64,000 bases of DNA from Desulfuromonadales bacterium (lineage in GTDB: Bacteria; Desulfobacterota; Desulfuromonadia; Desulfuromonadales; BM103), in assembly GCA_027065695.1 (NCBI GenBank), contig JAMONP010000097.1:1-64000 (forward strand), in the 5' to 3' direction. The translations under genes were made by a program, and so were the position numbers. This document shows positions 1 through 64,000 of the stretch, piece by piece; the stretch's first letter is position 1, and every line of letters starts with the position of its first letter. The notes under the pieces are model-generated. The model saw only the letters and a program-made list of their open reading frames with translations, was not told the origin of the DNA and did no database searches.

Positions 1-89
1 CTTTGCTTCGCTTGGTCAGCGCAGTGCTGTCGGAGATCAGTGAAGATTGGGAAACTGGAAAGGTCTATCTCAGCATGGAGACTGAATGA
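1..89 (+). pseudogene. IS256-family transposase, C-terminal end only
   Basis: Reading from base 3 gives about 28 residues before a TGA at 87-89, including EISEDWETGKVYLSME, which resembles the conserved tail of IS256/Mutator transposases (a helix, then a W-x-TG-x-x-Y-L motif). The 5' part lies outside the window, so it cannot be said whether the gene is intact upstream. The bases after the stop (GAATTTACAGAAAG near 104-117) look like the beginning of an IS256 right end but break off into unrelated coding sequence, so the right terminal repeat is probably damaged. Confidence 0.6.
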
Positions 90-479
90 CGGCTGCCGAG
101 AATTTACAGAAAGAAAGTTGCTTTATCTTTAGAAACGATAGCCAAGCATAAACCTGACGAAGATGAAGTTGATGTCCATTTGATTACGATCAAGGATGAG
201 TTCAAGAGTGACATGCAGGTTCAGAATTTCCACAAAATTCAAAATGCCTGTGGTCCGATTGGTATCTGTTTTACCTGGGAGTTTAACGAGGACAACTCAA
301 TTCATGCCCGCCACATAGTGACTGACACTGATTGGAAAATTCTGTTGGATCGTGGCCTTGATATCTTTCAGCATTACGAGATGGGTGATACCTTTTCGTT
401 CTCGAATCGGTTGCAGAAATATCGGGCGTGTAAGGCGTTTGAGGTGACTTATATAAGATCAACTACACACGGCTCATAA
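90..479 (+). pseudogene. MIT_C-like domain protein, 5'-truncated remnant
   Basis: The frame just after the transposase stop is open to the TAA at 477-479 and reads about 129 residues. The part from ETIAKHKPDEDEVDVHLITI onward resembles the MIT_C (phospholipase D-like) C-terminal domain found in DNA repair or defence-type proteins: WEFNEDNSIHARH and the DTDWKI..DRGLDIFQ segment are typical. Homology-like sequence begins upstream of any good start (the first candidate is a TTG at 180), and no Shine-Dalgarno is seen. I read this as the tail of a longer gene whose front was lost to the IS256 event. The MIT_C assignment is from memory of the family. Confidence 0.5.
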
Positions 480-893
480 ATTCTTGCTCATCTCCAGAAC
501 GTGCCCGTTCTCTGTTGGTTGGTAAGAAACCTCATCCATAATCGTGTGCATAAGGTAGATGCCACGGCCATGTTCATCAAGTGGATGCCGTGGTTCAACG
601 TACTGCTTGACATCGAAACCAATCCCGAAATCGTAAACCCGAATAATCAGGCACTGAGCAACAATACTGATTTCTATATGGACCTCTTTGGTTGGATCTC
701 CAACGTTGGCATGTTGGATTGCATTGGCCATAGCCTCGGTTAGAACCAGATTGAGATCATAAGCCAGCTTCTCACGGTCGCCGCTGTAGTCACGGAGTGT
801 ACGCGCAATATTCTCGCCGATATGGCCGATCAGGCGCAGATAACGTGTCTGGTTGGGGACTTTTATGTCGACAGCGATCCGGTCAGTGATCAT
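474..893 (-). CDS. Anti-sigma-type serine kinase (HATPase_c_2, RsbW/SpoIIAB-like)
   Basis: 139 residues with a GHKL ATPase fold: N-box LVLTEAMANAIQHA (about 50-63), G1-like DFGIGFD (about 92-98) and G2-like DEHGRGIYLM (about 107-116). Family members phosphorylate a STAS-domain antagonist and bind a sigma factor or other partner in partner-switch systems. The STAS partner is encoded just upstream (931-1272) and a PP2C phosphatase two genes upstream (1383-4595), so kinase, antagonist and phosphatase are all present. No sigma factor gene is seen, so the final target is unknown. The stop lies 3' to 3' against the MIT_C remnant, nearly touching. Confidence 0.85.
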   Translation of the reverse strand: MITDRIAVDIKVPNQTRYLRLIGHIGENIARTLRDYSGDREKLAYDLNLVLTEAMANAIQHANVGDPTKEVHIEISIVAQCLIIRVYDFGIGFDVKQYVEPRHPLDEHGRGIYLMHTIMDEVSYQPTENGHVLEMSKNL

Positions 894-930
894 GATACTC
901 TAGCCTGGTTGTGGATCTTGCGCTAAACAA

Positions 931-1272
931 TTACTGCTGAAAGCTTGCCAGGGCTTCACCTGAGTCTGTGTAAATTTCAAAGACCCGGTGCAGACGAGTC
1001 AGTTCAAACATTGATTTTACCTGGAGCTGCAAGCCAGACAGTTTCAGGTTGCCGTTGCGGGAACTCGCATTCTTGAAGCCGGAAACCAGGGCACCAAGTC
1101 CCGAGGAGTCGACAAAGCGCACCGCTTGAAGGTCAACAATCAGGTTGTTCTTGCCTTCTTCGAATAACTTAAGCATGTGTTTTTTCAATTCACCGCTGTT
1201 ATGGGCATCAAGGCGCTCTTCCTGCACCGCCATCAAAACGGCGGCTCCTTTGTCTTCAATCTGTAAATTCAT
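931..1272 (-). CDS. STAS-domain anti-sigma factor antagonist
   Basis: 113 residues, full length for the SpoIIAA/RsbV family. The signature FVDSSGLGALVSGF (about 54-67) contains the serine pair that the cognate kinase phosphorylates. The unphosphorylated form binds the kinase and frees its target; the PP2C domain of the neighbouring fusion protein would reset it. It lies 37 bp upstream of the kinase gene in the same direction and 110 bp downstream of the symporter-phosphatase gene. A good ribosome site (AGGAGCG) precedes the ATG. The partner assignment is inference from neighbourhood. Confidence 0.88.
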   Translation of the reverse strand: MNLQIEDKGAAVLMAVQEERLDAHNSGELKKHMLKLFEEGKNNLIVDLQAVRFVDSSGLGALVSGFKNASSRNGNLKLSGLQLQVKSMFELTRLHRVFEIYTDSGEALASFQQ

Positions 1273-1382
1273 TTATCGCTCCTTACTGAATAATTGTAGC
1301 GAGATAGCCTTCCTGACATACTATCACATTGCGGGTTAATTTAAGAATTTTCTCGCTTTTTATCAGCTATAGCTCTGCAACG

Positions 1383-4300
1383 TTACGGTTGCTCAGCCTG
1401 CATAACTACCAGCGATACATCATCCTGAAAACTGTGGTGGCCAGAAAATAGCCGAACCTGATCAATAATATAATCAATCAATTGCCGTGGTGGCAGATGA
1501 CTGTATTCGCTTAAGAGATCTGTAAGACGCTCTTCACCAAAAAGCTCATCTTGATTATTCGCTGCCTCAATCACGCCATCAGTATACAACAACAGAACAT
1601 CACCCTCTTGCAGAGTGAAAGACTCCTGTTCGTACGGAAAATCTTTCTTAACGCCTATAATCAGCCCCTCGGGGTTAAGTCGAATGCACTGCTTTGCCTT
1701 GGCTTGCCAGTGTAGGGTAGGTGAGTGTCCAGCACTGGCGCAGAGGACTTGCCGTGTATCAGGGTAATATCGCATATAGAATAATGTAATAAAGAGCTCT
1801 GCCTGGGTCAGGTCATCGTAAAAGAATTGATTGAGATCGCAAATGATCTCCTGTGGAGTGAATAGCTTGCCACTTCGGCAACGGATCAAAGTGCGGGTCT
1901 CCGCCATAATCAGGGCAGCCCCCACATTATGGCCTGATACGTCGGCAATCACCAGATCGAGACGGCCATCTTCATGCAGCAAGTAGTCGTAATAGTCCCC
2001 GCCGACTTCTTTGGCCGGGATACAGACTCCGGCAAGTTGAATGCCAGAAACGTCAGGCATTTTGGTTGGCAGAAGCCCGAGTTGGATGTTTTTGGCAATC
2101 TCAAGTTCGCGCTGTTGCTCGCGAGCAGCAATCAGCCGGTCGGTCTGTTGGGCATTACGCCAGGCCACACCGACCTGCCCGGCGAGGCTGGTAAAAAGTT
2201 CGATAAATTCGTTGGTGAAAATCCCTTTTGCCGTTCGTGAAAAAGCAGATATGACGCCGATTGGTTGGCCTTCGATTGTGATTGGTGCATGCGCAAAGGA
2301 GAGGATTCTTTCGCGTCGAATAATTTTTGCCGTTTTCGGTTTACTTATAAAGTCACTGTCGTTGACCACGGTGACATTGTTAGTCAGGAAAGTCTCGCCG
2401 ATAAAAGTTTCTGCCGTAAGCCCTCGCTCAGACTCACCAAAATGTTCTGAAGTCATGCCGCGTTGGCTACGAACGGTCAGGGTTTGGCGATCTTCGTCAA
2501 GGATCCGGATGACGCAAAGATCAAATTTAAATTGATCGGTGAAAATCTTGAGAATCTCATCGAGAATCGCCTGCAAGTTATTCCCACTGGCGACGGCCCG
2601 TGCTGCATCGTAAAGAACACTCAGCTGTTCACGGCTTGCCGTACGACTGATGCTGATCGAGCCGAAGAGATCAAAAACATCTTCCATGTGACTGCCGCGA
2701 GCGGACAGGTAATTGTCGACAATGATACGAGCCGGTGCCGCACCGACCGATCCGGCCAGGGTCAACTCGGTGAAACGCCTCAGCTTAGGAAGTTCGTATT
2801 CAGACAGTCCGCCTTTCTCATCGATTTCGCTATCGCCAAGATAGTCGCTGATTGCTGTATGTGCCTGTTTTGCACCGATAAATTTGGCCATCAGATCAAC
2901 GAATTCAATAACTGTGGGAGCCTTGGTGATGCGTGTTTTCTCAGTAGTTGTGGGAGTGGGATTGAAAACATCGACAAATTTACGGGCCTGTTCCAATTCT
3001 TCGTCACATGGGGATGTGAGAAGAGAGATCGTCAGGTAACTGCCGAGGTTGAAAAACATGGTCCAGAAGAGTGCGTGGGTCCATAAATCGAAACCGCTCA
3101 GGCCAAAAAGCGCGGTTGGCTTGAGGAGGGCCAGGCCGAACAAGCCCTGTTCAACAATACTGGTGTCTATCCATCCTGACTGGGCAAAGGATGGCACCAG
3201 CAAGGTGTAAAACCAGACTATAAAACCAAAAATTAAACCGGTTGTTGCTCCGCGTCGATTTGCCTGACGCCAGTAGAGACCACCGATGACAGCCGGAGCA
3301 AACTGAGTTGCCGCAAGAAATGAAATAAGGCCGATATTAACCAGAGCGGCAGATTCGCCAAGTAGCCGGTAATAGAGGTAACCTAGTAAAATGACGGCAA
3401 TAATGCCAAGGCGTTTCAGGTTGATAAGCAGAACCGACAGGTTCTTGGCGCCGGTATGTATCTTGAGGATGACTGGCATGAGCAGATGATTGAGGATCAT
3501 GGTGGACAATGCCACAGATGAAACCATAACCATGCTCGCGGCAGCCGAGAATCCACCTATAAAAACCAGCAGGGCCAGCCATGGGTGACCATATTGAAGC
3601 GGCAGGGTGATTACAAAAAAGTCGGCATTATATGTATCACCATTAGAAAGCAGTAGGCCTGCCAGGGCGATAGGGATCACGAACAGATTAATGATCACCA
3701 TGTAAGCAGGGAAGCGCCACATAGCGCTGCGTATGTGCTCTTCACGCGAGTTTTCGATGACCATGATATGAAACTGGCGAGGCAGGAACATAATGGCCAT
3801 CATTGAGACGATTGTCATGGTCAGCCAATGTGCGTATGAATTACTGCTGGTATCGAGCATCAGTAAATGACTACGCTCAGGAAATCGTGTCATGAAGTCA
3901 TTGAAGATATCGCCAAAGCCATCGAACAGGCCAAAAGTAACAAACAGGCCGGCTGCGACAAAGGCGATGATTTTAACCACTGATTCCAGGGCAATTGCAG
4001 CAACTAATCCTTCGTGCCGCTCTGACGTGTCAAGATGTCGTGCACCGAAAATAATTCCGAACAGGCCAAGGATTAGCGCTACAACCAGTGCTGAATCAAA
4101 ACGCAGGTCGAACTTTGGCAGGATATGCATGGTGCTGCTGGTGGCTAAGGGGTAGACCAGTAGATCGAAAGTGCGGGCAACCGCTTTCAATTGCAAGGCT
4201 ATGTAAGGCATTATGCCTAGTACCGCAAAAATGGTGACGATTGCCCCGAGTAGGGGAGATTTGCCATAACGGCTGGAGATGAAGTCGGCGATGCTGGCAA

Positions 4301-4595
4301 TATTCTGCTCTTTGCTGATACGCACAATTTTACGCAGCAAAAACCACCATGAAAAAGCGATCAGCGTCGGGCCAAGGTAGATGGCCAGAAAGTCAATGCC
4401 GGATGTCGCGGCTCTGCCGACGCTGCCGTAAAAAGTCCATGAAGTACAGTAGACGGCCAACGACAATGAGTAAACTGACGGATTGTCAATCAGGCTGCGT
4501 CCTCGCTTACGTTGCCGGTCAGCATAATAGGCAACTCCAAAGAGAATGCCGAAATAGATCAGTGATGTCAGAATGACTGTGCTGATGGAGATCAT
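1383..4595 (-). CDS. Sodium:solute symporter-GAF-PP2C (SpoIIE-type) phosphatase fusion
   Basis: 1070 residues. Roughly 1-500 form a multi-spanning sodium:solute symporter (SSS/PutP-like) domain (LAVYCTSWTFYGSVG near the start, later GGFSAAASMVMVSSVALSTM). A linker follows, then a GAF domain around 660-810, and a PP2C/SpoIIE phosphatase around 830-1065 with metal-binding acidic motifs GGDYYDY, VIADVSGHNVGAA and LLYTDGVIEA. The design suggests that transport or occupancy of the symporter domain, or a ligand of the GAF domain, sets dephosphorylation of the STAS protein encoded downstream. The start overlaps the preceding small membrane protein gene by 4 bp (ATGA), so the two are probably co-translated. 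The substrate is unknown. Confidence 0.88.
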   Translation of the reverse strand: MISISTVILTSLIYFGILFGVAYYADRQRKRGRSLIDNPSVYSLSLAVYCTSWTFYGSVGRAATSGIDFLAIYLGPTLIAFSWWFLLRKIVRISKEQNIASIADFISSRYGKSPLLGAIVTIFAVLGIMPYIALQLKAVARTFDLLVYPLATSSTMHILPKFDLRFDSALVVALILGLFGIIFGARHLDTSERHEGLVAAIALESVVKIIAFVAAGLFVTFGLFDGFGDIFNDFMTRFPERSHLLMLDTSSNSYAHWLTMTIVSMMAIMFLPRQFHIMVIENSREEHIRSAMWRFPAYMVIINLFVIPIALAGLLLSNGDTYNADFFVITLPLQYGHPWLALLVFIGGFSAAASMVMVSSVALSTMILNHLLMPVILKIHTGAKNLSVLLINLKRLGIIAVILLGYLYYRLLGESAALVNIGLISFLAATQFAPAVIGGLYWRQANRRGATTGLIFGFIVWFYTLLVPSFAQSGWIDTSIVEQGLFGLALLKPTALFGLSGFDLWTHALFWTMFFNLGSYLTISLLTSPCDEELEQARKFVDVFNPTPTTTEKTRITKAPTVIEFVDLMAKFIGAKQAHTAISDYLGDSEIDEKGGLSEYELPKLRRFTELTLAGSVGAAPARIIVDNYLSARGSHMEDVFDLFGSISISRTASREQLSVLYDAARAVASGNNLQAILDEILKIFTDQFKFDLCVIRILDEDRQTLTVRSQRGMTSEHFGESERGLTAETFIGETFLTNNVTVVNDSDFISKPKTAKIIRRERILSFAHAPITIEGQPIGVISAFSRTAKGIFTNEFIELFTSLAGQVGVAWRNAQQTDRLIAAREQQRELEIAKNIQLGLLPTKMPDVSGIQLAGVCIPAKEVGGDYYDYLLHEDGRLDLVIADVSGHNVGAALIMAETRTLIRCRSGKLFTPQEIICDLNQFFYDDLTQAELFITLFYMRYYPDTRQVLCASAGHSPTLHWQAKAKQCIRLNPEGLIIGVKKDFPYEQESFTLQEGDVLLLYTDGVIEAANNQDELFGEERLTDLLSEYSHLPPRQLIDYIIDQVRLFSGHHSFQDDVSLVVMQAEQP

Positions 4596-4858
4596 GTCGA
4601 TCCCTCAGGTGGGTTTGCATGCGGTTTTTCTTTAGTAGTTTCCTGGTCTGAATGCCTGCCAAGGTAGATCGAAAAGAGATAAACGACAAAGATGGAGAAC
4701 GGCCAGCCGATAAAGAAGTAAAGGATGATCAGGGGAATGCCGAATATCAGCACATCCTTGTTGAATATATGCAGGAATGGATAGTTGAGCATGACCACGC
4801 CAAGAATAAACATGATTAACCAGGCGTCCTTCAACGGTAATTTGCGTCCCATTCTCAT
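4592..4858 (-). CDS. Small two-helix membrane protein, probable symporter small subunit
   Basis: 88 residues with two predicted membrane helices (about 13-34 and 37-64) and a charged C-terminal tail. Its stop overlaps the start of the symporter fusion (ATGA). Small proteins of this kind (DUF485/DUF4212-like) commonly precede SSS symporter genes and are thought to be accessory subunits. The sequence does not let me choose between those families, so only the role is proposed. It is the first gene of the minus-strand operon, behind a good sigma-70-like promoter. Confidence 0.7.
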   Translation of the reverse strand: MRMGRKLPLKDAWLIMFILGVVMLNYPFLHIFNKDVLIFGIPLIILYFFIGWPFSIFVVYLFSIYLGRHSDQETTKEKPHANPPEGST

Positions 4859-4906
4859 GGTAACAGCTCCTGGTTGATCAATAGATTTGTCAAGAAGTGA
4901 CTACGC

Positions 4907-4935
4907 ATTATAGTCGATAGAATGAGAGGTGTCGA
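4907..4935 (-). promoter_or_regulatory. Sigma-70-like promoter for the symporter/partner-switch operon
   Basis: On the minus strand: -35 TCGACA (5 of 6 to TTGACA), 17 bp spacer, -10 TATAAT (perfect). It lies about 50 bp upstream of the small-subunit start at 4858, in the 225-bp gap divergent to the TPR gene. Seen directly; activity is not tested. Confidence 0.65.
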
Positions 4936-5128
4936 TAACAAGCACGCGCAATGTCGTGAAACAGGTTACAATCAGCTTTCATTAAAGTTATATCAGTTCC
5001 AATTTGTCTAAAGATTATCAGAAGATATATACATGTAAAGACTGCACCACAAGGTTCGGGCAGATTGACCAGACTGGTTTACTATGTTAATTTCAACACT
5101 TAATTCTTACTCCAGTAATGGATCTTTT

Positions 5129-6850
5129 ATGCTCTTGTTTCGATTATGTCAACTTGTTGTGCTTTTGGCATTCTTATTGACCGGTTGTGTTGCCGCTGAT
5201 GTCCAGAGTGACGCCAGGGAAACAGCCTCAAATAAGGTCCCTTATGTCTCACGACTGAACGAACCGCAATCAAACGCGTACTTTCACTATACCAAGGCGA
5301 GAATGCTCCTGGCTGAGGATGATCGTGAGGGTGCTGTTGACGCCTATCTCAAGGCCATTGATTACGATCCTGATGCTGAACTCTTGCGTTTTGAGCTCGC
5401 CGAGCTCTATATCGCCATGGGCCAGTTGGAGAACGCCATTCGTGCGGTTGAAGATCTCCTGTTGCGCGATCCAGATTCCGTTAAGGCCAATATGGCTCTG
5501 GCCAACGCCTATTTTGGTAATAATCAACCAGATAAAGCTATCCCATATTTTCTTCATGTGCTTGAACTTGCTCCGGATAAGGAGCAGGTTCGACTGCACC
5601 TGGCAATTGCCATGGTGCGTGTTGGCGATGTCGATCTTGCTTCAGATCAGCTGAAAGAGTTACTGAAACGGTATCCGGATTCCCGACAAGGACACTTGGT
5701 CATGGCTCGCCTTTATCGTGAGATTGGTCTAAACCAATTGGCTGTGGAACAATATCGTGATCTGATCCGCCGAAATCCAGATGTGGAGCAGGCTTATCTT
5801 GAGCTTGGCCTCCTCTATGAGGACCTCCAGGAGTGGCAGAGTGCTCTGGATGTTTTCAGCGAAGTGCTTGATCAGCGTCCCCTTAATTTTGCTCTTAGAC
5901 ATCACATCTCGCGTGTCTATGTCGGCATGAAACGATATGACGATGCTCTCGCGGAGTTGAATATCATTGTCGATCTCAAGCCGGATGATTTTGATGCACG
6001 TCGTAAGATTGGACTGATCTTTATGGAGCAAAAACGCTGGTCAGATGCTGTCTCAGTGTTTGCGGAGATTCTCGAGCTCAGACCGGATCTGGATACGGCT
6101 CGTTACTATCTCGGTACAGCTTATGAAAGGCAGTCTGAGTGGCAGGCAGCTCTAGAAGCCTTTTTCGGCATTGACCGGGAGTCGGCTCTTTACGATGATG
6201 CCGTCGCCCATATTGGTTATATCTATCTGGAAACCGACCGTATCGACAAAGCGATACGGTTTCTTGAATTAAGAATTGCTGAAGGTAAACCGAGACCGCA
6301 AGTCTTCAATTATCTGGCATCGCTCTATATGTCCAACGATCAGATGAATCTTGCCCTTAATACTGTCGAGCGTGGTGTTGGTTTTTATCCAGAGAATGTG
6401 GATTTGCTCTATCAGAAATCGTTGCTTCTGGAGCGTTCCGGCCAGCACAAAGATTCCATACAGACGATGAAAGCCCTGCTTGTTGTTGATGATCAACACG
6501 CCGAAGCTTTGAACTTTCTCGCTTACGCAATGGCAGTTGAAAACCGTGACCTCGATGAAGCTCTTGGTTATGCCAAGCGTGCCCTCAGTCTGAAACCGGC
6601 ACCGCATATTTTAGACACTCTTGGTTGGGTTTATTACCGTATGGGGCGTTTTCTTGAAGCCCTTAAGGTTACCGAAGAGGCCAGCCTCAAACTCTCCGAC
6701 GATGCAGTTATCTTTGAACATCTCGGTGAGATCCATCTCGCTCTGAATAACCTGGAGCTGGCGCGGGCCGCCTTTGAGAAGGCACTCCAGCTGGGATCGG
6801 ATAATGTCGATCTTCGTGACAAGCTTGAAACGCTTTCAGATGCGTTGTAA
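5129..6850 (+). CDS. TPR-repeat outer-membrane-type lipoprotein
   Basis: 573 residues from the ATG at 5129, chosen because the residues that follow form a compact signal peptide with lipobox LLTGC; the longer frame from 5084 adds 15 residues with no signal character. After the Cys come about a dozen or more tetratricopeptide repeats through the whole protein (typical A..Y..AL..DP steps, e.g. 'YLKAIDYDPDAELL'). Such proteins are envelope scaffolds for assembly or polysaccharide export. It overlaps the next lipoprotein gene by 11 bp, so the two are translationally coupled and likely work together. Confidence 0.85.
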   Translation: MLLFRLCQLVVLLAFLLTGCVAADVQSDARETASNKVPYVSRLNEPQSNAYFHYTKARMLLAEDDREGAVDAYLKAIDYDPDAELLRFELAELYIAMGQLENAIRAVEDLLLRDPDSVKANMALANAYFGNNQPDKAIPYFLHVLELAPDKEQVRLHLAIAMVRVGDVDLASDQLKELLKRYPDSRQGHLVMARLYREIGLNQLAVEQYRDLIRRNPDVEQAYLELGLLYEDLQEWQSALDVFSEVLDQRPLNFALRHHISRVYVGMKRYDDALAELNIIVDLKPDDFDARRKIGLIFMEQKRWSDAVSVFAEILELRPDLDTARYYLGTAYERQSEWQAALEAFFGIDRESALYDDAVAHIGYIYLETDRIDKAIRFLELRIAEGKPRPQVFNYLASLYMSNDQMNLALNTVERGVGFYPENVDLLYQKSLLLERSGQHKDSIQTMKALLVVDDQHAEALNFLAYAMAVENRDLDEALGYAKRALSLKPAPHILDTLGWVYYRMGRFLEALKVTEEASLKLSDDAVIFEHLGEIHLALNNLELARAAFEKALQLGSDNVDLRDKLETLSDAL

Positions 6851-7667
6851 GGGCCGGCCTGTGTACTGTCGTTCTTCGCCGTTTGCATTATTTCTGACCA
6901 TAAGCTCATGGTTTTTGATTGTAAGCTTACTGGCTTCCTGTGTGCCTGTTCAGCCAAAATTTGTCGGCGAATCGGTAGGCCAGGGTTTTGCCGATGGACT
7001 TATACAGGAATGGTATGAGGCCTCTGTGCAGGTCACTTCCGTGCAAGGCCTGGCCAGGGTCAAGGTACATACCCCTGAAAAGTCACTAAATGGCACCCAG
7101 GTCATCTTGGCTGAAAAACCCAATCGGTTGCGAGCGGAGACTTTAAGCCCTTTTGGTTCGCCTATACTATTGCTGGCTGTAGACGGTAAAAATCTTGGGG
7201 TCTCGCTTCCTTCCCGGAACATCTTCTACACCGGGGAGGCAACAGATGCCAATCTTGGTAGGTTTGTTCAGATCCCCTTGCGACTGACTGACTTGATCAG
7301 CGTTCTGCTTTATCAGCCACCGATGATAGATGTCTTTAGCGAAGAGGCTTTCGCGTTGCAAGAGGGAGGTTGGCTGGTGGTGCGTAAGAGTTCATTGCGT
7401 CGTCAGGAATTGATCTTTAATCAGGTTCGTCAACTTGTCGAAGTGAGTTATTATGATGGTGATAAATTATCCCTGAAAATAAATTACGGAAAATTCACCA
7501 AAGATGGAGGGCGCTTCCCACATCTTTTTGGTATCGAACTCCCCGAGGCAGAAATCACGGCCAGTCTCAAATTTTCAGATTTGGAAACCAATGGCCCATT
7601 ACGTTCCGGGATCTTTGAATTGACACCTCCTAAGGGCGCGACGATTGTTTCTTTAGACGCCGAGTAA
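6840..7667 (+). CDS. LolB/DUF4292-like lipoprotein
   Basis: 275 residues from the ATG at 6840, which overlaps the TPR gene stop at 6848-6850. A hydrophobic signal segment ends in lipobox LLASC. The mature part (VQGLARVKVHTPEKSLNGTQVILAEKPNRLRAETLSP and so on) has the pattern of the LolB/LppX-like beta-barrel-sheet lipoprotein fold assigned to DUF4292: short amphipathic strands and the 'LRAE.L...G.P...' motif. A role in lipoprotein or lipid handling at the outer membrane is inferred from the fold. A longer start at 6774 is possible but would lie within the upstream gene and before the signal. Confidence 0.7.
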   Translation: MRCKGRPVYCRSSPFALFLTISSWFLIVSLLASCVPVQPKFVGESVGQGFADGLIQEWYEASVQVTSVQGLARVKVHTPEKSLNGTQVILAEKPNRLRAETLSPFGSPILLLAVDGKNLGVSLPSRNIFYTGEATDANLGRFVQIPLRLTDLISVLLYQPPMIDVFSEEAFALQEGGWLVVRKSSLRRQELIFNQVRQLVEVSYYDGDKLSLKINYGKFTKDGGRFPHLFGIELPEAEITASLKFSDLETNGPLRSGIFELTPPKGATIVSLDAE

Positions 7668-7722
7668 CTGGACTGTCCCCGCATGAAAACTGTCCCGAGA
7701 GGCTTCATAAAGGAGTGAACTA

Positions 7723-9333
7723 GTGAGATTCATCTTTATTGTCATGTTGTTCTTTTTAGCTGGTTGCGAACAGCAACAGGCAGTTGTCCCGGCAGAGGGC
7801 GACGCGGCGAAACCGATTCATGGCGATACCTTTATTGAGGCGTCAATTGGTGAGCCAAGCAACCTGCTACCGGTGCTTTCATCCGATTCGGCTTCAAGTG
7901 ATATCAATCAGTTAGTATACAACGGGCTAATACGATACGACAAAAACCTGCAACTCGAGGGTGAGCTGGCAGAGTCATGGGAGATCTCCGAGGATAATCT
8001 GTCATTTACCTTTCATCTGCGTAAGGATGTGACCTGGCATGACGGTGCACCATTCACTAGTGCCGATGTCCTCTTCACTTACCAGATGTATATTAACCCG
8101 GAGGTGCCGACCTCATACGCCGAGGCTTTCTTGCAGGTCTCCAAAGCTGAGGCGGTCGATGCCTACACTTTCCGGGTTACCTATGAGAAACCTTACGCGC
8201 CTGCTCTGGAGAGCTGGGGGACACCGATCCACCCCAAACACCTGTTAGAGGGCCAGGACATCACCAAAAGCCCATTGTCAAGAGCTCCGATCGGTACCGG
8301 ATCTTTTAAATTCGTTAAATGGGATGCTGGTGAGAAGATCGAGTTAATTGCCAATCCTGACTACTTTGAAGGCCAACCTTATATTCACCGCGTTGTCTAC
8401 CGGGTGATTCCAGATACTTCAACCCAGTTTCTTGAACTGAGATCCGGTGGCCTCGATCTTATGGGACTAACTCCAATTCAGTACGAAACTCAGACAGACA
8501 CACCTGCATTTAAACGTAAGTTTAATAAATATCGCTACCTGTCGTTCAGCTATACTTATCTTGGTTACAATCTCGCTAAACCACTTTTTCAAGATCTACG
8601 AGTCCGGCAGGCTATTTCCTACGCCATCAACAAGCAGGAACTCATTGATGGTGTTCTTCTGGGCCTCGGCAGTATCGCGACCGGTCCCTACAAGCCGGAT
8701 ACCTGGGTCTACAATGCCAATGTCAAGCGATATGAGTACAACCCAGAGATGTCCCGTTCTCTGCTTGCAAAGGCCGGTTGGGTCGATAGCGATGGTGATG
8801 GTATTCTGGACAAGGATGGCAAAAAACTGGCCTTTACCATTATTACCAACCAGGGCAACGATCTTCGTTCCAAAACTGCTGAAATAATTCAACGGCGTCT
8901 TAAGGAAGTTGGTATTATTGTCGAAATTCGTATCGTAGAATGGGCGACTTTCCTGAAAGAGTTTATCTTTCCCGGCAATTTTGATGCAACCATTCTCGGC
9001 TGGAGTGGCGGACCGGAGCCGGATCAATACAATATCTGGCACTCAAGTAAAACCGCACCACGAGAGTTGAATTTCACCAGGTACAAAAACAAGGAAGTCG
9101 ATGCGCTACTGGAGAAGGGCAGGCGGACCTTTCCCCAGGCTGAGCGCAAGCAGATTTATGATCGTTTCCAGGAAATTCTGGCTGAAGAACAGCCATATAC
9201 TTTCTTGTATGTCGGTGAAGCTTTACCCGCTGTCGCTAAACGTTTCCGTGGCATTGAGCCGTCGCCGGCCGGGATAAAACATAACTTCATCAAGTGGTAT
9301 GTGCCGAAGAGTGAGCAGAAGTATACCCGTTAG
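7723..9333 (+). CDS. Family 5 extracellular solute-binding lipoprotein (peptide ABC transporter)
   Basis: 536 residues starting at GTG 7723 with an AAGGAG ribosome site 7 bp upstream. Lipobox FLAGC follows a short signal. The rest matches SBP_bac_5 (DppA/OppA type): the early 'LNPLLSSDSASSDI..LVYNGLIRYD' equivalent, WHDGAPFTSADVLFTY, IGTGSFKFVKWD and RQAISYAINKQELI. It would bind peptides or similar ligands in the periplasm and pass them to the permease encoded at 9457. A dispersed palindromic repeat lies between the two genes. Confidence 0.92.
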   Translation: MRFIFIVMLFFLAGCEQQQAVVPAEGDAAKPIHGDTFIEASIGEPSNLLPVLSSDSASSDINQLVYNGLIRYDKNLQLEGELAESWEISEDNLSFTFHLRKDVTWHDGAPFTSADVLFTYQMYINPEVPTSYAEAFLQVSKAEAVDAYTFRVTYEKPYAPALESWGTPIHPKHLLEGQDITKSPLSRAPIGTGSFKFVKWDAGEKIELIANPDYFEGQPYIHRVVYRVIPDTSTQFLELRSGGLDLMGLTPIQYETQTDTPAFKRKFNKYRYLSFSYTYLGYNLAKPLFQDLRVRQAISYAINKQELIDGVLLGLGSIATGPYKPDTWVYNANVKRYEYNPEMSRSLLAKAGWVDSDGDGILDKDGKKLAFTIITNQGNDLRSKTAEIIQRRLKEVGIIVEIRIVEWATFLKEFIFPGNFDATILGWSGGPEPDQYNIWHSSKTAPRELNFTRYKNKEVDALLEKGRRTFPQAERKQIYDRFQEILAEEQPYTFLYVGEALPAVAKRFRGIEPSPAGIKHNFIKWYVPKSEQKYTR

Positions 9334-9344
9334 GGTAGAAACAT

Positions 9345-9411
9345 GGAACGAGGGACGCGGAAAACCTGATGCTTTTGACTTTCGCGTCCCTCGTGCCGCG
9401 TTCCTCGTCCC
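9345..9411. repeat. Dispersed palindromic repeat, copy 1
   Basis: A purine-rich left arm (GGAACGAGGGACGCGG) and a complementary right arm (CGCGTCCCTCGTGCCGCG, then TTCCTCGTCCC) flank a short A/T-rich loop. Related copies occur at 21966, 30091, 34270, 35867, 43814 and 48397. It fills most of the gap between the binding-protein and permease genes. Confidence 0.8.
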
Positions 9412-9456
9412 AATTGTAGAATGTCTATTCACAGTAGAAACGAATAAGGCAAAACC

Positions 9457-10431
9457 ATGCTTGTTTATCTCACAAAAAGGTTGCTCATGATGATCCCTCT
9501 GTTGATCGGTATCACTCTGATCAGCTTTATGGTGATTCATCTTGCGCCCGGTGAACCGACTGATATGCAGACTGACCTCAACCCGAAAGCGAGCGTTGAA
9601 ATGCGCGATCGGTTGCGTGAGCGCTACAATCTCGATAAGCCGCTGTATGTCCAGTACGGCCTGTGGATGCAGCAGCTCGCCACGCTTGATTTTGGCGAAT
9701 CCTTTGCTCAGGATCATCGGCCGGTTCTGGATAAAATTAGCGAGCGCATGCCGATTACCATCCTTATTAACGTCTTGTCTATTACTGTGATTCTGGCTGT
9801 TGCTGTGCCGATCGGCATTCTTTCAGCGGTTCGTCGAAATAGTCTGTTCGATCGTGCCACGACGATTTTTGTCTTTCTCGGTTTTGCCATGCCATCTTTC
9901 TGGTTGGCGCTGTTGCTGATGGATTACTTTGGCGTACGTCTGGGGATCTTCCCGGTCGCTGGTCTGAAATCAATGGGCTATGATTATATGAGCTCGGGGC
10001 GACAGTTCTTGGATATGGCTCATCATCTGGTGCTACCGGTCTTTGTCTCAGCCTTTGGTGGTCTGGCAGGGTTCTCACGCTACATGCGTTCCAACATGCT
10101 CGAAGTGATCCGTCAGGATTACATCCTTACTGCCCGTGCCAAAGGCCTGTCGGAAAGGGTTGTTATCTACAAGCATGCTCTGCGCAACGCACTGTTGCCG
10201 CTCATCACTATCCTTGGTCTTTCTGTTCCAGGTCTGATTGGAGGCAGTGTCATCTTCGAGACAATCTTCGCTATCCCTGGTATGGGAAAGCTTTTCTATG
10301 ACGGTGTCATGATGCGTGATTATCCATTGATTATGGGTATTCTGGTTATTGGTGCTGTCCTGACTCTGGTCGGCAACTTGCTTGCTGACATCAGCTATGC
10401 TATGGCGGACCCACGTATACGTGAAGGTTGA
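9457..10431 (+). CDS. ABC transporter permease, DppB/OppB type
   Basis: 324 residues with about six membrane helices and the DppB signature: N-terminal '[20 protein letters not shown]', the [15 protein letters not shown] segment, and the EAA-type loop '[26 protein letters not shown]'. It forms one half of a peptide ABC channel. The usual next gene, a DppC-type permease, is absent, as are ATPase genes; after 70 bp an unrelated LPS-kinase-like gene begins. It therefore needs partners encoded elsewhere or the operon has lost them. Confidence 0.9.
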
Positions 10432-10501
10432 TTTTAAAAACGACAAAGATTTGAGTCTCAATCTTAGCTCTTATCTGAACAAGCGATCCTATAGAGAAAA
10501 T

Positions 10502-11440
10502 ATGAATAATCAAATCTGGACAGAGTTAAAAAAAGGCACCGCTCCTCAAAACCTACGCTGGCTCAATAGCCATCGTGTTGTCATTAATCCCGACTATCGG
10601 GGACTGCTTAAAGTATCAGATCTTGACACAGTTCAAGGGGTTCTGCGCAGTAAGTTGGGCGATGTTATCAGTATGGATCGCAAGCAAGAGAAAAATGTTG
10701 TTAAGCGCATAGAGATTACATACCAAGGTAAGCTCCGTGTATTCTACCTTAAGCTCTACTGGAATCACCTCTTTGAAAAGATCTGGGCCAGGGCCTTTCG
10801 GGGTTCCCTGGTAGGACGTTCCATGGTCCGGGCTGAATATGAAAACCTTGAAAAACTTGCCGAGTGGGGTTTTCGTGTTCCTCAACTGGTTGCCTACGGG
10901 GACCACCGTTTCGCTGGAGGTGTCATCCATGCCTTCATTATTACAGAAGAGATTCCCCAGGCAATGGGTGTGGACTATCTTGTCCATGAATGGTTTGATC
11001 AACAAACTAAAGAGGTCTGCAAGCAAAAGAAGGCAGAGTTAATCCATGAAGTCGCCATGGCTGTTAAACGGATGCATGATCATGGCTTCGAGCACCATGA
11101 CCTTTTCCTGCGCAACATGATGGTTTCGGGACAGGATATGTCGAAACTCTACATGATGGATGCCCCTCGTGGCTATTGCTGGCCACAGTTCATCATGCGC
11201 AAACGCCGAATTGTTGATCTGGCCACACTGGATGCTGCCGCAACCGAGGTCTTTACCCGTAGCCAACGCCTGCGTTTTATGCACCTCTATCTGGGGTGTG
11301 ACCGGTTAACCAATAAGCACAAGCAGTTTGTCATGCAGGTTTTGAAGCGGACTGAACCGATGCGAGAGCGCCAACTTAAGCGGCTGGAACGCAGCATAGC
11401 TGTCGATGAGAATGGCAAGCCGAATATCCCTCAAAACTAG
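10502..11440 (+). CDS. Lipopolysaccharide kinase family protein (WaaP/InaA-like)
   Basis: 312 residues from the ATG at 10502; the longer open frame from 10382 would overlap the permease gene and adds nothing conserved. Kinase-like features: GSLVGRSMVRAEYENLEKLAEWGFRVPQLVAYG (N-lobe), the catalytic loop MHDHGFEHHDLFLRNMMV (HxDxxxxN type) and MMDAPRG in place of the DFG segment. Family members phosphorylate LPS core sugars at the inner membrane. The Asp of the metal-binding motif is present (MDAPRG). The substrate cannot be read from sequence. Confidence 0.82.
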   Translation: MNNQIWTELKKGTAPQNLRWLNSHRVVINPDYRGLLKVSDLDTVQGVLRSKLGDVISMDRKQEKNVVKRIEITYQGKLRVFYLKLYWNHLFEKIWARAFRGSLVGRSMVRAEYENLEKLAEWGFRVPQLVAYGDHRFAGGVIHAFIITEEIPQAMGVDYLVHEWFDQQTKEVCKQKKAELIHEVAMAVKRMHDHGFEHHDLFLRNMMVSGQDMSKLYMMDAPRGYCWPQFIMRKRRIVDLATLDAAATEVFTRSQRLRFMHLYLGCDRLTNKHKQFVMQVLKRTEPMRERQLKRLERSIAVDENGKPNIPQN

Positions 11441-11489
11441 GATGCTGTTGGACTATGCGGGCTTAACCTGCCATAGGATTGTGTACAAA

Positions 11490-12794
11490 TCATCTCAAGG
11501 TCTGAGCGTTGTCAGTCGCTTGTGCCCTACCTTTTTCTACATCTACACCCATCAAAAGCACAATTCCGACGATAAAAAAGAGTGCCAGAGCCAGAATGGC
11601 AATCCGATTGGAGCCGGTCAGGTTAATCAGGATGGCGAAGGTGAGCGGTCCAAAAATTGAAGCAAACTTTGAGCTGATAGCATAGAGGCCGAAGAATTCA
11701 GCGTTTCGTTGTTTGGGGATCATGCTGGCAAAAAGCGAGCGACTGAGTGCCTGACTACCGCCGAGAACGATTGCGACCGCAAAGCCTAGCCCCCAGAATT
11801 CAACGGCACTGTCCATGATTGAGGCATACACGGTAATCATGGTAAAGAGCAACAGACTGACCATGACAGCACTCTTGGTGCTGAATCGTGTGGCTAGTTT
11901 GGAGAATAGCAGGGCGCCCGGCATGGCAACGAACTGGATCATCAGGAAACAGCCGAGAATTGTACCGGTGCCCAAGCCAAGTTCCTCACGTGCGAAGATT
12001 GCCGAGACAGCGATTATTGTCTGAATACCGTCATTGTAGAGCAGAAATGCAATCAGGAAACGTCTGAGGTGACGATAACGGCTCAAGTCGGCAAAGATCT
12101 TCAGATAATCACGCGGGGTACGCAGCGCATGGGTTGCACCTGTTGTGACGGGCACGTTTTTCAGCCAGACAAAGGATGGCAGGGCAAAACCAGTCCACCA
12201 GGCACCGGTGAGAAGAAATCCAAACCGCGTCGCTGCTCCTTTGTCGGCAAATCCCAACCAGGTGTGTTGCTGGATAATCAGAAAGACAATCAGCAACATC
12301 AAGCCACCGCCTATATAGCCAAAGGCGAAGCCACGTGCTGAAAGCCGGTCGGTATCGTGACCGGTGGCTAAATCCGGGAGGTAGGCGTTGTAGAAGATGT
12401 TGCCGGCAGCAAAACCAATATTGCCGAGGATGAAAAGAACTGCGGCTAACCAATATTGGCCAGTCTCTGCGAAAAAGAGGCCACATGTGGCAAACGAGCC
12501 AAGCAGACAGAAAATGATCAACAAGCGCCGCCGCCAGCCGCGTCGATCAGACAGGTTGCCGAGTCCTGGCGCGGCTATGGCGACCAGTGCCATAGAGAGC
12601 GAAACTGTGTAACCCCATAAAGCTGTCGCTGGAATCGGCTGCGAACTCCAGAAAAGCTCAGCGCCACGAGCCGGAACCAGGCTTGCAAAGTAAACTGGCA
12701 AGACCGCGGCCAGGACTACTGTCGCAAAGGCCGAATTGGCCCAGTCGTAGAGGCACCAGCCGAACTGAGGCTTATTTATGATTAATTTATGCAT
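11490..12794 (-). CDS. MFS transporter, UMF1/Atg22-like
   Basis: 434 residues with about 12 membrane helices. The N-terminus (FGWCLYDWANSAFATVVLAAVLPVYFASL) is the hallmark of the UMF1 (Atg22-like, BtlA-type) branch of the major facilitator superfamily; LGNLSDRRGWRRRLLI is the cytoplasmic loop 2-3 MFS motif and GGSQALSRSLFASMIPKQRNAEFFGLYAISSK is also family-typical. It is probably an efflux or nutrient carrier; substrate unknown. It is transcribed toward the LPS-kinase gene, 50 bp tail to tail. Confidence 0.88.
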   Translation of the reverse strand: MHKLIINKPQFGWCLYDWANSAFATVVLAAVLPVYFASLVPARGAELFWSSQPIPATALWGYTVSLSMALVAIAAPGLGNLSDRRGWRRRLLIIFCLLGSFATCGLFFAETGQYWLAAVLFILGNIGFAAGNIFYNAYLPDLATGHDTDRLSARGFAFGYIGGGLMLLIVFLIIQQHTWLGFADKGAATRFGFLLTGAWWTGFALPSFVWLKNVPVTTGATHALRTPRDYLKIFADLSRYRHLRRFLIAFLLYNDGIQTIIAVSAIFAREELGLGTGTILGCFLMIQFVAMPGALLFSKLATRFSTKSAVMVSLLLFTMITVYASIMDSAVEFWGLGFAVAIVLGGSQALSRSLFASMIPKQRNAEFFGLYAISSKFASIFGPLTFAILINLTGSNRIAILALALFFIVGIVLLMGVDVEKGRAQATDNAQTLR

Positions 12795-12812
12795 GGATGC
12801 GGAGTGAAACCC

Positions 12813-13058
12813 TCAATCCAGCCCCTTCCTATACGCGCAACCCTCCGGCAACCAGTCAGCCTGTCGAACAACTTCCGGTGTCAGCTTGACACAGCCTTCA
12901 CCGACATCGAAGCGTTTGTGATAAACCCGGCATTCACGACTGATAATATCCAGCTGACGACAGGGAATCCTGGTTGTTACGAACTGACCTTTTTGATCGG
13001 TGACTTTCTCAAAACAACAGAGGCCACAGCGGTTACAAGCCTCTTCCCAGGTTGTCAT
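12813..13058 (-). CDS. YkgJ/YcgN-like Cys-cluster protein
   Basis: 81 residues carrying CNRCGLCC at the N-terminus, a mid-protein IPCRQLD and C-terminal GEGC and GC positions, which together form the metal or Fe-S chelating pattern of the UPF0260/YkgJ family. The ATG overlaps the stop of the upstream gene by one base (TAATG), so it is translationally coupled to the coiled-coil protein. The function of the family is not established; a small metal-binding or redox role is likely. Confidence 0.75.
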   Translation of the reverse strand: MTTWEEACNRCGLCCFEKVTDQKGQFVTTRIPCRQLDIISRECRVYHKRFDVGEGCVKLTPEVVRQADWLPEGCAYRKGLD

Positions 13059-13897
13059 TACTGAGGCAGGACAACCAGGATGCGTTGCTGATAACTCGTG
13101 ACGACTGTTGGGCCTGCGCCATCAATAAGTTCCCAGAAAAGGTTCGAGACTGGATGCCCATTGCTGGCTATAGCATCTTTCTCCTGATGGTGCCAGATCT
13201 TGGCAAGGTGCAGATTTCTTTGCGGGGTCTGACGGCCGAAACTTACGGCAAGAAACGCAGGCACATCGCCTTGACCATAAGGGTCGATTGGTTCCATCAT
13301 CGAAACCAATATCGGTCCGTCGGGTAGATTATCCTGCAATTCCAGTCGGTTAAGGTAGGCTTCGTTTAATTTAAAATCATAAGGTTGACGGCCAAGGCTT
13401 ATTAATGATTGTGGTTTTTCCACAGGAACCAGAAATTGATTGGCCAGGCTGGCAGGAATGTCATTCCTCGGTAAAGTTTCGATTGTCAGTATGAAGTCCT
13501 CAAGGGTGCCAACTGCCGAGATGTCTGCTACTTCCCCTTTGAAGAGCAGGTAGGTATAAAGACCGAATTCACCAGGATCTGTTGACGTCTCATCAATCGG
13601 TTGCCAGTTGATCTGCACAGGGGTCGTAGAAATTGCTCCAACTGCTCTCTGAGCGTTTTGTGCTGTAGCTTTCGCCGCCTTACGGCGCTCCAGAACACGC
13701 AGTTTGTCCTGTAGCAGTTTAAGCTTCTCCTGAATGCTATCTATCCGTTCGATGGTCTCCTTGCGTTCTGTTTCGTCAAGTTCTTTCTTGTCGAACAGAT
13801 CGTTCAACCCGGCTATTGATGGAATCACGGTGAGAAGCAGTAAAAGACCCGTCAGCAGAATACAGGTCTGAAATCGTTTGGGTCTCGAAATAGACAT
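13058..13897 (-). CDS. Exported coiled-coil protein of unknown function
   Basis: 279 residues from the ATG at 13897, which has an AAGGAG ribosome site 6-7 bp upstream; a frame extending to 13942 lacks one. A signal-like helix (about 10-29) is followed by a charged coiled coil (about 33-78, KELDETERKETIERIDSIQ and so on). The C-terminal 180 residues are a globular domain with no motif I recognise (DFILTIETLPRNDIPASL, LVSMMEPIDPYGQGDVP). Likely periplasmic or membrane-anchored. Overlaps the small Cys-cluster gene by one base. Confidence 0.6.
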   Translation of the reverse strand: MSISRPKRFQTCILLTGLLLLLTVIPSIAGLNDLFDKKELDETERKETIERIDSIQEKLKLLQDKLRVLERRKAAKATAQNAQRAVGAISTTPVQINWQPIDETSTDPGEFGLYTYLLFKGEVADISAVGTLEDFILTIETLPRNDIPASLANQFLVPVEKPQSLISLGRQPYDFKLNEAYLNRLELQDNLPDGPILVSMMEPIDPYGQGDVPAFLAVSFGRQTPQRNLHLAKIWHHQEKDAIASNGHPVSNLFWELIDGAGPTVVTSYQQRILVVLPQ

Positions 13898-13990
13898 GAG
13901 AACTCCTTGGAAGAAGGTGAAGAAGTAGAAGGCATTGACCAAGTTATCCTTTTATCAGACTTTAGTGGTCGGTGGAAGAAGTTTGCCGCT

Positions 13991-14025
13991 AAAAAAGTGG
14001 GGCAGGCTATGAACAAGCCTGCCCC
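13991..14025 (-). terminator. Intrinsic terminator of nrdJ
   Basis: GGGGCAGGCT and AGCCTGCCCC form a perfect 10-bp stem with a 7-nt loop; read on the minus strand it is followed by ACTTTTTT. It lies 36 bp beyond the nrdJ stop. Confidence 0.85.
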
Positions 14026-14060
14026 GATATAGATCGTTTGTTGGGCAAAAGGTGGGAGCT

Positions 14061-16286
14061 TTACGCGCACTCTGAATAGCCACAGACATGGCAGACGCAG
14101 CAGCCACCTTCATGCTCGACTGGCCCACCACAGTCGGGGCAGGCCCCGCCGTTGTTGGCGTGAGTCATATCTATTTCTTCGTGTTCGATCATGTGCATCT
14201 GGATTGCTTTGGCGACGGCGTCGGCACAGGAGGTGATGCGGTTTTCGCCAAAACCAGCCGGTTTGTGACAGGTGATGCCGATCATCTGTTTCACTGCTTG
14301 ACGGGCCTGCACACCGGAACGCCAGGCCAGTGAGACCAGACGACCTATTGCCTCACATTGAGATGAAGCACAACCGCCTGCCTTGCCCATGGTGGTAAAG
14401 AGCTCGAAAACGCCAGCATCATCCTCGTTAACGGTAATGTAGAGAGGACCGCAGCCCGTCTGCATCTGGTAGGTGCTGCCACTGAGTGCACGTGGTCGGT
14501 CGCGCTTGACGCGTTTTTTAGCTGATTCATGGGGCACAGTGTCCTCAGGTTTGACCTTCTCTTTTTTAACCGAAAGAACCTGCATGTCGCGCGAACCATC
14601 GCGATAAATAGTGACACCTTTACAACCACTCTGGTAGGCTAGACGATAAACGGTGGCGACGTCTTCGCGGGTGGCGTTGTTGCAGAAGTTAACAGTTTTC
14701 GATACGGCATTATCAGTATGGTTCTGGAATGCCGCCTGCATAAGAATATGGTCTTCAGGAGAGATGTCGTGTGAGGTGACAAAGATGTCGCGAATATCCT
14801 CCGGGATCTCGTCGATGTCCTGAATAGTGCCATGCTCGGCGATCGTTTTCATCAGTTCCTTGGAGTAGAATCCGCGCTTCTTGGCAATTGTTTCGAAGAT
14901 CGGGTGAACTTCGACCAGAACGTCATTGTCAAGCACCTTGCGCACGTAGGAGACAGCAAAGAGTGGCTCTATGCCGCTTGAGGCGTTGCTGATGATTGAA
15001 ATTGTGCCGGTAGGGGCAATCGTAGTGCAGGTGGCGTTGCGCACCGGTTCACCGCCGTTGTCGAAGATACTGCCTTCGAAGTTAGGGAAGGCACCGCGTT
15101 CATTGGCCAGTACCTGGGAGGTCATGCGCGATTTTTCCTTGATGAATTTCATCACACGGTTGGCCAGTTCAATAGCTTCTTCACTGCTATAGGGGATGCC
15201 GAGTAGTATCAGCATGTCGGCCCAGCCCATAACACCAAGACCGATTTTGCGGTTGGCCCATGTCATTTCCCGGATCTGCTCGATCGGGTATTTGTTTACC
15301 TGGATGACGTTGTCGAGAAAACGGGTAGCGAGTTCAACCACTTCAGAGAGCCGGTCCCAGTTTACTTTGCTGTCCTCTGTGACCAGTTTGGCGAGATTGA
15401 TTGAACCTAGGTTGCACGATTCGTATGGCAGCAACGGTTGTTCGCCACAGGGGTTGGTCGCTTCGAACTCACCGATATGCGGAGTAGGATTTTCGCGATT
15501 AAGGCGGTCGAGGAAGACTATGCCAGGTTCGCCGTTGGTCCAGGCCAGATCAATGATGCGATCAAAGACCTTGCGTGCCGAACGCTGGCTGACAACTTCA
15601 CCATTACGCGGACTGATAATATCGTAATCGGCATCTTTTTCAACCGCCTCCATAAAGGCCTCGGTTATACCGACTGAAATGTTGAAATTGGTTAACACCG
15701 TCTGATCCCGCTTGCACATGATGAAATCCATTATGTCGGGATGATCGATACGTAGGATACCCATATTTGCACCGCGTCTGGTGCCACCTTGCTTGATTGT
15801 CTCGGTCGCTGCGTCGAAGACACTCATAAAGGAGATCGGTCCCGAGGAAACACCTTTGGTGGAGAGAACCACATCATTCGCAGCCCGGATACGGCTAAAG
15901 GAAAATCCTGTGCCACCACCACTTTTGTGGATCAGCGCAGTTTGTTTGATCGATTCAAAAATCTCCTCCAACGAGTCACCAATGGGTAGCACGAAGCAAG
16001 CAGAGAGTTGTCCAAGGTCACGGCCAGCATTCATCAGGGTGGGGGAGTTCGGCATGAACTCCAAGCTGGTCATTATCTGCAGGAACTCTTTTGCGAGCTC
16101 AGCCGGAACTCTGCCGGTTTTGAACTCTTTCTCTGCAGCGGCGATGGTGTCGGCAACCCGCTCAAACATAGCCTGCGGGGCTTCCAGAACTTTGCCTTCA
16201 TCGTTGCGAAGCAGATAGCGACGCTCAAGAACAGTGATAGCATTTGGAGACAGCTCGAGGGTTGTTTCTTTCGTTTTCTTCGACAT
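14061..16286 (-). CDS. nrdJ: Adenosylcobalamin-dependent ribonucleotide reductase (class II)
   Basis: 741 residues from the ATG at 16286, preceded by AGGAAGG; the longer frame to 16391 crosses the regulatory boxes. Motifs: TLMNAGRDLGQLSACFVLP, NPCGEQPLLPYESCNLGSINLAKL (active-site Cys and Glu region), and a C-terminal zinc-ribbon CPDCGGPVEHEGGCCVCHVCGYSEC. It reduces ribonucleotides to deoxyribonucleotides with coenzyme B12 generating the thiyl radical, without oxygen, as suits an anaerobe. A pair of NrdR-like boxes upstream suggests control by dATP/ATP-sensing NrdR. Single gene with its own terminator. Confidence 0.96.
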   Translation of the reverse strand: MSKKTKETTLELSPNAITVLERRYLLRNDEGKVLEAPQAMFERVADTIAAAEKEFKTGRVPAELAKEFLQIMTSLEFMPNSPTLMNAGRDLGQLSACFVLPIGDSLEEIFESIKQTALIHKSGGGTGFSFSRIRAANDVVLSTKGVSSGPISFMSVFDAATETIKQGGTRRGANMGILRIDHPDIMDFIMCKRDQTVLTNFNISVGITEAFMEAVEKDADYDIISPRNGEVVSQRSARKVFDRIIDLAWTNGEPGIVFLDRLNRENPTPHIGEFEATNPCGEQPLLPYESCNLGSINLAKLVTEDSKVNWDRLSEVVELATRFLDNVIQVNKYPIEQIREMTWANRKIGLGVMGWADMLILLGIPYSSEEAIELANRVMKFIKEKSRMTSQVLANERGAFPNFEGSIFDNGGEPVRNATCTTIAPTGTISIISNASSGIEPLFAVSYVRKVLDNDVLVEVHPIFETIAKKRGFYSKELMKTIAEHGTIQDIDEIPEDIRDIFVTSHDISPEDHILMQAAFQNHTDNAVSKTVNFCNNATREDVATVYRLAYQSGCKGVTIYRDGSRDMQVLSVKKEKVKPEDTVPHESAKKRVKRDRPRALSGSTYQMQTGCGPLYITVNEDDAGVFELFTTMGKAGGCASSQCEAIGRLVSLAWRSGVQARQAVKQMIGITCHKPAGFGENRITSCADAVAKAIQMHMIEHEEIDMTHANNGGACPDCGGPVEHEGGCCVCHVCGYSECA

Positions 16287-16336
16287 GAATCGACCTTCCT
16301 GCAATGTGGTGAGAGTTTTGATAGATAAATACTGAG

Positions 16337-16384
16337 GTGCTCTATATTGTATGATAGCGAGTGTTAAACCACAAGATGTGGTGG
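16337..16384 (-). promoter_or_regulatory. Tandem NrdR-like boxes upstream of nrdJ
   Basis: Two 16-bp sites, 16337-16352 (ATACAATATAGAGCAC on the minus strand) and 16369-16384 (CCACAAGATGTGGTGG on the plus strand, near-palindromic), each match about 11 of 16 positions of the NrdR consensus ACACAATATATAGTGT. Their starts are 32 bp apart, three helical turns, which is the classical spacing of paired NrdR sites. They lie 51-98 bp upstream of the nrdJ start. Match seen; regulation inferred. Confidence 0.6.
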
Positions 16385-16600
16385 GTGTCAAGTAAACGCT
16401 TCGGATATTTTACGTGGAAATGAGGTTGCTTCAGACATCTCAGTAATTTCAATTCGTTGGCTGTTGAGAGTTCCTGACGTAGTTACTTGTTTATATCTCT
16501 CGAGACAAGTATCATGAGAACATATTCTTAATTAAGGTCGCAATGACTAGGAGCCTGTCCGACAATAAGGATCGAAGCGAAGTGCAAGGAGGGAATCAAT

Positions 16601-17650
16601 TTGAGCAAGAAAATGACTGTAGATGAAAGTAGTTTAGTTGAGCAGGTCCAAGGACTCAAGGGAATTCTGAATGTCGCGCAGGTTGTGGTTTCATCACTTG
16701 ACCTCGACGAGGTGTTGCAGAATATTCTGCATAGTGCAATGACTATCATGGATATGCCCGCCGGAACCATTGCTCTTTACGATGAGGACTCCTGTCAGCT
16801 CGAATTACATGCTCACGCAGGTCTCAGCGAGTCGTTTGTCGCTTTAGATTGTTGGCTCGTCAAACCCTCCGGTCTTACGCATGAGATTCTTGAGCGTGGA
16901 GAACTTTTTGTTATTAAAGATACTCAGAGCGAAGATTTCTTCAACAATCCTCTGGCCATCGAAGAAGGGATTCGCTCCCTGATAGCGGTTCCTCTGAAAA
17001 TCCAGCAAAGAACGATCGGTGTCCTCTATCTGGACGACTTCGAGCCACGTGAATTTGTTGCTTATAAGCTCGAACTTTTGTCAGTCCTGACCTCTTTTGC
17101 AACCATGAGTATAGATCACGCCCGGTTGCATCAGTGGACCTTGCAGCTTGCCTGTACTGATGGATTGACTGGTCTTTATAATCACAGGCAATTCATGAAA
17201 ATCTTTACTGAAGAGGTCGCACGCGCTCACCGTTACGACAAAGCCTTATCAATTATTCTTTTCGATGTGGATGATTTTAAAAAATTCAATGATACTTACG
17301 GCCATCCCAACGGTGATATCGTGCTCCGGGAAATTGCGACCTTGTTACGTGAACTTCTGCGTGATTGCGATACCATCTTTCGTTATGGTGGTGAAGAGTT
17401 TGTCGTTCTCTTGCCGGAAACGCCATTACTGGAGGCCGTTAATGTAGCTGAACGAATTCGAATTTTTATTGAGACAGAATCCCCTCTTTTCCTGACCGAA
17501 ATCACTAAAACTCATGGTGTTACGGTCAGTGTTGGTGTTGCGGCTCTTCCTAACGATGGTTCGGACAGTGGTTCGCTTTTAAAGGTGGTTGATGACTTGA
17601 TGTATCGTGCCAAGGGTGAAGGTAAAAACAAAGTTTATGCAAACAGTTAA
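16601..17650 (+). CDS. GAF-GGDEF diguanylate cyclase
   Basis: 349 residues starting at TTG 16601, chosen because AAGGAGGG ends 7 bp upstream; the next ATG (16613) has no better site. GAF domain about 25-175 (VVSSLDLDEVLQNIL..., PLKIQQRTIGVLYLDDF). GGDEF domain about 185-345 with DGLTGLYNHRQF, FDVDDFKKFNDTYGH and the active-site loop GGEEF, so c-di-GMP synthesis is expected. No RxxD inhibitory motif is obvious just before the loop. It is 8 bp from the sigma-54 activator gene, so both are probably one transcript and may share a signal. Confidence 0.92.
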   Translation: MSKKMTVDESSLVEQVQGLKGILNVAQVVVSSLDLDEVLQNILHSAMTIMDMPAGTIALYDEDSCQLELHAHAGLSESFVALDCWLVKPSGLTHEILERGELFVIKDTQSEDFFNNPLAIEEGIRSLIAVPLKIQQRTIGVLYLDDFEPREFVAYKLELLSVLTSFATMSIDHARLHQWTLQLACTDGLTGLYNHRQFMKIFTEEVARAHRYDKALSIILFDVDDFKKFNDTYGHPNGDIVLREIATLLRELLRDCDTIFRYGGEEFVVLLPETPLLEAVNVAERIRIFIETESPLFLTEITKTHGVTVSVGVAALPNDGSDSGSLLKVVDDLMYRAKGEGKNKVYANS

Positions 17651-17658
17651 TAAGCTTT

Positions 17659-19023
17659 ATGGCTTCTGAACGAATTCTGATAGTTGATGATGAGGATGGC
17701 ATGCGGCGTCTCTTGAGCCGCGTTTTGACCAGGGAAGGTTATGACACTGTTGCTGTTGGCAGTGGTGAGGAAGCCTTGCGTCTGGTTGCCAATGAACGTT
17801 TCGACCTGGTCGTGACTGATATCAAGATGCCGGAGATGGACGGTCTGCAACTGCTTGCGGAGCTGAAAGAGTATGAGCCGTCTTTGCTGGTCATCGTCAT
17901 TACCGCTTACGGAACGATCGAGAATGCTGTGCAGGCTTTGCGTTCCGGGGCTTATGATTACATCGCCAAACCTTTTGAAAACGATGAGATCAGGCTGACT
18001 GTCGCCAAAGCTTTGGAGCGTGAGCGCTTGTTGGCCGAGAACCGTTATTTGCACGCAGAACTGGAGGGACGTTACGATTTCTCCGGGATTATCGGTAGCT
18101 CACCGGCTATGCAGCAGGTCTATGAGATGGTTCTCTCGGTCGCTGCCAGCAATGCCAACGTTCTGATTACTGGTGAATCGGGGACTGGCAAGGAACTCCT
18201 GGCTCGCTCAATTCACTACAACTCTCCGCGCAAGGAAAAGCCATTTATTGTGTTGAACAGTGCGGCCATTTCGGAAGGTGTACTGGAGAGTGAACTTTTT
18301 GGTCATGAAAAGGGTGCCTTCAGCGGTGCGATTGACACTCGCAAGGGACGCTTTGAGAGAGCCGATCAAGGGACACTTTTTATTGATGAAGTGGCCGAGA
18401 TGAGCATGACAGCCCAGGTCAAGCTCCTGCGGGTGATTCAGGAGCATGAATTTGAAAGGGTCGGTGGCAATAAGACCATCAGTGTCAACGTGCGTATTGT
18501 TGCTGCCACCAACAAGATACTCGAAGACCAGGTTAAAGATGGCAAGTTCCGGGAAGACCTCTACTACCGGCTGAATGTAGTTAATGTCGATGTTCCCCCT
18601 CTGCGCTCACGACGTGAGGATATTGAACCTCTAACGAAGTATTTTCTGGAAAAGTACTCTGCCGAAACCGGTAAAAAGATCACCGAGTTGGCACCGCGAG
18701 CTTTAAGTTGTCTGCTGGCCCACGACTGGCCTGGTAATGTTCGTGAGTTGCAGAATGCTATTGAGCGGGCTGTAGTTCTGGCAAAATGCAGCGTGTTGAC
18801 ACCACGGGACTTTCCTCAGGGTCTGCAAGGCGATGATCAAATCTGTCTGCAGATCCCGGAAAAGGGCGGCAGTCTTACGGACATCCTCGAAGACCTCGAA
18901 CGTCAGTTGATCCTGCAGACATTGCAGCGTGAAGAGGGTTCGCAGACTCGTGCTGCTGATACTCTGGGAATCAAACGCACAACACTTCGCTATAAGATGG
19001 AAAAGTATCGTTTGATTGATTGA
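17659..19023 (+). CDS. NtrC-type sigma-54-dependent response regulator
   Basis: 454 residues: receiver 5-120 (phosphoacceptor in VVTDIKMPEMDG; ITAYGTIENAVQALRSGAYDYIAKPF), AAA+ domain about 140-375 (Walker A GESGTGKE, Walker B GTLFIDE, arginine-finger region), Fis-type helix-turn-helix at the C-terminus (TRAADTLGIKRTTLRYKMEKY). The sigma-54 contact loop reads GAFSGA rather than GAFTGA, a conservative Ser for Thr change known in some activators. No histidine kinase is adjacent. A near-consensus sigma-54 promoter begins 92 bp after the stop, so the downstream lipoprotein/GeoRSP cluster is the obvious target. Confidence 0.94.
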   Translation: MASERILIVDDEDGMRRLLSRVLTREGYDTVAVGSGEEALRLVANERFDLVVTDIKMPEMDGLQLLAELKEYEPSLLVIVITAYGTIENAVQALRSGAYDYIAKPFENDEIRLTVAKALERERLLAENRYLHAELEGRYDFSGIIGSSPAMQQVYEMVLSVAASNANVLITGESGTGKELLARSIHYNSPRKEKPFIVLNSAAISEGVLESELFGHEKGAFSGAIDTRKGRFERADQGTLFIDEVAEMSMTAQVKLLRVIQEHEFERVGGNKTISVNVRIVAATNKILEDQVKDGKFREDLYYRLNVVNVDVPPLRSRREDIEPLTKYFLEKYSAETGKKITELAPRALSCLLAHDWPGNVRELQNAIERAVVLAKCSVLTPRDFPQGLQGDDQICLQIPEKGGSLTDILEDLERQLILQTLQREEGSQTRAADTLGIKRTTLRYKMEKYRLID

Positions 19024-19029
19024 CTCCCC

Positions 19030-19043
19030 GACAGAAACCTGTC
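19030..19043. promoter_or_regulatory. Candidate activator site (inverted repeat)
   Basis: GACAG-AAAC-CTGTC, a perfect 5-bp inverted repeat with a 4-bp spacer, about 72 bp upstream of the sigma-54 promoter core and just after the activator gene. A further GACAG lies at 19061-19065. Position suits an upstream activating sequence for the Fis-type HTH protein; binding is inferred. Confidence 0.35.
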
Positions 19044-19114
19044 ACCAGCTATCTTAAAGAGACAGCTCTTTTACGTCATCCCTCTGAAATAGCACGGTTT
19101 TTAGCCATTTATTC

Positions 19115-19130
19115 TGGTACGTTCCTTGCT
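19115..19130 (+). promoter_or_regulatory. Sigma-54 (-24/-12) promoter
   Basis: TGGTACGTTCCTTGCT differs from the consensus TGGCACG-N4-TTGCW at one base, with GG and GC separated by exactly 10 bp. Transcription would start near 19141, giving a leader of about 50 nt before the GTG at 19192. It is the only strong sigma-54 match I found upstream of this cluster. Confidence 0.82.
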
Positions 19131-19191
19131 GTAAATAGCTGCGGTCTTGATTTTGTTGCGAACGCTGTTAATTTATCTGCCAAGGAATACT

Positions 19192-20220
19192 GTGCCTCGA
19201 TTGATTTTTTTAGCTATTCTTCTGCTCGCCGTGGCAGCCATGAGTTTTACTGGGTGTAGCGATATCCCCACTGATCGCACCTATGCGCTCTGGCTGGATC
19301 ACGCTCCGACAGATGCCGACTGGGACCGGGCTTTGCCGCGAGAAGTTAGTGTCCGTGGCGGTCGTCCCCACAAGTTAAGCAGCTTTACCGATATTGATGA
19401 AGACACGGTCCACACCTCGACCGCTTCATGTCATCATGGTTCGCGTGTGCCGGAACCGGTTCAGGTTGATATCCGTGCTTTTTACACGGATGATGATCTT
19501 TTTCTGCGCTTGAGCTGGGAAGATGCGACACGTGATCAATCTATGCTTGACTGGCTGTTCGATGGTGAACAGTGGCAGAATACAGGTCAGATTGAAGACG
19601 GTTTCGGTTTACTGTGGGATGCGAAAGGGCAGTTTAATGATTTTTCCTGTTCTTACGCTTGCCACATCAATAAATTTGGCGTGAATCAGAATAGCTTTCG
19701 TGCTTCCAACAAGATGCGCATGGTCCAGGAGAAAGCCTGGCTGGATCTCTGGAACTGGAAAGCTGCACGTACTGCCAAGCTTGGGTTTGCCGATGATCGC
19801 TACCTGGATTCCAAAGGTATGCACGGCGATACTCCTGGCGAATTGTTCACTGAGAATTCCAAAGCTTATTTAAATAACCAGGATAATGTCAAACCTTTCA
19901 GCGCCGAAGACATGCCGATTTACGATGCAGAGCGACTGCCAGCAGACGAAGGTTCCCGTCCTCCAGGAAGCGTGGCCCCTGGCTATCTGGTTAAGCGACC
20001 GGTTGCTGGCCGGGCTGATGTTAGCGCTGTGTCTCGTTATGAACAGGGCCGCTGGATTGTTACGCTTCAGCGTGCTTTACAGACCGGAGATCCTTATGAT
20101 GTGGTTTTTGTCCCGGGAGACGAGATGGGGGTTGCTTTTGGGCTGGCGCTGATGGACCATTCTCTGTATGAGCATTATGCTTCGAATACTGTTGAACGAC
20201 TGGTGTTGTTGAAGCGATGA
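19192..20220 (+). CDS. Lipoprotein with ethylbenzene-dehydrogenase-like haem-binding domain
   Basis: 342 residues from GTG 19192 with AAGGA 6 bp upstream; the signal LIFLAILLLAVAAMSFTGC ends in a lipobox. The body (PEPVQVDIRAFYTDDDLFLRLSWEDATRD, DGFGLLWDAKG, later 'GVAFGLALMDHSLYEHYASN') follows the pattern of EB_dh/cytochrome c-552-DMSO-reductase-like beta-sandwich domains that bind haem b. It carries CSYACH, a CX3CH variant of the c-type haem motif, plus an earlier SCHHG. Whether haem is covalent is not clear. First gene of the sigma-54 cluster, so likely an envelope electron carrier. Confidence 0.7.
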   Translation: MPRLIFLAILLLAVAAMSFTGCSDIPTDRTYALWLDHAPTDADWDRALPREVSVRGGRPHKLSSFTDIDEDTVHTSTASCHHGSRVPEPVQVDIRAFYTDDDLFLRLSWEDATRDQSMLDWLFDGEQWQNTGQIEDGFGLLWDAKGQFNDFSCSYACHINKFGVNQNSFRASNKMRMVQEKAWLDLWNWKAARTAKLGFADDRYLDSKGMHGDTPGELFTENSKAYLNNQDNVKPFSAEDMPIYDAERLPADEGSRPPGSVAPGYLVKRPVAGRADVSAVSRYEQGRWIVTLQRALQTGDPYDVVFVPGDEMGVAFGLALMDHSLYEHYASNTVERLVLLKR

Positions 20221-20230
20221 GGGTGAGCGG

Positions 20231-20280
20231 TGAGGAGTGAGGAGTGAGGAGTGAGGAGTGAGGAGTGAGGAGTGAGGAGT
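20231..20280. repeat. Tandem 7-bp repeat (TGAGGAG x7)
   Basis: Seven perfect copies of TGAGGAG plus one extra T fill nearly the whole gap between two lipoprotein genes. Each unit contains a GAGGAG-like Shine-Dalgarno core, although the real ribosome site for the next gene is the AAGGAG at about 20289-20294. Confidence 0.95.
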
Positions 20281-20302
20281 GCAGGGTAAAAGGAGAATCT
20301 CT

Positions 20303-21058
20303 TTGAAGAAACTGAATCTGGTCTGTTTGTTGGTGTTGTTTATAGCGATGACCTTTCTTGCTGGATGTGGTGATGATGAGGCTGCTTCGATGAAGACATC
20401 GTCCGGACATAGCCGTCTGCAAGGACAGGTAACCATGCCCTTGGAAGGTGTGCACCTCTATGTCTACAAGCCTGGTATGGACCTTTATGGTCCTGCTTTT
20501 GCAATTTCAACTGCTACGGGCATTGACGGCAAGTTTGCCCTCGAGCTTCCTGATGGTGATTATGTTGCAGTGGCCAGGAAGCGTGCTGGAGGTGAAGAGA
20601 CCGGGCCGGTGGTTGCCGGTGACAACCGCAGTGAGTTCATAAAAGTTAGTGTGCAGGGTGGCGTTGTCGATATGCCGGTTTCGGCGCCGGTGAAGATCGG
20701 TGACCAGCGAAACTTTACCGGCGATATAGAAACTTCAAAAACCGGTCTTGCTGGCCAGATTCTGGATAGTGATGGTCAGCCTGTGGCAAACGCCAGGGTA
20801 CACGTCTATGATCATGTACAGATGTCTGAACGGCCAAAATTTGTATCTGAAAAGACTGGTCCTGACGGACGCTACCTGATTTATCTGCCTGACGGTGGTA
20901 CCTACTATCTGGCCGCTCGCGATAAATTCGGAGGGCCGCCAAAACTGGGTGATCTCTATGGACGCTACGATAAAGGTACAATTGAGCCCTCTGCCGTTGT
21001 GGTCAAAGAAGGGCAAATTCTGAAACAGGTTGTTATCACCGTGACCAAGGTCTGGTAA
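20303..21058 (+). CDS. Lipoprotein with carboxypeptidase-regulatory-like domains
   Basis: 251 residues from TTG 20303, preceded by AAGGAG; the reading frame is open further upstream only through the tandem repeat. Lipobox FLAGC. Two beta-sandwich repeats of the CarboxypepD_reg type are visible: LQGQVTMPLEGVHLYVYKP...GIDGKFALELPDGDYVAVARKR and LAGQILDSDGQPVANARVHVYDH...GPDGRYLIYLPDGGTYYLAARD. Such domains are structural or ligand-binding in the periplasm. Three bases separate it from the HEAT lipoprotein gene. Confidence 0.82.
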   Translation: MKKLNLVCLLVLFIAMTFLAGCGDDEAASMKTSSGHSRLQGQVTMPLEGVHLYVYKPGMDLYGPAFAISTATGIDGKFALELPDGDYVAVARKRAGGEETGPVVAGDNRSEFIKVSVQGGVVDMPVSAPVKIGDQRNFTGDIETSKTGLAGQILDSDGQPVANARVHVYDHVQMSERPKFVSEKTGPDGRYLIYLPDGGTYYLAARDKFGGPPKLGDLYGRYDKGTIEPSAVVVKEGQILKQVVITVTKVW

Positions 21059-21060
21059 GT

Positions 21061-21960
21061 ATGTTGCGTTATTTCTTTGCTGGTCTTTGCTTTTTTATGT
21101 TGTCAGCTTGCACCGCAGACCCGGTTCTAGACCTGAATCAACTTGAAGCCAACGCCCGTGGTGGCGACCAGCAGGCTATTGTCCAGCTTGTCGATTTGTT
21201 GTCTGCCCGGGAGCCTGGCCTTGCTGACCGCATTTACGCAATAACAATTGAGATTGGCGAAAAAGCTGTTCCGGTTTTGCTGGATAAGGTCCATTCAAAA
21301 GACAAGCAGTTACGCGAATATGCAATAGCCGCGTTGGGAACACTCAAAGTTGTTGATGCCATCCCTGCAATCAGCGATGTGCTATCTCAGAAGGCTTTGG
21401 AAAGACGATATGTTGCTGCCTGGGCACTCGGTGAGATCGGCAGTGAGGCCGTGGTTCCGGTGCTGATCAATGTCCTGGATGATGACAACAGCGAAGTTCG
21501 TCGTTATGCTACGCGTGCGCTGATCAAGCTGAACAAAACCGCAGTCATGCCATTAGTAGAATATCTCGCCAAGGCAAGTGGTGAAGGAGCGGCCGGAGCT
21601 ATTCGTGCGGTGGGTGATATTACTGACAAGCGGGCTCTGCAGGTGCTGCTGGCTCAGTCACAGGGCGAGCAGCGTGCCGAGGCGTTTCTGGCGTTGGGAA
21701 AGTTACGTGATCCTAGCGCCGAAGCTGCATTAGTTGCCGGTCTGCAAGATCCTGATTCGCTGGTGCGTATGAATGCCGCCATGGCCCTCGGTCGCCTGGG
21801 TGGCCCGGTCGCCGCAGAAGCTCTAACAAAAACACTTGAGGACGATGTTCATGTAGTGCGTGAATGGTCCGCACGTTCTCTCGAAATGATTACCGGAAAA
21901 CCGGTTTTGTATCGTAACAGTCACGATGAATATGTGCGGCCGTATCGGGTTTATCATTAA
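21061..21960 (+). CDS. HEAT-repeat lipoprotein
   Basis: 299 residues, signal with lipobox MLSAC, then about seven HEAT repeats (KDKQLREYAIAALGTLKVVDAIPAI, ERRYVAAWALGEIGSEAVVPVL, DNSEVRRYATRALIKL and others). A helical solenoid of this type is a protein-docking surface. It ends without a linker to an enzyme domain. The next gene is 192 bp away across a copy of the dispersed palindromic repeat, so an operon is likely but not certain. Confidence 0.88.
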   Translation: MLRYFFAGLCFFMLSACTADPVLDLNQLEANARGGDQQAIVQLVDLLSAREPGLADRIYAITIEIGEKAVPVLLDKVHSKDKQLREYAIAALGTLKVVDAIPAISDVLSQKALERRYVAAWALGEIGSEAVVPVLINVLDDDNSEVRRYATRALIKLNKTAVMPLVEYLAKASGEGAAGAIRAVGDITDKRALQVLLAQSQGEQRAEAFLALGKLRDPSAEAALVAGLQDPDSLVRMNAAMALGRLGGPVAAEALTKTLEDDVHVVREWSARSLEMITGKPVLYRNSHDEYVRPYRVYH

Positions 21961-21965
21961 AACAG

Positions 21966-22146
21966 GTACGCGGGACGCGGGACGAGGAACGAGAAAACCT
22001 TAAAGGCAGGAACGAGGGGCGCGGAACGAGAAAACCATGAAAACCATGAAAACCATAAAGACAATGAAAATAGAGTGCTTTTTTTGCTTTTTCGCGTCCC
22101 TCGTCCCGCGTCCCTCGTTCCAGGTTTTTCGCCCCGCGTCCCGGGT
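21966..22146. repeat. Dispersed palindromic repeat, copy 2
   Basis: Long copy: left arm of several GGGACGCGG/GACGAGGAACG blocks, an A-rich centre with short ACCATGAAA iterations (about 22036-22060), and a right arm of CGCGTCCCTCGTCCCGCG blocks. It ends 6 bp before the polyferredoxin start codon and would form a long imperfect hairpin in the mRNA. Confidence 0.85.
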
Positions 22147-22152
22147 TGTTAT

Positions 22153-23682
22153 ATGTTGAAAAATGTTCTCAATATACCATTTCTAGGGGCGATCATTCGT
22201 TCCCCCTGGACCTGGCGGTTACTGCGGCTGGCGATGCTGGGATTGCTTCTGGTCATGATCGCTTATGGCTGGCACCAGCATGCTATTCCCGGAGTGGATG
22301 TCCGTGATCCTCTGATGTACACGAACTTTACTACCTTCAACCTCTGGGTCTTCTGGATGATGGGTATGGTCGTCGTTGCTCTGTTCCTGGGTCGCTCCTG
22401 GTGTACCGTCTGCCCGGTCGGTTGGCTCAACGGTCTGCTCAGTCGCTTTGGTCTGCGCCGCGAGATGCCGTCATGGCTGGCGAATTTCGTTCCTGTCACT
22501 CTGGTGCTGGTGGTGTTGCAACTGCTGGTTTATTTCCTCTCCATCCATCGCTACCCGGATTACACTGCTGTTTTGCTCGCCTGGATGGTGATTCTGGCCA
22601 TTGTTGCTGGTTTAATTTTCCGGCGGCGCTCATTCTGTTTGCTGCTCTGCCCGGCGGGTGCCGTGTTCAGCCTCTATGCCCGCCTGGCTCCCTGGCAATT
22701 GCGGGTCAGGGAACAGGATGTTTGTGCTGGTTGTCAGGACAAACCGTGCATCTCGACAGATCTGGTTTGGAAAGAAGCGTCACTTGATGGGCTGAGTCTT
22801 AACTGGCGGACACGGTCAGAAGGCTGTCCGGTTGCCCTGGTGCCAGCAGAAATCAATGATAGTGCCGAATGCACCCTCTGCCTGAACTGTGTTCAGAACT
22901 GCTGCAACGATAATGTCACACTCGGTTTTCGCGGCTGGCCCGCAGATTTGCGTCAAGGTGGGTTACGTCCCGGTGAAACACTTTTTTTCCTGGTTCTGCT
23001 GGGCATGTTGACTGCCAACTTTGCCAAAGTATATGTAGACTTGCGCGAAGCGATCTTCTGGTTGCCGCAGAACCTGGCCTTGTCGCTCGGCTGGGACACT
23101 GCCGGGTTCTATCCCCTGGCGATGGTCTGGATCGGACTCATCTTCCCGCTGCTGTTACTTGTGCCGGGCTTACTTATATACTTGGTTGGCCAGATTAAGG
23201 TTTCAACTCTGGACAGTGAACCTTGCTGTGTAGGAAATGACACTGCAGGAAAAGACGCTGCTGCGGCATACTCATTTTCAGGATTTATGTCGTTGCTTGG
23301 ACGTTTAGCTCTGCCGTTGTTACCATTGGTTCTTACAGCCCATCTGATCCTTGCGGTCGTGAAATTGAATGCCAAGTTTGCTTATTTGCCGCTGGCACTT
23401 CAAGATCCCTCCGGGGTGAAGAGCTATCTGGCAATCAACGTCATGCAGACATTATCACCTCCTGGTGTTATCGTTTCTCTGGATATTCTTAAATGGGCGA
23501 TCGTTGTCTTGTTGGTGGTCGGATTTTTCCTGTCAGCTTTTGCCGCCTGGACTGTTGCGAAGACTGAAAATAAAGGACAGCAGACAATTGATCGACCATT
23601 TTTTGTCGCGGTCCTGGTGACTCTGGTCATCCTCTCCGGTTTTTATGGCTCTACGGTGATCGAATGGCTATTCGTTCGTTAG
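22153..23682 (+). CDS. NapH/NosR-type membrane polyferredoxin
   Basis: 509 residues from the ATG at 22153; an open frame to 22075 is encoded by the repeat and discounted. At least six membrane helices. Two CX2-3CP signatures sit after helices (CTVCPVGW and CLLLCPAGAVF), as in NapH/NosR/CcoG proteins, followed by cytoplasmic or periplasmic Cys sets CAGCQDKPC, EGCP and CTLCLNCVQNCC, enough for two 4Fe-4S clusters. The likely role is passing electrons across the membrane from the quinone or cytoplasmic side to an envelope partner. Overlaps the next gene by 19 bp. Confidence 0.88.
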   Translation: MLKNVLNIPFLGAIIRSPWTWRLLRLAMLGLLLVMIAYGWHQHAIPGVDVRDPLMYTNFTTFNLWVFWMMGMVVVALFLGRSWCTVCPVGWLNGLLSRFGLRREMPSWLANFVPVTLVLVVLQLLVYFLSIHRYPDYTAVLLAWMVILAIVAGLIFRRRSFCLLLCPAGAVFSLYARLAPWQLRVREQDVCAGCQDKPCISTDLVWKEASLDGLSLNWRTRSEGCPVALVPAEINDSAECTLCLNCVQNCCNDNVTLGFRGWPADLRQGGLRPGETLFFLVLLGMLTANFAKVYVDLREAIFWLPQNLALSLGWDTAGFYPLAMVWIGLIFPLLLLVPGLLIYLVGQIKVSTLDSEPCCVGNDTAGKDAAAAYSFSGFMSLLGRLALPLLPLVLTAHLILAVVKLNAKFAYLPLALQDPSGVKSYLAINVMQTLSPPGVIVSLDILKWAIVVLLVVGFFLSAFAAWTVAKTENKGQQTIDRPFFVAVLVTLVILSGFYGSTVIEWLFVR

Positions 23683-24143
23683 TCTTGCTGATTTTACTGG
23701 TCACGCTGGTCTCTGCGCCGGTGCAGGCCTGTTTTGGCCCGAAACTCTTTGTTGCGGTCGGCAAGCAGACGCAGGATGAAGTCATGTTTGCCCTGATCAC
23801 GCTCTATGTCCATGAAAAAACCGGAGTTGAAAGCACGCGTGTAGAGACCAGCAAGGATCAGAAGCTGATCGAGCTTTTGTCGGACGATAAAGCCGACCTG
23901 GTTCTGGTGCCGCTAGGTAAAGGGCTCGACAATGTCATTTTTTTTGTTGATGGTCTGTCGCTGCTGGTGACCGGTAAACGGCCTCAGCAGAACCTGCAAT
24001 TTACCACGGTTATACCGGCTATAAGGAAACTCAGTAAGCTGCTTGAATATGAAGCCGTTATGCTTTTAGTCAGTCGGGTTGATGCCGGACAAAGTCCCAT
24101 GGCTGTTGCCAGGAAATTCCTCATGGAAAATCGATGGATATGA
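23664..24143 (+). CDS. Small exported protein of unknown family
   Basis: 159 residues with a clear signal peptide (LVLLILLVTLVSAPVQA, cleavage before CFGPK). The mature protein starts with CFGPKLFVAVGKQTQDEVMFALITLYVHEKTGVES, followed by a Rossmann-like alternation of strands and helices that recalls one lobe of a glycine-betaine or molybdate-type binding protein (DKADLVLVPLGKGLD). The N-terminal Cys could be a lipidation or metal site, but the signal is not a good lipobox. Overlaps the polyferredoxin by 19 bp and the first beta-helix gene by 10 bp, so it is firmly part of the module. Function not known. Confidence 0.7.
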   Translation: MAIRSLVLLILLVTLVSAPVQACFGPKLFVAVGKQTQDEVMFALITLYVHEKTGVESTRVETSKDQKLIELLSDDKADLVLVPLGKGLDNVIFFVDGLSLLVTGKRPQQNLQFTTVIPAIRKLSKLLEYEAVMLLVSRVDAGQSPMAVARKFLMENRWI

Positions 24144-24949
24144 AAGTAAATTACCGAAAAATAATGGCTTTCATGGTGGCCACAGGTGTTGCCTTAATCT
24201 CTCTTGTATCATCGTTACAGGCAGCAGATGATCTACCTGATTATCAGGGTACGTATTCAGGAGATCTTGTCTGGCAAGGAACCGTAACCATGGCAGGCGA
24301 TGTCCTGATTATGCCGGGTGGCACCCTGACAATTCGCGCCGGAACACAAATTAATGTGATTCCTGCGCAAGGCACAAAGATTGCCCCGGACTACCTTTCA
24401 GCACTGACCGAGCTATTGATTCGCGGCAAACTTGATATTCAGGGGACAGCGCAAGCGCCGGTTCGATTCGTGATTGTAGAGACTGAGGAAACGGAAGAGA
24501 TTGCCTGGTCCGGCATTACTCTTGATAGGGCTGAAGAGAGTCTTATCCAGAACACAGAACTTGAGCGTGCCGATATGGCTATTAGATGCGTAGGTTCTTC
24601 GCCAGTAATCAAAGGTAACCGTATCCTTAAGAGTCGTTATGGCATTGTTGCCCAACAACAGAGTCATCCAAAAATTCTTGAAAACATAATTATGGATGGG
24701 GAAGGGGGCATTTTCTGCTGGCGTGGTTCCAACCCCTATCTGCTGGATAACCAGATTACCGGTCACGATGAAGAGGCGGTGTTTGTTGATAGCAGCAGTC
24801 GCCCCTGGCTGGATCGTAACCTGATAAGTGGCAATAGTATCGGCTTGGCACTTTATCCTCGCGACCTGCCTTTTGATTCGGTGTTGGTGACAGGCAATAC
24901 TGAAAATCTCCGCTGGCTTGGTCGTCAGGGACAGGCAGGTGATCAATGA
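24134..24949 (+). CDS. NosD-like right-handed beta-helix protein (first)
   Basis: 271 residues, signal peptide about 1-30 (MAFMVATGVALISLVSSLQA). Pectate-lyase-like turns: GTYSGDLVWQGTVTMAGDVLIMPGGTLTIRAGTQINV, then IKGNRILKSRYGIVAQQQSHPKILENII and NQITGHDEEAVFVD. NosD proteins with this fold help mature copper sites of N2O reductase; here no nosZ is seen. Overlaps the next beta-helix gene by 4 bp (ATGA), so the two helices probably act as a pair. Confidence 0.82.
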   Translation: MDMKVNYRKIMAFMVATGVALISLVSSLQAADDLPDYQGTYSGDLVWQGTVTMAGDVLIMPGGTLTIRAGTQINVIPAQGTKIAPDYLSALTELLIRGKLDIQGTAQAPVRFVIVETEETEEIAWSGITLDRAEESLIQNTELERADMAIRCVGSSPVIKGNRILKSRYGIVAQQQSHPKILENIIMDGEGGIFCWRGSNPYLLDNQITGHDEEAVFVDSSSRPWLDRNLISGNSIGLALYPRDLPFDSVLVTGNTENLRWLGRQGQAGDQ

Positions 24950-26091
24950 TGCGTTGTTGCTGTCTTGTGCTACTCATAATATTCTTTGCACCGCTGTCAT
25001 CATTGGCTGGTGAGACTAAGGTCTATCCCCGTGAGGTACAAATCTACCCCCGTGAGGTACAAATCTACCGAGGAGAACAGACCCTTTTTGAGGATACGGT
25101 CTGGAGCGGCGAGATTCTTATAGACGGAATATTGACGGTGGCTGCCGGAGTGACGCTGGAAATCCGACCAGGCAGCCGGGTGAGCTTCACCCGTTTTGAC
25201 AGCAACGGTGATGGTATCGGTGAACATGAAATCTTCACCCAGGGAACGCTTCGTGTCCTCGGCACAGAGGAAGAACCGGTACTTTTTACCTCCGCAGAAG
25301 AGATTCCCCGTCCCGGTGACTGGGGGACGATCAACATGATGGTGAGCGAAACAGAAAACCTTCTGCAATATTCTATCGTCGAATATGGCTACCGTGGTTT
25401 TCACGCTCACTTCTCTCGGGCCAGGCTGCAAAACAGTACTTTCAGAAACAATATGCGTGGCGCACAATTCCAGGAATCACAAGTAGTTATTGATGGTTGT
25501 CGCTTTCTTGATAATAACAACGGCGTGCAGTTCCGCGACAGTAAAGTCACCTTGAGTGGTTCCTTTATTTCCGGCAACCAATGGGGCCTACGCTGTGTCT
25601 ACAGTGATCTGATAATGACCGACAATGTGATTGAAAACAACCTGGTCAATGGTGTGAACATCCGTGACGGTAAGATCAATGCGCAAGGCAACCGAATTGT
25701 CAATAACCGTCGCGGGCTTTACTTGCAACGTAGTGAAGGGCGGGTTGTTGGCAACGATTTGTCCGGCAACAGCGAGCATGGCATTTTTCTTGAAGACTCG
25801 AATGTTGAGGTCGTTGACAACCGCCTCGCTGAAAATGGCCGTGCTGGTGTGCGCTGGTTGAACAGTAAGGGACGTCTGGCGCGCAACCTGATCGCTGATA
25901 ACGGCGTCTACGGGCTCATCAACGATGGTACAACTGCTGTTTCTGCCCGCAATAACTGGTGGGGGACTATTGACCCCGCCGATATCGTTGCAGCCATCCG
26001 TGACGGTCGGAATCGACCCGGGTTGGGGCTGGTTGATAACCGTTATGCTTTGATGCAGCCATTGCCTTTTGATTTGTTGGGGACGCCATGA
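24946..26091 (+). CDS. NosD-like right-handed beta-helix protein (second)
   Basis: 381 residues, signal peptide about 1-21. The solenoid is very regular (SKVTLSGSFISGNQWGLRC, SDLIMTDNVIENNLVNGV, DGKINAQGNRIVNNRRGL, and so on), with a closing ARNNWWG motif typical of NosD/pectate-lyase-like proteins. Just after the signal, YPREVQI is encoded twice in a row by a perfect 21-bp duplication (25024-25044 and 25045-25065). Likely periplasmic; overlaps both neighbours by 4 bp. Confidence 0.84.
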   Translation: MMRCCCLVLLIIFFAPLSSLAGETKVYPREVQIYPREVQIYRGEQTLFEDTVWSGEILIDGILTVAAGVTLEIRPGSRVSFTRFDSNGDGIGEHEIFTQGTLRVLGTEEEPVLFTSAEEIPRPGDWGTINMMVSETENLLQYSIVEYGYRGFHAHFSRARLQNSTFRNNMRGAQFQESQVVIDGCRFLDNNNGVQFRDSKVTLSGSFISGNQWGLRCVYSDLIMTDNVIENNLVNGVNIRDGKINAQGNRIVNNRRGLYLQRSEGRVVGNDLSGNSEHGIFLEDSNVEVVDNRLAENGRAGVRWLNSKGRLARNLIADNGVYGLINDGTTAVSARNNWWGTIDPADIVAAIRDGRNRPGLGLVDNRYALMQPLPFDLLGTP

Positions 26092-26987
26092 AGTATTTGC
26101 TTCTTATGCTGACTTTCCTCCTTACCGGTGCTGTTCTAAGTGGTTGCGAACAACCCCTTGAAGGTCCGCCGATTCGGATCGGCTATATGAATTGCAACAG
26201 CGTTAAGGAAACTATGGAGCGCTTCCAGCCGCTGACTGCCTATCTGCAACAACAGCTTGGTCGACCTGTTGAGGCTATTCCGGTAGACACGCAGGATCTG
26301 GAATCACGCTTTGCCGCCGGTGAGTTTGACTTTGTTCATGGCAATAGTCTTCTCTACGTCATCTTGAAAGAGAATCATGACCTGCAGCTGGTTGCGACAG
26401 AGAAGCGCGGGCAGTTCGGTTCTCGCACCGCTGGTGCCATAATAGTCCGTCGCGACAGTCCTATAAAGTCGCTCAAGGATTTAAAAGGCAAGCGCATGAT
26501 CTTCGGCCCGCAATTGGCACCGTCTGGCTATATGGCCCAGTACGATTTGATGCTGCAGGCAGGCTTCGACCCTGATCGTGAACTGGATTACTACGCTCTT
26601 CCACGGGGCACCTTCAAGCATGAAAAGGTTATATACGGTGTTTACTTCGGTGCATTTGATGCTGCGGCTGCGCCAGCACTGGATCTTGAGATTATGACGC
26701 GTGAAGGCAAGATCAGCGCCGATGATTTTCGGGTGTTGGCACAGAGTGAAACAATTCCATACTGTACTTTTGGTGCATCAAAAAATGTGGATTCAAAGTT
26801 AACGGAGAAATTCCGTAAAGCCTTACTGGATTTGACTCCTGAGACTACTGTGGAGGTTGATGGCCAAAGGCTCAAGGTGCTCGATGCAGCCTGGATCGAT
26901 GGTTTCGAGACGCTGCTGGATAAAGATTACGACCCCATCAGGGTTATGGCGAAACGCGTCAATATGCCGCCATACCAGGAGTTCTGA
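26088..26987 (+). CDS. PhnD-like substrate-binding lipoprotein
   Basis: 299 residues, lipobox VLSGC. The body (IRIGYMNCNSVKETMERFQPLTAYLQQQLGRPVEAIPV, FAAGEFDFVHGNSLLYVILKE, LKGKRMIFGPQLAPSGYMAQYDLML, GVYFGAFDAAAAPAL) matches the PhnD/phosphite-type periplasmic binding fold used by ABC transporters and by some sensor systems. No ABC permease or ATPase is in the cluster, so it may deliver a ligand to another envelope protein rather than feed a classic importer. Overlaps the previous gene by 4 bp. Confidence 0.84.
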   Translation: MKYLLLMLTFLLTGAVLSGCEQPLEGPPIRIGYMNCNSVKETMERFQPLTAYLQQQLGRPVEAIPVDTQDLESRFAAGEFDFVHGNSLLYVILKENHDLQLVATEKRGQFGSRTAGAIIVRRDSPIKSLKDLKGKRMIFGPQLAPSGYMAQYDLMLQAGFDPDRELDYYALPRGTFKHEKVIYGVYFGAFDAAAAPALDLEIMTREGKISADDFRVLAQSETIPYCTFGASKNVDSKLTEKFRKALLDLTPETTVEVDGQRLKVLDAAWIDGFETLLDKDYDPIRVMAKRVNMPPYQEF

Positions 26988-26991
26988 GCTG

Positions 26992-27534
26992 ATGCTGCGC
27001 GATCGATTCGATCAATTGATGATGGCCTCTCTGGTGGTTGTGCTGCTTTTTATGGTCGTGGTCATGGTTGGTGCTGGCCCGGATGAATACAATCGTGAGA
27101 ACTCCGCCATCAGCCGGCACCTGGAGCGTGAAAGGCTTTACAAGGCCCGTGTGGCCTTTATTGAGCGGCACTTCAGTCCGGTGATTGCTCTGCGTGACAG
27201 CGGTGCGTTGCCGGAAGCTTTGCTTAAACTGGAGGAATTACAACGAACCCTTCCTGGTGAAGCTCATATTGACTTACTGAGTGGTGATATCCTGTTGCGT
27301 ATGGGGCAGTTTGATCGTGCCCTGACAAAGCTTGCTGCGGCAGTGAGAAGAAACGCGGATTACGTGGATGCTGCCAGCCCCCTCAGTCAGAGGCCTCTAC
27401 TTGAATCTGCTGTCACGGAGGGCTTACCTCTGGTTCGTGATCGTCTGCGCTCTCAGCCTGATAGCCGATCTGTGGCACAGGTAGTGAAAGATGGATACTA
27501 CCTGCAAAGTCGTCTTGCCGGAGGCTGCGAATGA
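26992..27534 (+). CDS. Membrane-anchored TPR-like protein
   Basis: 180 residues from the ATG at 26992 (AGGAG upstream). One N-terminal membrane helix (MASLVVVLLFMVVVMVGAG) and then helical repeats (ALLKLEELQRTLPGEAHIDLLSGDILLRMGQFDRALTKLAAAVRRN), consistent with one or two TPR units. The protein ends in GGCE. It overlaps the transporter gene by 4 bp (ATGA). Probably a periplasmic docking protein of the cluster. Confidence 0.7.
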   Translation: MLRDRFDQLMMASLVVVLLFMVVVMVGAGPDEYNRENSAISRHLERERLYKARVAFIERHFSPVIALRDSGALPEALLKLEELQRTLPGEAHIDLLSGDILLRMGQFDRALTKLAAAVRRNADYVDAASPLSQRPLLESAVTEGLPLVRDRLRSQPDSRSVAQVVKDGYYLQSRLAGGCE

Positions 27535-28601
27535 GCTCGTCATTGCATGACCGCCATTTCTGGATTGTTATTGCTGCTGGTACCGGGCTCGGCATCTTGG
27601 GAGTTCTCCTGGCTGTGTGGGGCAATCCACTGAACAGCGGTATCTGCGTCTCCTGTTTTATCGAAAATTCATCTGGAGCACTTGGTCTACACAATAACGC
27701 GCGGATGCAATACCTGCGGCCGGAACTGATCGGCTTTGTCCTCGGTTCGGTTGTTTGTGCATCGATGTTTAGGGAATTCCGTTCGCGAGGAGGGAGTGCG
27801 CCGTTGGTACGCCTGGTGTCCGGTATCTTTCTGATCGTCGGCAGCGCCGTCTTCATTGGTTGTCCGATCAAGCTTTTTCTCAGGTTCACCGCTGGTGACT
27901 TGACCTCCATAGCTGGGATCTTTGGCTTGATTGCCGGGGTATGGGTGGGATTGCAAGGACTCTCACGTGGGATCGACTTGGGCCGAGCTAAAGATGAACG
28001 CGGCGCTGCCGGTCTGCTGATACCTGCTGGTTTTGTTTTGCTACTCATCTTTCTGTTGGCACGTCCGGCATTTATAATCTTCTCGGAACGTGGCAGCGCA
28101 GCGCAACATGCACCCCTGGCGGTTTCACTCCTGGTGGGTTTGCTGCTAGGTGCGCTTGCCCAGCGCAGCCGTTTCTGCATAACCGGCAGTGTCCGCGACA
28201 GCTTATTGATGGGCAGTCGCAGCCCACTTTTCTGGGGATTCATTGCTTTTCTTGTCAGCGCTTTCGGGACCAACCTGGCGGTGGGCCGTTTCTCCTTTGG
28301 CCTCTATGGACAACCGGGTGCGCACCTTGAATATCTCTGGAGTTTTTTCGGTATGCTGTTGGTCGGCTGGTTGTCTGTACTGATCGGCGGTTGCCCCTTC
28401 CGGCAACTGATCAAAGCCGGGGAGGGTGATACCGACGCAGGCCTGGCCGTGGTCGGTATGTTGCTCGGTGGTGGTTTGGTTCAGTCCTGGGGGATTGCGG
28501 CAACGGCTGCCGGTGTTTCTCTGACCGGTAAAGTGTCTGTGCTGGTTGGGCTGGCTTTTGTCCTGCTGCTCAGTCTGCTTTTTCGCGATCGAACTGCTTA
28601 A
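27531..28601 (+). CDS. YedE/YeeE-family sulfur- or selenium-compound transporter
   Basis: 356 residues, about nine to ten membrane helices in two similar halves. Conserved Cys positions of the family are present: GICVSC early, FIGCPIK, RSRFCITGS and IGGCPFRQL. YeeE imports thiosulfate; YedE proteins are proposed selenium transporters because they neighbour selenium genes. Here the gene is followed by a peptide-modification locus and a cysteine desulfurase, so sulfur or selenium supply for that pathway is the most economical idea; the substrate is inferred. Confidence 0.88.
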   Translation: MSSSLHDRHFWIVIAAGTGLGILGVLLAVWGNPLNSGICVSCFIENSSGALGLHNNARMQYLRPELIGFVLGSVVCASMFREFRSRGGSAPLVRLVSGIFLIVGSAVFIGCPIKLFLRFTAGDLTSIAGIFGLIAGVWVGLQGLSRGIDLGRAKDERGAAGLLIPAGFVLLLIFLLARPAFIIFSERGSAAQHAPLAVSLLVGLLLGALAQRSRFCITGSVRDSLLMGSRSPLFWGFIAFLVSAFGTNLAVGRFSFGLYGQPGAHLEYLWSFFGMLLVGWLSVLIGGCPFRQLIKAGEGDTDAGLAVVGMLLGGGLVQSWGIAATAAGVSLTGKVSVLVGLAFVLLLSLLFRDRTA

Positions 28602-28779
28602 GGACTCAAAAACTAAAGACAAATTAGATTCTGATTGCGGCTAAATAAAAGGTTTTGCTTTTGCTTAATCAGCGTTCATCAGATCAATTGCCTCAAGGCA
28701 CCTACTTCTGGCAGCGTCCCATTGTTTGTCGTCTTCAAGGGGCTTAAAAGTTGTTTTCAGTGTTGAAAGGATAGAGCTT

Positions 28780-29094
28780 GTGAATAAACCCTTACGTAAT
28801 CCGGAGATCGTCTGGCGGGTCGAAAAGCGTCGTCAGGCGGAGGTCCTGAAAGCCCTGGAAACAGGCGAGGATGTTGCAGACACTGGCACGGTAATTCTTC
28901 TGCTGTCAGGTATGATGCATCAACTCAACCTGATTGGCGGTATGATCTGGGAGCAATGTGACGGACAGAAAACTCTTGCAGATATTGCCGGAGAACTGGC
29001 AAAGGAATTCTCTGTGGAACAGGCAGAAGTCGAGTCTGATGTTGCCGAGTTTGTCGCTGATCTGGCAGAGAGAGGCTGGTTGATTAATGAGTGA
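28780..29094 (+). CDS. PqqD-like peptide chaperone of a GeoRSP-type system
   Basis: 104 residues from GTG 28780, which has AAAGGA about 8 bp upstream; upstream codons to 28726 look non-coding. Features: PEIVWRVEKRRQAEVLKALE, then the PqqD core LLLSGMMHQLNLIGGMIWEQCDGQKTLADIAGELAKEFSVEQAEVESDVAEFVADLAERGWL. PqqD proteins or domains bind the leader of a precursor peptide and present it to a radical SAM enzyme. The order PqqD, radical SAM/SPASM, SPASM-only is the composition I recall for the Geobacter GeoRSP genome property. Overlaps the radical SAM gene by 8 bp. Confidence 0.85.
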   Translation: MNKPLRNPEIVWRVEKRRQAEVLKALETGEDVADTGTVILLLSGMMHQLNLIGGMIWEQCDGQKTLADIAGELAKEFSVEQAEVESDVAEFVADLAERGWLINE

Positions 29095-30088
29095 AGTAAC
29101 GGAAATGTTCTCTGCGCCGTTGACCTTTAACTGGACGCTCTCTTATCGTTGTAACTTTACCTGCGATCATTGTTATAGCCGTGACGAAGAGTGCCCGGAA
29201 CTGATAACAGATGATCTCAAAAGGATCGTCGATATTCTGGTTGAACAGCAAGTGCCCTTTATCAATTTCGGTGGTGGTGAACCGCTAATCTGCAAAGATC
29301 TTTACGAAATCGCTGAATATGCCTCGAAGTCCGGACTGAATGTTTCAATGAATAGCAACGGCTGGCTGCTTGATGAGGCCGCTGCCCAGCGGCTCAAGGA
29401 TGTAGGTTTTAAAAGTGTCGGTATCAGCATCGACAGTTTTGAGCCGTCTCTTCATGATGGTTTCCGTAATATGCCAGGATCATTCGAACGAGCGGTGCAC
29501 GGGCTTGATGCTCTGCACAAGGTTGGCCTGAAGAGTACCATGAGCTCTGTTATCTCGCGCATCAATTACCAGGCCTTTCGAGAACTGCTCGATCTGGCTC
29601 GTGATCACGGTGTCGGTCAGGTGTACCTGCACAATTTTAAATGCAGCGGTCGTGGTTTTAAGAATCGTGAAGATCTCGATCTTACCCCTGAAGAGTGGCA
29701 AGCTTTCTATCTTGAAGCTCTTGCTGTCAAACACCAGACCAAAGATCTGAAGATCTCTTTTGACGATCCGGTGATTGCCTCACTACCAGAATACCAGGAA
29801 AAAACCATGGTCAAGGGCAGCAGTTGCGGTAAACTTTCGCTGCATTTGCAGCCGAATGGCGACATTACCCCATGTGGTTTCATTCCTGTCGTGGTAGGTA
29901 ACATCCTGAACGATGATTTCGAATCGATCTGGTTTGATTCGCCGGTTCTCAAGGCGATGCGCAGTAAGGAAGCCACCGGCAAATGCTCCGGTTGTGCAGC
30001 TTTTGACGACTGTCAGGGGGGATGTACTGCGCGTGCTTTTGCGACGACGGGTGATTTTAATCAGCCTGATCCGCATTGTTGGAAATAA
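29087..30088 (+). CDS. Radical SAM/SPASM peptide-modifying enzyme (GeoRSP type)
   Basis: 333 residues. CNFTCDHC (residues 22-29) is the CX3CX2C site for the SAM-binding 4Fe-4S cluster; FGGGEPL is the following SAM-binding GGE-type motif. The C-terminal SPASM domain has Cys at SSCGK, ITPCGF, GKCSGCAAFDDCQGGC and PHCW, enough for auxiliary Fe-S clusters. Enzymes of this build install thioether, C-C or other crosslinks, or epimerise residues, in short peptides. The adjacent PqqD-like gene and an 18-residue peptide gene support a RiPP role. The exact chemistry is not readable from sequence. Confidence 0.93.
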   Translation: MSEVTEMFSAPLTFNWTLSYRCNFTCDHCYSRDEECPELITDDLKRIVDILVEQQVPFINFGGGEPLICKDLYEIAEYASKSGLNVSMNSNGWLLDEAAAQRLKDVGFKSVGISIDSFEPSLHDGFRNMPGSFERAVHGLDALHKVGLKSTMSSVISRINYQAFRELLDLARDHGVGQVYLHNFKCSGRGFKNREDLDLTPEEWQAFYLEALAVKHQTKDLKISFDDPVIASLPEYQEKTMVKGSSCGKLSLHLQPNGDITPCGFIPVVVGNILNDDFESIWFDSPVLKAMRSKEATGKCSGCAAFDDCQGGCTARAFATTGDFNQPDPHCWK

Positions 30089-30090
30089 AC

Positions 30091-30250
30091 CCGGGACGCG
30101 GGACGCGGGACGAGGAAATCTTTAGAGCGATAGAGTCACATAAATTACTGTTCTTAAGGGTCGCGTCTACACATTCCACAAAAGATGCAACGTGACGAAG
30201 CAAACAAAAACATCGCTTTTGACTTCCGCGTCCCGCGTAACGCGTCCCGG
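30091..30250. repeat. Dispersed palindromic repeat, copy 3
   Basis: Left arm CGGGACGCGGGACGCGGGACG region at 30091-30114; right arm CCGCGTCCCGCGTAACGCG and GTCCCGG at about 30225-30250; about 105 bp between. It fills the space between the radical SAM gene and the 18-residue peptide gene. Confidence 0.8.
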
Positions 30251-30290
30251 ACTTTAAAAGCGTACCGGATTTTAAGAAAGAAGAACAAAC

Positions 30291-30347
30291 ATGAAAAAAT
30301 ACATCAAACCGCGTATCGTTGGTTCCAGTAACGTCCACCCTTGCTAA
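30291..30347 (+). CDS. Putative RiPP precursor peptide, 18 residues
   Basis: ATG at 30291 to TAA at 30345-30347 encodes MKKYIKPRIVGSSNVHPC. It lies between the radical SAM/SPASM and SPASM-only genes, exactly where a substrate would be expected. It is too short for routine gene callers. A basic, hydrophobic front (KKYIKPRIVG) could be the recognition part and SSNVHPC, ending in a free C-terminal Cys, the modified part; this split is a guess. The ribosome site is weak (AAGAAAGAAG, about 8 bp upstream). Composition and codon choice look like real coding sequence and not repeat. No homology search was possible. Confidence 0.7.
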   Translation: MKKYIKPRIVGSSNVHPC

Positions 30348-30371
30348 GGCTAGCTACCTCACGGTAGTGCC
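30348..30371 (+). other. Hairpin directly after the peptide gene
   Basis: Starting at the base after the stop codon, GGC-tag-CTACC-tcac-GGTAG-t-GCC can fold into a 5-bp stem extended by 3 bp, followed by only CTTTAT. It is too weak for a firm terminator but could protect the short message end or limit read-through into the SPASM gene, so that more peptide than enzyme is made. Confidence 0.4.
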
Positions 30372-30390
30372 TTTATGGTGTCACCCTGAT

Positions 30391-31353
30391 ATGGGTCTCG
30401 ATCTCTTAGATACCCCGGTTCGCTTGACCTGGGATTTTCCTGCCATTGTGAGTGGGGACAGGGCGACCGGACAGTCGGGCGTCAGTTTGCCCGCCATTGC
30501 CAACAGTATTATTGATGGCGGCGTGTTCTTCGTCACCTTGCAAAATGACCCTCTACTGCATCCAGCTGTGGGGGCGGTGCTGAATATCCTGGCGGGTGGT
30601 TGTCAACTCATTATCAACTGTCGCGGCAGTTCTGATGAACTGGCACGGCTCTCACAGCTACCTCAGGCAGGATGTCAGCTACTGCTGGACACTTCAGGTT
30701 TTATTGATGTCAAGCAGAAGCTTGACAGTGACAAGCTTAAGACTACTGTCCAGGCTCTCCGCCGACTGGAATACGAGCCAGTTATCAGCTTGATGCCATT
30801 ACAGGATAATCTCTGCAATATTCCTGATTTACTGCGCTTTTGCAGAGCGCATCAGATCTCTAAATTTAAGTTGCCAAACGCCCATATCGGTGATAGCGTC
30901 CACACTTATTCAACAGATGATTTGCCTCGTTGGCAGAACCTTGACAGCTTTCGGAAAAGCTGGCTGGAATTTGTCAAAGAACCCTGTAAACTACCGGCTA
31001 TGGAAATCCATGACCTCTTCCTCTGGGAGATTATGACTCCAGGCCAACAACAGAATCGCAGTGAATATGGCGGTTGCCAGGCAGGGAATAGTCTCGGCCA
31101 CATTGATGGTCGGGGCGTTGTTCATCCCTGCGCTGCATGGCCGCAGCCACTTGGCAAATTGCCTGATCAGTCATTGGAAGATGTCTGGGCAGGACGTGAG
31201 CGACTGGCTGTGCGTGAGCATGTAGCTCAGACTCCAGGTGGTTGCCTTGGTTGTCGTGACATCGATATCTGTTTCGGCGGTTGCCGAGGCCTGGCTTTTC
31301 AATTGAACCGGTCTGAAAAAGAGCGAGATCTCATGTGCTCCGGACCGCGTTGA
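30391..31353 (+). CDS. SPASM-domain protein lacking the radical SAM cysteines (GeoRSP partner)
   Basis: 320 residues from the ATG at 30391; a GTG at 30367 is an alternative. The N-terminal two thirds look like a degenerate radical SAM barrel (PVRLTWDFPAIVSG, VFFVTLQNDPLLHPAVGAVLNIL, ISLMPLQDNLCNIPDLLRF), but the CX3CX2C motif is absent, so it should not cleave SAM. The C-terminus is a complete SPASM domain: YGGCQAGN, GVVHPCAAW, GGCLGCRDIDICFGGCRG and LMCSG. Such a protein probably forms a complex with the active enzyme and supplies auxiliary clusters or substrate binding. Confidence 0.87.
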   Translation: MGLDLLDTPVRLTWDFPAIVSGDRATGQSGVSLPAIANSIIDGGVFFVTLQNDPLLHPAVGAVLNILAGGCQLIINCRGSSDELARLSQLPQAGCQLLLDTSGFIDVKQKLDSDKLKTTVQALRRLEYEPVISLMPLQDNLCNIPDLLRFCRAHQISKFKLPNAHIGDSVHTYSTDDLPRWQNLDSFRKSWLEFVKEPCKLPAMEIHDLFLWEIMTPGQQQNRSEYGGCQAGNSLGHIDGRGVVHPCAAWPQPLGKLPDQSLEDVWAGRERLAVREHVAQTPGGCLGCRDIDICFGGCRGLAFQLNRSEKERDLMCSGPR

Positions 31354-31411
31354 CAATAATCTTCGACATAAAGGGAACCAGGCTGGACTGGTTCTGGTTC
31401 ATTCATAATAC

Positions 31412-32560
31412 ATGCCTATCTATCTTGACAACGCTGCCACATCTTTTCCCAAGCCATCCCAGGTTACCGAGGCGGTTGAAAGAACTTTACGGCTGAATGC
31501 TGCTAACCCCGGCCGTGGTGGACATCAACTTTCACTTGAAGCCGGTCGACTGGTCATGGAGTGCCGGGAGACCGTAGCCCGATTCTTCGGCATCGGCGAT
31601 GAGACCCGCATTGCATTCACTGCCAACGCAACCGAGGCTATTAATCTTGGCTTGTTCGGTGTCTTGCAACCCGGTGACCGGGTTGTCACTACATCGATGG
31701 AGCATAACGCGGTGATCCGTCCGCTACGGGCATTAACTCAACAGGGTGTTGATGTTGTCCGTGTCATGGCCGATTCTTTTGGCTTTGTTGATCCTGCTGC
31801 GATTCAGCAGGCCTGTCTTTCCGGGACACGCCTGTTGATTGTGAACCATTGTTCCAATGTGACCGGCACTCTTCAGGCGATCGAAGAAATTGGCCCCTGG
31901 TGTCGTAAGCAGGGGATCATTTTTATGGTTGACGCCGCACAAAGCGCAGGCATCTTCCCAATCGATGTTGAAGAAATGGCGATTGACCTGCTGGCGGTCC
32001 CCGGTCACAAATCACTTCTTGGCCCACCAGGGACAGGTTTTCTCTACGTTCGCCAGGGGTTGAACCTGCGGCCTCTGCTTTATGGCGGGACTGGTAACTT
32101 CTCTCAGTCAGAATCACAACCACTTGAGATGCCGGAACGCCTGGAAAGTGGGACCCTCAACACGATAGGCCTGGCTGGACTCAAGGCAGGGATTGAGTTT
32201 CTTGAAGCCATTGGCCTGGATCATGTCCAAGCCCACGATCAGGAACTTCTAGGTCAGTTGATCGATGGCTTGAGCAGCCTTGAAGGTGTTACTCTCTATG
32301 GACCTCTTGGTTCTGAATGGCATGGCGGGGCTATTTCGTTCAATATCAAAAATATTGATGCGGCAATGCTGGGGTTCCGCTTGGACCGCGAATATGGTAT
32401 CTGTTGCCGTGTCGGGCTGCACTGCGCTCCGGTAGCACATGACACTATAGGGACGCTCCCTGAAGGGACCGTCCGTCTCAGCCCTGGATATTTCAATACG
32501 ACTGATGATATCGAACAGACGCTGACGGCACTTCGTACGATCATTGCGACGGAAAGCTGA
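31412..32560 (+). CDS. Cysteine desulfurase-like class V aminotransferase
   Basis: 382 residues. YLDNAATSFPKP at the N-terminus and PLP-lysine motif VPGHKSLLGPPGTGFLYV (Lys about 199) mark the branch of NifS/SufS-like proteins often called the EF2568 family; RVGLHCAPVAHDTIGT carries the catalytic-loop Cys. The enzyme would release sulfur (or selenium from selenocysteine) as a persulfide. Relatives often neighbour selenium genes. It starts 58 bp after the SPASM gene and follows a YedE transporter, so it may feed the peptide pathway or Fe-S assembly of its enzymes. Confidence 0.88.
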   Translation: MPIYLDNAATSFPKPSQVTEAVERTLRLNAANPGRGGHQLSLEAGRLVMECRETVARFFGIGDETRIAFTANATEAINLGLFGVLQPGDRVVTTSMEHNAVIRPLRALTQQGVDVVRVMADSFGFVDPAAIQQACLSGTRLLIVNHCSNVTGTLQAIEEIGPWCRKQGIIFMVDAAQSAGIFPIDVEEMAIDLLAVPGHKSLLGPPGTGFLYVRQGLNLRPLLYGGTGNFSQSESQPLEMPERLESGTLNTIGLAGLKAGIEFLEAIGLDHVQAHDQELLGQLIDGLSSLEGVTLYGPLGSEWHGGAISFNIKNIDAAMLGFRLDREYGICCRVGLHCAPVAHDTIGTLPEGTVRLSPGYFNTTDDIEQTLTALRTIIATES

Positions 32561-32588
32561 GCATGTTTCAAGAAGCTAAGGAGCTGTT

Positions 32589-32876
32589 ATGAAGAAATTG
32601 ATATATTCCCTCATTACATCTGTTCTGGTCATGGTTCTTCTGGTCTCCTGTTCATTGCCTCCGGTTCAGCCGGTAACCCGTATAGATCTGATGCAGACCC
32701 GTGTTTACGACAAGTTTATTATTGATGAATCGCCCGAGGAACTTCTGTACGCCCTGAATACGCGTGGCGAAGTTGTCGTTGAAGGCAAACGCAATATTCC
32801 TGGCAAAAATTTCCCTGTTTTCGTCAAGCTTCTGGCGACCACTGAAGGGGTCCATGTCCTCGAATATGATAGGTAG
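32589..32876 (+). CDS. Small lipoprotein of unknown function
   Basis: 95 residues with a signal and lipobox LLVSC. The mature part (RVYDKFIIDESPEELLYALNTRGEVVVEGKRNIPGKNFPVFVKLLATTEGVHVLEYDR) is a small alpha/beta sequence I do not recognise. AAGGAG lies about 8 bp before the ATG. It is 28 bp from the cysteine desulfurase gene and could be the last gene of that transcript. Confidence 0.65.
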   Translation: MKKLIYSLITSVLVMVLLVSCSLPPVQPVTRIDLMQTRVYDKFIIDESPEELLYALNTRGEVVVEGKRNIPGKNFPVFVKLLATTEGVHVLEYDR

Positions 32877-32947
32877 CCTCCTCTCGGCTCAACCAGTTGC
32901 TTCAGCCAAGATTAGCCCTACAGACTGCCAGGAAGAGTGTCTCTTTC

Positions 32948-34264
32948 ATGAAAAAAACCTTCGTTCTTGATACTAATGTTCTCCTGCATGACCCTCAGGC
33001 TCTCTTCCGTTTTGAAGATAATGATCTGATTATCCCGATAACGGTAATCGAGGAACTCGATCGGTTTAAAAAAGAGCAAAGTGAAACCGGACGTAACGCG
33101 CGGCAATTTTCCCGCATCATGGACGGGCTGCGAGCTAAAGCAAAGCTGGTTGAAGGTGTCGATCTGGAGACTGGTGGTCGTCTGCGGGTCGATCTCTACA
33201 CCGCAGAGCATATGAAGAGCATGCCGCCGGAACTGCGTGGAGATAGTGGTGACAACCGGATCCTGGCAGTAGCCCTGGATGTTAAAAGTCGCTCCAATTC
33301 TGCGGTGATTCTGGTCACTAAGGATACCAACCTGCGCATCAAGGCGGATGTCGTAGGCTTGACGGCACAGGATTACGAATCGGACAAGGTTTCAATCGAA
33401 GAACTCTATTCCGGTACCGCCGAAGTCCACCTCTCACGTGCTGACATAGATCTTTTTTATAGCCAGGGTTTTCTGGATCTTGAAGACGACTTCCTCTCCA
33501 ATCAGGGACTGACGTTGATGGATAAGGATAATCCTTCACATACTGCACTGGCACGTTACAATCGAGCCATGCGTCAGGTTGTACCGTTGCTGCGTACGCC
33601 GAAAGATGGTTTGTGGGGGATTCATTCTCGTAATCGTGAACAGCAGTTTGCCATTGATATCCTGCTGAATGAAGATATCCAGCTGGTGACACTGGTCGGC
33701 AAGGCCGGCACTGGCAAAACTTTGCTGGCGATTGCCGCTGGCCTGTTTAAATCGGCCGATGAAGGCAAGTACAGTCGTCTACTTGTGTCCCGTCCTGTGT
33801 TCCCTATGGGACGTGACCTTGGCTTCCTGCCGGGGGATATTGAGGAAAAACTCTCACCCTGGATGCAGCCTATTTTCGATAACGTTGAACTGCTGTTAGG
33901 TGGTGTAGAAGAGGGTGGAAAACGCAAACGTGGCTACAAAGAACTGGTTGACCTCGGTATCCTCGAAATTGAGCCGCTTACTTATATTCGGGGCCGCTCC
34001 ATTCCGAAACAATACATGATTGTTGATGAAGCACAGAACCTGACCCCACACGAAATCAAGACAATTATTACCCGTGCCGGTGAAGGAACAAAAATAATTC
34101 TGACAGGGGATCCCTACCAGATCGATAATCCTTATATAGACTCCTCTAGCAACGGCCTGACCTACGTTGTTGAAAAGTTCAAAGGCGAAGACCTTGCAGG
34201 TCACGTCACTTTGAGCAAAGGGGAACGTTCGCCTCTGGCTGAATTGGCTGCAAATCTCTTATAA
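32948..34264 (+). CDS. PIN domain-PhoH ATPase
   Basis: 438 residues from the ATG at 32948, where conserved sequence (KKTFVLDTNVLLHDP) begins. PIN-type nuclease domain about 1-150 with acidic residues DTNV, EELDRF, GDNRILAVA and TKDTNLRIKA; PhoH ATPase about 240-430 with Walker A GKAGTGKT, VSRPVFPMGRDLGFLPG and Walker B MIVDEAQNL. This PhoH2-like architecture is linked to RNA binding, unwinding and cleavage. It runs to within 75 bp of tsaD across a repeat. Confidence 0.92.
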   Translation: MKKTFVLDTNVLLHDPQALFRFEDNDLIIPITVIEELDRFKKEQSETGRNARQFSRIMDGLRAKAKLVEGVDLETGGRLRVDLYTAEHMKSMPPELRGDSGDNRILAVALDVKSRSNSAVILVTKDTNLRIKADVVGLTAQDYESDKVSIEELYSGTAEVHLSRADIDLFYSQGFLDLEDDFLSNQGLTLMDKDNPSHTALARYNRAMRQVVPLLRTPKDGLWGIHSRNREQQFAIDILLNEDIQLVTLVGKAGTGKTLLAIAAGLFKSADEGKYSRLLVSRPVFPMGRDLGFLPGDIEEKLSPWMQPIFDNVELLLGGVEEGGKRKRGYKELVDLGILEIEPLTYIRGRSIPKQYMIVDEAQNLTPHEIKTIITRAGEGTKIILTGDPYQIDNPYIDSSSNGLTYVVEKFKGEDLAGHVTLSKGERSPLAELAANLL

Positions 34265-34269
34265 AGGTG

Positions 34270-34338
34270 GCGCGGGACGCGGAATGAGGAACATGTAAAA
34301 GTCTTTCCTCGTTCCGCGTTCCTCGTTCCGTGTACCGC
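34270..34338. repeat. Dispersed palindromic repeat, copy 4
   Basis: CGCGGGACGCGGAATGAGGAAC and the complementary TTCCTCGTTCCGCG-type arm around a short loop; ends 1 bp before the tsaD start, so the tsaD ribosome site is inside the repeat. Confidence 0.85.
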
Positions 34339-34339
34339 T

Positions 34340-35359
34340 ATGTTAATCCTCTGTATTGAATCTTCCTGTGATGAAACCGCTGCGGCGGTCGTTCGCGATG
34401 GCCGTGAAATGCTCTCAAATGTTATTGCTTCCCAAGTCGATGTTCATGCTCGTTATGGTGGAGTTGTCCCGGAACTGGCATCGCGCAAACATGTCGAGGC
34501 GATTTCAGTTGTCATCAACTCAGCGCTTGAAGAAGCTGGAGTAAGTATTGACCAGATCGAGGGCATTGGCGTAACCCGGGGGCCAGGTCTGATTGGTGCT
34601 TTACTAGTGGGGCTTTCCACGGCTAAAGCAATGTCCTGGATGCTTGGTATCCCTCTGGCCGCCATTCACCATATGGAAGGGCATATCCTGGCACCACTTC
34701 TGGAGGAGGCTCCTCCAGAGTTTCCTTTCCTTGCCCTGGCTGTCTCAGGCGGTCATACACACCTCTATCGTGTTGATGGTATTGGTTGTTATCGAACTCT
34801 TGGCCAGACTTTGGATGACGCTGCAGGTGAGGCCTACGATAAGGTGGCGAAATTACTTGGCCTCGGTTATCCTGGTGGGGTATTGATTGACCAGCTTGCT
34901 GTGCAGGGTAATCCGAATGCGATTGCATTCCCGCGTCCGATGCTGCATAAACCGAATTGTAACTTCAGTTTCAGTGGTCTCAAAACGGCGGTTCGGCAAT
35001 ATGTTGATAAATACCAGAAACCGCTTGATAATAAACATATGGCTGATATTGCCGCCAGCTTTCAGGCTGCAGTTGTTGAGGTGTTGACCAAAAAAACTTT
35101 GCGTACAGCCGCAGATGAAGGCTTAAAACGTATTGTCGTTGCAGGCGGTGTTGCCTGCAATTCTGGTCTGCGTACCCGGTTTGGCGAACTCTCGGCCAAG
35201 CACGGTGTCAAAATATATTTCCCTAGCCCGTCCCTCTGTGGTGATAATGCAGCCATGCTCGGGGTGGCGGCTAATTATTATCTGGTAAAGGGTCGACATG
35301 CTGATAATGCTGTCAATGCTGTGTCGAGTTGGATGCTCGATGTGGTCGGTGCAGCTTGA
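34340..35359 (+). CDS. tsaD: tRNA N6-adenosine threonylcarbamoyltransferase
   Basis: 339 residues, full length for TsaD/Gcp. MLILCIESSCDETAAAVV at the start, HHMEGHILAPLLEE with the metal-binding histidines, AVSGGHTHLY, DDAAGEAYDKVAKLLGLGYPGG, and C-terminal GDNAAMLGV. With TsaB, TsaC and TsaE it makes the t6A37 modification of ANN-decoding tRNAs. No recognisable Shine-Dalgarno precedes the ATG because a dispersed repeat abuts it. Confidence 0.97.
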   Translation: MLILCIESSCDETAAAVVRDGREMLSNVIASQVDVHARYGGVVPELASRKHVEAISVVINSALEEAGVSIDQIEGIGVTRGPGLIGALLVGLSTAKAMSWMLGIPLAAIHHMEGHILAPLLEEAPPEFPFLALAVSGGHTHLYRVDGIGCYRTLGQTLDDAAGEAYDKVAKLLGLGYPGGVLIDQLAVQGNPNAIAFPRPMLHKPNCNFSFSGLKTAVRQYVDKYQKPLDNKHMADIAASFQAAVVEVLTKKTLRTAADEGLKRIVVAGGVACNSGLRTRFGELSAKHGVKIYFPSPSLCGDNAAMLGVAANYYLVKGRHADNAVNAVSSWMLDVVGAA

Positions 35360-35375
35360 ACTGGAGTGACTGAAG

Positions 35376-35906
35376 TTGACGTGGCGAGGCATCGGATTTA
35401 TCCGGCAAGTCAAATTAATGCTGTTGCGATTTGTCCGCCTGCGTGGTTTACCGGAGGAGATCGCTAAGGGGATCGCTCTCGGCATCTTCATCGGTATGAC
35501 GCCAACCTTTGGTTTCCAGATGCTCATTGCTGTCTTTTTTGCTTACCTGCTACGCAAAAATCGTCTTGCCGCAGTTCTTGGCGTCTGGGTCACCAACCCG
35601 GTGACAGCGCCAGCCATCTATGCTATCGAATACGAGATGGGCCGCATTCTACTCGGTATGCATCGAGCCCATTTACCTGTGGAATTTACCTGGAAGGCTT
35701 ATGCGGACCTCGGTTGGAATATCATGTACCCTCTTTGGGTCGGCGGGATTCTTGCCGGTATCGTCATTGGTTTGCTCTCTTATTTCATTACCCTGCGGAT
35801 AGTGCCAATTGTCAAGAACATGCGCATCCCGCGTTGGCCGCGCCAACATTGGCATAGGAAGATTAAAATCCGGAACGCGGGACGCGGAACGCGGGGCAAA
35901 AGATGA
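35376..35906 (+). CDS. DUF2062 membrane protein with repeat-encoded tail
   Basis: 176 residues from TTG 35376 (GGAG 9 bp upstream), 16 bp after tsaD. Three membrane segments and the family pattern LPEEIAKGIALGIFIGMTPTFGFQM plus LRKNRLAAVLGVWVTNPVTAPAIY. DUF2062 proteins have no firm function. The last dozen or so residues ([14 protein letters not shown]) are encoded by the left arm of dispersed repeat copy 5, so the original C-terminus appears to have been replaced or extended when the repeat arrived. Confidence 0.82.
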   Translation: MTWRGIGFIRQVKLMLLRFVRLRGLPEEIAKGIALGIFIGMTPTFGFQMLIAVFFAYLLRKNRLAAVLGVWVTNPVTAPAIYAIEYEMGRILLGMHRAHLPVEFTWKAYADLGWNIMYPLWVGGILAGIVIGLLSYFITLRIVPIVKNMRIPRWPRQHWHRKIKIRNAGRGTRGKR

Positions 35907-36054
35907 GGCACGAGGAACGCGGGACACGGGACGCGAAAACCTTTAATCTCAAAGGTCACATACCTCCAGCAAGATCAACTGAAACAGCTTGGCATACGAA
36001 TGCTTGTGGTTCTGTCATTACTCGTTCCGCGTCCCACGTTCCGCGTCCCGGATT
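35867..36054. repeat. Dispersed palindromic repeat, copy 5
   Basis: Bounded by AATCCGG (35867-35873) and CCGGATT (36048-36054), with GGAACGCGGGACGCGG-like blocks on the left and CGTTCCGCGTCCCACG-like blocks on the right. The left arm lies within the 3' end of the DUF2062 gene; the right arm ends 3 bp before the ksgA ATG. Confidence 0.88.
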
Positions 36055-36057
36055 CTT

Positions 36058-36858
36058 ATGAGTATACATCGTCCAAGAAAACGTTTCGGTCAGAATTTCC
36101 TCCACGATCAGCATGTGCTGGATCGCATTATTGCGGCCGCTGATTTTTGTGAGGATGACCGAATTCTGGAAGTCGGGCCTGGACCTGGAGCATTAACCGA
36201 GCGTCTACTGGCGACCGGCTTGCCGGTGCTTGCTGTTGAGATTGATCGTGACCTTGGTACGGCTTTACAGACTCGTGACGCCAAGAACCTTGAGGTTAAA
36301 ATCGGTGATGTATTACGGCTCGACTGGTCGGAATTATTGCCTGAACCGCCTTACAAGCTGATTGCCAACCTGCCATACAATATCTCCAGTCAGGTTTTAT
36401 TCAAAGCTCTTGATCATCGTAGGGCTTTTCGTCGACTTGTGCTCATGTTCCAAAAAGAAGTCGGCGATCGTCTTCTGGCAAAGGAGGGGACGCGAACCTA
36501 CGGTATCCTGAGTGTCCTAATCCAGACCTGGTTTAAGATTGAAAAGGTTGTCAAGGTCCCCCCTGGGGCTTTTCATCCGCCGCCTAAAGTTGATTCTGTC
36601 GTTATTTGCCTTGAACCTCTGTCTGAACCTCGCACGGTTTTGCATGATGAAGAATTGTATCGACGTCTGGTGAAGGGTGCCTTTGCTCAACGCCGCAAGA
36701 CTCTGCGCAATAGCCTGCGTGGTTCAGGATGGTCGGTAGAGCAGATCGATCGGGCTTTTTCTGATGTGGCTATTGATCCAGGTCGACGTGGTGAAACCCT
36801 AACGATTGAAGAGTTTGGCGCTTTAGCTAATGTTTTGAGTTCACACCTGGGAGATTAA
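36058..36858 (+). CDS. ksgA: 16S rRNA A1518/A1519 dimethyltransferase
   Basis: 266 residues from the ATG at 36058, where conserved RPRKRFGQNFLHD begins. SAM motif EVGPGPGALTERLL, catalytic NLPYNISSQ, and C-terminal FAQRRKTLRNSL. It dimethylates two adjacent adenosines in 16S rRNA during small-subunit assembly. The upstream bases are the end of a dispersed repeat, so there is no normal ribosome site. The parvulin gene starts 3 bp after the stop. Confidence 0.96.
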   Translation: MSIHRPRKRFGQNFLHDQHVLDRIIAAADFCEDDRILEVGPGPGALTERLLATGLPVLAVEIDRDLGTALQTRDAKNLEVKIGDVLRLDWSELLPEPPYKLIANLPYNISSQVLFKALDHRRAFRRLVLMFQKEVGDRLLAKEGTRTYGILSVLIQTWFKIEKVVKVPPGAFHPPPKVDSVVICLEPLSEPRTVLHDEELYRRLVKGAFAQRRKTLRNSLRGSGWSVEQIDRAFSDVAIDPGRRGETLTIEEFGALANVLSSHLGD

Positions 36859-36861
36859 AAG

Positions 36862-37755
36862 ATGGAGCAACTGGCCGCAACCGTCAACGGTTCGCCGATC
36901 GATAATAAAGCCCTCAATGCTGCTATGCAAAGTATGGCTCAGGAGAATTTTCATGCTACACTCGACGAAATCCCCCGGGAATCACATGCTGAGTTGAAGT
37001 CTATGGCTCTGGAGCGATTGATTGCCAGAGAGTTGATATTTCAGGCCGCGCTGGCAGAGGGGTTTGTCGCTGACGAGGCTGATGTTAAAGATGAATCTTC
37101 CAGAATCCTGCGTATGATGGGCAATCCGGCGGATTTCTGGAAACGTCTGGCTAAGCGGGGTATGGATGAACTTTCCTTTTTGAGAATGGTTCGCAAGGAT
37201 GTCACGGTTGATAAGATGTCCGCGCGTAAGCTTGCTGATGTGACTGAACCTAGTGAAGAAGAAATAAAAAAGTTCTTTTCTGCGCATCAAGACAAATTAC
37301 GTGACCATGAACGCGTGCGAGCCAGTCATATTTTGATTCTCATTAACCCGGATGACCCAGACAAGGCCCTTGAATATGCCCTGGAACTTAAGGCACTGAT
37401 TGATAAGGAGGGGGCGGATAAGGAAGGGTTTGCTGTAGTAGCCAAGAAGCATTCCGCTTGTTCCAGCGCGCCTGGTGGTGGTGAACTCGGCTTCATTCGA
37501 CGTGAGGATGTTGATGCTACTTTTGCCGATGCAGCTTTTGGTCAAATTGTTGGCGAGGTTGGTCCTCCCATAAAGACCCCCTATGGTTATCATCTTATCA
37601 TGGTGACAGCTCACGAAATTCCGTCACCACCAACACAGGATGAAGCCCGTGGTAAAATAGTCGATTTTCTCAAAAAAGCCAAAGGATCCAAGTTGCTGGA
37701 AGAGTGGGTTGCGGTCTTGCGTAACAGTGCAGAGATTGTGATTCTCAATAATTGA
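36862..37755 (+). CDS. Parvulin-type peptidyl-prolyl isomerase, no signal peptide
   Basis: 297 residues. SurA-like N-terminal helices (AATVNGSPIDNKALNAAMQSM..., 'LERLIARELIFQAALAEG') and a PpiC rotamase domain about 150-270 (RVRASHILILINPDD, FAVVAKKHSACSSAPGGGELGFIRREDV, PIKTPYGYHLIMV). Unlike SurA, PrsA or PpiD it has neither signal peptide nor membrane anchor, so it appears cytoplasmic. Forms a pair with ksgA (3 bp gap). Confidence 0.88.
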   Translation: MEQLAATVNGSPIDNKALNAAMQSMAQENFHATLDEIPRESHAELKSMALERLIARELIFQAALAEGFVADEADVKDESSRILRMMGNPADFWKRLAKRGMDELSFLRMVRKDVTVDKMSARKLADVTEPSEEEIKKFFSAHQDKLRDHERVRASHILILINPDDPDKALEYALELKALIDKEGADKEGFAVVAKKHSACSSAPGGGELGFIRREDVDATFADAAFGQIVGEVGPPIKTPYGYHLIMVTAHEIPSPPTQDEARGKIVDFLKKAKGSKLLEEWVAVLRNSAEIVILNN

Positions 37756-37879
37756 TTTTTTTAGGACTGGGGTTGAAATGTACTTGCCATCTCCTAAACT
37801 TGGGTCCATTGTTAAATTTCTACTGGGTATTCAAGTAAGTTTCACTTCTTAACATAACCTAAGGTTTGAGAGGCTAGCA

Positions 37880-40800
37880 ATGGAACTCACCATTGAAAAA
37901 CGTGGCAAAAGTTACGGTAAAGTACATCGGGCCAGACTCAAGGGACTTCGTCAATACCTGGAGGCATTAACAACTCAGGAAGATGCGGAGGCACTGTTGG
38001 TCTTGGCTGACGCTTTGCTGGTTTATAGTCATTCACAGGCTTTGCTCAAACGCTCCGGCAAGGAACTACTTGAATGGCTCAATGTTTTTCTCGATTTTCT
38101 TCGTGACCGTGAAAATGAGGTCAAGGTTTCTTCATTCCGCCCCAAAAACTCCAATTCCTCATTTCTCCTGGTCAATACACCTGATGTCCCTTACCTGGTT
38201 GATTCGTTAAAGACCATCCTTAAGCAGTTGCCGCAACGGGCCAAGGTTATTTCCCATCCGGTCCTCACCATTCAGAGAAGTGACGGAGTTCTGACCTCCC
38301 TGGATAAAAAGACGGTTGCCGGGCCTAAAGAATCGTTCATGCTGGTCCAGTTTGAAGGCGTTCGCGATCTGGATACTACAGCAATTGAAGAGGATGTCAG
38401 CAGGGTTTTTCAGGCTGCGCAGCTTGTCGGCCGTCAACGTGAGGAAATGGATGAGAAGATTCTCCATCTTGCAAACAAGGCGGAGGATCAGGATCAAAAA
38501 CATTTTTTGGAATGGCTGCTGAATGGCAACTTTATCTGTTTCGGTTATGCCGCGATCGATGCGTCAGGAACTAACGGTGAAACGACAAAGGCTGGTTTTA
38601 CAGAAGCACCCCTAGGATGGTTACCACCGTCGCTTTTCACCTGGGGAAAAGATGCTCGTAAGTCGCTACAGTTGACAGCAGAAGCAAAGGTGCTCTTCGC
38701 CCGCAAAAGCCCTCTGGTTGTCGAAGTTCTGGAAGAACAAAGCCCTCTCTATCAACAGGACAATCTGATCTATATTGGCTTGCGGGAATGCTGCAAGGAC
38801 GATAAGAAGATAGAGCATCTTATGGTCGGGCTTTTCTCTCAGAATAGTATTAACGAACTGCTCAGTAATATCCCGCCATTAAGAGATAAACTCCTGGCCG
38901 CATTCAAACGTCAGAATGTGCAATACGAGAGCTACGACTACCGCAAGGTTGTCGAGATTTTTAATACCTTCCCAAGGGGGGAGATGTTCTTTCTTGAAGA
39001 CAAGGAGCTTGACAGCCTGGTAAAAACCTTTGTCAGCCTGCAAAGACATCAGTCAGTCAGGCTGGTGGTGACTCGCAACCTCAGTTTACACAGCGTCACT
39101 CTCCTTACCATCATGCCCCGTGACTATTACAGCCGTGATTCAGTCCGTCGCATGGAGGCTTATCTTAAACGTTTTTTCTCAGCAGACCACATCTCTTCCC
39201 GGGTGTTTCATTTCTACTCCGAATATGTCAGCCTGCATTTTCGTATCGTTCCGCGTGGCGATCAGATCAGTATCGATATCGATGCTCTACAGAGGGTGTT
39301 GACAGACCTGTCGCGACCATGGGACGAAAAACTGCGTCTGCTTTTACTGCGGGATGAAAAAAGCGGCAACGGCATGCAGTTGTGGACTAAATATGCCAGC
39401 GCTTTTCCGCATGAGTACAAAGATCTGATTCATCCTCGTTTTGCGGTCAGGGATGTGCTTGCCATTGATCAGATGCTCAAAAGTGGGGAGGATGGTTTCG
39501 ACCTCTGGGGACCTTTCCAGGAACGACATGAGTTCTACCGTCTGCAATTCTACAGTCTCAGAGAAAGTTGCCTCAACGAACTGATGCCGTTTATGGAAAA
39601 TCTTTTGCTGGCGGTCGTTGATGAAGTCGATTTTAACCTCGAGGTTGATGGCCGCACTGTCTACGTAAAAAGCTTTGCCATACGCAATGATCATCCTCAG
39701 GCAAAACCCCTTACCAGCCAACGTGAGAATCTTCTGGGAATCCTTTATGGTCTGCGTAAAGGTACTGTAGAAAACGATTATATAAATCGATTGATGGTAT
39801 TGACCGGGCTTGACTGGCAGGAACTTGATGTTTTCAGAGCCTATCGCAATTACTACTTCCAGTTGGGCAATCCTTTTACCAAACGTCGTGTCGCTTTTGC
39901 CTTACTGAATAATCCACAGGCGGCTTTGCTGCTCTATCGTTATTTTGAGGCGCGTTTCCAGCCGAATCCCGACTGGCATGATGCAATGCAGCGTGAGGAA
40001 GAAGCGCTCATGCCGGTTCGCATGGAGCTTTCGCAGGCGCTGGAGCAGATTCGCGACATTAACGAGGATCATATCCTGAGGAGTTTCTTCAATCTGATCG
40101 ATTCCACAATTCGCACTAATTTTTTCCTGCGTCGTGATGATCCCGATTATTTCATGTCTTTCAAAATCAGTGCTATCGGTATTATCGATATGCCTTTTCC
40201 CCGCCCAATGTATGAAATTTATATACATTCAGCAACTATGGAGGGCATTCATCTACGTGGTGGCAAGGTTGCCCGTGGCGGTATTCGCTGGTCGGATCGG
40301 CCTGATGACTTCCGTACCGAGGTGCTTGGCCTGATGAAAACCCAGATGACCAAGAATTCACTGATTGTGCCGGTTGGCTCCAAAGGTGGTTTTGTGGTCA
40401 AAACACCTTTTAAAACCCGCGAAGAAGGAGCAGAACTTTCCCGGCAGGCTTATATTACTCTGATGCGCGGTCTGCTTGATCTGGTAGATAACAGGATCGC
40501 TGGTGGGATCAAGCGACCAGAGGGAGTAATTGTTTACGATGATGTTGACCCTTATCTGGTGGTTGCTGCCGACAAGGGTACTGCGCACCTTCCAGATACA
40601 GCTAATAGTGTCAGTCTCGATTATGGTTTCTGGCTGGGTGACGCTTTTGCCAGTGGTGGTTCGGTTGGTTTCGATCATAAGAAGCTTGGGATCACCGCCC
40701 GTGGTGCCTGGGAATGTGTGAAACGGCATTTCCGCGAACTGGGTAAAGATATCCAGAATGAGGATTTTACAGCAATTGGTGTCGGTGATATGAGTGGTGA

Positions 40801-42634
40801 TGTCTTTGGTAATGGCATGCTACTGTCAAAGCATATCCGCCTGATGGCCGCTTTTAATCATTTACACATTTTCCTTGATCCTGATCCAGATCCAGAGAAA
40901 TCCTGGTTAGAACGCAACAGGCTTTTTGAACTGCCGCGGTCGAGCTGGGCTGATTATAATACAGATGTAATTTCAACCGGTGGCGGTGTCTGGGAACGAT
41001 CCTCCAAAGAGATCCCCTTGTCACCTGCGGTGCAGAAATGGCTTGGCGTCCGTCATACAGCCATGGAGGGTGATGAGCTGATACGCCGTATTCTGTTGTC
41101 CAAGGTCGAATTGTTCTGGAATGGCGGGATTGGTACCTATGTAAAATCTTCCATGGAAAAGAATGCCGATGTCGGTGATCGCGCCAATGACAATGTGCGG
41201 GTCAACGCAATGCAGCTACAGGCTAAAGTGGTCGGTGAGGGTGGTAACCTCGGTTTTACCCAGCCAGCCCGGATTGAATATGCCATGGCCGGCGGCATGA
41301 TCAATACCGACGCGATTGACAACTCCGCTGGTGTGGATACCTCTGACCATGAAGTCAATCTTAAAATATTTTTCCAGGGATTGCGTGAGGCTGGACTGAT
41401 CAAGACAGAAAGAACCCGTAACCGGCAGTTACAGGAAATCGAAAATGATGTCTGCGATATGGTTCTGGCTAACAATTATACGCAGAGCCTCTCCCTTTCA
41501 CTCAGTTTGTTGTCCTGTCAGAATGATAGCGAACCATTTATCGATCTGGCAGAACGTCTTGCCAATGCCGGGCTACTTGATCGCAAAGGCGAATCTCTGC
41601 CATCACGCAAGGAGTTGACGGTTAGGGGCCATGGATATACGCGTCCGGAGCTCTCAATTCTGCTGGCTTATAGTAAAATGCATCTTTTCCAGAGTCTGCT
41701 TGAGAGCGAGCTTCCTGACCAGGAATCGGCGCAGAGATTTTTGAGACAGTATTTCCCTGAGAAAATACAAAAACGTTACGGCGCGCATTTTAAGGATCAT
41801 CCTCTCAAGCGTGAGATCATCGCCACCTTGATTACCAACCGAGTGGTTGATAATGCCGGTTGTGATTTTCTGAACACTCTGGTTCGTCAAGCAGGTGCGA
41901 CCACAATCCAGGGGGTTGCTGCTTACCTGGTTTTCGATGAAGTTCTGGACGGTGAAGCTATACGCCAGCAAATTATGGCAGTTGATAATAAGATGCCAAC
42001 AGCCAGGCAGTACGAACTTCTGCTTAATCTGGAGAAGACCCTGGCTGGTCTTTGTCGTCAGGCTATTGAGCAAGGTTTGCCAATGAATCTTGACAAGGAT
42101 TGTGTCAAAAATTACCAACAACGTCTGAATACTTTCCGCACCCACTTGGAAGAGCTGCTGCCTGCCGCAGAATGGCTGCTGGGCAAAGATGCTGCGACAG
42201 CTCTGGTCAGCGAGGGTTTCCCCGAAACAATGGCCTTTGAGATATCCAGTTTCCGTTACCTGGTCGGATTCCTGCCAGCTGTTTATATTGCAGAAGCAAC
42301 CGGGGCTAACCTGCTACAGGTGACGACAGCCATGGGGCAAATGCGCTCACGCCTGAAAATCTCGGAGGTCATGGAAAGTCTTAATGAATATATGCCCCAT
42401 GATCGTTGGGATCGTATGGCCTTGACCAGTCTACGTAGTGCTTTTATCAAACAGGTGGTTAAGTTAACCAGACTGGTTGTCGCCGATGCTAGTGATGCCT
42501 CTGCATTTCTTGCTAACAGACGTCAGCGGCTTGATTACTATCTTGGCATGGTCGAAACACTACGGGCGTCACCACCAATCAGTACCAGCCCGTATATGGT
42601 ACTGTTGCGGGCGTTGGAGGCGGTTGAAGATTAA
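37880..42634 (+). CDS. NAD-specific glutamate dehydrogenase, large (about 180 kDa) type
   Basis: 1584 residues. ACT-like and other regulatory regions occupy the first half; the catalytic core about 770-1190 contains GGKVARGGIRWSDRPDDFRTEVLGLMKTQMTKNSLIVPVGSKGGFVVK with the substrate-binding Lys, VAADKGTAHLPDTAN and VVGEGGNLGFTQPARIEYAMAGG for the NAD domain. It oxidises glutamate to 2-oxoglutarate and ammonium, or assimilates ammonium in reverse. Length agrees with the GDH-180 family. The gene stands alone with a 124-bp upstream gap. Confidence 0.95.
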   Translation: MELTIEKRGKSYGKVHRARLKGLRQYLEALTTQEDAEALLVLADALLVYSHSQALLKRSGKELLEWLNVFLDFLRDRENEVKVSSFRPKNSNSSFLLVNTPDVPYLVDSLKTILKQLPQRAKVISHPVLTIQRSDGVLTSLDKKTVAGPKESFMLVQFEGVRDLDTTAIEEDVSRVFQAAQLVGRQREEMDEKILHLANKAEDQDQKHFLEWLLNGNFICFGYAAIDASGTNGETTKAGFTEAPLGWLPPSLFTWGKDARKSLQLTAEAKVLFARKSPLVVEVLEEQSPLYQQDNLIYIGLRECCKDDKKIEHLMVGLFSQNSINELLSNIPPLRDKLLAAFKRQNVQYESYDYRKVVEIFNTFPRGEMFFLEDKELDSLVKTFVSLQRHQSVRLVVTRNLSLHSVTLLTIMPRDYYSRDSVRRMEAYLKRFFSADHISSRVFHFYSEYVSLHFRIVPRGDQISIDIDALQRVLTDLSRPWDEKLRLLLLRDEKSGNGMQLWTKYASAFPHEYKDLIHPRFAVRDVLAIDQMLKSGEDGFDLWGPFQERHEFYRLQFYSLRESCLNELMPFMENLLLAVVDEVDFNLEVDGRTVYVKSFAIRNDHPQAKPLTSQRENLLGILYGLRKGTVENDYINRLMVLTGLDWQELDVFRAYRNYYFQLGNPFTKRRVAFALLNNPQAALLLYRYFEARFQPNPDWHDAMQREEEALMPVRMELSQALEQIRDINEDHILRSFFNLIDSTIRTNFFLRRDDPDYFMSFKISAIGIIDMPFPRPMYEIYIHSATMEGIHLRGGKVARGGIRWSDRPDDFRTEVLGLMKTQMTKNSLIVPVGSKGGFVVKTPFKTREEGAELSRQAYITLMRGLLDLVDNRIAGGIKRPEGVIVYDDVDPYLVVAADKGTAHLPDTANSVSLDYGFWLGDAFASGGSVGFDHKKLGITARGAWECVKRHFRELGKDIQNEDFTAIGVGDMSGDVFGNGMLLSKHIRLMAAFNHLHIFLDPDPDPEKSWLERNRLFELPRSSWADYNTDVISTGGGVWERSSKEIPLSPAVQKWLGVRHTAMEGDELIRRILLSKVELFWNGGIGTYVKSSMEKNADVGDRANDNVRVNAMQLQAKVVGEGGNLGFTQPARIEYAMAGGMINTDAIDNSAGVDTSDHEVNLKIFFQGLREAGLIKTERTRNRQLQEIENDVCDMVLANNYTQSLSLSLSLLSCQNDSEPFIDLAERLANAGLLDRKGESLPSRKELTVRGHGYTRPELSILLAYSKMHLFQSLLESELPDQESAQRFLRQYFPEKIQKRYGAHFKDHPLKREIIATLITNRVVDNAGCDFLNTLVRQAGATTIQGVAAYLVFDEVLDGEAIRQQIMAVDNKMPTARQYELLLNLEKTLAGLCRQAIEQGLPMNLDKDCVKNYQQRLNTFRTHLEELLPAAEWLLGKDAATALVSEGFPETMAFEISSFRYLVGFLPAVYIAEATGANLLQVTTAMGQMRSRLKISEVMESLNEYMPHDRWDRMALTSLRSAFIKQVVKLTRLVVADASDASAFLANRRQRLDYYLGMVETLRASPPISTSPYMVLLRALEAVED

Positions 42635-42759
42635 GACCCGGCAGGAGGATAAAGGATAAGAGGCGCGAATAATCAAAATCAGTGTAAGATTTGATTATTA
42701 CTGTGCGTTTTTTGTAAATCTTGCTGGACTCTAATAATCTCCTGTGATATGAAATGAAA

Positions 42760-42912
42760 CGCTTTTCGATCCTGCTTTTTCGGGCCTGGAACTAGTGCTG
42801 GAGCCGTTATAGAAAATCAGGGTCGATCGACATACCGCCTGGATCCGTGTGACCGGGACGGCAGTAGCAGCAAGGGAACACGTTCGGTGCCTGGCATCGT
42901 GACATGCGACTG
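42760..42912 (+). ncRNA. Structured 5' leader of panB, candidate 'pan' RNA motif
   Basis: Stem 1: CGATCCTG (42767-42774) with CAGGGTCG (42818-42825), 8 bp including one G-U. Stem 2: ACCG (42834-42837) with CGGT (42885-42888) and CGTGT (42846-42850) with ACACG (42878-42882). An alternative pairing, GGCAGT (42860-42865) with ACTGCC (42909-42914), would invade the 5' arm of the terminator that follows. Mutually exclusive structures suggest control of transcription read-through into panB. A 'pan' RNA is described upstream of panB/panC/panD genes in deltaproteobacteria; whether this is that motif needs a covariance search. Confidence 0.5.
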
Positions 42913-42945
42913 CCTTCCGTCTGGATTCGGAAGGTTTTTTTGTTT
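42913..42945 (+). terminator. Intrinsic terminator before panB
   Basis: CCTTCCG (42913-42919), 8-nt loop, CGGAAGG (42928-42934), then TTTTTTTGTTTT. It is upstream of the panB start (42996) and downstream of the structured leader, the arrangement expected for attenuation. Confidence 0.8.
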
Positions 42946-42995
42946 TAAATCTGAATCTATTGTGTTTTTCAACCGTACTTTGAGAGGTTACTCCG

Positions 42996-43808
42996 TTGAG
43001 TAAGAAATCAGTGAAACGCCGGACGATCATTGATCTGCAGGCCATGAAAGCCAGTGGTGAGAAGATCGCAGTTCTGACAGCTTACGATTATCCCTTCGCC
43101 CGTATCATGGATCAGGCTGGTATAGATGTGGTTCTGGTTGGTGACTCAGCAGGTTCTGTAGTTGCTGGTTATGACACCACACTGCCGGTCACCATGGAGG
43201 AAATGCTCTACCATACCCGTGCCGTAGCCCGCAGCGTTTCGCAGGCTCTGGTGGTTGCTGATATGCCTTTTTTGTCTTATCAGGTTGATCTCGTCGAAGC
43301 TCGCCGCAATGCCGGTCGTTTGATCAAGGATGGTGGTGCCCAGGCGATCAAGCTTGAAGGTGGTGTCAATGTCGCCGAGACGATCCGGGCTATTGTTGCT
43401 ATGGATATCCCTGTCGTCGGCCATATCGGTTTGACACCGCAATCGGTGCATCGTATGGGAGGCTACCGTGTGCAAGGGCGTGAAGAAGCCCAGGCAAAGC
43501 AACTATTGGCCGATGCCAGAGCGGTTGCTGATGCTGGTGCCTGCGCCGTTGTCCTTGAAGGAATTCCGGCAAAGCTGGCCAGTGAGATTTCCTCTTTATT
43601 GTCGATTCCGACGATCGGTATCGGTGCCGGAGTTGATTGTGACGGCCAGGTACTGGTGATTCACGACATCCTGGGTTTATGCGAAAAATATTCGCCTAAA
43701 TTTGTCAAACGCTATGCTGATGTTTCCGGTACCATTCGCCAGGGTATTGATGATTATATCCGTGAAGTTAAAGATGGTAGCTTTCCAGGGCCCGAGCATT
43801 CTTTTTAA
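42996..43808 (+). CDS. panB: 3-methyl-2-oxobutanoate hydroxymethyltransferase
   Basis: 270 residues from TTG 42996 with GAGAGG about 8 bp upstream. [29 protein letters not shown] (metal and substrate binding), [16 protein letters not shown] and [11 protein letters not shown] are typical PanB motifs. It transfers a hydroxymethyl group from methylene-tetrahydrofolate to ketoisovalerate, first step to pantothenate. The next genes, panC and a PanP-type decarboxylase, supply the remaining pantothenate steps except ketopantoate reduction. Confidence 0.96.
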
Positions 43809-43813
43809 AAGCT

Positions 43814-43925
43814 AGGGACGAGGGACGCGGGACGAGGAAGTCAAAAGCAAATAATAATCAAAGTATGAGGTCTCTGGATTTGGCTTGAGGTTTTCGCATT
43901 CCGCGTTCCGCGTCCCTTGTCCCGA
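43814..43925. repeat. Dispersed palindromic repeat, copy 6
   Basis: GGGACGAGGGACGCGGGACG on the left, CGCATTCCGCGTTCCGCG then TCCCTTGTCCCG on the right, between panB and panC; it ends 6 bp before the panC ATG. Confidence 0.85.
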
Positions 43926-43931
43926 GAAATT

Positions 43932-44780
43932 ATGAAAATAATTTCTAACATCAAAGATATGCAAACCCGCTGCTTAGCTGCCCGAGCAGCGGGCCAAACG
44001 ATCGCTTTCGTCCCAACCATGGGTTTTCTCCACGAGGGCCATCTTTCCCTGCTGCGTGAAGGTCGCGAACGTGGTGATCTTCTGGCCTTGTCGATTTTTG
44101 TAAATCCAACTCAGTTCGGGCATGGTGAAGACCTTGATCGCTATCCGCGTAATTTTGAGCGGGATGAGAGTCTGGCTCGTGAGTGCGGTGTTGACCTGAT
44201 TTTTTATCCCAATGCTGAAGCGATCTATCCTGCTGACTATGCGACCTACGTCACTGTTGAAGGGCCATTAACGACGACTCTTGAAGGTACTTGCCGTCCT
44301 ACCCATTTTCGCGGGGTTACCACGGTAGTCGCCAAGCTTTTCGTCATTGTCCAGCCGCATGTGGCGCTTTTCGGTCGCAAGGATTTTCAACAACTGGCGG
44401 TGATTCGGCGCATGACTCTTGATCTCAACCTTCCTGTAGAAATAGTCGGTATGCCGATTGTGCGCGAAACAGATGGCCTGGCAATGAGCTCCCGGAATGT
44501 CTATCTTGCAGAGAATGAAAGGAAACAAGCCCTGGCCCTGATTGACACTTTGGGTCTGTCGGTGCAAATGGTGCGAGATGGCGAGCGGAATGTGTCAAAA
44601 GTTCTGGAGTCGGCTCGTCAGCGTCTGCATGTTGAGCCAGATCTGACTATTGATTATGTGAAAATATGTCATGCACAGACTTTGGCAGAGGTTGAGACAG
44701 TTGACCAGGAGTCGGTCATGCTGCTGGCGGTGTCCGTAGGTAAAACCCGTCTGATTGATAATGGTTCAATCCTATGCTGA
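43932..44780 (+). CDS. panC: Pantothenate synthetase
   Basis: 282 residues from the ATG at 43932. VPTMGFLHEGHLSLLREG (ATP-binding HxGH), VNPTQFGHGEDLDRYPR, LFGRKDFQQLAVIRRM and SSRNVYL are the classical motifs. It condenses pantoate with beta-alanine using ATP. It overlaps the decarboxylase gene by 7 bp, which fits co-production of beta-alanine and its consumer. Confidence 0.97.
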   Translation: MKIISNIKDMQTRCLAARAAGQTIAFVPTMGFLHEGHLSLLREGRERGDLLALSIFVNPTQFGHGEDLDRYPRNFERDESLARECGVDLIFYPNAEAIYPADYATYVTVEGPLTTTLEGTCRPTHFRGVTTVVAKLFVIVQPHVALFGRKDFQQLAVIRRMTLDLNLPVEIVGMPIVRETDGLAMSSRNVYLAENERKQALALIDTLGLSVQMVRDGERNVSKVLESARQRLHVEPDLTIDYVKICHAQTLAEVETVDQESVMLLAVSVGKTRLIDNGSILC

Positions 44781-46450
44781 AAAGCCGCGAAACAGCAAGC
44801 GCCACCCTGGAAAATCTCTACCGGATTTTCACGGTTCCTGAAGCACCCGATTCGACCTTGGGCGGGATAGACCAGGCAATCAGCAATGATGTCGTCGGAT
44901 TCCTGCAGACCCATATCGTCGCTCTAGAGCGGAGCATCGAAGAGATCGAAGCCGATTTCTCCTCATCGATCATTCCCGAGAATCCTACTTTTGTTTCCGA
45001 GTATACCGAGTTCGTTAAACAGAAGCTGGTTGCCCAATCGGTGCATACTGCCGCTCCCGGTTTCATCGGCCACATGACCTCGGCATTACCTTATTTTATG
45101 TTGCCGCTGTCACGCATTATGACAGCGCTGAATCAGAACCTGGTCAAGGTTGAGACATCCAAGGCCTTCACGCCGCTGGAACGCCAGGTTCTGGCCATGC
45201 TTCACCGTCTCGTCTATCTGGGCGACGATACTTTCTACAAGCAATGGATTCACGATAGCGAGCACGCCCTTGGAGCTTTCTGCTCCGGAGGCACTATCGC
45301 TAACGTCACCGCGCTATGGGTTGCGCGCAACCGTCTCTGTGCTCCTTCCGGGTCGTTCCGTGGTCTTGCCCAGGAAGGCTTGGCACGCGCTCTGCGGCAT
45401 CTCAATTGTGATGGTCTTGCTGTTCTGGTCTCTAGGCGCGCTCACTATTCCCTGGCCAAGGCTGTTGATCTGCTCGGTCTTGGCCGGGACAACCTGGTGA
45501 AGATTGATACCGATGCTAACAACCGCATAGATATGAAGCAGCTTCGGGCAGCCTGTCGTCGTCTGCGTGACGATAATATTCGCCCTTTGGCACTGGTTGG
45601 TATTGCTGGCACCACCGAAACTGGCAGCGTTGATCCTCTGGGAGAGATGGCCGACTTGGCCGAAGAGTTGGGCTGCCATTTCCATGTTGATGCTGCCTGG
45701 GGAGGTCCGGTCCTTTTTTCCAAACGCAATCGTCACCAGCTTGAGGGTATCTCCCGCGCCGATTCGGTGACCATCGACGCTCACAAACAGCTCTACGTAC
45801 CTATGGGTGCTGGCATGGTTGTCTTCAAAGATCCTACTGCCATGTCTGCTATTGAGCATCATGCCGCCTATATCCTGCGCCATGGCTCAAAGGACCTCGG
45901 CAGCCACACCCTTGAGGGATCGCGGCCCGGCAAGGCGTTGTTGGTGCATGCCGGCCTGTCGATCATCGGTCATAAAGGCTACGAACTGCTCATTGACCTT
46001 GGCATTGAACGAGCGAAGTCTTTTGCCGAAACGATTCGGCAGCACCCGGATTTCGTACTGACCAGCGTGCCGCAGTTGAATATCCTGACCTATCGCTATT
46101 GTCCTGAGAAGGTGCAGCGCTGTTTGCTTCAGGCTACGGATGAACAGCGCGGGAAGATTAACCAGCTGCTTGATCAGATCAACCAGATGTTACAAAAGGA
46201 TCAGCGTGAGGCAGGTAAAACCTTTGTTTCCAGAACCAGCTTACAAGTGCCTCCATGTAATCAGAAACGCACTGTTCTGCGTGTAGTCCTGGCCAATCCA
46301 CTGACTACCGATGAGATACTTGCGTCGGTATTGGACGAGCAGTGTACGATCATGCTGCAACAGGACATTCAGGATTTACAGCAGCAGGTGGAAGCTCTTT
46401 GCGCGGAGGTTGACGATTCTCCTGTTGCAGTTTGTGCCGAGAGGAACTGA
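44774..46450 (+). CDS. panP: PLP-dependent aspartate 1-decarboxylase (PanP type)
   Basis: 558 residues of the group II PLP decarboxylase fold: FCSGGTIANVTALWVAR, HVDAAWGGPVLFS and the PLP-lysine DAHKQLYVPMGAG. The length, N-terminal extension and position overlapping panC fit PanP, the alternative to pyruvoyl PanD for making beta-alanine from aspartate. A glutamate decarboxylase cannot be excluded from sequence alone, but the operon context favours PanP. No panD is seen in the window. Confidence 0.85.
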   Translation: MLKSRETASATLENLYRIFTVPEAPDSTLGGIDQAISNDVVGFLQTHIVALERSIEEIEADFSSSIIPENPTFVSEYTEFVKQKLVAQSVHTAAPGFIGHMTSALPYFMLPLSRIMTALNQNLVKVETSKAFTPLERQVLAMLHRLVYLGDDTFYKQWIHDSEHALGAFCSGGTIANVTALWVARNRLCAPSGSFRGLAQEGLARALRHLNCDGLAVLVSRRAHYSLAKAVDLLGLGRDNLVKIDTDANNRIDMKQLRAACRRLRDDNIRPLALVGIAGTTETGSVDPLGEMADLAEELGCHFHVDAAWGGPVLFSKRNRHQLEGISRADSVTIDAHKQLYVPMGAGMVVFKDPTAMSAIEHHAAYILRHGSKDLGSHTLEGSRPGKALLVHAGLSIIGHKGYELLIDLGIERAKSFAETIRQHPDFVLTSVPQLNILTYRYCPEKVQRCLLQATDEQRGKINQLLDQINQMLQKDQREAGKTFVSRTSLQVPPCNQKRTVLRVVLANPLTTDEILASVLDEQCTIMLQQDIQDLQQQVEALCAEVDDSPVAVCAERN

Positions 46451-46452
46451 TC

Positions 46453-47760
46453 GTGACGGCCTCTCCACGCCGGCCAACCCTCTACCGTTGCCGTTTTCTG
46501 CTGCCGATCACTGCTCCGCCAATTGAGGATGGGGCCATGCTGGTTGAGGCTGACCGCGTCAACTTAGTTGGTACTTACAACGAACTGGCCGCCGCCCATC
46601 CTGAAGCAGTGGTCGTTGATTTTGGCGAATCGATCCTTTTGCCGCCGATGGTCAATGCCCATACGCATCTCGAACTCAGTCACTTTGCTGACTGGGCTGC
46701 TGCTGCCAAGCCCAAAACTCTACAGGCCCCCAAAACTCCACAAGCCCCAGATGTTTCACAAAAGTTTGTTGACTGGATTCTCTGGCTGGTGCGAGTGAGG
46801 AGGAATATTGGCGAAGTAGAGTTGCAGGCCTCTCTTGCCGATGGGCTGAGAAAGTCGTTGAGTGCCGGGACCGGGGCTGTCGGTGATATTTTTACAACCT
46901 TAAGTGCTGTAAACGCTTATCAAAGCTCGCCTTTGCGTGGTCGTATCTTCGCCGAAGTTCTGGGGCAGGATCCGTCAGTTGTCGGAGATCGTCTTGCCGC
47001 TATAGGGGCTCTCTGTTTGCACCCACCCGGGGCTGATCTTAACTGGGGGCTTTCACCTCATGCACCCTACACCTTGTCGCCTGCTACAATGAATCAGGTC
47101 TTTGCTTTTGCCGACCTCAAGTCTTTACAATGCAGTATTCATCTTGCCGAATCAAAAGCTGAGACTGACTTCATGCAGAATGGCACCGGCATGATTGCTG
47201 ATAAACTTTTTGCCGCAGCGAGGTGGAAGCTGTCAGCCAATGCAGCTCCCGGTTGTAGCCCGGTCAGCGCTCTTTGCCGACAGGGAAGATTAAGACCTGG
47301 TGACTTGGCGGTCCATGGTGTTCAGGTTGACGCTGCAGATATCGAACAGCTCAAGCAGACCGGTTGCTCAGTTGTCCTCTGTCCACGCTCCAATGCGACT
47401 CTCGATGTTGGCAAAGCGCCGGTTGCTACCTACCTCAACGCTGGTGTGCCGTTAGCGCTCGGCACTGACAGCCTGGCCAGCTCTTCGAGTTTGTCGGTCT
47501 GGGACGAGATGGCTTTTGCCATGGATTGGTTTGCTGGAGAAGCTGAACCGTGTGACTGGCTGGAAATGGCGACTCTCGGTGGCGCAAAAGCTCTCGGCAT
47601 TCATGATCGGATGGGACAGCTTGCAACCGGCTATGAAGCCTCTTTTCAGGTTGTTACTCTTGCCGATATGCCTGTTGTAGACGAACTTGAAGAAACTCTT
47701 TGTACCTCCGGTCGTGATGTCGAGGTGACACATCTCTACCTGGGGGGCTGTCAGGCCTGA
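46453..47760 (+). CDS. Amidohydrolase-family deaminase (aminofutalosine/SAH deaminase-like)
   Basis: 435 residues from GTG 46453, 2 bp after panP with GAGAGG upstream. Metal-binding HxH in NAHTHLELS, then WGLSPHAPYTLSP, IHLAESKAE and the catalytic LGTDSLASSSSLSVWDEM place it in the TrzA/MtaD/aminofutalosine deaminase branch. A role in menaquinone (futalosine) biosynthesis or in recycling 5'-adenosyl products from radical SAM chemistry is plausible. The substrate is not determined by sequence. Pro/Lys-rich PKTLQAPKTPQAPD (about 85-98) looks like a local duplication. Confidence 0.75.
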   Translation: MTASPRRPTLYRCRFLLPITAPPIEDGAMLVEADRVNLVGTYNELAAAHPEAVVVDFGESILLPPMVNAHTHLELSHFADWAAAAKPKTLQAPKTPQAPDVSQKFVDWILWLVRVRRNIGEVELQASLADGLRKSLSAGTGAVGDIFTTLSAVNAYQSSPLRGRIFAEVLGQDPSVVGDRLAAIGALCLHPPGADLNWGLSPHAPYTLSPATMNQVFAFADLKSLQCSIHLAESKAETDFMQNGTGMIADKLFAAARWKLSANAAPGCSPVSALCRQGRLRPGDLAVHGVQVDAADIEQLKQTGCSVVLCPRSNATLDVGKAPVATYLNAGVPLALGTDSLASSSSLSVWDEMAFAMDWFAGEAEPCDWLEMATLGGAKALGIHDRMGQLATGYEASFQVVTLADMPVVDELEETLCTSGRDVEVTHLYLGGCQA

Positions 47761-47797
47761 CAAGTTGTGGCAAGAAATTGGCTGACCTGCTAGAATG

Positions 47798-47909
47798 GTA
47801 GAACAGTAGGATTGTAGAACAGTAGGATTGTAGAACAGTAGGATTGTAGAACAGTAGGATTGTAGAACAGTAGGATTGTAGAACAGTAGGATTGTAGAAC
47901 AGTAGGATG
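47798..47909. repeat. Tandem 16-bp repeat, 7 copies
   Basis: GTAGAACAGTAGGATT repeated head to tail seven times with the last base of the last copy changed. Located between the amidohydrolase and rseC genes. No spacers, so not CRISPR. Confidence 0.97.
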
Positions 47910-47942
47910 TGGTGAGGAACGAACCGCAGCACTCACGAGTAA

Positions 47943-48395
47943 ATGATTATGATTGAAGAAATTGGCACAGTCGTCGAATTGAAAGGCAAGCACACCGCAA
48001 TGGTGATGTGCACAAAGAGCAGCTTTTGCGAAAGTTGTGCGGCACATAGCAGTTGTATCATAGGAGAGGATGGCAACATCCGCCTGATCGAAGTACAAAA
48101 CACTCAAGGAGCCTCTGTCGGTGAACGGGTGCGTATTGCAACCACGACAAAGTCTTTCCTGCAGTCATCTTTTCTGTTATATATCATGCCCCTGATTGCT
48201 CTGGTAATCGGCGCCGTAGTCGGTAAACTGGTCGGTGAGAACCTGAACACCGGTCTCGACACGAACTTGCTCTCCGCAGTTTTCGGGGTCTTTTTTATGG
48301 TCGGTAGTTTCGTTATCTTGCGTGTCGGCAGCAGCGTCTTGTCGAAGGAAGCCTATATGCCGAAGATTGTTGCTATTCTTCGGGATGAAGAATAG
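47943..48395 (+). CDS. rseC: RseC/MucC family membrane protein
   Basis: 150 residues: an N-terminal soluble part with Cys at VMCTKSSFCESCAAHSSC, GEDGNIRLIEVQNTQGASVGERVRI, and two membrane helices (FLLYIMPLIALVIGAVVGKLVG and LLSAVFGVFFMVGSFVILRV). RseC proteins are linked to SoxR reduction and to the Rnf electron-transfer complex. A second in-frame ATG lies at 47949. No rnf genes are in the window. Confidence 0.88.
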   Translation: MIMIEEIGTVVELKGKHTAMVMCTKSSFCESCAAHSSCIIGEDGNIRLIEVQNTQGASVGERVRIATTTKSFLQSSFLLYIMPLIALVIGAVVGKLVGENLNTGLDTNLLSAVFGVFFMVGSFVILRVGSSVLSKEAYMPKIVAILRDEE

Positions 48396-48396
48396 G

Positions 48397-48632
48397 AACC
48401 GGAACGAGGAACGCGGGACGAGGAATTCAAAAGCTAAGGCAAAGGCAAATATAGAGGCAGAAAGGTCTGTCATCCCCGAATGATTCTATCGGGGATCCAT
48501 GGTTTTAAGATCTGGATTCCCGATTACAGCTTCGGGAATGACAGCTGTGCAGCTGCAGGCTAACCACAGATATTTTGAAATAAAGGATGGTTCGAGGTTT
48601 TCGCGTTCCGCGTCCCTCGTCCCGCGTTACGG
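48397..48632. repeat. Dispersed palindromic repeat, copy 7, with a nested second element
   Basis: Outer arms GGAACGAGGAACGCGGGACG (left) and CGCGTTCCGCGTCCCTCG with GTCCCGCG (right, about 48600-48627). The right arm ends a few bases before the smpB ATG. A different inverted repeat is nested inside. Confidence 0.82.
48467..48544. repeat. Nested palindromic element (CTGTCATCCCCGAA ... TTCGGGAATGACAG)
   Basis: The ends pair imperfectly, and inner GGGGATCCA/TGGATTCCC blocks also pair. The form resembles the widespread 'GTCATTCCCG...CGGGAATGAC' intergenic repeats of proteobacteria. It interrupts the loop of dispersed repeat copy 7. Confidence 0.75.
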
Positions 48633-48637
48633 ACCCC

Positions 48638-49093
48638 ATGGGCATAAAAATCATAGCCAACAATAAAAAGGCTTATCACGAATATTTTGTCGACGAGGTC
48701 TACGAAGCTGGTCTGGCTTTACAGGGGACTGAAGTGAAGTCGGTACGTATGGGGCAGGTGAGTATCAAAGAGGCCTACTGTCGCATCCGCAATGGTGAGG
48801 TGTTTGTTGACAACATGAATATAAGCCCATACGAGCAGGGCAATCGTGAAAATCATGAGCCACTGCGCCAACGCAAATTGCTGCTGCATCGCGATGAGAT
48901 CGACAAGTTGGCCAAAAAGGTCGACGAGAAAGGCCTGACTCTGGTGCCGACCAGACTCTATTTTAAAGATAGCCGGGCTAAGCTGGAAATCGGTGTCTGC
49001 CGTGGCAAGAAACTCTATGACAAGCGTGAAACACTTAAGCGCAAGCAGGCTGACCGCGAAGCCTCCCGCGCCATGAGTGATCACTTGCGGTAG
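48638..49093 (+). CDS. smpB: SsrA-binding protein
   Basis: 151 residues from the ATG at 48638 ([21 protein letters not shown] onward is conserved; upstream codons are repeat). [41 protein letters not shown]-type tail. It binds tmRNA and loads it onto stalled ribosomes. The tmRNA gene follows about 100 bp downstream, a conserved pairing. Confidence 0.97.
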
Positions 49094-49196
49094 TTGTTAC
49101 AGAGTTGAAATTACATGAGAAGTGTGGCACTATGGTGTTGCAATAGAAAGTTTTTTCCGCGCCGCGCACCATGCGCTACGCACTATAGAATTTAAA

Positions 49197-49548
49197 GGGG
49201 GTGCAAAGGTTTCGACGGGGATTGGAAGCACTGGTTGCATGCCGGAGTGGGCTGGCTCCGTTAATAAGCCCAACACATACAAACGCCGATACTGACGTTC
49301 GTTACGCACTAGCAGCTTAACCGCTGTTACGTCTCTTGTTTCATCGCCCATGTGGGGCAAGTGACGTTAATTATAGTGGGATAGTTTCAGGGATTGTCTG
49401 TGGCCCTGTTGCGAAACTTAAGCAGACTCGCCCGTAAGATATCCTGTTCGTGGGAGCTCTTCCGGGTTAATCAAATCACGAACTACGCATGTAGACGCCT
49501 GATGTGAAAGATTTTCGGACGCGGGTTCGATTCCCGCCACCTCCACCA
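49197..49548 (+). ncRNA. ssrA: Transfer-messenger RNA (tmRNA)
   Basis: 5' GGGGGTGCAAAGGTTTCGACGGGG pairs with 3' GCGGGTTCGATTCCCGCCACCTCCACCA to form the tRNA-like acceptor and T arm; CCA is encoded. The tag frame at 49285-49320 reads ADTDVRYALAA-stop, with the expected ALAA end for Clp proteolysis. Length 352 nt. The 3' end is one boundary of an integrated element (see att sites). Confidence 0.96.
49529..49548 (+). other. attL-like site in the 3' end of ssrA
   Basis: GATTCCCGCCACCTCCACCA at the tmRNA 3' end recurs at 52720-52739 with one mismatch (GATG for GATT). tmRNA 3' ends are common integrase targets. Confidence 0.75.
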
Positions 49549-50026
49549 ATTATGTTGTAACATGTTGTAAAGTAAGGGTTTTTCTTGCTGCTTATGCCTC
49601 TGTGTTAATGGTGCTCCGTTCACAGGGGTATTTCTTTATGTATCATTCAGGAAATCTTTATCCCTCTCGTCATTAAAGACGAGATGCCCTCACGCTGCCC
49701 GCAGGTTATGCAGGGTGCTGCGGATCTGTTTTGATGCCTATATCGAAGAGGTGAGGGGTTACATGATCAGTTGGGAAGGTAGGGTTTGGAGGGATGTTGG
49801 ATGAACCCCTAAATGAATAAGACGACAGCGTACCCTGTGTCGCGCATAAAAATGCAGGGATTCCTGTCGGAAAAACTTACACATCAATGTTTTGTGGTAT
49901 GTGGTTAATGTGGTGTCCAGTAAAAATATCAAGTTATTAGAGCGTTATGAGGCTCGAAAGTTTCTGGATCGATCTTTGCAGTATCTGCTCGCATGGCTAA
50001 TTTAACTGCTTTCTAAGGAGAGGTTT
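49549..50026 (+). other. Gap inside the tmRNA island: no intact gene
   Basis: No gene with a start and ribosome site is seen. A short open stretch around 49720-49800 (LRICFDAYIEEVRG...) may be a decayed coding fragment. The last part carries the sigma-54 promoter of the PEP-CTERM gene. Confidence 0.5.
49965..49980 (+). promoter_or_regulatory. Sigma-54 (-24/-12) promoter of the PEP-CTERM gene
   Basis: TGGATCGATCTTTGCA: GG and GC separated by 10 bp; TGG, CG and TTGCA match the consensus. Predicted start near 49991, 35 nt before the ATG at 50027. PEP-CTERM genes are often under the sigma-54 activator PrsR; none is in the window. Confidence 0.7.
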
Positions 50027-50830
50027 ATGAAAAAACTTTTGTTGTGTCTCATCGTAGTACTGGCTATTGCAGCTTTCCCACTCGTAGCCAACGCTACAGT
50101 CCAGACGTATGAGTTCTCGTTCACCGCGCAGAATATGCTTAGCTACCAAACAGCAAACGGTGCCGATGGGAGCACGGCAGTTCAGAATTCACTTTTCGAT
50201 GGTGCACGCCTGAAAAGAAATGGATCAAGTCCAGGTCTTGGCTCATCACGAAGCTACGTGGCAAGTGAAAATGTTGGTTTCCAGAGTTGGGCAGACAATA
50301 CAACAGACAAGTTTCTCGATTTTAACCTTTGGGGGCTGGATGGCAATGGCGCCAAATGGGGAGATGACTTTAAACCTACCGCTTGGGGATCAACTACTAG
50401 CACTTCTGGATGGACTTCATCGACGTACACATGGCCGTCTGCTTGGGGGTTACCACCTGCAGGCTATATTACTGATGAGTTTATTGGATGGTCCGCGGAT
50501 AGTTATAGTGACGGATTTAACTTCCAGGACAATAACTTGAACGACAAGGCATTCACCTTCCAAGTAGACATCGACTCCAGTAATGCTTTTTGGGGCAAAG
50601 ACACTAATGGTGCACCTAATGACCTGTCAAAACCTGAATTAACATTTTGGTTTGGTGGGTGGTTCGATGACGACTTATGGGGGGATGAAGAAAACTACTA
50701 TATGTACGAAGGAAACATGGTTCTCACAGGCCGTGAAGTTGCCCCCGTTCCAGAACCCTCAACTATACTCCTTCTCGGAAGTGGCCTCCTAGGTCTCGGC
50801 TGGTACGGACGAAAGCGTAAAAAAGCATAA
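50027..50830 (+). CDS. PEP-CTERM sorting-signal exported protein
   Basis: 267 residues. Signal peptide 1-24 (LLLCLIVVLAIAAFPLVANA), a Trp/Asp/Gly/Ser-rich body without a known domain (about 20 Trp, many in WG/GW/DLWG contexts), and a C-terminal sorting signal VPEPSTILLLGSGLLGLGWYGRKRKK. The VPEP motif, helix and basic tail are recognised by exosortase (EpsH/XrtA) for processing during exopolysaccharide-linked export. AAGGAGAGG precedes the ATG. It lies within the tmRNA island, so it may be acquired. Confidence 0.92.
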   Translation: MKKLLLCLIVVLAIAAFPLVANATVQTYEFSFTAQNMLSYQTANGADGSTAVQNSLFDGARLKRNGSSPGLGSSRSYVASENVGFQSWADNTTDKFLDFNLWGLDGNGAKWGDDFKPTAWGSTTSTSGWTSSTYTWPSAWGLPPAGYITDEFIGWSADSYSDGFNFQDNNLNDKAFTFQVDIDSSNAFWGKDTNGAPNDLSKPELTFWFGGWFDDDLWGDEENYYMYEGNMVLTGREVAPVPEPSTILLLGSGLLGLGWYGRKRKKA

Positions 50831-51135
50831 TACAAATCGGAACTAATGCGAAGCGGGGTCAGAAATGGCTCCGCTTTTTTTTGTCCTGAATCAGTGAACT
50901 TGCAAACTTAATCCTGCTCTCGATCTTTGACAATTAGCTGACTTTATTGTGTATTTCTGCTATTCTTGAGCCGCCCTGAAATTCACCTAAGGAGTTTCAA
51001 TTGTGACATTCCCCCGGTTCAAACTTGAGCAATCCAAGCATGTCTCGCATCAACTATTTTGTCCTGTACCGCGACAATTAACGTGGCCGATTACTTAGTC
51101 TTTCCATTATTGATTGGGTGTCTTCATTAGTGATT
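50831..51135. other. Gap inside the tmRNA island
   Basis: Apart from the terminator it shows only a 32-codon frame beginning GTG 51002 behind AAGGAG (MTFPRFKLEQSKHVSHQLF...), ending at a TAG about 51097. It has the look of the cut-off start of a gene, but I cannot name it. Confidence 0.35.
50851..50882 (+). terminator. Intrinsic terminator of the PEP-CTERM gene
   Basis: AAGCGGGG and CTCCGCTT arms (6-bp core AAGCGG/CCGCTT) around a 10-14 nt loop, followed by eight or more T. Confidence 0.8.
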
Positions 51136-51282
51136 TCAGAAGAGGTTTCTCCTTTCGGCATAAAGCACCTGGTTCGAAGTGTCTTCTACCGTACTGCGGA
51201 CCATCTCTCCCAGATGATCATGGATGGCAGACTCATTAAACTGGATGATTTTTCCGTCGTTCTGTGTAGAATGTGAGTTCAC
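51136..51282 (-). pseudogene. IS256-family transposase, N-terminal fragment
   Basis: 48 residues from GTG 51282 (AAAAGGAG upstream on the minus strand): NSHSTQNDGKIIQFNESAI then HDHLGEMVRSTVEDTSNQV, matching the N-terminal segment of IS256 transposases up to the position of the usual LDAEAD, where the frame becomes YAERRNLF-stop. The remaining 350 or so residues are missing. Debris of a transposition in the tmRNA island. Confidence 0.65.
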
Positions 51283-51505
51283 GGTGGTGCTCCTTTTTTG
51301 GGGGTAATTGACGTTTGGTCGCATCAACGTAATACCATGTGGGGCACTACCGTGACTTTCTAAAAAAGCGAAAAATATTTTACGTTATCGCTTCAGGCTG
51401 TTTACACCGCGACTGATCTGAGCTAATAAATATATTGTTGGTATTGAAATAATCTGTAATATTATTATGTTATGTCGTAATTCTGCATGAAATTTTAATT
51501 TTCAC

Positions 51506-51739
51506 ATGAAGTACCGCTTCCCTAAAAAACTGACACCAGAATTTTTGTTGGTTGACCTGGTTGATAATCTTGATCAGGTTGCCGAGGAGCGTGACAAGGT
51601 GCTTGAAGGAGTGAAGTCCAAACTGCCTGAACTTGACCCGCAGCGCCTGCAGTCGGTCATCAAGCGGTTTGCCAAGATTTCGACACAAAAATTCTTCAAG
51701 GAGACCTGGGCTGATGTTTTCTGCCGTCTACCTGCATGA
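51506..51739 (+). pseudogene. Possible AbiEi-type antitoxin remnant
   Basis: 77 codons, PKKLTPEFLLVDLVDNLDQVAEERDKVLEG then LPELDPQRLQSVIKRFAKISTQKFFKETW. The LDPQRLQ..IKRF..ST.KFFKE segment resembles the C-terminal region of type IV (AbiEi) antitoxins, which usually have a winged helix-turn-helix in front; that part is missing. It overlaps the truncated AbiEii-like frame by 26 bp with AAGGAG between, the normal AbiEi-AbiEii arrangement. Assignment tentative. Confidence 0.4.
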
Positions 51740-51863
51740 ACTTGACGATTTTCCAGATCTTATCTCGGCGGTTTCTTTCGATAAAAAAATTCGTCCTCAA
51801 TTGGTAGAAAAAGATGACTGGATCATGCGTTTTCTGAATCGAATGTGTTCTTTCCTAAGTTAG
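51714..51863 (+). pseudogene. AbiEii-like nucleotidyltransferase toxin, N-terminal fragment
   Basis: 49 codons from ATG 51714 behind AAGGAG: SAVYLHELDDFPDLISAVSF then KKIRPQLVEKDDWIMRFLNR. The aLVEKDxWI motif is typical for AbiEii/nucleotidyltransferase toxins just before the GGT-S-DLDF catalytic motif, which is not present here because the frame stops at 51863. A degraded relative of the gene at the window end. Confidence 0.55.
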
Positions 51864-51916
51864 GAGAGAACTTTTACAATCAACGGGTGGTTACCTGTCT
51901 TCTTCTCTTGATAAAG

Positions 51917-51944
51917 GGCTACGTTAAGGCTACAATATGGCTAC
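51917..51944. promoter_or_regulatory. Three GGCTAC repeats at 11-bp spacing upstream of relB
   Basis: GGCTAC at 51917, 51928 and 51939, exactly 11 bp apart, followed by a partial inverse TAGCC at 51948-51952. They lie 30-57 bp before relB, consistent with cooperative binding of a ribbon-helix-helix antitoxin on one face of the helix. Confidence 0.5.
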
Positions 51945-51973
51945 AAATAGCCCACATTGGAGCCGTGATTGTC

Positions 51974-52303
51974 ATGAAACAAACAACTATTCGTTCGAGA
52001 ATCGACCCAGAAATCAAGCAGGAGGCCCAAATCCTCTTGAAAAGGTTCGGACTTTCCATGAGTGACGCCATTCGGTTGTTCCTTCATCAGGTTGTCCTTG
52101 AAAAGGGTCTCCCCTTCGATATTAAACTTCCTGACAATGAGGCCGCAGAGCATGATAGATGGTTCAGAGGGCAGGTAGCTACCGAATTAGTGGCTGCGGA
52201 TAAGACTGGCGCCGAGTTTATTTCTCACAAAGAGGTTGGTGATCGTTGGGATAAGAAACGTGAAAGCTTGCTAAAAACCGGTAAACAAGAGAGCGCGCAG
52301 TGA
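51974..52303 (+). CDS. relB: RelB/DinJ-family antitoxin
   Basis: 109 residues from the ATG at 51974 (GGAG upstream); the open frame to 51845 is not conserved. Ribbon-helix-helix start TTIRSRIDPEIKQEAQILLKRFGLSMSDAIRLFLHQVVLEKGLPFDI is typical of DinJ/RelB; the C-terminal tail would cap the toxin. The stop overlaps the toxin start (GTGA). In the tmRNA island. Confidence 0.88.
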   Translation: MKQTTIRSRIDPEIKQEAQILLKRFGLSMSDAIRLFLHQVVLEKGLPFDIKLPDNEAAEHDRWFRGQVATELVAADKTGAEFISHKEVGDRWDKKRESLLKTGKQESAQ

Positions 52304-52584
52304 AAATAGACTGGCGACCCAAAGCTGTGCGCGATCTTGATGCTATTGTCGACTATATTGCTACTGACAATACAGTTGCGGCAGTAGAGCAAGGCGACGA
52401 GATATATAAACAGGTCACGGATATTAAGAATTTTCCAGAAATAGGCAGACGTGGCCGCGTGCAAGGTACCCTTGAGTTAGTAATTGTCAAAACCCCATAT
52501 ATTGCAGCCTACCGAATAAAGGGAAGTAAGATTCAGGTTTTGCGCATTCTACATAGCTCTCAGCCGTGGCCGAGCTCATTTTGA
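52300..52584 (+). CDS. relE: RelE/ParE-family toxin
   Basis: 94 residues starting at GTG 52300, overlapping relB by 4 bp. WRPKAVRDLDAIVDYIATDN, IGRRGRVQGTLELVIVKTPYIAAYRI and VLRILHSSQPWP are the characteristic ParE/RelE elements (helical hairpin, central strand with Arg, terminal R-x-L-H-x-x-Q-x-W-P). The variant could act on mRNA at the ribosome or on gyrase; sequence alone leans to the broad RelE/ParE family. Confidence 0.88.
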   Translation: MKIDWRPKAVRDLDAIVDYIATDNTVAAVEQGDEIYKQVTDIKNFPEIGRRGRVQGTLELVIVKTPYIAAYRIKGSKIQVLRILHSSQPWPSSF

Positions 52585-52719
52585 CGTAATAACCATCCTC
52601 TTTCCAGGCACCCCATGCGCCTACGCGTACATTTAAAAACAACAATGGGTAACAATTTGGGTAAAGATACGGCCTGCATATAATTAAGCTTGCAAATACA
52701 GATGGTTATACGCCTATTA

Positions 52720-52739
52720 GATGCCCGCCACCTCCACCA
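52720..52739 (+). other. attR-like site: duplicate of the tmRNA 3' end
   Basis: GATGCCCGCCACCTCCACCA, 19 of 20 identical to 49529-49548. It is followed 3 bp later by a strong terminator, probably the one that originally ended ssrA. Defines an island of about 3.2 kb with no integrase gene. Confidence 0.78.
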
Positions 52740-52742
52740 TCT

Positions 52743-52780
52743 GAAACGCCCGACTGATTGTCAGTCGGGCGTTTCTTTTT
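52743..52780 (+). terminator. Strong intrinsic terminator, likely the ancestral ssrA terminator
   Basis: GAAACGCCCGACTGA, loop TTG, TCAGTCGGGCGTTTC: a perfect 15-bp stem followed by TTTTT. Confidence 0.9.
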
Positions 52781-52812
52781 ATAACACAAATAATAGTTTG
52801 CATTATCCTGCT

Positions 52813-52833
52813 ATTTTGTTAATAATACAAAAT
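52813..52833. promoter_or_regulatory. Inverted repeat upstream of hipB
   Basis: ATTTTGT-TAATAAT-ACAAAAT, a perfect 7-bp inverted repeat 23 bp before hipB; candidate autorepression operator. Confidence 0.5.
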
Positions 52834-52856
52834 ATACTTATGGTTAATGGTGAAAT

Positions 52857-53165
52857 ATGCTTGGCTCAGGAAAAACATCTGATAGCTTGAAGTCTCTTGG
52901 TGCAAGATTGCGCGAGGAGCGACTCCGGCTCAACGAGACGCAGAAAGTGTTTGCTGCTCGTATCGGTGTGAGCGTACCAACTCTCTATAAAATGGAGAGC
53001 GGTAACCACAGGGTGACTCTTGGTCATTGGGCTGAAGCTTTAGATATTCTTGGTCGTGTGGAGGATCTGGATAAGTTGTTGGCACCAAAGGAAAATCTCT
53101 TTGACAAATATGAACATATGCAAAGGTCTAAACGTCAGCGAGCTTCCCGTAAGGAGGTTAAATGA
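52857..53165 (+). CDS. hipB: HipB-like helix-turn-helix antitoxin
   Basis: 102 residues, XRE-type helix-turn-helix about 15-65 (LGARLREERLRLNETQKVFAARIGVSVPTLYKMESGNHRVTLGHWAEALDIL) with a basic tail. Overlaps hipA by 4 bp (ATGA). It would repress its own promoter with HipA and neutralise the kinase. Confidence 0.85.
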   Translation: MLGSGKTSDSLKSLGARLREERLRLNETQKVFAARIGVSVPTLYKMESGNHRVTLGHWAEALDILGRVEDLDKLLAPKENLFDKYEHMQRSKRQRASRKEVK

Positions 53166-54352
53166 TATCTCGCATCGAGGCCTGGATAAATCTGGCTGGT
53201 GAACGCATCTTAGCCGGTGAAATGGTCTGCGAAATCGAATCTGATGGACGCGGACGCGGCGCTTTCCGCTACATATCTGACTATATGAAACATCCTGGTG
53301 CCTTTGCATTGGATCCTATTTCACTGCCGTTGCGTGAAGGTGAGTTTGATGTTGGACATCCTGGAATCCTTGGAGTGTTCGAAGACAGTCTGCCAGATGA
53401 CTGGGGGCGGAAGCTTCTGGTTCGCAAGCATCGTATCTCCAGGCATCGTCAGAATCTTCCGAACTTGCTGCTTGCTTTGGGTGCTTCCGGTCTGGGAGCG
53501 CTTTCCTATGCCGAAAAAGGTGTCCCTGATGATACCTCATCAGAAGTGTCTGTCCTGTACCTTGAGCGTTTAGTCGAGGCTGCCGAAGCCTTCGAACGTG
53601 GTGAGGACACCGATATAGACATCAACCTGCTTCTAAGTGCTGGCAGTTCACCGGGTGGGGCGCGTCCTAAAGCTTTGGTTTATGATGAGGGCAGCGATGT
53701 GCACTATCTCGCCAAGTTCCCAAGCATCAAGGACGATGTTGACGTTGTTCGCATTGAATTGGCTACCATGAATCTGGCGGCGAGGGCGGGATTGATAGTT
53801 CCTGAACTTCGTTTGGTGAAATGTGGGTGTAAACTGGTATTGCTGGTCAGGCGTTTTGACATCATCCCGCAGGGGCGGCGTCACATGATCAGTATGCAAA
53901 CCTTGCTTAAGGTCTCAGGCTATTACCAGTGTCGATATTCTGACCTCTTGAGCGTCGTGCGTAAGGTTAGTGCCAACCCTCAAGCTGATTCTGAATGCTT
54001 ATATCGCCAGATGGTCTTTAATGCCGTGGTACACAATACCGATGATCACCTGAAGAACTTCTGGATGGTTTGCGACAGCATGCAGGGATGGCGACTCTCT
54101 AATGCTTTCGACCTCGTTCCTGATATTGGTCAGCGAGGTGAGCATGTCCTCTTCTTCGATCTTGACGCTGTTTACCCAGGACGAGCCAATCTTGAAAGGC
54201 TTGGTCAGTCGTGGGGTATCTCCGCTGCTGTGCAGATTGTCGACCAGGTATTCTCGGCTGTAGCCGATTGGCGTCAAGAATTCAAAGCATGCGGTGTTGC
54301 TTCGAAGGATATTAAGCGGTTCAGTGAAATTGATGATTATCTTCAGCGTTGA
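53162..54352 (+). CDS. hipA: HipA-family toxin kinase
   Basis: 396 residues. N-terminal beta-rich domain (couple_hipA) with GVFEDSLPDDWGRKLL; ATP-binding SSPGGARPKAL (about 161-171); catalytic loop FNAVVHNTDDHLKNFWM with the Asp and Asn; metal-binding FDLVP. E. coli HipA phosphorylates GltX and induces persistence. It lies just outside the tmRNA island, directly beyond the ssrA terminator. Confidence 0.92.
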   Translation: MISRIEAWINLAGERILAGEMVCEIESDGRGRGAFRYISDYMKHPGAFALDPISLPLREGEFDVGHPGILGVFEDSLPDDWGRKLLVRKHRISRHRQNLPNLLLALGASGLGALSYAEKGVPDDTSSEVSVLYLERLVEAAEAFERGEDTDIDINLLLSAGSSPGGARPKALVYDEGSDVHYLAKFPSIKDDVDVVRIELATMNLAARAGLIVPELRLVKCGCKLVLLVRRFDIIPQGRRHMISMQTLLKVSGYYQCRYSDLLSVVRKVSANPQADSECLYRQMVFNAVVHNTDDHLKNFWMVCDSMQGWRLSNAFDLVPDIGQRGEHVLFFDLDAVYPGRANLERLGQSWGISAAVQIVDQVFSAVADWRQEFKACGVASKDIKRFSEIDDYLQR

Positions 54353-54566
54353 GAGTCGTAGAAGAACTTTTTCTGGTTTTGAGGGGAATTATGCCATGAT
54401 TGGACTTGGTGAGTTCCGACCTTTTTGAAAACAACAATGGGCAAGAATTTTGCTTAGGCAAACAAATCCTACAAATAATTGAGTAAAAGTAGTGAATCTT
54501 CCTTTGAGGATTTGTTCAAGTGTTAAGATGGCTTTTTTCTTTGCAAAAAAAACATAAGGATTCGAT

Positions 54567-55598
54567 GTGAAAGCACTGGTGAAACGGAAACCAACCTCCG
54601 GACTCTGGCTGGAAGAGTGTCCAGAACCCGCAATCAGCATCAACGATGTACTGATCAAGATCAAGCGTACCGCAATTTGCGGAACCGATATGCATATCTA
54701 CAACTGGGATGCTTGGGCGCAGAAAACCATCCCGGTGCCGATGATCGTCGGTCACGAATTTGTCGGCGAGATCGTTGAGGTTGGTTCCAATGTAATCGAT
54801 TTCAGTCCGGGCCAGATTGTCTCCGGCGAAGGGCATGTCGTTTGTGGCCGCTGTCGTAACTGCATGGCCGGGCGGCGTCACCTTTGTGCCGATACCAACG
54901 GTATCGGGGTCGACCGGCCCGGTGCCTTCGCCGAATATCTGGCGCTGCCGATGTCCAATGTCTGGGAACATCGCCCAGGAATTGATCTGGATGTGGCGGC
55001 GCTTTTTGACCCCTTGGGCAACGCGGTGCATACCGCCCTACAATATGATCTTCTTGGTGAAGATGTGCTGATCACCGGTGCTGGTCCGATCGGCATCATG
55101 GCTGCTGCCGTTTGCCGACATGCCGGTGCCCGACATGTCGTGGTGACCGATATAAACCCCGGGCGCTTGGCGTTGGCCAAAAATGTGGGTGCGACTTATA
55201 CTGTGGATATCAACAAAGAAAGTCTCGCCGATGTGCAACAGCACTTGGGCATGTCGGAGGGGTTTGATGTCGGCTTGGAAATGTCCGGCAATCCATCCGC
55301 ATTTAATGACCTGCTGACCAACATGTGTCATGGCGGCAAGGTGGCGATTCTGGGAATCCCGGACAATAATATGACCATCGACTGGAGCCGGGTAGTTTTC
55401 AATATGCTCACCCTGAGGGGGATTTACGGTCGGGAGATGTACGAAACCTGGTACAAGATGTCGGTGATGATTGAGTCAGGACTGGACATTTCACCGATCA
55501 TCACTCACCGTATTGATTATAGCGAATTCGAGCAAGGTTTTGCCGCCATGAATACCGGTGAGGCATGCAAAGTCATCTTGAACTGGGATGCGCGATAA
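54567..55598 (+). CDS. tdh: L-threonine 3-dehydrogenase
   Basis: 343 residues. Zinc-dependent medium-chain dehydrogenase: [15 protein letters not shown] and GHEFVGEI bind catalytic zinc, [15 protein letters not shown] structural zinc; [18 protein letters not shown] is the NAD motif. It oxidises threonine to 2-amino-3-oxobutanoate, used by the kbl product encoded 31 bp downstream. AAGGA precedes the ATG. Confidence 0.96.
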
Positions 55599-55628
55599 GT
55601 TTCAACCTTGTTTTTGGGAGGAAGTGTC

Positions 55629-56819
55629 ATGTCCGAAAAATTCCACGCCTACTTAAGTGCCGAACTGGAAGAGATTGAGTCCGCCGGTCTGTATAAAAGT
55701 GAACGTCTGATTACCACTCCGCAGAGTGCTCATGTGGGTGTCCGCAATGGTGGCGAGGTGTTAAATCTCTGTGCCAATAATTACCTCGGCCTGGCCCAGC
55801 ATCCAGAGGTGAACGCTGCCGCCCGGCGCGGTTTGGAGGACTGGGGCTTTGGCATGGCGTCAGTACGCTTTATCTGTGGAACCCAGGTTTTGCATAAACA
55901 GCTTGAAGACAAACTCAGCAATTTTTTGGGCACTGAGGACACTATCCTTTATCCGTCCTGTTTTGACGCTAACGGTGGGTTGTTCGAAACCCTGCTGAAC
56001 AAAGAAGATGCCGTCATCTCCGACGAACTGAACCACGCCAGCATTATCGACGGTGTACGTTTGTGCAAAGCTGGGCGCTACCGCTATCGCAACAACGATA
56101 TGCGAGATCTGGAAGAGCAGTTAAAGGCCGCCGACAAAAACGGCGCACGATTCAAACTGATCACCACCGATGGAGTCTTCTCTATGGATGGCTATATCGC
56201 CCGGGTCGATGAAATCTGTGCTCTGGCTGATAAATACGACGCCTTGGTCCATGTCGACGATTCGCATGCTACCGGCTTTATTGGTGCCGGCGGCCGTGGC
56301 ACTCCCGAATATCGCGGCTGCATGGAGCGGGTCGATATCATCACCGGCACCCTGGGTAAGGCATTGGGCGGGGCCAGCGGTGGGTTCACCAGTGCAGGCA
56401 AAAAGGTTGTCGAACTACTGCGGCAGCGCTCGCGACCATACCTCTTCTCCAACACGGTAGCACCATCAGCCGTGGCCGGGGCTCTGAAGGCAATCGATCT
56501 GGTGAATGAATCGAGTGTCTTGCGTGACCGCTTGCGGGACAATACCTCTCAGTTTCGCCAAGGGTTGGAGAGCCACGGTTTTGAACTTTTGCCTGGTGAA
56601 CACCCGATTGTCCCGGTGATGTTGCACGACGCCTTGGTCGCAGGAAAGTTTGCCGACGCCATGTTGGTGCAGGGCATCTTCGTGGTGGCATTTTCCTACC
56701 CGGTGGTGCCGAAAGGCAAGGCGCGTATCCGGACTCAGATGTCGGCAGCTTTGACAGCAGACGACCTGGGTTTTGCGATTGAAGCCTTTGGCCGCGTCAA
56801 AAAAGAGCTGGGGCTTTAA
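55629..56819 (+). CDS. kbl: 2-amino-3-oxobutanoate CoA ligase (glycine C-acetyltransferase)
   Basis: 396 residues from the ATG at 55629 with GGGAGGAAG upstream. [44 protein letters not shown] and the PLP-lysine [14 protein letters not shown] are characteristic. It cleaves the tdh product with CoA into glycine and acetyl-CoA. Together they form the threonine-to-glycine route. Confidence 0.96.
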
Positions 56820-56901
56820 TCTGCGAGGGTATGATTTGTGGTGACCTGCAGAGTACTTACTGATTCATGGTTATTGCTCAAACTGTGAAATAGCGATAAC
56901 T

Positions 56902-57750
56902 TTATTCGTAAAATAATTCTTCGGTAAAGCTTGTAATACCATCGTCAAGGTGAATTTTTATCAAATGAACCCGCAGCGCAGAAGTTCCCCAATTTTCCAA
57001 ATAGAAAAACATATTATAATCGGCCACACGATTAGCTGATGACAGCGAACCAACCATGTATTGGGTAAATGAACTGTCAAAATGGAGATCTGTGCTCTTT
57101 CTCAAATCGAGGAGGTGGGTGTGACCGCAGAAAACATCCTCAATCTTGTGTTCTCTGACAAAAGTGGTCAATGTTAAGGGATTCAGGAGCGGTGTCACAT
57201 CTCCGGTCAAAATCGAGTGATGAATCAACATCATGGACTTATCATATTCCATCCGACTGATCTTCTCGGAGATTATCCTTAAAATTTCCTCTTCAACAAA
57301 ACCTTCATCTTGGTAAAGAACATTGGAATCTATACAAATAACCAGCACGGTCATGTTGTCAACGGTAACTAGCTTAATATAATTATGATCAGTGAAATAA
57401 TTCTTTGTTTTTGAAATGTCCTGTTTTAAATAAATATCTTTTTTGGTCGTCAGTTCTGGTCTTGACGGCAAAATCACTTCATCATGGTCAATGTATTTCT
57501 GGTAATATTCATTCGTGCGCATATTCCTTTTATCGTGATTGCCGATAATAGAAATAACATTTTCACAGGTAATACCCTTTAAGAACTCTCCCGCATCCTG
57601 AAATTCACTTTCAAGCCCATCGGTGGTACTGTCACCCGTATTAATAACCAGGTCAGCAGGGTATGAGTTTATTTTATCAAGCAATATTTTGTTATTACCA
57701 TCCCAATGACGTGTTCCAAAATGCAAATCGGATATATGTAAAATATTCAC
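56902..57750 (-). CDS. Calcineurin-type metallophosphoesterase
   Basis: 282 residues. Metal-binding motifs in order: ISDLHFGTRHWD, NTGDSTTDG, IIGNHDKRN, MLIHHSIL and CGHTHLLDLR, all intact. The family cleaves phosphomonoesters or diesters, including cyclic nucleotides; the substrate is not predictable. It stands alone, 126 bp from aapP and codon use is more A/T-rich than neighbours. Confidence 0.88.
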   Translation of the reverse strand: MNILHISDLHFGTRHWDGNNKILLDKINSYPADLVINTGDSTTDGLESEFQDAGEFLKGITCENVISIIGNHDKRNMRTNEYYQKYIDHDEVILPSRPELTTKKDIYLKQDISKTKNYFTDHNYIKLVTVDNMTVLVICIDSNVLYQDEGFVEEEILRIISEKISRMEYDKSMMLIHHSILTGDVTPLLNPLTLTTFVREHKIEDVFCGHTHLLDLRKSTDLHFDSSFTQYMVGSLSSANRVADYNMFFYLENWGTSALRVHLIKIHLDDGITSFTEELFYE

Positions 57751-57876
57751 TCCAGATGTCCTTTATTAAGTGGTGAGACCTATCGATCCATGTAACAAGT
57801 GATCCACGGTGAATTTGGATTTATCATCCTGACCCTGATTTAACAAGGACCGAGCTCTCAATGTGATCCTGAAAGG

Positions 57877-58662
57877 TCAGAGTATTTGACTGAGAAACTC
57901 TTTAGTTCGTTCATGCTGGGGGTTGTTGAAAAACTCTTCAGGTTCATTCTCTTCAACGATATCACCCTCGTCCATAAAAATTATTCGGTCGGCGACGGTT
58001 TTGGCAAAGGCCATCTCATGGGTCACCACGATCATAGTCATTCCTGTGTCAGCCAGTTCAATCATGACATCAAGAACTTCTTTGATCATCTCCGGGTCAA
58101 GCGCAGAAGTCGGTTCATCAAATAACATGATTTTGGGATTCATGCACAAAGAGCGGGCGATGGCCACGCGCTGCTGCTGTCCACCTGAAAGTTGGTCGGG
58201 GAATTTGTCGGCCTGTTCGGGAATCTTAACCCGCTCAAGATACTTTCTGGCGGTGGCCTGAGCATCGGTTCTACTCATTTTTCGAACCCAGGTTGGACCC
58301 AGAGTGAGGTTATCTAAAATAGTCAGATGGGGAAACAGATTGAAGCCTTGAAACACCATACCAACTTCAGTGCGAATATGGTCAATGTTCTTAAGGTTTT
58401 TGTTGAGTGTTATGCCATCGACGACGATGTTACCTTTTTGATGCACCTCAAGATGATTGATACAGCGGATCAGGGTTGATTTTCCTGATCCTGATGGGCC
58501 GCATATCACGATCCGCTCACCCTCGTGAACCTTGAGATTGATGTCTTTTAGCACATGAAAATCACCGTACCATTTATTGACCTGTTCAAACTCAATGATA
58601 ACTTCGCTGGAAGCGGCAGAGACCAGGTGCTCCCTGGTCTTCTGCATCGTTGTTTCTGTCAT
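57877..58662 (-). CDS. aapP: Amino acid ABC transporter ATPase (AapP/GlnQ type)
   Basis: 261 residues. Walker [10 protein letters not shown], signature [15 protein letters not shown], Walker [15 protein letters not shown] and switch His in [11 protein letters not shown] roughly 20-residue N-terminal extension precedes the usual start. Last gene of aapJQMP; powers import of polar amino acids. Confidence 0.93.
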
Positions 58663-58687
58663 GCTTTCTCCTCGGTGACTTCCCTGG

Positions 58688-60022
58688 TCAATGCTTGTGT
58701 CCAGTTGATAGTTTCACTTCCAGGTGGCGACTGTATTTTGACATGGCAAAGCAGATCAAAAAGAACATCATCGCACCAAACACAAGCGGCTCTATATGAA
58801 GTCCAAGCCAAGTTCTGTCTTTGCCGATCGCGCGTAACATGTTGAGAACATCGAACAGACCGATGATGGATACCAGTGTGGTGTCTTTCAGCAGCGAAAT
58901 AAAGTTGCCGACAATATTAGGAATCATATTCTTCAAGGCCTGGGGCATGATAATCAGGCCCATGGTCTGCCAATAGCCCAGACCGATGGTGTGTCCCCCT
59001 TCAAATTGGCCTCGGGGAATGGTCTGCAGGCCTCCTCGAACGGTTTCAGCCATATAACAGGCGCTGAAAAGGCAGACAGCGATGATAACCTGGGTTAGCT
59101 TGTTGAGGACAAAACCTTCTGGCATAAACAAAGGAAACATCGTCGTAGCCATAAATAAAACAGTTATCAAAGGGACCGAACGGAACAGTTCGATGATTGA
59201 GATGCTGAGTGCCCTGGCGATCGGCATCTCGGAGCGCCGCCCAAGGGCAAGAATAATTCCGCCCGGCAGTGCCGAGGCAATGCCGATCCCAGCTACCACA
59301 AAAGTGAGAAACAAACCGCCCCATTTGGTCCATGAAACTCCCTCAAGGTTCCAGTTCATTTGCCACACATAAACCAAGATAAAGCCGAGAGCAAGAACGC
59401 CTAGAAATATATTGCGCCGGTTCTTTTCATTGACATTTTTCTGACCCAATAAAAAGGGTAGAAACTCGGGCAGACTGCGACCGATCAACACACCAATAAT
59501 CGAATGTATGGTATTCGCTGCCAGACAAACGATTGCTGCGGTGAACATGATCTGCATGAAGATGCCCTTATCACCACCAGCAAAAAGGTAGCCTGCAAGG
59601 AAAGGATAGAGGAAGACTGCAGTCAGACCGATAGATATTTTTGCCTTAACCCTTGGCAGCCAAAGTGGCAGCAACCAAATGAAAAGAGAAAATATGCCAA
59701 GGTTAATCCGCCACAATTCCTCTCTCGGGTAGCGGCCATAGAAAATGTTGTCCACCCACGCAAAAATACCTGCCCAGCAGGCACCATCAGGATTGATACT
59801 GAAACACTCACGTCGATTATCAGCAACCCACACAGCATCGGCAATTCCCCATACCCACACCGCCTTGACCACCATAAAAATAATATAAAGGGTCACGAAG
59901 GTGAGGAGACTGTTGAACACTGAGTTAAACAGGTTCTTTTTCATCCAGCCTACAACTGATGTTTCCGATAAAGGTGCCGGCAGGGCGGATGTTTTCACCG
60001 CTTTTACAATAGCCATGATCAA
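58688..60022 (-). CDS. aapM: Amino acid ABC transporter permease (AapM type)
   Basis: 444 residues, longer than GlnP-type permeases as expected for AapM. Extra N-terminal helices, then the HEAT-type permease core with the EAA loop [33 protein letters not shown]. Overlaps aapQ by 4 bp (ATGA). Pairs with AapQ to form the channel. Confidence 0.92.
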
Positions 60023-61200
60023 CGCTCCACCAATTGTACGCGTTTATTGTAAATATTCATAAGCCACGAAATAATCAGACTGACGACCATGTAAAAGGCC
60101 ATGGTCATACAGACCAACTCAATCGCGTAACCGGCCTGGTTAAGCGATGTCTGCATGAAAAGAGAGACCAGATCCGGATAACCGATAGCGATGGCCAGCG
60201 ATGAATTCTTGATTGTCGTCATACAATTACTGATCATCGGAGGAATAATAGCGGGCATCGCCTGGGGAATAATGACAAGAGACATTGACCGATTATTACT
60301 GAGGCCAAGTGACTTCGCAGCCTCATGTTGTCCCTTGTTTACCGATAGAATGCCGGCACGCACCATTTCGGCCGTATAGGAGGCATGATAAATGGTCAAG
60401 GCAAACAGAAGGGCCATGAAAGAGGGCGGCAGGCTAGCACCGCCGACAAAGTTGAATCCTTCAAGTTTCGGAATGTCCCAGTCAAGTGGCATTCCGGTCA
60501 TAAAATAGACAACTCCCGGCAGCAAAATAAGTAATGCTGCGGAGACTATAAAAGTCGGGTATGTTTGCCCGGTTTTGTCCTGACGGTTTTTGGCCCAGCG
60601 TCTAAAAGCAACAACTGCGATGACTGCAATGCTAGCGGCTACTCCGGTCAACCAGAGAAGATCACCTGGTATTGGCCATGGCATGTAAAGGCCACGATTA
60701 TTGAGTAGCAAAACCTCGGCACCACCGGACAGGTCAATGCTGCTCTTGACTCTGGGTAGCAGAGAGAAAACGCCGATATACCAAAAGATAATCTGTATCA
60801 ATAGCGGCGTGTTGCGAAAGATTTCCACATAGGCCAAGGCCACTTTGGAGACCAGCCAATTGCTGGAAAGCCTCATAACACCAATAAAAAATCCCAGCAT
60901 AGTGCTGAGTATAATTGCCAGGGCTGAAACATAGAGTGTGTTGAGAGCGCCAATGAAGAAGATGCGGCCATAGGTTCCAACTCCGGCCTCGTTGGAAATA
61001 AGCTTGAAAGAACTGTCGAATCCGGCTGCAACATTAAGGAAGCCGAAACCCGTGTGCATGCCGCGTGCTTCGAGATTTTGTGCAGTGTTGCTGACAAGGG
61101 ACCAGACGAACCAGCCTACAGCAGCAGCGATCAGGGCTTGATAGAAAACCGAGCGAACCCGCTCATCATGAAAAAAATCAAACTTTTCTTTTGGCTTCAT
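60019..61200 (-). CDS. aapQ: Amino acid ABC transporter permease (AapQ type)
   Basis: 393 residues; FGFLNVAAGFDSS near the start is typical of AapQ; EAA loop GQHEAAKSLGLSNNRSMSLVIIPQAMPAIIPPMISN. About eight helices. Separated from aapJ by a gap that contains a strong hairpin. Confidence 0.92.
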   Translation of the reverse strand: MKPKEKFDFFHDERVRSVFYQALIAAAVGWFVWSLVSNTAQNLEARGMHTGFGFLNVAAGFDSSFKLISNEAGVGTYGRIFFIGALNTLYVSALAIILSTMLGFFIGVMRLSSNWLVSKVALAYVEIFRNTPLLIQIIFWYIGVFSLLPRVKSSIDLSGGAEVLLLNNRGLYMPWPIPGDLLWLTGVAASIAVIAVVAFRRWAKNRQDKTGQTYPTFIVSAALLILLPGVVYFMTGMPLDWDIPKLEGFNFVGGASLPPSFMALLFALTIYHASYTAEMVRAGILSVNKGQHEAAKSLGLSNNRSMSLVIIPQAMPAIIPPMISNCMTTIKNSSLAIAIGYPDLVSLFMQTSLNQAGYAIELVCMTMAFYMVVSLIISWLMNIYNKRVQLVER

Positions 61201-61246
61201 GTGTACGGATTCTTCGCTATTATGGTTCCAGGTTTTTGGTTTTTAG

Positions 61247-61275
61247 CTTGCCAGCCCCTTTGAAAGGCTGGCAAG
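61247..61275 (-). other. REP-like hairpin between aapJ and aapQ
   Basis: CTTGCCAGCC and GGCTGGCAAG form a perfect 10-bp stem with a 9-nt loop, with no T-run on the minus strand. Such hairpins after binding-protein genes usually protect the upstream message, giving more binding protein than permease. Confidence 0.7.
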
Positions 61276-61311
61276 CGTTCCCACCGAGTTTGATTGGGAG
61301 ATACTGACGAA

Positions 61312-62349
61312 TTAGCGCATAGGCGGTGAATACATCAGGCCACCGTTGGTCCAAAGCTCGTTAAGGGTTCCTTTACGATCGATGCCAAGGGCACCTTTGC
61401 CGCTACCGATATATTTTTCGTAGTTTTCACCGTAATTACCGACCTGCTTGATGATATTGTAGGCCCAGTCTTTGGAGAGCCCCAAACCTTCATTAAGGTT
61501 ACCCTCAACGCCAAGCATACGGCGCACATCCACATTTTTTGAACTGGCACGCATTTTATCAACATTCGCGCTGGTCACGCCTAGTTCCTCGGCGTTGATC
61601 ATGGCAAATTCTGACCATCTGACAATGTTGGCCCACTGACTATCCCCTTGTCGCACCGCAGGACCTAGAGGCTCTTTGGAAATGGTTTCGGGCAGAATCA
61701 TATGATCGTCAGGCTTCGGAAATGAAATGATATTTGCGGCCAATGATGATTTATCAATAGATACCGCATCGCATCCACCCTTAAGATATGTATCATCACG
61801 GACATTCCAGTCCTCAAAGGTGACAGCGGTGATATTGAGGTTGTTTGCCCGGCTGAAGTCCGCCAGATTCAGTTCACTGGTTGTACCGGTCGTCACGCAC
61901 ACCTTCGCACCCTTCAGTTGGAACGCACTGGTGATACCACTCGACTTGAGAACTGTAAAGCCTTGACCATCATAGAAATTTGGTGTCAGAAAATCCAACC
62001 CAAGCTGAGTATCACGTGACATTGTCCAGGTCGCGGTGCGCGATAAAAGATCAGATTCGCCATTGGCCAGAGCGGTAAAGCGTGCTTGGCTACTAACGGA
62101 TTGGAATTCCACTTTATTTTTATCGCCAAAAATGGCTGCGGCTACAGCCTGACATACGGCCACATCCAGGCCATACCAGTTGCCCTTGGCATCAAGATTA
62201 TAAAAACCACCCGAAGGAGTGCCAACCTGACAGCGTAAATGACCACGTTTTTTGACAATATCCAGTGTTTTCCCTGCTGCCGAAGCGGAAATAGGGGCTG
62301 CCATTACGGCGAGCGCTACAACCAATGTGAATAAAGTTGAGAGCTTCAT
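61312..62349 (-). CDS. aapJ: Amino acid ABC transporter substrate-binding protein (AapJ type)
   Basis: 345 residues, signal peptide 1-24 ending ASA. LRCQVGTPSGGFYNLDAKGNWYGLDVAVCQAVAAAIFGD, RTATWTMSRDTQLGLDF and the C-terminal GLMYSPPMR are typical AapJ features. Binds a broad range of L-amino acids in the periplasm. First gene of aapJQMP; AGGAAG precedes the ATG. Confidence 0.95.
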   Translation of the reverse strand: MKLSTLFTLVVALAVMAAPISASAAGKTLDIVKKRGHLRCQVGTPSGGFYNLDAKGNWYGLDVAVCQAVAAAIFGDKNKVEFQSVSSQARFTALANGESDLLSRTATWTMSRDTQLGLDFLTPNFYDGQGFTVLKSSGITSAFQLKGAKVCVTTGTTSELNLADFSRANNLNITAVTFEDWNVRDDTYLKGGCDAVSIDKSSLAANIISFPKPDDHMILPETISKEPLGPAVRQGDSQWANIVRWSEFAMINAEELGVTSANVDKMRASSKNVDVRRMLGVEGNLNEGLGLSKDWAYNIIKQVGNYGENYEKYIGSGKGALGIDRKGTLNELWTNGGLMYSPPMR

Positions 62350-62746
62350 TTTGAGTATCTTCCTCCATTCAAAGAAACTTACTAACTACATGACCACTTC
62401 AGAAATTAATGGTCACCCGAAATCACTTTCGTGACCACCTACCTTAAATACAAAAAACAAACATCAGTAGCCTGATCACCTCCCTATTCTTTGTATGTAG
62501 ATTCTTCTAGAGTTTCTTTTCCCATCAGTTTCATAAAATTATAACCACGTTCTAAGCACGCATCAATGCGTGCATTAGGCCCGAGCGTATATTGCAATGT
62601 CAACCAAAAAGGGGAGGCTAATCTCACTATCCCAACGGCCTCTTGTCTTGATAATCTGTTGAGTGAATAGCAAAATCGCAAGACCCCAAAATCGATTTTT
62701 GTTGGCTCGATTAGCGAGCTGGGTTGGCGAATGTGCGGAAAAAAGG
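62350..62746. other. Upstream region of aapJ and degraded sequence
   Basis: Holds an imperfect inverted repeat GGTCACCCGAAA-TCAC-TTTCGTGACC at 62411-62436, which could be an operator of the aap operon, on the edge of a region without convincing genes. A 65-codon minus frame at 62484-62681 (…NARIDACLERGYNFMKLMGKETLEES…) may be a coding fragment but has no family I recognise. Confidence 0.45.
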
Positions 62747-62949
62747 TTAAATCCGAAAATCTTTTTGCAGATTAGCCCAATGGGCCTGGAGTTTATCCTT
62801 GTGCTCGTCATTCATGGGCAGATCTTTTATCTCTTTTGGCCATAAACGGCGTACTTTTTCCATAGTGTCATCAAGGTGTGGCTTTATAACTCGCCATGGC
62901 ACGCCAGTTAGCCTGGCCCACTGATTTCATCTACGCCGCGATTGCTCAT
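62747..62949 (-). pseudogene. Frameshifted small gene, unknown family
   Basis: From ATG 62949 (overlapping the preceding stop as ATGA) 13 codons are read before a stop; shifting frame by one continues as QWARLTGVPWRVIKPHLDDT then MEKVRRLWPKEIKDLPMN and ends at a TAA (62747-62749). The shifted frame looks like real coding sequence, so a one-base frameshift is likely. Function not recognised. Confidence 0.45.
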
Positions 62950-63239
62950 CGATCATCCTCAAGCATATTCTGCCATGGGTCGTCAGACAGGCTTTTCTTT
63001 TTATTATCCATTGCCTGCTTTGATGGTTTTTGCTGTGTAGGGGCGCTGCTTGCTGCGCCCAGGCTTGATACGGATGGAACAAAGGTGTGGCAAACAGAGC
63101 CTCTACATGACCATTTATAAAACGTCTGTCGAGCGGTCAAGATGACCCTGGCCCAGATGCTTCCGGCACGGATCAAATGGCCGAGGTCAGGCATGCAATT
63201 CCAGCTGAGGCCTTTACTTTGGCGAAGGCTCCCCACCAT
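62946..63239 (-). CDS. Small protein of unknown family, possibly mobile-element cargo
   Basis: 97 residues from ATG 63239 with AGGAAG upstream. MPDLGHLIRAGSIWARVILT then ARQTFYKWSCRGSVCHTFVP and a polar Ser/Gln/Lys-rich tail. The stop overlaps the start of the frameshifted gene. The layout is like small genes of mobile elements, but I cannot name a family. Confidence 0.4.
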   Translation of the reverse strand: MVGSLRQSKGLSWNCMPDLGHLIRAGSIWARVILTARQTFYKWSCRGSVCHTFVPSVSSLGAASSAPTQQKPSKQAMDNKKKSLSDDPWQNMLEDDR

Positions 63240-63279
63240 AACTTCCTGAGAGATATCCTGCCTGTTTAATCGACTAAAT

Positions 63280-63295
63280 GTAAAAAATAGTTTAC
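63280..63295. promoter_or_regulatory. Inverted repeat upstream of the HTH gene
   Basis: GTAAA-AAATAG-TTTAC within an A/T-rich upstream region; GACTAAAT occurs twice nearby (63272-63279 and about 63333-63340) and ATAAGTAT twice. Candidate operator for autoregulation. Confidence 0.35.
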
Positions 63296-63363
63296 AAAAT
63301 AAGTATAAAGTTTGAGAATGTAAATATTGATTGACTAAATAAGTATCTATTAGGAGATGAACT

Positions 63364-63858
63364 ATGGCTGCAAGGACAATAGATAATGACCCGAGTCGTG
63401 TAAGTTTTGCCCTGAAAAAGCTGGGGGCAGAGATTGCCGACGCAAGGAAGAGTCGGAAAATCTCTGCACAATCCCTTGCTGACCAGATAAATATATCACG
63501 TCCTACTTTGAAAAAGATTGAGAAAGGTGAAACCGGGGTTGCATTTGGAACTTATGCTGCAGTCGTATTCTCTCTTGGTATTGCTGATCGTATGGGCGAG
63601 GTCTTCTCTTCCGTAGGGCAAAAGCAAGAATCTACCCGTTCTGAGTATCGTTCTCTGGTTTGGGCAAACCCACAGGCTGATGACTCAATATTTATCCGTG
63701 CTGCTCTGCAAAAGCCAAAAATTATTGTGTTGGCTGATATCGTCAGGGATTATGGTTTGGAACGTGTCATGAAAGAATGGGAGGCCTTGAAAGAAACCAT
63801 TGTCGGTCGTAAGGTGGCAATGGACGTCACTCGCATGCTTAAACATTTAACATCATGA
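63364..63858 (+). CDS. HTH-fusion antitoxin candidate upstream of an AbiEii-type toxin
   Basis: 164 residues. XRE helix-turn-helix about 18-75 (LGAEIADARKSRKISAQSLADQINISRPTLKKIEKGETGVAFGTYAAVVFSLG), then a C-terminal part about 95-164 (DDSIFIRAALQKPKIIVLADIVRDYGLERVMKEWEALKE) resembling the short proteins that sit before nucleotidyltransferase toxins in some type IV-like pairs. AGGAG precedes the ATG. Nine bases separate it from the toxin gene, so the pair is likely a toxin-antitoxin unit. Confidence 0.72.
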   Translation: MAARTIDNDPSRVSFALKKLGAEIADARKSRKISAQSLADQINISRPTLKKIEKGETGVAFGTYAAVVFSLGIADRMGEVFSSVGQKQESTRSEYRSLVWANPQADDSIFIRAALQKPKIIVLADIVRDYGLERVMKEWEALKETIVGRKVAMDVTRMLKHLTS

Positions 63859-63867
63859 GGAAAAAAC

Positions 63868-64000
63868 ATGCTCGCTAATGAAACGCAAAGAGTCTGGGAC
63901 ATCCTCAAGGAACAAAGTCTTCTTGACGGTTTTGTGCTTATAGGCGGTACCGCCTTGTCGCTGCATATACACCATCGTATTAGTGAAGATCTTGATTTTG
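63868..64000 (+). CDS. AbiEii-type nucleotidyltransferase toxin, 5' part
   Basis: 44 codons to the window edge: LANETQRVWDILKEQSLLDG then FVLIGGTALSLHIHHRISED and LDF. The GGTALSL...SEDLDF motif is the nucleotidyltransferase signature of AbiEii/MenT-like toxins, which modify tRNA or other targets. GAGG precedes the ATG at 63868. The gene continues outside the window. Confidence 0.82.
   Translation, partial: MLANETQRVWDILKEQSLLDGFVLIGGTALSLHIHHRISEDLDF

Follow-up and report, generated by a model that had tools for sequence, protein, structure and literature searches.

Mycofactocin (MftA, the PqqD-like MftB and the radical SAM/SPASM protein MftC) and PQQ (PqqA, PqqD and PqqE) are the closest described relatives of the system analyzed here. 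The mycofactocin system was discovered by the same logic as is used below, and the PqqA proteins have a mean length of 23 residues (PMC3023750). For GeoRSP (TIGR04302, TIGR04303 and TIGR04304), the enzymes are known from curated models and no model for a substrate is present in the libraries searched; the probable peptide substrate is now named, and the identification of the peptide and of its dispersed copies is new to this analysis. Our literature search, in which few subscription journals or preprints were covered, found no paper naming GeoRSP, its models or the peptide (only the mycofactocin paper PMC3023750 was relevant), and an earlier description of the peptide may exist elsewhere. Judged from comparisons of sequence, the peptide appears to be an unusually short RiPP- or cofactor-type precursor whose scattered copies are associated with cytochrome genes.

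The peptide gene and its neighbors

The window (the entire 64,000-nucleotide stretch of Desulfuromonadales DNA analyzed) contains an 18-codon open reading frame that begins with the ATG at 30,291, ends with the TAA at 30,345–30,347 and encodes MKKYIKPRIVGSSNVHPC. The start codon lies 202 bases 3' of the radical SAM stop codon, and 43 bases separate the peptide stop from the SPASM gene when ATG 30,391 is taken as the start of the latter. A sequence-only reading of the window had picked out this frame as a peptide gene lying between the radical SAM and SPASM genes, an assignment borne out by retention of the frame in other loci. A degenerate form of the peptide pattern matched once in the window and not at all in 100 shuffles, and searches of Pfam and NCBIfam gave no model matching the peptide. 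The ribosome-binding site of the window copy is weak (AAGAAAGAAG) and most of its relatives have better sites. The hairpin that follows the window copy is also weaker than those found 3' of the peptide in many relatives, and a strict terminator scan downstream of this copy found none. The genome to which the window belongs has five peptide copies.

Table 1 Features in and around the GeoRSP genes of the window
Feature	Coordinates	Strand	Evidence
NosD-like right-handed beta-helix secreted protein	24946..26091	+	Beta_helix 2.2e-19, NosD 3.4e-15
PhnD-like periplasmic binding lipoprotein	26088..26987	+	Pfam Phosphonate-bd 4.4e-56; 47/80 loci
YedE-family sulfur/selenium transporter	27531..28601	+	TIGR04112 412.7 bits; near enzyme in 61/80 loci
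PqqD-like peptide chaperone (RRE)	28780..29094	+	TIGR04302 89.8 bits (cut-off 100), TIGR03859 59 bits (cut-off 46), Pfam PqqD 3.6e-18, solved PqqD 3g2b
GeoRSP radical SAM/SPASM enzyme, CNFTCDHC plus full SPASM cysteine set	29087..30088	+	TIGR04303 445.8 bits (cut-off 400)
Peptide gene MKKYIKPRIVGSSNVHPC, proposed GeoRSP precursor	30291..30347	+	Frame kept in relatives, pN/pS 0.15, co-occurrence with radical SAM gene
Hairpin followed by TTTAT; weak, terminator-like	30347..30377	+	Fold -12 to -14 kcal/mol
SPASM-domain partner, radical SAM-like fold lacking CxxxCxxC (pseudo-enzyme or adaptor)	30391..31353	+	TIGR04304 110.1 bits (cut-off 300), best-matching family
Cysteine desulfurase family protein (TIGR01977)	31412..32560	+	462.4 bits (cut-off 377); 30/80 loci, window's own order only

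The enzymes encoded in the window are GeoRSP members or close relatives of them. The radical SAM gene passes the TIGR04303 cut-off, and TIGR04302 is the best-matching family of the PqqD-like protein, which scores below the cut-off of that model (Table 1). In the radical SAM enzyme the CxxxCxxC motif and the SPASM cysteines are invariant across seven diverse members. Next in score after TIGR04303 came the models of AhbD (heme b synthase), of NirJ and of the mycofactocin maturase, and relatives with solved structures include PqqE. Several of these proteins (AhbD, NirJ, the mycofactocin maturase and PqqE) catalyze decarboxylation or oxidation. The structural model of the SPASM partner (pLDDT 88.6) gave SuiB and PqqE as the best PDB folds and, as the protein lacks CxxxCxxC despite its confidently predicted radical SAM fold, it is probably an adaptor or an electron-transfer partner. 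This partner contains the sequence GVVHPC, the likeness of which to the NVHPC end of the peptide had been remarked upon earlier as perhaps due to chance. Chance is indeed the better account and a meaningful likeness (the motif as a substrate mimic) was rejected: the motif is the canonical SPASM G-x4-C cysteine and across loci its His is replaced by Tyr, Trp, Phe or Thr.

Upstream of the GeoRSP genes is a long run of redox-type genes (19,147–28,601) encoding a possible heme lipoprotein, HEAT repeats, a ferredoxin membrane protein that is NapH-like by inspection, NosD-like beta helices, the PhnD-like lipoprotein and YedE. Parts of a run of this type also adjoin the peptide and FG-GAP genes at two other loci (L076 and L077). 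The YedE-family and PhnD-like genes remain close to the enzyme gene in Geobacteraceae too, despite a different gene order there. The YedE transporter, the PhnD-like protein and the cysteine desulfurase give a hint of a selenium or sulfur link, and the neighboring genes in general are a hint of redox and sulfur or selenium chemistry outside the cytoplasm, without identifying the product.

Coding evidence and co-occurrence with the radical SAM enzyme

Across many genera the sequence of the frame, its position, its ribosome-binding site and its stop codon are kept. Identity among copies is about 79% within the 57 bases and 26% (the chance level) a few dozen bases to either side, such that conservation ends at the frame boundaries. 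The mean pairwise differences among the operon copies were about 8.4 at codon position 3, compared with 1.8 at position 1 and 1.6 at position 2. Thus, third positions no more variable than the others, the finding that the sequence-only reading had named as fatal to its proposal, were not what we observed. The pN/pS ratio among copies is 0.15, the changes being mostly synonymous. The codon for Ser12 is TCN in all 47 operon copies and AGY in all 82 copies located away from the operon (remote copies). As these codon families are not joined by a single synonymous step, the operon and remote groups look like old paralogues, each of which has been held to the same residue. The stop codon interchanges among TAA, TAG and TGA in both classes of copy, and for this reason a selenocysteine peptide, in which TGA would be read through after the last Cys, was discarded (the stop codon in the window is TAA). 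Note that the search pattern fixes M, Y, K, P, V/I, H, P and C plus the stop, and hence conservation was also judged on residues outside the pattern: K2, K3, V9, V10, G11, S12, S13 and N14 show little variation even though the pattern leaves them free. Matches of at least four bases to a ribosome-binding site were found 5' of 98% of the copies versus about 40% of shuffled contexts. These comparisons show that the frame of 18 codons is a genuine gene and that selection acts on its protein.

It is scarcely credible that the 57-base repeated unit is instead a DNA or RNA element such as a binding site or a repeat. Several near-identical copies per genome would suit such an element, but the concentration of variation at third codon positions, the low pN/pS, the use of both Ser codon families, the interchange of stop codons and the retention of the start codon and ribosome-binding site would not. 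A regulatory leader or attenuator peptide might be suspected from the terminator-like structures downstream of many copies (33 of the 47 operon copies and 59 of the 82 remote copies, with 2 in the shuffles of each set). That role is very improbable, given that the remote copies close their transcripts, with the next gene often on the opposite strand, and that it is the amino acids that are kept, with free synonymous change, rather than codon choice or RNA structure. Moreover, no known riboswitch was found in ten of these loci: Rfam gave only RNase P, 6S and a group II intron, and a riboswitch or leader-RNA link was rejected. The near-invariance of the sequence from genus to genus also makes a toxin-type bacteriocin unlikely.

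In the window's order the radical SAM gene is present in 51 of 136 genomes, and in nearly all loci of the Desulfuromonadales type the same 18-residue frame is found 3' of the enzyme stop codon, down to about 57% enzyme identity. Comparison of related GeoRSP loci for a short frame ending in HPC had been suggested in the sequence-only reading, and a frame ending in VHPC is what these loci retain. The peptide was detected in 57 genomes of the order, comprising all 51 of the enzyme-positive genomes and 6 of the 85 enzyme-negative genomes (Fisher p = 4e-31). The six peptide-only genomes, which gave no enzyme match at the cut-off, are assemblies of 70–91% completeness, and in one of them (L110) the peptide is immediately preceded by a truncated radical SAM frame. 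The reversed peptide pattern gave no match in any genome.

One scan of named genomes found GeoRSP enzymes in Desulfuromonadales, Geobacteraceae, Nitrospirae, Deferrisomatales and one Desantisbacteria genome. Loci of the Desulfuromonadales type have the peptide next to the enzyme, as do a few distant loci (MKKVRYIKPSITGQSSVHPC, MKKIPYVKPRIAGTSSVHPC), and in most others it is encoded elsewhere in the genome, away from the enzyme. Of 32 further genomes with the enzyme, drawn from Nitrospirota, Deferrisomatales, Geobacteraceae and other groups, 26 matched the pattern KPx(V/I/A/T)xGxxxVHPC, with no control matches; a few Nitrospirota or Desantisbacteria genomes having the enzyme gave no copy by the patterns used. 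In Geobacterales, where 35 of 141 genomes have the enzyme, a strict core pattern matched 17 of the 35 versus only 1 of the 106 others (p = 2e-11). Relaxed patterns added 16 genomes, and 33 of the 35 then had a form of 17–20 residues. In the Geobacterales variants the K before the proline is replaced by T, P, R, A or S (TP, PP, RP and AP forms, e.g., MKKSYVTPKIVGSAVVHPC), and each variant peptide is lysine-rich at its start and mostly has a strong ribosome-binding site. Two Geobacterales genomes with a strong TIGR04303 match (G597 and G639) gave no peptide copy by the patterns used and may have a diverged precursor. With few exceptions the common core is P-x-(V/I)-(V/T/I)-G-S-(S/A/G)-x-(V/I)-H-P-C-stop. 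The peptides of two Nitrospirae genomes (L245 and L246) are variants that carry an additional Cys (KPKVVGSVCVHPC, KPKVTGAVCVHPC) and would be useful for mapping of the modification site. A plasmid search with a 20-residue form of the peptide gave no match.

The precursor role that the sequence-only reading had proposed is therefore strengthened by co-occurrence and by operon position, in that a short ribosomal peptide is encoded with, and co-occurs with, modifying enzymes. Because the co-occurrence is near perfect and the gene lies within the operon, the peptide is very likely the radical SAM substrate. The combined claim that the frame is a real gene and a GeoRSP substrate is one we hold with high confidence, although the GeoRSP enzyme could have other substrates in addition to the peptide.

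Peptide copies outside the operon

Most peptide copies in the window's order are found outside the operon (82 distinct remote copies), and those located beside cytochrome genes did not figure in the sequence-only reading. A gene with at least three heme-binding motifs (up to 87 CxxCH) lies no more than 500 bases ahead of 39 of the remote copies, and 8 more are behind truncated genes that share the cytochrome C-terminus, giving a total of 47 of 82 behind multiheme cytochromes. As a base rate, among 633 frames surrounding the enzymes 3 were multiheme genes, and among the 52 in the window there were none; even at a 5% base rate the binomial p value for 47 of 82 is 2e-39. The other remote copies are behind a secreted FG-GAP/UnbV_ASPIC protein (14 of 82), an HD-domain gene (6 of 82) or other genes (14), and 1 is at a contig end. 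The 14 in the miscellaneous group follow no recognizable redox gene; about half of them lie ahead of a gene for a secreted protein of some 343 residues and several of those loci have, further on, a ResB-like cytochrome c biogenesis gene (named by inspection rather than from a model). Placement behind cytochromes recurs in Geobacterales and Nitrospirota (at least 18 of 49 copies in one set, using 1.5-kb flanks, and at least 7 of 26 in another), these counts being lower bounds because the flanks are short.

The secreted FG-GAP/UnbV_ASPIC (CRTAC-like) protein, of about 480–530 residues, is the second common gene directly 5' of the peptide (loci L079, at about 7000–8300, L080, L071, L096, L076 and L077). 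In the window's genus the copies behind an HD-domain gene (L073, L095, L098, L099, L100 and L103) have no obvious redox link, and at L073 the membrane protein encoded downstream of the peptide resembles the Bax-inhibitor family.

A cytochrome tail of the form WNx(V/L)TPW was found by hand count in 29 of the 57 peptide-bearing genomes versus none of the 79 others (p = 4e-14), a correlation possibly inflated, and a test weaker than it looks, as large cytochromes may be scarce in genomes that lack the system. The tail is also present on cytochromes that lack an adjoining peptide gene. It is possible that this motif is a sorting or peptide-docking tail. The giant cytochromes of Geobacteraceae end in W-N-x-K-(T/S)-P-W (the WNx(V/L)TPW form is seen at loci L071–L090 and other remote-copy loci).

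With most copies behind cytochrome or FG-GAP genes, and a terminal His and Cys that could bind heme or metal, the peptide might act as a non-modified cytochrome partner or subunit (e.g., an axial-ligand or assembly peptide), its place in the operon reflecting only co-regulation. We consider this improbable in view of the strict co-occurrence with the radical SAM gene and the location between the enzyme and its SPASM partner; the presence of a PqqD-type peptide chaperone also argues for modification. We favor a peptide that is modified by the radical SAM enzyme, and regard a link of the peptide to cytochrome function as evenly balanced. Through the dispersed copies, a radical SAM peptide pathway becomes linked to giant extracellular cytochromes, which suggests an unrecognized part of the extracellular electron transfer machinery in metal-reducing bacteria.

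Proposed maturation and comparison with known systems

In the scheme we propose, the peptide would be a near-leaderless RiPP-type precursor. The PqqD-like protein would hold the N-terminal MKKYxKPxVV, and the radical SAM/SPASM enzyme, helped by the pseudo-radical-SAM SPASM partner, would modify the invariant C-terminal GSxxVHPC. The enzyme relatives, the fold of the partner and the PqqD match lead us to propose the first ten residues as the leader and VHPC as the likely site of modification. By analogy with mycofactocin MftC and with PqqE, the chemistry would most likely be oxidative decarboxylation, or cross-linking through the terminal Cys, the His or both. MftC decarboxylates the terminal Tyr of its precursor, and decarboxylation of the terminal Cys by the GeoRSP enzyme would be one option. 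The product may be a peptide-derived redox or metal-binding cofactor, or a small structural part, with the exported multiheme cytochromes and FG-GAP proteins that adjoin the further peptide copies as its clients. In its fullest form, which we put forward tentatively and with slightly less than even confidence, the proposal is that GeoRSP converts precursors of 17–20 residues into a peptide-derived redox cofactor, or a covalently modified mini-subunit, of a new class, which is built into the giant extracellular multiheme cytochromes with a WNxxTPW-type tail of Desulfuromonadota and Nitrospirota. The peptide is among the shortest of proposed radical SAM substrates and limits the length of leader that a PqqD-type protein would need. 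At only 17–20 residues it can be synthesized and tested directly.

The system resembles PQQ in its short precursor, its PqqD chaperone (the PqqD-like protein passes the TIGR03859 cut-off) and its SPASM radical SAM enzyme. However, the peptide lacks the Glu/Tyr core of PqqA, having no Glu, and the enzyme scores only 118.1 bits with the PqqE model TIGR02109 versus a cut-off of 381. With mycofactocin it shares a precursor that is very short and extremely well conserved at its C-terminus, a PqqD-type chaperone, a related radical SAM/SPASM enzyme and the absence of a hypervariable toxin-like core. In contrast to MftA, the core of which ends in GVY, the GeoRSP peptide ends in VHPC, and the radical SAM enzyme belongs to TIGR04303 rather than to TIGR03962, with which it scores 185.8 bits (cut-off 265). 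GeoRSP also has the additional pseudo-radical-SAM SPASM protein. Finally, whereas mycofactocin has nicotinoprotein partners, the GeoRSP peptide copies are many and are dispersed beside cytochrome genes.
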